22,692 nucleotides of DNA, from positions 1-22,692 of IMG/VR virus record IMGVR_UViG_3300023181_000081; one strand, written 5' to 3'. The position numbers were made by a program, and so were the translations under genes. Positions 1 to 22,692 of the stretch are shown here, one piece after another (within the stretch, counting starts at the first letter, position 1; each line of letters begins with the position of its first letter). The DNA comes from a virus. The notes under the pieces are model-generated. The model did not search any database, was not told where the DNA came from, and worked only from the letters and a program-made list of their open reading frames with translations.

Positions 1-1
1 A

Positions 2-406
2 GAAATTGAAACCGCTTTAATAAACGAGGCTAAGAAGCGTGGGTATAATCCTTTAAGCAAAATAATTGATGTTTACGATAACGAAACTGAAATATTAGGC
101 CAAGAAAATATATTCTACCAACATGATAGGCTTTGGTACAATTCTGAGTGTTGCTTATTCAATAACGGCATCTGGGCAGAAATAATCGATCCTGCTAAAG
201 AGGAAATTGATTGGAGTAAACCAGGGCAGTTAGTTAGTCACGAACAATATAACAGAATTATATATACCGATGGTAACCATTCAGAAAAAACATTTAAAGG
301 AACTTTAATAGTTACGGATGGTTCTTTCAAATTAGGTTACGACGTAGATTGGGGCAAACATCATTATAAACTATACACAGGCCAACCCATAACCCTAAGC
401 AACTAA
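2..406 (+). CDS. Hypothetical protein, 5' end cut by window edge
   Basis: An open frame enters from the left edge and stops with TAA at 404-406, giving 134 residues without their N-terminus. The product is soluble-looking and rich in Trp, Tyr, Asp and Glu. It contains IDWSKPGQLV near residues 73-82 and ends in a probable beta-rich stretch, DGSFKLGYDVDWGKHHYKLY. I do not recognise a family. It is the first of a run of small plus-strand genes, and the next gene starts 3 bases after its stop, so the two are probably co-transcribed. An uninterrupted frame with phage-like codon use and tight spacing supports a real gene. Function is unknown. Confidence 0.75.
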   Translation, partial: EIETALINEAKKRGYNPLSKIIDVYDNETEILGQENIFYQHDRLWYNSECCLFNNGIWAEIIDPAKEEIDWSKPGQLVSHEQYNRIIYTDGNHSEKTFKGTLIVTDGSFKLGYDVDWGKHHYKLYTGQPITLSN

Positions 407-409
407 TCA

Positions 410-586
410 ATGAAATCCCTAACAATGTGGGTAATAAAAGACCCTAAAGGAAAGTTTATAGAGAGCAGCATGGCTAAGAAAAAAAGGTCGTGTATAAACT
501 GGTTTGTAGGCTGCTATTCTTGGCGCTCATGGCTTAAAAAAGGGTGGACGTGTATAAAGGTAAGTGTAACAATTAAAGAGGTTTAA
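410..586 (+). CDS. Small hypothetical protein, 58 aa
   Basis: ATG at 410 to TAA at 584-586 gives 58 residues. The protein is basic and aromatic, with WVIKDPKGKFI at residues 7-17, a KKKR cluster near 23-26 and GWTCIKVSVTIKEV at the C-terminus. The layout (short beta strand, 'GY/W' patch, final VKV strand) resembles many tiny phage-encoded proteins of unknown role. The gene lies 3 bases after the upstream stop, and the next ATG starts 1 base after its own stop, so all three are very probably translated from one transcript. No membrane segment or catalytic motif is visible. Confidence 0.6.
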   Translation: MKSLTMWVIKDPKGKFIESSMAKKKRSCINWFVGCYSWRSWLKKGWTCIKVSVTIKEV

Positions 587-587
587 A

Positions 588-803
588 ATGAAGAAGATAA
601 CAATTGAATACGTAAATAAAAAAATAGCTCTAATAGATAAAGTCAAGAAAGACTTTGAAAGGGCTCACGCAGAAGAATCAAATTTAAAAACATCATTTTT
701 ATACTCACTTATATATTGTGACTACACTATTGAGGAAATTAAAGAAATAGCATCGTTAATTGATACCACAAAAAATATAAGATTCACAAGAGCATTTGCA
801 TAA
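588..803 (+). CDS. Small helical hypothetical protein, 71 aa
   Basis: The ATG lies one base after the upstream TAA, in a tightly packed set. The 71-residue product is charged and probably mostly alpha-helical. A Lys-rich N-terminal helix (residues 1-25) is followed by a second helix, TIEEIKEIASLIDTTKN, at about 47-63. Two Cys/Tyr-containing positions lie in the middle (FLYSLIYCDY). No family is recognised. It is the last gene before a 178-base gap that carries a promoter, so it probably ends the preceding operon, although I see no clear hairpin terminator directly after it. Confidence 0.6.
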   Translation: MKKITIEYVNKKIALIDKVKKDFERAHAEESNLKTSFLYSLIYCDYTIEEIKEIASLIDTTKNIRFTRAFA

Positions 804-908
804 ACAGCATTTATTTAGTGAGAATATATTGAAATTGTCTCGTATTTTACGGGGGTTAGACCACTTTAAGGGAATATTAAGCCATTTATTTGGAAAATAT
901 TCTTTTTA

Positions 909-940
909 TTTGTGTGCGGAATATATTCTAATTATATTTG
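909..940 (+). promoter_or_regulatory. Bacteroidota-type promoter (TTTG-N20-TATATTTG)
   Basis: TTTG at 909-912 is followed after 20 bases by TATATTTG at 933-940. This matches the Bacteroidota -33/-7 consensus (TTTG, 19-21 bases, TAnnTTTG). It lies 41 bases before the ATG at 982 in a 178-base non-coding gap and points towards the small genes downstream. It is the best complete promoter match in the left part of the window. Transcription should start about 6-8 bases after 940. Confidence 0.7.
919..928. promoter_or_regulatory. Palindrome inside promoter, possible operator
   Basis: GAATATATTC is a perfect 10-base palindrome lying between the -33 and -7 boxes, where a bound repressor would block RNA polymerase. 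Related sequences occur upstream in the same gap: GAATATATTG at 822-831, GAATATTA at 872-879 and GGAAAATATTC at 892-902. An operator role is inference. AT-rich DNA produces such palindromes by chance fairly often. Confidence 0.35.
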
Positions 941-981
941 TGTAAGAATTAAAACAGTAAACAATTAAAGCAATAGAAATT

Positions 982-1239
982 ATGTTAATAGATTTGGGAT
1001 TCGATTTTAAAGATGGTAAAGACTACTATTGTATAGTAGTAGATAAAATTAAAGAAGAATACTTTATTGTTAAAAATGGTTCTTGCTATGGTCATGTACA
1101 TAAAGAATTGAATAGTAGATACGGTGGCAATTGGCTTTATACAGAAAAAAGATTTAAGATTTATTCTAACGGGAATAATTCCAATCTTGATATTAAAATT
1201 ATAGCATTAAAATACAGAAAATTTAAGTTAGCATCGTAA
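982..1239 (+). CDS. Hypothetical protein, 85 aa
   Basis: ATG at 982 and TAA at 1237-1239 give 85 residues. The protein looks compact and beta-rich: DYYCIVVDKIKEEYFIVKNG (about residues 14-33) reads as a beta hairpin, and it is followed by a YGG-NW segment and a KIIALKYRKFKL strand at the end. It has no signal peptide or membrane segment. I do not recognise the family. It is the first gene after the promoter at 909-940 and is followed within 5 bases by a hairpin terminator, so it can be transcribed as a single-gene unit under tight control, with some read-through to the genes beyond. Confidence 0.65.
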   Translation: MLIDLGFDFKDGKDYYCIVVDKIKEEYFIVKNGSCYGHVHKELNSRYGGNWLYTEKRFKIYSNGNNSNLDIKIIALKYRKFKLAS

Positions 1240-1243
1240 ACAC

Positions 1244-1264
1244 GGGAGGTTAACGCCTCCCTTT
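1244..1264 (+). terminator. Hairpin terminator after the 85-aa gene
   Basis: GGGAGG (1244-1249) and CCTCCC (1256-1261) form a perfect 6-base, GC-rich stem with loop TTAACG. Only three T follow the stem before an A run, so termination may be partial and allow read-through into the gene at 1277. Confidence 0.6.
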
Positions 1265-1276
1265 AAAATATTTATT

Positions 1277-1462
1277 ATGGATACTGAAAAGTTTAAAGAA
1301 CTAAATAAAATGTGCCTTGAATGTACAGGCATTGAATTAAAAAATAATGACGATATATATATTCAATTGAAATATATAAAAGGTATTTTAATTGATGAAG
1401 CAGAATATAATTTTAACCAATTAGTAAGTGAGTACGGTAAATTAACAAGCGAAAGCATTTAA
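1277..1462 (+). CDS. Small acidic hypothetical protein, 61 aa
   Basis: ATG at 1277 to TAA at 1460-1462 gives 61 residues. The product is acidic and probably helical: KFKELNKMCLECTGIEL (about 5-21) and KGILIDEAEYNFNQLVSEYGKL (about 35-56) look like two amphipathic helices joined by a polar loop. C13 and C16 are three residues apart, but no second pair is present, so a zinc site is unlikely. No family is recognised. The gene sits between a hairpin terminator and the membrane-protein gene 9 bases downstream. Confidence 0.6.
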   Translation: MDTEKFKELNKMCLECTGIELKNNDDIYIQLKYIKGILIDEAEYNFNQLVSEYGKLTSESI

Positions 1463-1471
1463 ATAAACAAC

Positions 1472-1663
1472 ATGAAATTTATATCTGTATTATGTTTATT
1501 TATGATTATAATAATATGCTCTTTATATCTTAGCTACTTATATTTTAAAGGAAGTTATTTTAAGTTATCGGAGGTATTTTTATTTTCATCTGCATTATTA
1601 GCAGTTTTAGCCGGTTTATTAGCAGTTATAGGTTTAGTAATTAATTTAAAAACAGGAAATTAA
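1472..1663 (+). CDS. Small membrane protein with two transmembrane helices, 63 aa
   Basis: The 63-residue product has two long hydrophobic segments, about residues 4-24 and 35-57, separated by a short loop KGSYFKLSE, with a charged tail LKTGN. This is an integral membrane hairpin of the inner membrane. Size and topology would fit a class II holin. However, no endolysin or other lysis gene is nearby, and the gene sits among small unknown genes before the terminase, so a role at the host membrane is equally possible. ATG at 1472 is the only sensible start. The next ATG is 5 bases after its stop. Confidence 0.65.
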   Translation: MKFISVLCLFMIIIICSLYLSYLYFKGSYFKLSEVFLFSSALLAVLAGLLAVIGLVINLKTGN

Positions 1664-1668
1664 ACAAA

Positions 1669-1977
1669 ATGGAATACACATACGAAAACTGGTTAAAGGT
1701 AAATGAGGTTCTAAAGCTTACAAATAAGCAAATATCAGAGATAACCGGCACATCTGAAAGTAACATACGAAAGCAGCTACTACCATCAAAGAAGCTGCCA
1801 ACGTGGATTAGAACGCTTATGTATGGGTATTATCACGGAACAAAAATGATGTTGCCCCTAAGCCCGTTTGAAAAAGAAGAAGATGTTAGTTGCGGCTGCT
1901 ACCTAAACGCTAAGAAACTTTACATTAAAGTCGGGGATTGCCCTTTAAGTAAATCAGAACACAAACATTTAAAATAA
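1669..1977 (+). CDS. Helix-turn-helix DNA-binding protein, probable regulator, 102 aa
   Basis: Residues 17-37 (LTNKQISEITGTSESNIRKQ and the next Leu) fit a Cro/CI-like helix-turn-helix: helix 2 is NKQISEITG, the turn is TS, and the recognition helix is ESNIRKQL. A third helical part, LPTWIRTLMYGYYHG, follows at 43-57. The C-terminal third has CGC at 75-77, C91 and HKH at 98-100, which might hold a metal ion, but this is speculation. The gene lies about 0.5 kb before the packaging genes, so it could regulate this cluster or the palindromes at 819-928. The DNA-binding fold is likely. Its target is inference. Confidence 0.65.
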   Translation: MEYTYENWLKVNEVLKLTNKQISEITGTSESNIRKQLLPSKKLPTWIRTLMYGYYHGTKMMLPLSPFEKEEDVSCGCYLNAKKLYIKVGDCPLSKSEHKHLK

Positions 1978-1983
1978 ATTGTT

Positions 1984-2133
1984 ATGGCAAAGCTAAACGA
2001 TTATGAAAAAGATGACAAAGGTTATTATGTAATTATAGATGGCAGGAAGATTTACCAAGTAGAAGAAAAAACACAGGCTGATATAGATTTTAATGCAAGC
2101 TGTAACGCATGGAGGCAAAGAGAAAATAAATAG
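1984..2133 (+). CDS. Very small hypothetical protein, 49 aa
   Basis: ATG at 1984 lies six bases after the upstream stop, and TAG at 2131-2133 ends a 49-residue frame. The N-terminal part, DKGYYVIIDGRKIYQVEEKT (residues 11-30), reads as a beta hairpin, and the rest is polar and probably helical. The protein is charged, without membrane segments. The tight spacing and a composition like neighbouring proteins suggest a real gene, but its shortness keeps confidence moderate. Function is unknown. Confidence 0.5.
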   Translation: MAKLNDYEKDDKGYYVIIDGRKIYQVEEKTQADIDFNASCNAWRQRENK

Positions 2134-2216
2134 TAATACAATAGCTTAAACGAAAATGATAATCCGTGTAACTTGATTGTAGCGGCACATCTTTAAAAAA
2201 AATAAAAACAATAATC

Positions 2217-2411
2217 ATGGAAATAAAAACAACGATCTTTATTAAAGATAAAAACGTAAAATTTACAAATCTTCTACATGCAACAGTTACCGATGAGGAT
2301 ATAAAAGAAATTGCTTTAGCTAAAATGAGTAAACCAATGTGGCTAAGTTTAGAAGAAGATGGAGGCGAAGATACAATAGGGGATTTCTCTATCGACAGCG
2401 TAACTACATAG
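2217..2411 (+). CDS. Small acidic hypothetical protein, 64 aa
   Basis: ATG at 2217 follows an A-rich stretch typical of Bacteroidota translation starts and comes 83 bases after the previous stop. The 64-residue product starts with a beta strand (MEIKTTIFIKDKNVKF), has a helical middle (TDEDIKEIALAKM, about 25-37) and ends in an acidic segment, LEEDGGEDTIGDFSIDSV. No family is recognised. A hairpin terminator begins 10 bases after the stop, so this is the last gene of the small-gene cluster before the packaging module. Confidence 0.6.
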   Translation: MEIKTTIFIKDKNVKFTNLLHATVTDEDIKEIALAKMSKPMWLSLEEDGGEDTIGDFSIDSVTT

Positions 2412-2421
2412 ATAATTTACT

Positions 2422-2444
2422 GACACCTTAACCGGTGTCTTTTT
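2422..2444 (+). terminator. Hairpin terminator before the packaging genes
   Basis: GACACC (2422-2427) and GGTGTC (2434-2439) form a perfect 6-base stem with loop TTAACC, followed directly by T at 2440-2444 and a further T run at 2446-2450. It separates the small-gene cluster from the terminase operon. The T run also lies where the -33 box of the following promoter would be. Confidence 0.75.
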
Positions 2445-2461
2445 ATTTTTAATATAATCAC

Positions 2462-2469
2462 TACATTTG
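2462..2469 (+). promoter_or_regulatory. Promoter -7 box for the packaging operon
   Basis: TACATTTG fits the TAnnTTTG consensus and lies 30 bases before the small terminase ATG, right after a terminator. No TTG is found 17-23 bases upstream (the region is T-rich), so the -33 half is weak. The box continues as TTTGCT, as do those at 5924 and 18305. Confidence 0.55.
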
Positions 2470-2499
2470 CTTATTAATTAACATGTAAATTAAATAATA

Positions 2500-2979
2500 A
2501 TGGCAGCACCACTTGGAAATAACTATTGGGAGTTCAGAGAAAAGAATGGGCCAAACTTTGCTTTTGATAAAAACAGCCTATGGAATGAAGCCGTAAAATA
2601 CTTTACATGGATAAGTGAAAAGACTTGGTTTAAGAACGAAGCTATTAAATCAGGAGAACAGGCAGGCAAAATAATACAGATACCTACTGTTACACCAATG
2701 AGTATAGAAAGCTTCTGTACATTCGCTGATATAAGCCACCAAACCTTTTTAAACTACTGTTCTAACAACGATCCGTGGAAAGATTTATTTGAAGTCGCAA
2801 CACGTATTAAGGAAATTATAGGCGTACAACAATTTGAGGGTGCTACAGTTGGTGCTTTCAATCCTAATATTATTGCAAGCAAATTAGGTTTAGCAAATAG
2901 AACTGATGTTACCACAAACGGAAAAGACTTGCCGGCAAGCGTAATTAAAATAGGTTATGGCAGCGATACAGAAGATTGA
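2500..2979 (+). CDS. terS: Terminase small subunit, P22 gp3-like
   Basis: The 159-residue product binds phage DNA and hands it to the large terminase for packaging. The opening MAAPLGNNYWEFREKNG, the helical 'W..A..YF.W' block at about residues 28-38 and the later block GATVGAFNPNIIASKLGLAN at about 114-133 followed by a DVT segment are characteristic of the P22 gp3-like DNA-packaging family. Length is near the family norm. ATG at 2500 has an A/T-rich leader from the promoter at 2462. The last 23 bases overlap the large-terminase gene in another frame, which suggests translational coupling. Family assignment comes from remembered sequence pattern. Confidence 0.88.
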   Translation: MAAPLGNNYWEFREKNGPNFAFDKNSLWNEAVKYFTWISEKTWFKNEAIKSGEQAGKIIQIPTVTPMSIESFCTFADISHQTFLNYCSNNDPWKDLFEVATRIKEIIGVQQFEGATVGAFNPNIIASKLGLANRTDVTTNGKDLPASVIKIGYGSDTED

Positions 2980-4462
2980 TTTCAACCCAAATCTATTTAA
3001 TGACTTATATTGGGAGTTAGAAGCTGATTTAAATAATGATAGCATTAGATATATTTGGCTATACGGTGGATCTTCTGCTTCAAAAACATTTACATTTTGC
3101 CAAGCTGATTTAATAAGGAAGCTAAGGTTTACTGATGATAATACAATGGTAGTGCGTAAATTTGGCGTTGATATAAGAGATTCAATTTATGCTGATTACG
3201 TAGGTATAATAAACGATTGGGGATTGCAGGATTATTTTGTGTGCCAAATAAACTATATTAAATGCCTCGTGACGGGTTCTTACATTAGGTTTAGGGGTTT
3301 AGATGACAGCGAAAAGATAAAAGGTTTAGCGAGGTTTAAACGCGTTGTTTATGAAGAGATAAGCCAAGGGGAACATATAGACCTTAAGCAGATAAGAAAA
3401 AGGCTTAGGGGTAAAGCAGGGCAGCAGATAATAGGAATATTTAACCCTATATCAGAAGAGCATTGGATTAAAAAAGAGGTATTCGATAAAGAAGATTTAA
3501 TTACAGTATCAACTGATAGGAATATTGCATTAAAACAACAATCAGTTTCAGGCAATGTCGTTGTTTATAAAGTTACTTATCTAAATAATTATTTCATAGT
3601 TGGTAAATGGGTTGATAAGTTTGGTAATCCAGTAATATTCAGGAATGGATTTTTCCCTACTGAAAATATGAAAATGATTTATGGCTTTGTTGATAAACAT
3701 ACCATAGAAGATTTTGAAAAAGATAGGTTAACAGATTATTCTAACTATGAAGTTTACGCATTAGGAGAATGGGGTAACATTCGTAAAGGAGGGGAGTTCT
3801 ATAAGCGTTTCACTAAAGATAATCAGGTAGGCAGAAATATTTATGACCCCGCATTAGCTTTGCATATAAGTTGGGATGACAATGTTAACCCGTATCTACC
3901 GTGTGGGATATTTCAAATTGAGGGATTGCATTTAAAAATGATTGATGAGATAGCAGGAGAAACCCCAAACAATACCGTTAAGGCTGTGTGTAATGAAATC
4001 ATTCGTAAATATCCGGCACATAATAGCGGCATGTTTGTATATGGCGATGCAACCGCCAACAAGCAAGACACTAAACTTGAAAAAGGGCATAACTTTTACA
4101 CACTTATACTTGAATATCTTAAGGAATACAAACCTGTAAACCGTGTAACACGCTCAAATCCATCTGTAGTAATGCGTGGTAACTGGATAAATACTATCTT
4201 TGAAACAGGATTAGGCGGGATTAAAGTTACAATAGATGAGAAATGCACTAAAGCTATTAGCGACTTTATAATGCTTAAAGAAGCACCAGATGGCACTAAG
4301 TTAAAGGAAACCGCTAAAGATCCCAAGACAGGGGCTAATTACCAAAAGGTAGGACATTTTAGTGATTTATTTGATTACATTATGGTTTCTGCCTTTAATA
4401 CACAATATTTAGCATATATTAATAAACCCGTTTCAAATGTTAATTGGAGCGGATTCATATAA
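2957..4462 (+). CDS. terL: Terminase large subunit (ATPase and nuclease)
   Basis: This 501-residue motor protein cuts concatemeric DNA and pumps it through the portal into the head using ATP. The N-terminal ATPase shows Walker A GGSSASKT at residues 37-44, with Ser in place of the usual Gly before Lys, a variation seen in other phage terminases. Walker B is VVYEE at 130-134. An FNP motif at 162-164 may correspond to the coupling motif. The C-terminal RNase H-like nuclease carries acidic residues in HISWDDN (D307/D308), VYGDATANKQD (D364) and HFSDLFDYIM (D470/D473). Length is normal. The start overlaps the small-subunit gene by 23 bases and the portal gene follows after 16 bases. Confidence 0.93.
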   Translation: MAAIQKIDFNPNLFNDLYWELEADLNNDSIRYIWLYGGSSASKTFTFCQADLIRKLRFTDDNTMVVRKFGVDIRDSIYADYVGIINDWGLQDYFVCQINYIKCLVTGSYIRFRGLDDSEKIKGLARFKRVVYEEISQGEHIDLKQIRKRLRGKAGQQIIGIFNPISEEHWIKKEVFDKEDLITVSTDRNIALKQQSVSGNVVVYKVTYLNNYFIVGKWVDKFGNPVIFRNGFFPTENMKMIYGFVDKHTIEDFEKDRLTDYSNYEVYALGEWGNIRKGGEFYKRFTKDNQVGRNIYDPALALHISWDDNVNPYLPCGIFQIEGLHLKMIDEIAGETPNNTVKAVCNEIIRKYPAHNSGMFVYGDATANKQDTKLEKGHNFYTLILEYLKEYKPVNRVTRSNPSVVMRGNWINTIFETGLGGIKVTIDEKCTKAISDFIMLKEAPDGTKLKETAKDPKTGANYQKVGHFSDLFDYIMVSAFNTQYLAYINKPVSNVNWSGFI

Positions 4463-4478
4463 TTAAAAAGTAAAAGTT

Positions 4479-5915
4479 ATGGATCTTAATTTCTTTATCG
4501 AAAACCTAAATAACCCTGTAGTGCTTATTCCTGAAATATATAAGTGCCATAATTCTTATTACAATGAAGATTTATACAGGAAACAATACGATTCAAAAAA
4601 GCATAAGATAAATGATATTTACTTTAGGCCGGATAAAGAAATACAACTACAACGCGCTAATGAAGATGGAACATCGTATTCATACACGAAGACTGTACCC
4701 GTAACCAGGATAGCCCTTTCTTATCAAGAACTTTTAACAGTTACCGCTAATGCGTTTTTAACATCTGGAAAAGTAAACCTTAAAGCTAACCCAAAAGAGG
4801 GTGCAGAGCAAAATACCTATGACAGGCTGTTAAAAATATGGAGAGATGAGAAGCTTGATTTTAAAAACAATCAAATAGGACAATCACTATATTCTGAAAC
4901 TGAATGCGCTGAAATATGGTATAAGAAAGTAAAAGATAAACCGGATGGCGCTAAAGAAATCCAACTAAAATGTAATGTATATTCTCCTAAAACAGGATAT
5001 AAATTAATACCGGTATTCGATGAATACGACGACCTTATAGCATTTGCAAGAGCTTATACGATACGTAAAGGTTATGAAGAAACAGACCACATTGATGTTT
5101 ACACAGACAATGAGTTAAGGCGTTATGTAAAAAGCAGAAGTACAGAGTGGGTATTAATGCCATATAAGCAAGCTACCGAAACGGATCAACAAGAAGACTC
5201 AGTTAAATTAGCTTACGGTAAGATACCGGTGGTGTTTTATCAAATAGATAAACCTATATGGGCAAACTCTCAATCTTCAATAGAAAGACGTGAAACATTA
5301 AAGTCTAACCATTCAGATCAAAACGATTATTCAGGTAGTCCTATATTGGCAGCCATCGGTAAAGTAGAGGGCATGTCTACTAAAGGTGAGGCAGGAAAGT
5401 TAATTGAATTAGAAAACGGAGCAGACTTGAAATATGTTACAGCAACTGGGGCGCCTGAATCTGTAAAAATGGAATTAGAGGGTAATGAAAATGATATATT
5501 TGGAATGGCTATGCAAGCTGATTTATCCGCTCATGCTATGGCTAAAATAACAGGGCAATTGTCGGGGCCAATTATGGACAGGCTTTTAATAGCACCTCAT
5601 ACATTCGCTAAGAACATGCAAAAGGGAGTTTATGGATTAGGGATTCAAAGGCGCGTTAACTTCCTTATATCTGCAATATGCGCAATATATCCTGAATGCA
5701 GAGGCGGGGAAGAATTAAGTGTTACGCCTGAATATGATTTATTCCGTATAGGTTCTGAAAGCGATATGGTGGACTTATTACTTAAGGCTAATGGAGGCAA
5801 AGCAATACTTTCACAAGAGGAATCTATTAACCAAAACCCATTAAGCGACGATCCAACGGTTACGTTTAAAAAGATACAGGATGAAGAAAAAACACAAATA
5901 ATTGAAACTGAATAA
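4479..5915 (+). CDS. Portal protein (SPP1 gp6-like)
   Basis: The 478-residue product should form the dodecameric ring at the head vertex through which DNA enters and leaves. It follows terL directly, which is where portals sit. The block VPVTRIALSYQELLTVTANAFLTSGKVNL (starting near residue 74) matches the early helix of SPP1 gp6-like portals. A long alpha/beta stem region follows, then a GPIMDRLLIAPHTFAKNMQKG segment near 364-384 and an acidic C-terminus. No fused Mu F-like minor head gene follows. The promoter at 5902-5931 overlaps the end of this gene. Confidence 0.88.
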   Translation: MDLNFFIENLNNPVVLIPEIYKCHNSYYNEDLYRKQYDSKKHKINDIYFRPDKEIQLQRANEDGTSYSYTKTVPVTRIALSYQELLTVTANAFLTSGKVNLKANPKEGAEQNTYDRLLKIWRDEKLDFKNNQIGQSLYSETECAEIWYKKVKDKPDGAKEIQLKCNVYSPKTGYKLIPVFDEYDDLIAFARAYTIRKGYEETDHIDVYTDNELRRYVKSRSTEWVLMPYKQATETDQQEDSVKLAYGKIPVVFYQIDKPIWANSQSSIERRETLKSNHSDQNDYSGSPILAAIGKVEGMSTKGEAGKLIELENGADLKYVTATGAPESVKMELEGNENDIFGMAMQADLSAHAMAKITGQLSGPIMDRLLIAPHTFAKNMQKGVYGLGIQRRVNFLISAICAIYPECRGGEELSVTPEYDLFRIGSESDMVDLLLKANGGKAILSQEESINQNPLSDDPTVTFKKIQDEEKTQIIETE

Positions 5916-5931
5916 AAAATAACTATATTTG
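5902..5931 (+). promoter_or_regulatory. Bacteroidota-type promoter for the head module
   Basis: TTG at 5902-5904, 19 bases of spacer and TATATTTG at 5924-5931 make a full match to the -33/-7 consensus. It overlaps the last codons of the portal gene and points into a 141-base gap ahead of the scaffold gene. Transcription would start near 5938, only about 50 bases before a strong terminator hairpin. Confidence 0.7.
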
Positions 5932-5944
5932 CTGTAAATAAACT

Positions 5945-5998
5945 ATGTAAAGATGCATAGCACTCAACAAAATACGTAAAGACTTTTAAGCCATCTTT
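5945..5998 (+). promoter_or_regulatory. Possible attenuator leader with mini-ORF and antiterminator
   Basis: Just after the promoter lie an ATG-TAA start-stop pair (5945-5950) and an 8-codon frame, MHSTQQNT (5953-5979). AAAGATG (5949-5955) is exactly complementary to CATCTTT (5992-5998), which is part of the 5' arm of the terminator at 5988-6024. Pairing of these two would break the terminator, while a ribosome on the mini-ORF would free it to form. The complementarity is visible in the sequence. An attenuation role is inference. Confidence 0.35.
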
Positions 5999-6029
5999 TG
6001 CATTTATACTGCATTAGGTGGCTTTTTTT
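5988..6029 (+). terminator. Strong hairpin terminator in the leader before the scaffold gene
   Basis: AAGCCATCT (5988-5996) pairs with AGGTGGCTT (6016-6024), with one G-U pair. After a 2-base mismatch, TGCA (5999-6002) pairs with TGCA (6010-6013) around loop TTTATAC. T continues to 6029. Placed between promoter 5902-5931 and the scaffold ATG at 6057, it would end a transcript of about 90 bases or limit expression of the head genes. Confidence 0.8.
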
Positions 6030-6056
6030 GTTATGTAAAAACTAAACTTAAATATT

Positions 6057-6695
6057 ATGGCAGTAGATGCAACAAGGATTTCAGGTAGACTAAGGGCATT
6101 GTTTCCAAAGGCTAACTTATCCACAACAAGGCTAAACGAGATTTCGGGTAGACTATCTAAAATGCCTGCGGATGACGCTGACGACGCGGCAATAGACGCG
6201 GTAATTAACCAAGCTAACGAATATACCCCTTTTAGCGACATCGCGAGAGCAGATGACAAAATAAGGGATTTGGAATCTAAAGTTAAGCCGCCTAAAATTG
6301 ACGACCCAAAAAACGATCCTTTACCTGATGATTTAAGCCCTGCAATGAAAGCGTTTATAGATAAACAAAATGCTATTATAGAGGGGTTAGCCACCAAGAT
6401 TGGAACGTTTGAACAGCGAGAAACACAAAAAACAGTAGCTGAAAAGTTTACATCGGATGCAAGGGTTAAAGATATTCCTGCTTTTATTAGGGATAAGTAC
6501 ATACCCGCAGACGAAACAAAACTTGAAGATGCTATAACAGAATTAACAGCCGCTTATACGCCTTATGCGGAAGCTAATAAAATAGCAGCGTTAGGAAATG
6601 ATACACCATTAGGCGGTATTTTAACAACACCTGTTAAGTCAGGAGAAGTTAACCCTGCAATCAAAGCGTTTGCAGAATCACAAGAAAAAAAATAA
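6057..6695 (+). CDS. Probable capsid scaffolding protein, 212 aa
   Basis: The product would act as the internal core around which the prohead assembles. It has 212 residues, is highly charged, Ala/Lys/Asp-rich and predicted mostly helical, and has no Cys. An acidic stretch PADDADDAAIDAV lies near residues 37-49, a Pro/Asp-rich linker near 77-92 and a helical second half. Its place before the decoration and major capsid genes is that of scaffolds. No separate prohead protease is visible nearby, so scaffold removal may not need cleavage. ATG at 6057 follows an A-rich leader. The assignment rests on composition and gene order. Confidence 0.7.
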   Translation: MAVDATRISGRLRALFPKANLSTTRLNEISGRLSKMPADDADDAAIDAVINQANEYTPFSDIARADDKIRDLESKVKPPKIDDPKNDPLPDDLSPAMKAFIDKQNAIIEGLATKIGTFEQRETQKTVAEKFTSDARVKDIPAFIRDKYIPADETKLEDAITELTAAYTPYAEANKIAALGNDTPLGGILTTPVKSGEVNPAIKAFAESQEKK

Positions 6696-6699
6696 CAAC

Positions 6700-7308
6700 A
6701 TGAGCGGAGGTATAGGATATACACGTGAAGTAGGAGGTAACGGAATACCAGTATGGCAGGGTATCGGTAAAGATATTCAGTTAGTACAGGGAGGTTTCCG
6801 TTTAGCAATTGCAGGTCTTACATTAGGCGCGGTTGTACCGGCAGGCACACCATTAGTGTATGATGAGGGTACAAGGATTGCAACAACATTAAATACAGGT
6901 AGGGTTTATGCTAACGCAGGCGGTACAGCAACAACTTACCAAGTTGAAAAAGGCAGCACTCTAAAAGTAGGGGATAACTTAGCATCGGGTGCTACCGGTG
7001 GTAAAGCATATCCTATAACAGCCATAGATACTACTAATGGATTGTACGATACTATTACAGTGGGCACAAGCATAGGAGCGGTTACGGCAGGGGATACAGT
7101 ATATGCATCCACAGCTACGGGCGCAACGGCATCGGCTTTACCTGCTATTAATGCACGTCTTTATGATGATGCAAGAGTACAGACAAACATAGCGGTATCT
7201 GCTGTAATACGCGGTACTGTTTACGCAAGGAGGGTTCCTAATTCGGCTGCTATAGAGGCAGCATTAAAAGCGAATGGAGCTTATATTATTCACTCACAAT
7301 CTTTATAA
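6700..7308 (+). CDS. Probable capsid decoration / head-stabilising protein, 202 aa
   Basis: This 202-residue protein is rich in Gly, Ala, Thr and Val, with many short beta strands and almost no charged clusters, as in proteins that coat the outside of phage capsids. It begins MSGGIGYTREVGGNGIPVWQ, and its middle (about residues 30-150) reads as successive beta hairpins around VVPAGTPLVYD and LKVGDNLASG. The gene lies between scaffold and major capsid genes, the usual place for a decoration or head-fibre protein. I chose ATG at 6700. An in-frame TTG at 6670 would overlap the scaffold gene and add an unlikely Lys/Asn-rich leader. Confidence 0.65.
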   Translation: MSGGIGYTREVGGNGIPVWQGIGKDIQLVQGGFRLAIAGLTLGAVVPAGTPLVYDEGTRIATTLNTGRVYANAGGTATTYQVEKGSTLKVGDNLASGATGGKAYPITAIDTTNGLYDTITVGTSIGAVTAGDTVYASTATGATASALPAINARLYDDARVQTNIAVSAVIRGTVYARRVPNSAAIEAALKANGAYIIHSQSL

Positions 7309-7311
7309 GAA

Positions 7312-8415
7312 ATGATAGCACCATCGTATTTTGGTAATTTGGCAACAAGCCAAGACCTACAATTTCTTTTAGATTCTTCACAGTTAAATCTACAGCAGGA
7401 ATCTATCTGGAGAAACTGGCTAAACACAGGTTTGCCACAAATGAGCCTTAGCTTTGATTCTGCTATCGGAAGAGAGAGAATAGCCGCGGCTGCATCAATC
7501 GTTGATAGCGATGCTCCTGCACCATTAAGGAGCCGTAACAAACTTGAACTTTACAAAGGTAAAATACCTGCGATAAAAGAAAAGTTTAGGATGAACCAGG
7601 ATGATATGAGGACTTTAGAAGTACTTAAGTCTTTACCTGTAGCGGGTGGTAGGGCATCTGACCTTATAGCATTCCTTAATAAAGATTTACAAGAAGCTGC
7701 TGTATCAGGCGATAAACGTATTGATATTATGCTTTTACAGGCTATATCTACACTTACAGTAGATGTTAATGCAACAAATAACCCTGATGGGGTACAGTTT
7801 GGTGTAGTAGATCTATTAGCACAGCCTTATCAAAAACAAGGCGTACCTGTAGTATGGAGTGATGCAGCTAATGCAAAACCAATTACAGACATCGAAAACT
7901 TTGTTCAATACCAATGGAACACAAGAGGTAGGATGTTTGGTAAAATGATACTAAGCTATGACCTATGGTTGCAATTTAAGCAAACAACAGAGGTAAGAAA
8001 CATGCTTCAAACGTTCTTTAATGTAGGTAAAGCAAATGCAACTTTTGCCGTTACGCTTACAAACATCAACGAAATGTTTGCAGCTAACCAATGGCCAGAA
8101 ATAGAAATAGTTAAACACCAAACAAACATTGAGGTTGATGGTAAGCCTACCTTTATTAAGCCGTTCAACGCCAATAACGTTTCTTTTGTACCTATGGGTA
8201 AATTAGGTACTTTGTTTAATGCCGTTTCAATGGAAGATATTCACAGGGTTGCCGGTAAATCTTATGCTAAATTTGGCCCTACATTAGTTTCTAAATGGTC
8301 TGAAAGCGATCCATTAGTAGAATTTACTGCAATGGAAATGAACGCGTTCCCATCTGTTGATATAGATAATATATTTGTATTAACTACCAACGTGGTACAA
8401 GCTTCTTATGTATAA
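7312..8415 (+). CDS. Major capsid protein (capsid E family, HK97 fold)
   Basis: This 367-residue product forms the icosahedral shell. Sequence character and length fit the phage major capsid protein E family. An N-terminal arm is followed by IPAIKEKFRMNQDDM near residues 83-97, where the E family has its polymerisation segment. A helix then carries FLNKDLQEAAVSGDKRIDIM. Near the C-terminus, a block runs from SYAKFGPTLVSKWSESDPL into a region ending PSVDIDNIFVLTT. ATG at 7312 lies 3 bases after the decoration-gene stop. Its end overlaps the next gene by 8 bases. The decoration gene just upstream and connector-like genes downstream support the call. Confidence 0.88.
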   Translation: MIAPSYFGNLATSQDLQFLLDSSQLNLQQESIWRNWLNTGLPQMSLSFDSAIGRERIAAAASIVDSDAPAPLRSRNKLELYKGKIPAIKEKFRMNQDDMRTLEVLKSLPVAGGRASDLIAFLNKDLQEAAVSGDKRIDIMLLQAISTLTVDVNATNNPDGVQFGVVDLLAQPYQKQGVPVVWSDAANAKPITDIENFVQYQWNTRGRMFGKMILSYDLWLQFKQTTEVRNMLQTFFNVGKANATFAVTLTNINEMFAANQWPEIEIVKHQTNIEVDGKPTFIKPFNANNVSFVPMGKLGTLFNAVSMEDIHRVAGKSYAKFGPTLVSKWSESDPLVEFTAMEMNAFPSVDIDNIFVLTTNVVQASYV

Positions 8416-9067
8416 CAACAGTTCCATAGACACACTTAAAAACAGAGTTGGTTGGTTTGCTCCCGTGCAGCCAACTGACCTTGTTATTACAGTTGAAAAT
8501 GAATTAAGTGATAGCGGTTTATTTGTAAATAGCTTTCACGCATTAGCAACGGTAGAAAAAGTATGGTGGTCTATTGAAAATCCTGATGTAGAACAAGACA
8601 CTTTAAACGAGGTATTGGCTAAAATTAAAGTAGACGCTGCAACCGATGTTTTGCTGAAAGTGTACGATTTAAATATAAGGGCAAAGTACAAGTTTAACAA
8701 CTTAATTGAAAGCCTTAATTATTTAGAGTACTACACAGAAAGCATTGTATTAAATGTAAATGCATTTACGGAGGTTATAGGCTTAAGTATGGCTATAAAG
8801 TGCTTAGAGTTACTTAGGTTGACAACAAGGAGTAATAAAACCACAAATAGCTTTAAACTTACTGATGCTGATTTTTTTGAAGCTTTACATGGTGCTTATA
8901 CTAAAGAGGGTGTTTCCTTAACTAAAGGTTTATATGCTCAATACAGGGAAGCTGTAAGCAATCTTATTGATGTTTTATTCCCTACTAAAATACCTGATGG
9001 CGCAACTCTAAATACTGATGGAACGGTTAAATTAGCACCTACATTAAAAGCTTTAAGGATATGGTAA
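8408..9067 (+). CDS. Probable head-tail connector (adaptor) protein, 219 aa
   Basis: The 219-residue product is predicted mainly helical (KVDAATDVLLKVYDLNIRAK near 75-94, FTEVIGLSMAIKCLELLRLT near 120-139), and it ends in a short strand-rich tail around LNTDGTVKLAPTLKAL. Adaptor proteins that dock under the portal are small helical proteins coded right after the major capsid gene, so gene order supports this role. I do not recognise a specific family. The start overlaps the capsid gene by 8 bases and the end overlaps the next gene by 7 bases, so these three are probably translationally coupled. Confidence 0.5.
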   Translation: MYNNSSIDTLKNRVGWFAPVQPTDLVITVENELSDSGLFVNSFHALATVEKVWWSIENPDVEQDTLNEVLAKIKVDAATDVLLKVYDLNIRAKYKFNNLIESLNYLEYYTESIVLNVNAFTEVIGLSMAIKCLELLRLTTRSNKTTNSFKLTDADFFEALHGAYTKEGVSLTKGLYAQYREAVSNLIDVLFPTKIPDGATLNTDGTVKLAPTLKALRIW

Positions 9068-9594
9068 TAGGTAAAGATAACCCAGTTGGTATAGATGTTT
9101 TAGTTGCTTATTTACAAAAAGGAATTAATTCTAAATTATCATGGGCAAATCTTATAGATATTTATCCTCGTTGTTATGTTGTTTACAGAGAAGACAATGT
9201 TACTATAGAGCATTATTATGCTAATGGAAATTATGATTCAGTAAACAATGCGGAGGGCAATAAATGCTTCTTTGTGTTAGTTGGAAATCCACAAAAGGAA
9301 AATAACCAATACTACAGCGCACAACTTGATGTATATTTTACTTTAAACCTAAAAGAAATAAATCCGGATATTAATTACCGATGTGATGAAGAAGTAAGAG
9401 TTGATATTTTAAAAGTAATTGAAGCCTTTAACGTAAGTTCTAACGTGGTAAATGTAGATGAAGTTGTTATTGGTATAGATAATGTATACAGGGGTGTTTA
9501 TTTCAATCCTGACGATGATAATCAGCCGTATCATTGCTTTAAGATTACGCTAAATGTACAATACGATATTAACGGGCATTTTTGCTCAAACTAA
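9061..9594 (+). CDS. Probable head-closure or tail-terminator protein, 177 aa
   Basis: The 177-residue product has an N-terminal helix (PVGIDVLVAYLQKGINSKL) followed by alternating beta strands (YPRCYVVYRED, KCFFVLVG, YYSAQLDVYFTL), a helix VDILKVIEAFNV near 118-129 and a final strand CFKITLNVQYDI. This alpha/beta pattern, with the gene between the connector and the tail-tube gene, fits a protein that caps the tail tube or closes the head. No exact family is recognised. Overlap of 7 bases with the upstream gene suggests coupling. Confidence 0.5.
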   Translation: MVIGKDNPVGIDVLVAYLQKGINSKLSWANLIDIYPRCYVVYREDNVTIEHYYANGNYDSVNNAEGNKCFFVLVGNPQKENNQYYSAQLDVYFTLNLKEINPDINYRCDEEVRVDILKVIEAFNVSSNVVNVDEVVIGIDNVYRGVYFNPDDDNQPYHCFKITLNVQYDINGHFCSN

Positions 9595-9605
9595 AAAATA
9601 AAATT

Positions 9606-10538
9606 ATGGGCTTAATAGGAGCATTAGATTGCAAGAAAAACAACTACAATGTAGGTACTGTTACATGTGAGATATTCCTAAAAGAGTATAAAACACTCTT
9701 TCTTGTGGATCCAAACTACAATCCAACGGTTGAGGAATTTCAAGCATTGACAGAAGATGATATTGTGGAACTAATACAAAGAGGTACATTAATACCTTTA
9801 ACAGGCAGTAAACAGTTTACAAACAACACGCCTGAACCTACTACAGAGGAATACAGCACCGGTATAATTACAGTAATACGTAACGGTAAACCACAATACC
9901 AATTCGATTTTGATAAAGGTGTAAACTTCCATAGGAGTGTTTATGGACTTAACAGCTATTCCAACTTCAAAGCAATGTTTGTAGATTTAGCAGGTAACTT
10001 GGTGTTTGCTTTGTCGGCTAATGGGCTTAGGGTTTCAGGATTTGATTTAGGTATGCTTAATACAAGGACTTTCATGCCTGCTACAGGAGATACTTCTGCT
10101 ATGACTTCTGTAGAACTTCAATTAACTAATGAGGATCAATATAATAGGCGCATAGAAGTAATGACTGCTGAAAACGCACCAGTTGACTTTAACAATGTAT
10201 GGGCTATTGTAGGAGTTGCATTGAATATAGTAAATACTCCTGCTGTAGGTAGTACAAGCTTAAATGTACAAGTGAGGTCATTAGGTAATAGGACATACGG
10301 TGTTAACTCTCTTGATGTGACAAACTTTAGGTTAGTAAACACTACTACTAATGCTTTGATTACTCCATCGGCTGTAACGGCTCAAACGGGAGATGGTAAT
10401 TATACATTAACTGTATCGGCACTTGTTGCAGGAACATACGAACTACGCCTTTACGATGTGGCGTTGACTGTATTTGTAGCACGTCCTGATGATACCATAC
10501 AGCTTTATGCAGGTAGTTCTAAACCATTTACAGTATAA
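9606..10538 (+). CDS. Probable major tail tube protein with C-terminal Ig-like domain, 310 aa
   Basis: The 310-residue product probably forms the hexameric rings of the tail tube. It follows the connector genes and precedes the tape-measure region, and its N-terminal 200 residues are beta-rich with one helix, as in tube proteins. From about residue 208 a separate domain of regular beta strands follows (STSLNVQVRSLG, NYTLTVSALVAGTYELRLYD), resembling the Ig-like add-ons that decorate the outside of phage tails. I chose ATG at 9606. An in-frame TTG at 9582 lies inside the previous gene. A 3-base gap separates it from the 72-residue gene. Confidence 0.65.
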   Translation: MGLIGALDCKKNNYNVGTVTCEIFLKEYKTLFLVDPNYNPTVEEFQALTEDDIVELIQRGTLIPLTGSKQFTNNTPEPTTEEYSTGIITVIRNGKPQYQFDFDKGVNFHRSVYGLNSYSNFKAMFVDLAGNLVFALSANGLRVSGFDLGMLNTRTFMPATGDTSAMTSVELQLTNEDQYNRRIEVMTAENAPVDFNNVWAIVGVALNIVNTPAVGSTSLNVQVRSLGNRTYGVNSLDVTNFRLVNTTTNALITPSAVTAQTGDGNYTLTVSALVAGTYELRLYDVALTVFVARPDDTIQLYAGSSKPFTV

Positions 10539-10541
10539 GCT

Positions 10542-10760
10542 ATGAAAGATGGAGTAGTAAGAATAGGGAAACCCGCGCTTATATCCTTTACAGGCAAGGC
10601 GGCAACGGACTTTTTAGCTTTGACTAAAGAGAAACAGATAGAATATGTGTCTGAAAATACAAGCCCTACAGGGGATATTGAAAGAGCTAAAAAGCTTTTA
10701 GTTGGTGTTCCTCATGGGGAGTCTAAACCTAAAGATACACAGGCAGATAAGCCAAAGTAA
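10542..10760 (+). CDS. Small hypothetical tail-module protein, 72 aa
   Basis: The gene starts three bases after the tail-tube stop and encodes 72 residues. The first half is ordered, with strand VVRIGKPALISFT and helix TDFLALTKEKQIEYV (about 23-37). The last 15 residues, around ESKPKDTQADKPK, look disordered. Position between tail tube and tape-measure module is that of tail-assembly genes, but the size is small for a chaperone. A terminator follows 24 bases after the stop, so it ends the capsid-to-tube transcription unit. Function is unknown. Confidence 0.6.
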   Translation: MKDGVVRIGKPALISFTGKAATDFLALTKEKQIEYVSENTSPTGDIERAKKLLVGVPHGESKPKDTQADKPK

Positions 10761-10784
10761 ACTACATAAGTAAATTAAACCATT

Positions 10785-10819
10785 AAGGCAGGTATATATT
10801 CGTATTGCCTGCCTTTTTT
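10785..10819 (+). terminator. Hairpin terminator between tail tube and tape-measure modules
   Basis: AAGGCAGGTA (10785-10794) pairs with TTGCCTGCCTT (ending 10815) in a 10-base stem that includes one G-U pair. The loop is about 11 bases, and T runs from 10814 to 10819. No TAnnTTTG box lies between it and the next ATG at 10834, so the tape-measure module probably relies on read-through. Confidence 0.8.
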
Positions 10820-10833
10820 AATACGTTTTAGTT

Positions 10834-11277
10834 ATGGGTATTTCTCCGAGTGAAATGATAAGGCGTTTAGAGGCTGTTATACCTAAAATAGAAATTGAAA
10901 CGCCACGTATTATTCAACGTGACCCAAAAACAATATCGGCTAAATACAATGAGTTTAAGCGCGGAGAACGTCCAAACGGTAGCGATATAGGTTATTACAG
11001 GTTTAGGCAGTATGAGTTGTTTAAAAGGGCTAAAAATCCATTAGCAGGCGGTACAGTAGATTTAATATTAACAGGAGCATTTACGAGAGGGTTGTTTATT
11101 GATGTTAGGGCTAAAAACAGATACCTATTTGACAGTACCGACGAAAAATCAGATGATTTGTTTGGTAAATACGGTGATGATTTACGAATTATCAACGAAA
11201 ACACATGGAATCAGTTGCAAAGAGAATCACACGCTCCTTTACTAATAAGATATATTAAAAGACAATTAGGGCAATGA
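10834..11277 (+). CDS. Hypothetical tail-module protein, 147 aa
   Basis: The 147-residue protein is basic. An N-terminal helix SPSEMIRRLEAVIPKI is followed by an Arg/Lys-rich segment (KYNEFKRGERPNGSDIGYYR), then a beta-rich part (GGTVDLILTGAFTRGLFIDVRAKNRYLF, about residues 72-100). The C-terminal segment IRYIKRQL is helical. It has no membrane segment. I do not recognise a named family. By position, just before the probable tape-measure chaperone, it could be a tail-completion or assembly protein, but this is inference. It starts 15 bases after the terminator's T run, and its stop overlaps the next start as ATGA. Confidence 0.65.
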   Translation: MGISPSEMIRRLEAVIPKIEIETPRIIQRDPKTISAKYNEFKRGERPNGSDIGYYRFRQYELFKRAKNPLAGGTVDLILTGAFTRGLFIDVRAKNRYLFDSTDEKSDDLFGKYGDDLRIINENTWNQLQRESHAPLLIRYIKRQLGQ

Positions 11278-11909
11278 TAGCATTATTTAAGCTTTTTAGT
11301 AAGAAAAAAAAAGAAACTAAGCCAGTTATATACTGGACTAATTGCGATATACCCGCAAAAGTATTCTTTCATATAATGCATTCAGGAGAGTTTGACCAAT
11401 TAGGCACAGATAAAGCCGAAAACTTAGAATCGGCATTCAACATCATATTTGATGAGTATATAGAAGTTGATAATAATACTCAAATAATGGATTGGTACAC
11501 GCAAAGGTGTAAAGTAGAAAACATACGTAAGACAATTAACATGGTTGAAACGTGTTTACATCACATAACATTCTCTATAATGACCCATGATGAGCTTTTA
11601 GAGGCTATTAGAGTAATTAATTTAATAAAAGGGGTAAATGTACGCTTCGATATAAATAAAGATCCTTTAGACGAGATTATAAGAATACAGCAAAAAGTAT
11701 TAGGCTCTTTGCAAAATGACTTAAACTTTGAGTTAAGCAAAGAAAAAGATACAAAAGAAGATGTGCAATACCATTTTGAAGAAGATTTAGTAAGTATTGA
11801 AAATGTACTTGAAAGAAGTGTGCCGGAAGATATGAGTTTAAGAAAGTTTGTGTTTCTAAAAAAATCAGCAATAGAAAAGTCTAAGCGACTTGCTAAAATA
11901 CATAAATAA
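11274..11909 (+). CDS. Possible tape-measure chaperone, 211 aa
   Basis: The 211-residue product lies directly before the tape-measure gene, where phages carry the chaperone that keeps the tape measure soluble. It is mostly helical and charged: a Lys-rich start (LFKLFSKKKKETK), a middle helix around DELLEAIRVINLIKG (about 103-117) and a C-terminal acidic-then-basic region. The start overlaps the upstream stop by 4 bases and the tape-measure ATG is 2 bases after its stop. An A-run at 11858-11864 is in the right register for slippage, but the -1 frame stops after six codons, so a gpG-gpGT-type extension is not supported. Function is inferred from position. Confidence 0.5.
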   Translation: MIALFKLFSKKKKETKPVIYWTNCDIPAKVFFHIMHSGEFDQLGTDKAENLESAFNIIFDEYIEVDNNTQIMDWYTQRCKVENIRKTINMVETCLHHITFSIMTHDELLEAIRVINLIKGVNVRFDINKDPLDEIIRIQQKVLGSLQNDLNFELSKEKDTKEDVQYHFEEDLVSIENVLERSVPEDMSLRKFVFLKKSAIEKSKRLAKIHK

Positions 11910-11911
11910 AA

Positions 11912-14900
11912 ATGGCTAAAGAACTTATATCCTACGTAGAAGCAGGGGCAACGGCTGAACTACAAAAAGGAATTAAAAACATAAAGCAATTAAATACTGA
12001 ATTATTGAAATCAGTAGAGAACGCTAATAAAATAAGTGAAGCTTTTAGAAATATAAGAGTTCCAAGCCAAGCACGTGGTGTAATCACACAACTTAATGCT
12101 GCTGTATTAGCTAATAATCAATTAATGCAGCAACAAATAGCATTAAATGCTGCACTTGCTAATAGTATTACAGCCACTAATGCCGCAACAACCCGCAATA
12201 CACAGGCTCGAGCTGTTAATAATCAACGCACACAGGAAGAAATAACAAACACACGACTATTAACCGCCAATGCTTCAAGGGCTGCACAGGCTAATAGCAC
12301 TTTTGCAAGCTCTTACGAAAGATTATCAGCGCAACAAAATATAGCATCAAGGAGAGTACAGGACTTAATCGCACGCGGACGAACAGCAGAGCAAACGCAG
12401 CGACAATATAACAGGGAGTTAGCATTAGCGCAAAGGCAATTTGATACTTTAAATGTAAGGGTTCTTGCAGCTGATAGAGCAGTAGGCAGGTTTAATAGAA
12501 ATGTAGGTAATTACCCTGCTCAGGCCGCAAGGGGATTAAAAGACCTTATAGCCGCTTTTGGTGTTGTAGGTGGTGTTACTGCATTTGCTGCGATTACAAA
12601 AGATATATTTAACACTACCAAAGAATTACAATCACTTGACTTTGCTTTAAAGCAGGTAATTGGTAGTAATGAATTATTCGGGCAATCACAGGCTTTTTTA
12701 CAACGTATATCAGAAGCATACGGTATAGAAATAAAAGGTCTTACAAGGTCTTATACTGGGTTTTATGCTGCTTCAAAAAACGCTATTGAGTCGGGTGCTA
12801 TAACAGCAGAGCAAATTAACCAAATATTTGAATCTGTATCTAAAGCATCGGGCGCTATGGGCTTATCTGTAGACCAACAGCAAGGCGCGTTTTTAGCTTT
12901 ACAACAGATGATTAGTAAGGGGAATGTACAGGCAGAAGAAATACGTGGTCAGTTAGCCGAACGTTTGCCTGGTGCTTTTGGCATTCTTGCTAAATCTATG
13001 GGAGTTACTGAAATACAGTTAAACAAACTATTAAAAGATGGTAAAGTATTGGCAGCAGAAGTACTGCCTGCATTTGCAGCTGAACTTGAAAAAGCGTATG
13101 GGGTTGAAAATCTAACAAGGGTTGAGAACCTAACAGCCGAAACCACACGTTTAGGAAATGCGTGGACTGAATTTATAAGGGCTTTAAATGACGGGGATGG
13201 TACATTTAGTAGAATACTTGTTGGTTTAATAGCTGATGTTAGAGAAGCTTTGCAATTTTATTCTGAACTTCTAAAATCTGAAAAAACAAAGATAAATGAA
13301 ACTTCTGATAAAGTAAGAACAAGAGCTTATGAGCTTCAAATGCAACAATTAAAAGACATTGAAGAGCAAACACGTAAAAATTATGCCGCGGAAGCTTTAG
13401 ATTCTACTAATGATAAATTGAGAAAGTTAACCGAACAAAACAATGCTATAAAAGAAAACATAAGATTATTAGAGGAATCTAAGAAGAAAGCTCTTGAAAA
13501 CGATTATATGTTCGGTTTGTCTAAACCTGTAAGAACATTAAAGGCTGGTATAGCTACCGAAAATAAAGACTTAGCAGCAAATCAAAATGAATTAGCGATG
13601 TTGCAGGGTTCACGAAAAGCGTGGGAAGAAATATTAAAAGTTCAAAAAAAAGTAGATTATGTAGGTGCAGGCAGAGTAAAAAAACAAAAGCAGGATATAG
13701 ATTACCTGCATGAAATATATTTGCTTCAAAAACAAAATACCGAAAACCAAATATCAGATCAAGACAAAATCATGTCTGATGAAGAAAAAAACTACGATAA
13801 GCGTTTAGAGGCTGCAAATAATTACTTCTTTCAAAAAGATGCTTTGTTAAAGCTTGACCATGATGAGGAAGTAAGGCTAAACCAACTGAATTATGCTAAT
13901 CAAAAGGAAACCTATACAAAAGCTATCGCGGATGGCACTGCTACTTATGAAAACCTAAGACAATTAAAATACCAGTATCAGATTAAGGCGGCAAAGATAG
14001 ATTCTGACTATGAAGATAAAAAGGCTCAATTGGCTATTGAAAATGCTAAAAGACTGCAAGGCGTTTTATTAGATATACAGGCGCAGAAATCAAGGAATGA
14101 TTTAAACAGGGTTAAATTAGGCAATACAAGTGAACAAACAAGCTTATTTGATAGTGTTACCGGCTCAACCTCATTAAAGCAGTTTGCAGAACTTGAAAAT
14201 AAGTTAAGGGATATAAACAGCGCACAACAGGATGCTGAAATTGGCCTACTGAATGTTGATATTAAGAGAAATCTACAAGAGCAGGCACGAATTAAGATGC
14301 AAGGCGGTAGTGTTGCAAATAATCAAAAGCTTTTAGAATTGCAAAAACAGCAAATTGCATTGGAGCAAAATTTAGCTGATATTGATAAAGAAAGAGCAGA
14401 TAGTGTGGCACAGTTGTATAATGAGATGAAGCAAGCTACTACTGATTATTTGCAATCAATAACGCAAGGAGTATTTTCTGATTCGGGTTTTAGCAGTTTA
14501 GGTAAAATGTTTGACCAAGTTACTTATACAATAATAAATGCATCGGGAGAAATAGAAACAAAAGTAGGCAGCACATTCAGTAAGATGTTTGACCAGGCTC
14601 AAACAACCACAGAAAAAATAGCGGTAGCTTTTCAAACAATGGGCGATACATTGCAAGAAGTGTTTAATTTTCTTAACCAAAACCGACAGGCAGCGTTTGA
14701 TAAAGAGAACGCAGATGCAGAGCGTATGTTTGAGATACGTAAAAAATACGCAGGGGATAGTACCGAAGCACAGGCGGATTTAGAACGTCAATTAGAAGAT
14801 AAGAAGCGCGATATACGTATAAGAGAGGCTAAGGCAGCAAAAGAAGCTGCATTGTTTAATATAGCTGTTAATACAGCGCAGGCTGTTGTTGCTGCTCTTG

Positions 14901-15379
14901 CTACTGTGCCGCCAAACATAGGTCTATCTATTGCTGTAGGGGCAATTGGATTAGCACAAGGCATAGCAGTTGCATCAAGACCATTACCGGCTTATAAAGA
15001 TGGAACAAATTACCATAAAGGAGGTGCTGCATTAGTTGGGGATGGTGGCAAGAATGAAGTTGTATGGCAACCAAGCCACGGCTATTCGATTACCCCAAAC
15101 ACTAATACTATTATGGACTTACAAAAAGGCTCAAAAGTTTATCCGGATATAGCCAGTAGTGGTTTATTAAATTCAGGATTACCGCTTATGAATGTGCCAA
15201 GCAAAGGACTTACGGAGGAACAAATGGATAGGATTATGGCAAGGCATTTAGGCAGTTCATCGAGTGTAAATATAAACTTTGATGAAAGGGGTTACAGCAA
15301 GTTCCAGAAAAAAGCCAATTCTAAAACCATAAGTCATAATAACAGGATTTCTTTTAAAGGAAATGTAATAAGAGGTTAA
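11912..15379 (+). CDS. Tail tape measure protein, 1155 aa
   Basis: This is the longest gene in the window. The protein fills the tail lumen, sets tail length and is released at infection. The first 200 residues are Gln/Asn/Ala-rich coiled helix. Residues about 240-400 carry the conserved tape-measure domain, with QQMISKGNVQAEEIRGQLAE, then RLPGAF and VLPAFAAELEKAYG. Long helices follow, then two hydrophobic stretches at about 976-1025 that may insert into the host membrane. The C-terminus has GGAALVGDGGKNEVVWQPSHGY, a pattern common at tape-measure ends. By the rule of roughly 0.15 nm per residue, tail length would be near 170 nm. Its TAA shares bases with the stop of the convergent lipoprotein gene. 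Confidence 0.93.
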   Translation: MAKELISYVEAGATAELQKGIKNIKQLNTELLKSVENANKISEAFRNIRVPSQARGVITQLNAAVLANNQLMQQQIALNAALANSITATNAATTRNTQARAVNNQRTQEEITNTRLLTANASRAAQANSTFASSYERLSAQQNIASRRVQDLIARGRTAEQTQRQYNRELALAQRQFDTLNVRVLAADRAVGRFNRNVGNYPAQAARGLKDLIAAFGVVGGVTAFAAITKDIFNTTKELQSLDFALKQVIGSNELFGQSQAFLQRISEAYGIEIKGLTRSYTGFYAASKNAIESGAITAEQINQIFESVSKASGAMGLSVDQQQGAFLALQQMISKGNVQAEEIRGQLAERLPGAFGILAKSMGVTEIQLNKLLKDGKVLAAEVLPAFAAELEKAYGVENLTRVENLTAETTRLGNAWTEFIRALNDGDGTFSRILVGLIADVREALQFYSELLKSEKTKINETSDKVRTRAYELQMQQLKDIEEQTRKNYAAEALDSTNDKLRKLTEQNNAIKENIRLLEESKKKALENDYMFGLSKPVRTLKAGIATENKDLAANQNELAMLQGSRKAWEEILKVQKKVDYVGAGRVKKQKQDIDYLHEIYLLQKQNTENQISDQDKIMSDEEKNYDKRLEAANNYFFQKDALLKLDHDEEVRLNQLNYANQKETYTKAIADGTATYENLRQLKYQYQIKAAKIDSDYEDKKAQLAIENAKRLQGVLLDIQAQKSRNDLNRVKLGNTSEQTSLFDSVTGSTSLKQFAELENKLRDINSAQQDAEIGLLNVDIKRNLQEQARIKMQGGSVANNQKLLELQKQQIALEQNLADIDKERADSVAQLYNEMKQATTDYLQSITQGVFSDSGFSSLGKMFDQVTYTIINASGEIETKVGSTFSKMFDQAQTTTEKIAVAFQTMGDTLQEVFNFLNQNRQAAFDKENADAERMFEIRKKYAGDSTEAQADLERQLEDKKRDIRIREAKAAKEAALFNIAVNTAQAVVAALATVPPNIGLSIAVGAIGLAQGIAVASRPLPAYKDGTNYHKGGAALVGDGGKNEVVWQPSHGYSITPNTNTIMDLQKGSKVYPDIASSGLLNSGLPLMNVPSKGLTEEQMDRIMARHLGSSSSVNINFDERGYSKFQKKANSKTISHNNRISFKGNVIRG

Positions 15380-15561
15380 CAATCAATGTTAGCCTTTGCC
15401 TGTTCGTATTGTCTACGCAAGTCACGTATAGCATCAGGGTTGCCATTCGCGTTTTTAATGCTGTTGTTGTATTGATTTAATAACGCCTTTGATTCGTCTT
15501 CGCAATCTTTACTACACGAAACAAAAAATAAAAATAGGATTGTAATTAGTAATAATTTCAT
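15376..15561 (-). CDS. Small lipoprotein, possible superinfection-exclusion moron, 61 aa
   Basis: This is the only gene on the minus strand. It encodes 61 residues with a lipoprotein signal: hydrophobic MKLLLITILFLFFVSC, lipid-acceptor Cys at 16. The following SKDCEDE is acidic and resembles the export signal that sends Bacteroidota lipoproteins to the cell surface. The mature part is probably a helical hairpin (about 21-38 and 43-60, turn NANGNP) with C20 and C61 placed so that a disulphide could close it. It ends at the tape-measure stop and has its own -7 box at 15593-15600. Small lipoproteins near tail genes can block DNA injection by related phages, as Ltp of phage TP-J34 does. That role here is inference. 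Confidence 0.75.
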   Translation of the reverse strand: MKLLLITILFLFFVSCSKDCEDESKALLNQYNNSIKNANGNPDAIRDLRRQYEQAKANIDC

Positions 15562-15592
15562 AAGTAATAGTTTAAGGGTTTTTTATTCTAAG

Positions 15593-15600
15593 CAAAGATA
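15593..15600 (-). promoter_or_regulatory. Minus-strand -7 box for the lipoprotein gene
   Basis: On the minus strand the sequence reads TATCTTTG, matching TAnnTTTG, 31 bases before the lipoprotein ATG. It is followed by CT, as in TTTGCT elsewhere in this window. The -33 half is not clear. Expression separate from the late tail operon is therefore likely, as expected for a gene active in a lysogen or early in infection. Confidence 0.5.
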
Positions 15601-15611
15601 TGCAAATTCAA

Positions 15612-15619
15612 TACCTTTG
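15612..15619 (+). promoter_or_regulatory. Plus-strand -7 box for the tail-tip gene
   Basis: TACCTTTG matches TAnnTTTG and lies 15 bases before the ATG at 15635, so the leader would be very short. No clear -33 TTG is present. It faces away from the minus-strand box at 15593-15600, making a divergent promoter pair only 11 bases apart. Confidence 0.45.
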
Positions 15620-15634
15620 ATAAAACAAATATAA

Positions 15635-18289
15635 ATGATAAAGCACTATTTCGAGTTTATAACAACGCAGCGCGGATTAATTCAGGTTGATGAGCCTATT
15701 GGTTTTGACAAGGTGGGTTTTTCTATTAAACAAGATGATAGCAGAAAAGGGCGCGATGTAAGCAGTAGTGGAAACGCGGATGCTAAATATAAAATGGTTT
15801 TCTATAACCAAAGGTACGGCTATGCTATAAACGAATTAAAGCTTGAATTTTCAAGGTTTGGCGATCAGGCTAATGTTATATACCATCAGGACTACGGAAG
15901 TGGCATAGTGCCTTTTGGTAATATTGATATGCAAACATTTACTGATTACATTGATAGGGTAGAGTTTGTTGTAGTTGCATTAAGTGCCGAAAGTGAGTAC
16001 AAAACAACATTTGATTTACCTACAAACTTATTTAGCCCTACTGATTTAAAAGGAAATACAATCACACCATGCCAACCTGTAAGAGTATTAGTGCCGGTAA
16101 AACCTATTTATGCTAAATCCGTATGGGAAAACACATCACAAGCTACAGAATTGTTTTTACGAGGGGCTGCACTCGCGCCTGGCTTCTTTAATTCAATAAA
16201 AAACCTAACTACAAGCGAAATAACAGCATCGTTAAGCGGTAATTTATACGATACATCTATCCCTACACAGGGAACAACGAATTATCCTAATGAACTTACT
16301 AATTTCAAGATAATAACAGCAACAACTAATCTAAGGAATGTTAAGGCAAAGTTTCAGCTTAAAATTAAAAGCGAAAACACAAATAACACAGGTGGACAAT
16401 TTAGTATTAGGGGTGTTTTTGGTATTGGTAAAACTACAGATGGTCAAGCTGAATTTGCAAGGGCTACAAATCCCCAAAATGGGATTATATTCTACAATAC
16501 AGGGGTTTTAGGTACATCATACCTACAAAGTTATGAGTATGATGGCGTTTTAAATATAGATTTACCAAATATGAATAGGGGGGATGTTTTGTATTTTGTA
16601 TTTTATCATGCATCGGTAGGGGATAACGCAATTATAGTGTCTAAAACTACTATATACAATTCAAAACTAACTATAACAGCTAACCAGGTCACATACAATA
16701 GAGTAATTGAAGCAGTAAGATACATTGATGCAATAAATTACGCGGTTAAATCAGCATCAGGCTTGGATGTTTCAGCACCAATGTATGAACAAGGTGGCGA
16801 AGATTACGACCAGTTTATAACAAACGCCCAATTGATGCGAGGTTTAAAAGAACGACCTTTTTATATTTCAAATAAAGATATTATAGAGCATATACGTAAT
16901 GAGAAAAATGGGGATTACGAAGTTACTCCAACACCCTCAATATTTACAGGCAAGTATAAAGACTTTTATAGGGATGAGTTAATAGGTTTTTATGACAGAT
17001 TACCACGCGAAGAGGACAATGTAGAAGCAAATCCAAGATATGCATATAATCAACTGAAAATAGAATACAAAAACTACGCAGCCCAAAAAGAAAATGAAGA
17101 TGGTAATACATTAGATACTGTTCATGGTAGCGCTGTATATACCACTCCTAAACTAAGAGTAAACAATAGCCGGGATATATCTGTAAACTTTATTAGGGAT
17201 GCTATTTTATGGCAGCAATATTTAGATAAGACCAATGATTTAAAAGACTCGCAAGCCACGCAGGATGATGATAAGGTATTTATAGTAGACTGTATAGCTA
17301 ACACAGGCGGCAATGTATTTACTGAAAATGATTTCTTTGAGCATGCCGGCAATGGAAATACTTTAATATTAAAAAACAACTCATCATTTAGCTTTGTAGG
17401 TTTAGGTATTGATGTTTTAAGCCAGTTTATAATAAACAGCAATGAAAATAGAGGTACTTACATAGTATCAGAGGTAAATCCACAGCAATTGACAATGTTC
17501 CGTACTGATGGAGTAACAGTAAACAGCTATACAGAAGTAAATACAAATTATACTTACAGAATATCAGAAACAAATGTACCTTTTAAAGCAAGGACAAATG
17601 AGGGATTCGGAGTGTTTAATAATTTAGATCCGCAAGGCGCGATTAATACAAGATTTACATTAGCAAGGATATTAAGAGATAGCTATAGTGAGGAACTTGC
17701 TACAAATGTTCTATACTCTAATGGTTTGCCGATACGTAACGCTTCATACATGTATAATCCGACAGCTACGACTAAATATTTAGATAATGAAGTTATAATT
17801 GAGGGCGGTAATTATAATCCGTTAGGCGCTTTGGTAAACGGTAAGGTTCATGATATAAAACTAATACTTACTTATGCCGAATATATGGATTTAGTCTATA
17901 AGATTAGAACTGTTAGGGGTTATATAAAAACAGTAGGCTTTAATGGTTTAACACTAAGTGGATTTATAAAGTCCATAGAATGGCAACCGACAAGTAAAGG
18001 TATTGAGGATATAGAATTATTTGATGGGGAAGCCGATGTTATTTTAGAGGAAAAATATACAGAATTTGATATCTACATTTTCCACAACGACACAACAGTA
18101 ATAATAAATGATGTAAATCAACCAAGCGGTATAACATGGTATGTAGACGAGTATGGTTTTGTTACTTTATATGACGTTGTAGGGATGGAATTAGAGGTAA
18201 AGGTATTATTTGACAGGATAAAGATAAACAACTCGCAAAAAGCCTCTAATGCGCTTGAAATAGAGCGTTCGTTAAGCTTAATACAATAG
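15635..18289 (+). CDS. Large tail-tip / baseplate-like structural protein, 884 aa
   Basis: The 884-residue product follows the tape-measure gene, the place of distal tail and tip proteins in siphoviruses. Residues 1-130 form a beta-rich N-terminal module. About 185-350 look like an inserted beta-sandwich (rich in Asn, Thr, Gly), possibly a carbohydrate-binding add-on. The region after 355 returns to the main protein, with QFITNAQLMRGLKERPFYIS near 393-412. The last 100 residues are again beta strands (FDIYIFHNDTTVIIND). I do not recognise a named family and see no catalytic motif. A role in tail-tip assembly or receptor binding is inferred from position and size. ATG at 15635 has its own -7 box 15 bases upstream. 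Confidence 0.65.
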   Translation: MIKHYFEFITTQRGLIQVDEPIGFDKVGFSIKQDDSRKGRDVSSSGNADAKYKMVFYNQRYGYAINELKLEFSRFGDQANVIYHQDYGSGIVPFGNIDMQTFTDYIDRVEFVVVALSAESEYKTTFDLPTNLFSPTDLKGNTITPCQPVRVLVPVKPIYAKSVWENTSQATELFLRGAALAPGFFNSIKNLTTSEITASLSGNLYDTSIPTQGTTNYPNELTNFKIITATTNLRNVKAKFQLKIKSENTNNTGGQFSIRGVFGIGKTTDGQAEFARATNPQNGIIFYNTGVLGTSYLQSYEYDGVLNIDLPNMNRGDVLYFVFYHASVGDNAIIVSKTTIYNSKLTITANQVTYNRVIEAVRYIDAINYAVKSASGLDVSAPMYEQGGEDYDQFITNAQLMRGLKERPFYISNKDIIEHIRNEKNGDYEVTPTPSIFTGKYKDFYRDELIGFYDRLPREEDNVEANPRYAYNQLKIEYKNYAAQKENEDGNTLDTVHGSAVYTTPKLRVNNSRDISVNFIRDAILWQQYLDKTNDLKDSQATQDDDKVFIVDCIANTGGNVFTENDFFEHAGNGNTLILKNNSSFSFVGLGIDVLSQFIINSNENRGTYIVSEVNPQQLTMFRTDGVTVNSYTEVNTNYTYRISETNVPFKARTNEGFGVFNNLDPQGAINTRFTLARILRDSYSEELATNVLYSNGLPIRNASYMYNPTATTKYLDNEVIIEGGNYNPLGALVNGKVHDIKLILTYAEYMDLVYKIRTVRGYIKTVGFNGLTLSGFIKSIEWQPTSKGIEDIELFDGEADVILEEKYTEFDIYIFHNDTTVIINDVNQPSGITWYVDEYGFVTLYDVVGMELEVKVLFDRIKINNSQKASNALEIERSLSLIQ

Positions 18290-18304
18290 CATTTATATAA
18301 ATAG

Positions 18305-18312
18305 TATATTTG
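18305..18312 (+). promoter_or_regulatory. Promoter -7 box before the 445-aa tail protein gene
   Basis: TATATTTG lies in the 39-base gap between two tail genes, 16 bases before the ATG at 18329, and continues as TTTGCT. No TTG is seen at the expected -33 distance. It may be an extra late promoter for the fibre genes. Confidence 0.45.
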
Positions 18313-18328
18313 CTTTAAATTATAATAT

Positions 18329-19666
18329 ATGCAAGCAGTATTTATAAGATTAGAAAACACAATTGAGGATGCTACGTTTTATCGTAACAGCCCCAATATG
18401 CAGTTTTATAGCTTCGAGGGAGTGCAATTAATTAAAATGCCTGCGCCTTACGTTCAGAGAACCTATACGCGTGCCGGTATTGAGTTAGAAAACTTTGTAG
18501 TTACTGTTCGTAATTCATGCGGGGATAGTTTAGGAGAACTACCCACAGACACAATACAGATAGTTAGAAACTTTCAGGATGCAAACGGAATACCGCAAGT
18601 TGAATGGGCTATAAACACAGATAATCAGGATTTCGGTCAACAACTTATATACCTTGACTTTTTACAAGGTGCTAATGACCACATATACAGCAGCCCTTTT
18701 TATTGGACTGATTACAATAGCCAGTTTACAAGCCGTTGGGATTACAAAGCAAAGGGAAGCGAAAAGATGCTATCAACTCAATTAAGACTTTGGTATTTTC
18801 AACCTAAAGAATTAGAAGAAATTGAAGTTTATGACCCTGTAGGCGGTGGACGTGCAACTGTAGGTGGCAAACTTATTGAATATGAAGCATGGCGTTTCTC
18901 AATATCAGATATTTACTTATTCAGGTTATTTAAGAGAATGAGGCGAAACGCTTTTGTTTATTGTAATTTCTTTAAGGTAACACCTTTTGATGCATTTGAC
19001 ACGCCTAACTTACTGGGAAAAGAAAACTATGCCGAAAGTGATGTTAATTTAGTGTTTGACTACGAAAATAACTATAACCCTTTTTATGTCCCACATGTAC
19101 CACCAACACCACCGCCTACCCCTGAAATAATGAGCATACTTCTTAGCGTTTCCCTTAATGGTGTTCAGAATGTTACTTATACTACGGTAGAAACAAACTT
19201 TAATCCTGAAAACCTAATATACCAATATTCAAGTAGCCCTGATGGTCCCTGGACAACTGCTATAATTGCACCTAATACAGATACAAGAGATACATATATA
19301 ATAAACCCTATATCTAACAACTGGTATTATCAGGTAACAGACCCCGTTACAGGAATAGTAAGCAACGTTGTACAACTACCTTTGCCTGTAATCACTATAA
19401 CTGGTGTGAATAGCGTAGCAAAATCATTTAGGGTATATTTTACTTTTGAAAACTTTACAACAAATACAAACATACCTTTTGATATTCAGCTATCAGAATT
19501 TATAAATGGTCCTTGGTATAACGCATCTGTTTTTTCAGAAAACTTAAGCCCACAGCCAGCCGATGCATTGGTAAGCAGTCAAAATATAACCCAACCTTTT
19601 AATCCTGCTTATGTAAGGATTTATTACGATACTTTAAATATTTATTCACAAACATTCGTACTATAA
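18329..19666 (+). CDS. Tail structural protein with two C-terminal beta domains, 445 aa
   Basis: Residues 1-250 form a mixed domain with many aromatic residues (WDYK, LRLWYFQPKE, FRLFKRMRRNAFVYCNFF). A Pro-rich linker, VPHVPPTPPPTPE at 254-266, leads to two beta-rich domains, about 268-350 and 353-445. Each has a GPW motif (306-308 and 394-396) preceded by a strand with Gln-x-Ser or Gln-Leu-Ser, which suggests a duplicated Ig- or fibronectin-like module. Such modules often bind surface sugars or decorate tails. The first domain probably joins the tail tip. The specific family is unknown. The stop overlaps the next start as TAATG. Confidence 0.65.
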   Translation: MQAVFIRLENTIEDATFYRNSPNMQFYSFEGVQLIKMPAPYVQRTYTRAGIELENFVVTVRNSCGDSLGELPTDTIQIVRNFQDANGIPQVEWAINTDNQDFGQQLIYLDFLQGANDHIYSSPFYWTDYNSQFTSRWDYKAKGSEKMLSTQLRLWYFQPKELEEIEVYDPVGGGRATVGGKLIEYEAWRFSISDIYLFRLFKRMRRNAFVYCNFFKVTPFDAFDTPNLLGKENYAESDVNLVFDYENNYNPFYVPHVPPTPPPTPEIMSILLSVSLNGVQNVTYTTVETNFNPENLIYQYSSSPDGPWTTAIIAPNTDTRDTYIINPISNNWYYQVTDPVTGIVSNVVQLPLPVITITGVNSVAKSFRVYFTFENFTTNTNIPFDIQLSEFINGPWYNASVFSENLSPQPADALVSSQNITQPFNPAYVRIYYDTLNIYSQTFVL

Positions 19667-20505
19667 TGGAACAGCCACAAATAACAAGTTTAGTAATTAC
19701 AAAGCGTTCCGGTAACTTTTGGAGCTTAAATGTAAATGAAAGTCCACAAGGGGATGAAATAGCACAGGATGCTTATAGGGGCGGTGTTGATGGTCAATTC
19801 ATCACAATTAAAGCGGCTAACGGTGCTATATTAGTTCATCAAGTTCCGTTTAGTGTTGTTCAGTATATAGACACGTTAGATAATGCTAATAGCCTGCTTA
19901 ATCCTCAAAGCCCTTTAGAGTTAATGGCGCATTTGCAGGATGAAAATTTTTTTATAGGTAACATTAACGATGGATCAGGTTCGGGGGATTCTGTTACCTT
20001 TAAATCCCTAACCGATGTTGCTGTAAATTCCTTTTTAGGACTTGAGAATTACATATTACAAATAGATTCAAACGGACAGTATATAATTGCAGTACCTAAC
20101 ACAGCTAACACCCTTAAGTTGCAGCAATTACAAAACTATTTGAACAATGATTACTTTCCACCTGACAGTTATATTATTACAGGTAGCCAAACTGACGTAA
20201 ACGGTAATGCAACAGGTTTTGGAATTGCGCCTATATTGAATCTGATTGATAGACCCGCAGAATTTAACGAACCTAAATTATATAGAAAAGGATATGTTTA
20301 TATAGATGGAGTATTTACAGTAAACCAAGAGGTGTATATAGCTGAAATTGGAGATTATTTTAATACTATTATATTTAATGAAAGTGGATATCCAATATTA
20401 TATGAGGGTAGATGGAGAGGCGGAGATATGACTGACTTAAATAACTTTACATGGGGAGAAGGAGAATTTTACCCTTTACCAGGCGAACCGGGATATGAAT
20501 CTTAA
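19666..20505 (+). CDS. Tail-tip or fibre-associated protein, 279 aa
   Basis: The ATG shares one base with the upstream TAA (TAATG), so the two proteins are probably made by coupled translation. The 279 residues start beta-rich (QITSLVITKRSGNFWSLNVN) and have a Gly/Ser segment NINDGSGSGDSVTFKSLTDV near 99-118, of a type common in Bacteroidota phage fibre proteins. The middle is helical around TLKLQQLQNYLNND, and the C-terminal part, EGRWRGGDMTDLNNFTWGEG, is Gly/aromatic-rich. There is no signal peptide, unlike the two genes that follow. No named family is recognised. Confidence 0.6.
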   Translation: MEQPQITSLVITKRSGNFWSLNVNESPQGDEIAQDAYRGGVDGQFITIKAANGAILVHQVPFSVVQYIDTLDNANSLLNPQSPLELMAHLQDENFFIGNINDGSGSGDSVTFKSLTDVAVNSFLGLENYILQIDSNGQYIIAVPNTANTLKLQQLQNYLNNDYFPPDSYIITGSQTDVNGNATGFGIAPILNLIDRPAEFNEPKLYRKGYVYIDGVFTVNQEVYIAEIGDYFNTIIFNESGYPILYEGRWRGGDMTDLNNFTWGEGEFYPLPGEPGYES

Positions 20506-20516
20506 AAATAAAAAAT

Positions 20517-21404
20517 ATGAAATACTGGATATTATTACTTTTTGCCTCTTTAGGCTTAAGCGCACAAACAAATAATTTAAACGGGCGAGTTAATTTGGTT
20601 ACATTGCCGATATGTGTTGCAGATACAACTCTTGTAAAGCCATTGGGGCGCGTTAGAACAGGCAGCAACGCGGGTAGGATAGTTGAGATACCATATAGCG
20701 TTATTGGCGGTGGGGGAGGTGGCTCATGCTCATTTACTCCTGAACAATGTGAAGCTTTAGCGGCTTTAATTTACCGAAACTCTACATCAAGTATATCTGT
20801 ACTACCATTAGCAGGAGAGCGTGGTTTATCTACAGCTATAAGCGTTTCTTATAACATAGTAAGTAATCAGGATGTTTTTACATCCGCTTCAATTAATCAA
20901 GGTATAGGTTCTGTATTATCGAATGTAAATGCAGGCACACAAACTATTTCAGGAGGCAATAAATCAAATACTACAGCCTATACTTTATCGATGACTTACA
21001 ATAGGAATGGAACACCTGTAAATGAAAGCAAAACAGCTACCTATACCACTTATATACCTCAATGGATAGGAGTAAGCACAGCAACTGATTTTACTACTTA
21101 CAGCGCGATTACATCAGCAGGATTAGAGAAGTTTGTGCAAGCATCGCCATCATTACAGAAAATAGTTAACCCTACAGCTCAATACGTTTACTTAATTAGT
21201 AATAACTCGGCAGCCAGAGTATACGATGGTAATAATTTCCTGCAAACATCTGGGGCATTTAACGATGGAGTGAGTGAATTTTATACTCGAAGCTTTAGTT
21301 TAACTTTGGCAGATGGCACAACAACTGGAACGGTTTATTTATACAGAAGCCGTAATTTAAAAACATTGAGTAATATAACCTACAAACTTGCAATACCTAA
21401 CTAA
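20517..21404 (+). CDS. Fibre-like protein with Sec signal peptide, 295 aa
   Basis: The 295-residue product starts with a clear signal peptide, MKYWILLLFASLGLSAQ, with likely signal-peptidase I cleavage after A16 before Gln, a site typical of Flavobacteriia. The mature part has a strand-rich start (LNGRVNLVTLPICVADTT), a linker of six Gly followed by SCSFTPEQC near 64-78, and a long Thr/Ser/Asn-rich beta region to the end. Fibre-like composition and location among tail genes suggest a tail-fibre component. Export through Sec would be unusual for a protein built into virions inside the cell, so it might instead be a secreted accessory protein. The next gene begins one base after its stop. Confidence 0.65.
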   Translation: MKYWILLLFASLGLSAQTNNLNGRVNLVTLPICVADTTLVKPLGRVRTGSNAGRIVEIPYSVIGGGGGGSCSFTPEQCEALAALIYRNSTSSISVLPLAGERGLSTAISVSYNIVSNQDVFTSASINQGIGSVLSNVNAGTQTISGGNKSNTTAYTLSMTYNRNGTPVNESKTATYTTYIPQWIGVSTATDFTTYSAITSAGLEKFVQASPSLQKIVNPTAQYVYLISNNSAARVYDGNNFLQTSGAFNDGVSEFYTRSFSLTLADGTTTGTVYLYRSRNLKTLSNITYKLAIPN

Positions 21405-21405
21405 T

Positions 21406-22692
21406 ATGAAAAAATATTTTTATTTAATACTACTATTAACCAGTTTGTGTTTTGGGCAGCAACAAACAGGAGGTGTTAATGTACCTACAGGATTTCATTT
21501 GCAGGATAACCAGCACTTAGACGATAGAGAAAATACAGTAGCAACAATTGCTGACCTACAAAATATACATAATAAGGTTGACAACTTAATAGTAAAAGTT
21601 ACAGAAACAGGTAAGATATACACTTATGACGAGCCAACAAACACATGGTCTATAATAGGTGGCGACGTTAACCATAAAGGATTTACAAAGCGTGTAAACT
21701 TTGAAGAAGGCAGGGAGGTAAGTATAGCTAATGTAGTCTCTTCAATAAACACAGGAGTAGGCACGAGAAGTACGGTATTACCTTTCACGGTAACATCTTT
21801 AGATACGCCAGTAGCAATATTTATTTATGCGGATAACTTTATTTATAAATACCTTTTTTATGGTGGTAATGGCACATGGGGCTTAGGTGGTACGCCTATA
21901 ACAACTGCTATGTTAAGCCTTTTCGATATTCAACAACTAACAGTGGACGATGTAACCAACGATCCAAACACGCAAACAATATCTTTAGGAAATTTGCCTA
22001 CAGGGGATTATGTTGCTGCTGCAAATTCAGTAAGCAGAGATTTATCAAATGAAGATTTGGTTTACTATTTCAGTTATACAAAAGATGGTATTTTATACTT
22101 AGTGCAGTTTATAGGCACTAACGGTATTTATGGTGGTTCGGGAACCCAATTAGTAGCGGGGGATTTTGCAGGGGGTACTAATAGCGAAGTTACGCCGGCG
22201 CAAGGTTTGCCGAGTGTATTAGACAACGATAATACGTCTGGAGGTAAAGATATAATAATGACACAGGAATCAGGTGTTAGATTTGAAAGTGGATTATCAT
22301 CTTTGTACGCACGCTTTAACTTAACAGACAACTTTACTATACAATCTTCTCAAAATGCCTTCCAATGGCTATACAATGGTGTTTCCAAAAACATAGGGCG
22401 TAGTATTGATGGAGAAGATTTTGACGTTGACGGAGATTTTGACTTATCAGGTCATTTAAGCGGTCAGTTTATACCAACTACAGGTACTACAGAAGATAAT
22501 CCTGTTACTGGAAATTTAAGGTTTGATAATGGATCTGGAACTAATGTTTCAATATCACAGCCTGACGACTTCGGTAGAATAGAAGTTTTTGACAATTCCA
22601 CGTCAAATCTTAGTTCTATTGTATATGGTTCTGATGGATTTAGCCGTAATTTTAATGGTGTAGCTACAAATGTCATATTTAATAACCCTACA
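21406..22692 (+). CDS. Tail-fibre-like protein with signal peptide, 3' end cut
   Basis: ATG at 21406 opens a frame that stays open for 429 codons to the window edge. The protein starts with a signal peptide, MKKYFYLILLLTSLCFGQQQ, with cleavage likely near G17/Q18. C15 lacks a proper lipobox. A short helix TIADLQNIHNKVDNLIVKVT (about 47-66) and KIYTYDEPTNTWSIIGG (70-86) precede beta-rich domains. From about 275 the sequence shifts to Gly/Asp/Asn/Ser-rich short strands (DFDVDGDFDLSGHLSGQF, NPVTGNLRFDNGSG), as in long fibre shafts that often end in a chaperone domain, which would lie beyond the edge. It pairs with the upstream signal-peptide gene, one base away. Confidence 0.7.
   Translation, partial: MKKYFYLILLLTSLCFGQQQTGGVNVPTGFHLQDNQHLDDRENTVATIADLQNIHNKVDNLIVKVTETGKIYTYDEPTNTWSIIGGDVNHKGFTKRVNFEEGREVSIANVVSSINTGVGTRSTVLPFTVTSLDTPVAIFIYADNFIYKYLFYGGNGTWGLGGTPITTAMLSLFDIQQLTVDDVTNDPNTQTISLGNLPTGDYVAAANSVSRDLSNEDLVYYFSYTKDGILYLVQFIGTNGIYGGSGTQLVAGDFAGGTNSEVTPAQGLPSVLDNDNTSGGKDIIMTQESGVRFESGLSSLYARFNLTDNFTIQSSQNAFQWLYNGVSKNIGRSIDGEDFDVDGDFDLSGHLSGQFIPTTGTTEDNPVTGNLRFDNGSGTNVSISQPDDFGRIEVFDNSTSNLSSIVYGSDGFSRNFNGVATNVIFNNPT

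What the first reader, a model, noticed from the sequence alone, without database searches (positions are those of the whole stretch)
15376..15634. Surface-type lipoprotein gene inserted antisense beside the tape-measure gene
The only minus-strand gene in the window encodes a 61-residue lipoprotein with an acidic stretch after the lipid Cys, like the surface-export signals of Bacteroidota lipoproteins, and a possible disulphide-closed helical hairpin (C20-C61). It has its own -7 box. Phage lipoproteins such as TP-J34 Ltp or T5 Llp block superinfection, and Ltp acts on the tape measure. A gene touching the tape-measure gene may travel with it as a matched self-exclusion unit. A minimal exclusion protein of this size in a Bacteroidota phage would be notable.
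Basis: partly seen in the sequence, partly recalled or inferred. Interest (0 to 1): 0.6.

Follow-up and report, generated by a model that had tools for sequence, protein, structure and literature searches.

The report
Phage lipoprotein resembling tape-measure hairpin
A tailed phage carries a tiny gene for a membrane-anchored helical hairpin that resembles a conserved piece of the phage's own tape-measure protein, which suggests (untested) that it blocks rival phages from injecting their DNA.

Summary
A 61-residue lipoprotein gene lies at 15376-15561 (-), with its stop codon overlapping that of the tape-measure (TMP) gene. It is real: 13 phage contigs carry it (11 distinct proteins), with the lipid Cys, C20 and C61 invariant, and AlphaFold gives a helical hairpin. 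Adjacency is not conserved: four copies lie antisense by TMP, eight upstream of terminase, one in an early region. Instead, the mature hairpin matches one site in the TMPs, the C-terminal hairpin just before the hydrophobic segment. Profile comparison gives E 2.7e-9, against 0.0058 for the best of about 370 other protein families from these phages. The reciprocal search finds only the lipoproteins. No similar stretch turned up in 177,635 PDB sequences. The surface-export signal is not conserved, and the promoter box is no better than chance. The best reading is a lipid-anchored, disulphide-clasped stand-in for the TMP hairpin that interferes with DNA injection by superinfecting siphophages, analogous to Ltp or Llp but not a member of either family. 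Shown: gene, family, fold, TMP resemblance. Inferred: exclusion and mechanism. Matching to each phage's own TMP was tested and not established.

The parts
15376..15561 (-). Lipoprotein gene, 61 aa precursor: signal peptide 1-15, lipid Cys16, mature 46-aa helical hairpin with invariant C20 and C61
   Evidence: ORF; 13-locus family; AlphaFold hairpin; purifying selection in close relatives
15593..15629 (-). Possible Bacteroidota-type promoter TTTG-N25-TATCTTTG upstream of the lipoprotein gene
   Evidence: pattern present; number in the window not above chance, spacer long; weak
11912..15379 (+). Tape-measure protein gene, 1155 aa; stop codon overlaps that of the lipoprotein gene
   Evidence: Pfam TMP_3 E 3.6e-31; PHROG tape-measure phrog_18891 E 7e-102
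14699..14815 (+). TMP helical hairpin (about residues 930-968) that the lipoprotein's mature domain resembles, followed by the hydrophobic segment of about residues 975-1020
   Evidence: 11-lipoprotein profile hits this site, E 0.0018; profile-profile E 1.5e-8 to 2.7e-9; AlphaFold helix-turn-helix with the turn at the aligned position
15635..18289 (+). Next tail gene (884 aa, about 880 aa across relatives), normally directly adjacent to TMP; flanks the insertion site
   Evidence: in most TMP loci it follows TMP with no gene between

Best explanation
The gene encodes a small phage lipoprotein whose mature part is a two-helix hairpin, probably clasped by a C20-C61 disulphide and held on an envelope membrane by its lipid. 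The hairpin resembles the conserved C-terminal hairpin of siphophage tape-measure proteins that lies just before their hydrophobic segment. Most likely it acts during infection as an injection-blocking (superinfection-exclusion) protein: it offers incoming TMPs a false partner hairpin, or occupies the envelope factor that this hairpin needs, so that the TMP cannot build its conduit. Shown: gene, family, fold prediction, TMP resemblance. Inferred: oxidised state, location, exclusion activity, and which of the two modes applies.
For: The lipoprotein HMM (6 members) against 1,152 phage proteins: apart from the family itself, the hits better than E 1 are TMPs, almost all at the same hairpin (best E 1.2e-6). 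The TMP-hairpin HMM (53 TMPs) against the same set: apart from TMPs, including one TMP-length 1,466-aa protein, only lipoproteins score, all six members at E 4.5e-7 to 0.017, next hit 0.73. Profile-profile E 2.7e-9 over 41 ungapped columns, against at least 0.012 in TMP windows that do not overlap the hairpin core, 0.033 for the reversed profile and 0.0058 for the best of about 370 other protein clusters. Across 46 phage records the 11-member profile hits the TMP site in more than 20 records; other hits are mainly signal peptides. A TMP-only profile retrieves lipoproteins in phages not used to build it (E 7e-5 and 9e-4). PDB background, 177,635 sequences: nothing above 16-19 bits. Invariant C20 and C61, plus an extra Cys pair flanking the turn in L107 and L109, fit a hairpin locked by disulphides in an exported compartment. 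Known injection-stage exclusion or defence proteins act on TMPs: Ltp (PMC3952083), HK97 gp15 (PMC10883804), SNIPE (PMC13190303). T5 Llp is a similar-sized lipoprotein with a terminal Cys-Cys clasp (PMC9586334).
Against: No functional data exist. The lipoprotein is not specially matched to its own TMP: the own TMP ranks 25 of 54 for the window, 1 of 54 for G007, 52 of 54 for L007. Short helical hairpins converge easily. The TMP-like signal in the window's own TMP is modest (E 0.0018). None of the eight records searched, including the window, has a tyrosine integrase, so exclusion would act during a lytic cycle rather than from a prophage, unless the fragmentary contigs hide one. Regulation is unknown.
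Confidence: 0.4

Rival explanations
1. A small exclusion lipoprotein of the Llp/Cor kind that blocks an outer-membrane receptor; the resemblance to TMP is only a shared helical-hairpin style.
For: Size, lipid anchor and terminal disulphide layout match T5 Llp (Cys11-Cys58; PMC9586334). A weak PHROG Cor match, E 0.076, two members.
Against: The TMP resemblance is reciprocal and site-specific. The Cor PHROG disappears when the signal peptide is removed.
Confidence: 0.2
2. An outer-membrane spanin subunit (Rz1-like) or another lysis lipoprotein.
For: Length is like Rz1. Weak PHROG spanin matches (phrog_3001, E 0.011-0.021).
Against: Not significant. Not proline-rich. No overlapping inner-membrane spanin gene; found among small genes upstream of terminase or antisense to tail genes, with no lysis gene recognised beside it.
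Confidence: 0.12
3. An anti-defence decoy: it imitates the TMP hairpin to titrate a host envelope defence that senses incoming TMPs, protecting the phage's siblings.
For: Host defences that bind TMPs exist (SNIPE, PMC13190303). The mimicry is to TMPs in general rather than to the phage's own.
Against: SNIPE works at the inner membrane from the cytoplasmic side, where a lipidated exported protein would not reach. No such defence is known in the presumed Bacteroidota host.
Confidence: 0.1
4. An accessory lipoprotein with a host-directed function (envelope modification, plasmid-type entry exclusion); resemblance to TMP is chance convergence.
For: It sits among exchangeable small accessory genes. 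A weak tblastn match to a plasmid EexN-family entry-exclusion lipoprotein (E 0.2).
Against: No NCBIfam or Pfam family reaches significance. The TMP similarity exceeds every control by several orders of magnitude.
Confidence: 0.18

Closest known systems
Ltp of Streptococcus thermophilus phage TP-J34 (superinfection-exclusion lipoprotein acting on TMP)
   Same: Phage-encoded lipoprotein with a helical exported domain; the target class (C-terminal region of TMP) matches where the resemblance lies
   Different: Ltp has a serine-rich spacer and repeat domains (PMC3952083); here there is one 46-aa hairpin with cysteines, no spacer, no sequence similarity reported by any library, and the feature here is resemblance to TMP, not a shown interaction with it
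Llp of phage T5 / Cor family
   Same: About 60 residues, lipid-anchored, disulphide between a Cys near the N-terminus and one near the C-terminus (PMC9586334)
   Different: Llp binds the receptor FhuA, not TMP; PHROG Cor match only E 0.076 and lost without the signal peptide
HK97 gp15 and P22 SieA (injection-stage exclusion proteins)
   Same: Block DNA injection; [quoted passage not shown]
   Different: Inner-membrane proteins, not lipoproteins; unrelated in layout
EexN-family plasmid entry-exclusion lipoproteins
   Same: Small lipoprotein with cysteines; short local similarity (33% over 54 aa, E 0.2)
   Different: Not significant; no NCBIfam match
C-terminal hairpin of Bacteroidota-type siphophage tape-measure proteins
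   Same: Helix-turn-helix with aligned turn; profile E 2.7e-9; AlphaFold hairpins in both
   Different: In TMP it is internal, cysteine-free and precedes a hydrophobic segment; here it stands alone on a lipid anchor

Membership tests
Bacterial/phage lipoprotein (signal peptidase II type) | Positively charged start, hydrophobic stretch, lipobox ending in Cys | tested here: met
   Present in the window and relatives; the S-C of the lipobox is invariant in 11 sequences; L003 has an altered N-terminus but keeps VSC
Ltp-type exclusion lipoprotein | Sequence homology to Ltp repeat domains and serine-rich spacer | tested here: not met
   No Ltp-type family among the Pfam, NCBIfam or PHROG matches; single hairpin without spacer
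Ltp-type exclusion lipoprotein | Binds TMP and excludes superinfecting phage | not testable with these tools
   Needs binding and plating assays
Llp/Cor exclusion lipoproteins | Profile match to the Cor family | tested here: not met
   phrog_1119 E 0.076 in two members, gone with mature sequences
Llp/Cor exclusion lipoproteins | Terminal disulphide clasp | tested here: inconclusive
   C20 and C61 invariant in 11 sequences; disulphide not observed
Surface-exported Bacteroidota lipoprotein (LES) | C-X-K-(D/E)2-X after the lipid Cys | tested here: not met
   Window C-S-K-D-C-E; relatives differ
Rz1-like outer spanin | Proline-rich small lipoprotein paired with an overlapping i-spanin gene | tested here: not met
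   At most one proline in the mature part; neighbours show no spanin arrangement; PHROG spanin E no better than 0.011
EexN entry-exclusion lipoprotein | NCBIfam EexN match | tested here: not met
   No match at E up to 10; tblastn E 0.2 only
TMP-hairpin-like domain | Reciprocal profile similarity to the TMP C-terminal hairpin above controls | tested here: met

The most novel reading that the evidence does not exclude
A family of membrane-tethered, disulphide-clasped copies of the tape-measure C-terminal hairpin that phages use to jam the tape-measure machinery of competing siphophages: superinfection exclusion by mimicry of the injection protein itself.
Probability: 0.3. Interest if true: 0.8.

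Novelty: new variant of a known kind. Interest (0 to 1): 0.58.

Why it matters
How tape-measure proteins cross the Gram-negative envelope, and which part of them must be free to do so, is poorly known. A natural 46-residue protein that looks like one conserved TMP hairpin points at that hairpin as a working part of injection and gives a compact reagent to test it. It would also extend exclusion lipoproteins to Bacteroidota-type phages and add mimicry of the target to the known mechanisms.

Tried and rejected
Matched unit with TMP: rejected. Of 13 copies only four adjoin TMP. Co-segregation of lipoprotein type with TMP C-terminal type (window/G001 82-92% identical at the C-terminus and 10-23% over residues 1-880; L002/L005 94-100% over residues 926-1025): rejected as evidence, because flanking tail genes are shared too, so this reflects a swap of TMP bodies among relatives. 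Own-pair matching of lipoprotein and TMP hairpin: permutation p 0.014-0.07 on six or seven groups, own TMP rarely the best match: not established. Promoter: not above chance. Export signal: not conserved. Searches for homologues in cultured phages, plasmids (only E 0.2 or worse) and GTDB genomes (pattern-limited) found none. The iterated HMM drifted into TMPs; later work used fixed seed sets. PDB fold search with the hairpin gave nothing significant, as expected for a hairpin. Relatives by taxonomy could not be searched, because the window is a virus record.

Full report
What is there. The window is itself a whole IMG/VR virus contig of 22,692 bases. It carries, in one direction, terminase, portal, capsid and tail genes, including a 1,155-residue tape-measure protein, TMP. 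On the other strand, 15376-15561, is an ORF of 61 codons whose stop overlaps the TMP stop. It has a signal peptide and lipobox (FVSC), and a mature part of 46 residues with Cys at precursor positions 16, 20 and 61. Its promoter box exists but such boxes are not commoner than chance, and the spacing to a -33-like TTTG is 25 bases. The acidic stretch after the lipid Cys (SKDCEDE) does not meet the published minimal export signal K-(D/E)2 at the right position (PMC5080379).

It is a real gene with relatives. A direct single-sequence search found nothing, but TMP relatives L002 and L003 showed the same small gene beside TMP. Profile searches then extended the family to 13 contigs with 11 distinct proteins. 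S15, C16, C20, Y31, Q51, Y52 and C61 are invariant. In L107 and L109 an extra pair of cysteines flanks the turn (RCGGSSAC). Among L002, L003 and L005 pN/pS is 0.05-0.15; in the terminase-side clade it is higher, 0.6-0.9. AlphaFold gives a confident hairpin (helices 11-37 and 42-58). Together these fit an exported hairpin clasped by one or two disulphides; the disulphides themselves are inferred.

Where the genes sit. In four contigs (window, L002, L003, L005) the gene is antisense between TMP and the next tail gene. In six it lies immediately upstream of the terminase small-subunit gene (L100, L105-L109), in two in the block of small genes 4.5 kb or more upstream of terminase and 16-17 kb from TMP (L004, L007), and in one in an early region about 25 kb from TMP (G007). 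Most TMP loci have the roughly 880-residue tail gene directly after TMP; eight carry antisense insertions there, with different contents, and some of those genes are relatives of the lipoprotein's neighbours in L004 and L007. So the TMP 3' end is an accessory-gene hot spot and the window carries its smallest occupant.

The unexpected link to TMP. When the mature lipoprotein profile was run against the proteins of these phages, the first hits outside the family were TMPs, at one site. That site is a helical hairpin directly before the TMP hydrophobic segment, predicted by AlphaFold as helix-turn-helix with the turn where the lipoprotein's turn aligns. The reverse search with 53 TMP hairpins returned, among non-TMP proteins, only the lipoproteins, all six members then known; a 1,466-residue protein that also scored looks like an unlisted TMP. 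Profile against profile gives E 2.7e-9 over 41 ungapped columns; TMP windows away from the hairpin reach 0.012 at best, the reversed profile 0.033, and the best of about 370 other clusters 0.0058. With eleven members the profile hits the TMP site in more than 20 of 46 phage records, including the window's own TMP at 14699-14815 (E 0.0018); the few other hits are mainly signal peptides. A TMP-only profile finds lipoproteins in phages not used to build it. Among 177,635 PDB sequences nothing comparable appears. The resemblance is thus specific within what could be searched. Whether it is common descent or convergence cannot be decided: 41 residues of helix is little, and no large set of Bacteroidota proteomes could be searched.

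What it most likely does. TMPs of siphophages are thought to form the conduit for DNA across the periplasm, and several exclusion or defence proteins act on them: Ltp (PMC3952083), HK97 gp15 (PMC10883804), SNIPE (PMC13190303). T5 Llp shows that a lipoprotein of this size with a terminal disulphide can exclude phages, there by acting on the receptor (PMC9586334). A lipid-anchored imitation of the TMP hairpin is well placed either to pair with an incoming TMP or to compete for the envelope partner of that hairpin. I favour exclusion at the injection step (0.4). Similarity is not specific to the phage's own TMP, which suits either exclusion of other phages or a decoy for a host factor, and weakens a pure self-exclusion reading. 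Rivals are a receptor-blocking lipoprotein, a spanin, an anti-defence decoy, or an unrelated accessory function.

A check that changed my view. Lipoprotein carriers share nearly identical TMP C-termini joined to unrelated TMP bodies, which at first looked like co-inheritance with the lipoprotein. The neighbouring tail genes are shared as well, so it is simply a swap of the TMP body among related phages and says nothing about the lipoprotein.

Known versus new. By tested features it is not an Ltp, Cor/Llp, Rz1 or EexN family member. It works, if the model holds, like Ltp. The mimicry of a TMP hairpin by a free-standing lipoprotein was not found in the papers searched.

Noticed in passing
window 15379-15635; L002 9020-11820; L003 11651-12660; L005 6131-8292; L009 11510-14972; L010 3332-5318; L046 12650-15750; L060 12206-14471: The TMP / next-tail-gene junction is a hot spot for antisense accessory genes of varying content (possible HTH regulator in L005, possible HD-type hydrolase in L002, many unknowns), while most related phages have the two tail genes directly adjacent.
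   Followed up: partly
window 11912-15379 versus L083 7321-10566; L002 5580-9020 versus L005 8292-11528: TMP bodies are swapped between otherwise related tail modules: 82-92% (window/L083) or 94-100% (L002/L005) identity in the C-terminal hairpin and hydrophobic region, but mostly 5-25% in the body.
   Followed up: yes
L107 8001-8195; L109 1239-1433: Family members with a second cysteine pair flanking the hairpin turn (RCGGSSAC, SCGGSSTC), a possible second disulphide clasp.
   Followed up: partly
L003 11758-12490: In L003 the lipoprotein has lost its normal start and is joined to a roughly 45-residue foreign N-terminus, and a second, unrelated 120-aa lipoprotein gene lies between it and TMP.
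   Followed up: no
L060 12728-14326: A 532-aa lipoprotein with a zinc-protease-like HEMIH motif lies antisense next to a TMP gene.
   Followed up: no
window 1-406 and L009 11583-12863: A gene cut by the window's left end is related (40% identity) to the 426-aa gene in the TMP-side antisense insertion of L009, another sign of exchange between the pre-terminase block and the TMP hot spot.
   Followed up: no
L004 11619-11834; L007 8442-8660; L025 7545-8009; L035 9325-9714: Other small lipoprotein genes sit in the same accessory blocks of these phages, unrelated to the one studied.
   Followed up: no
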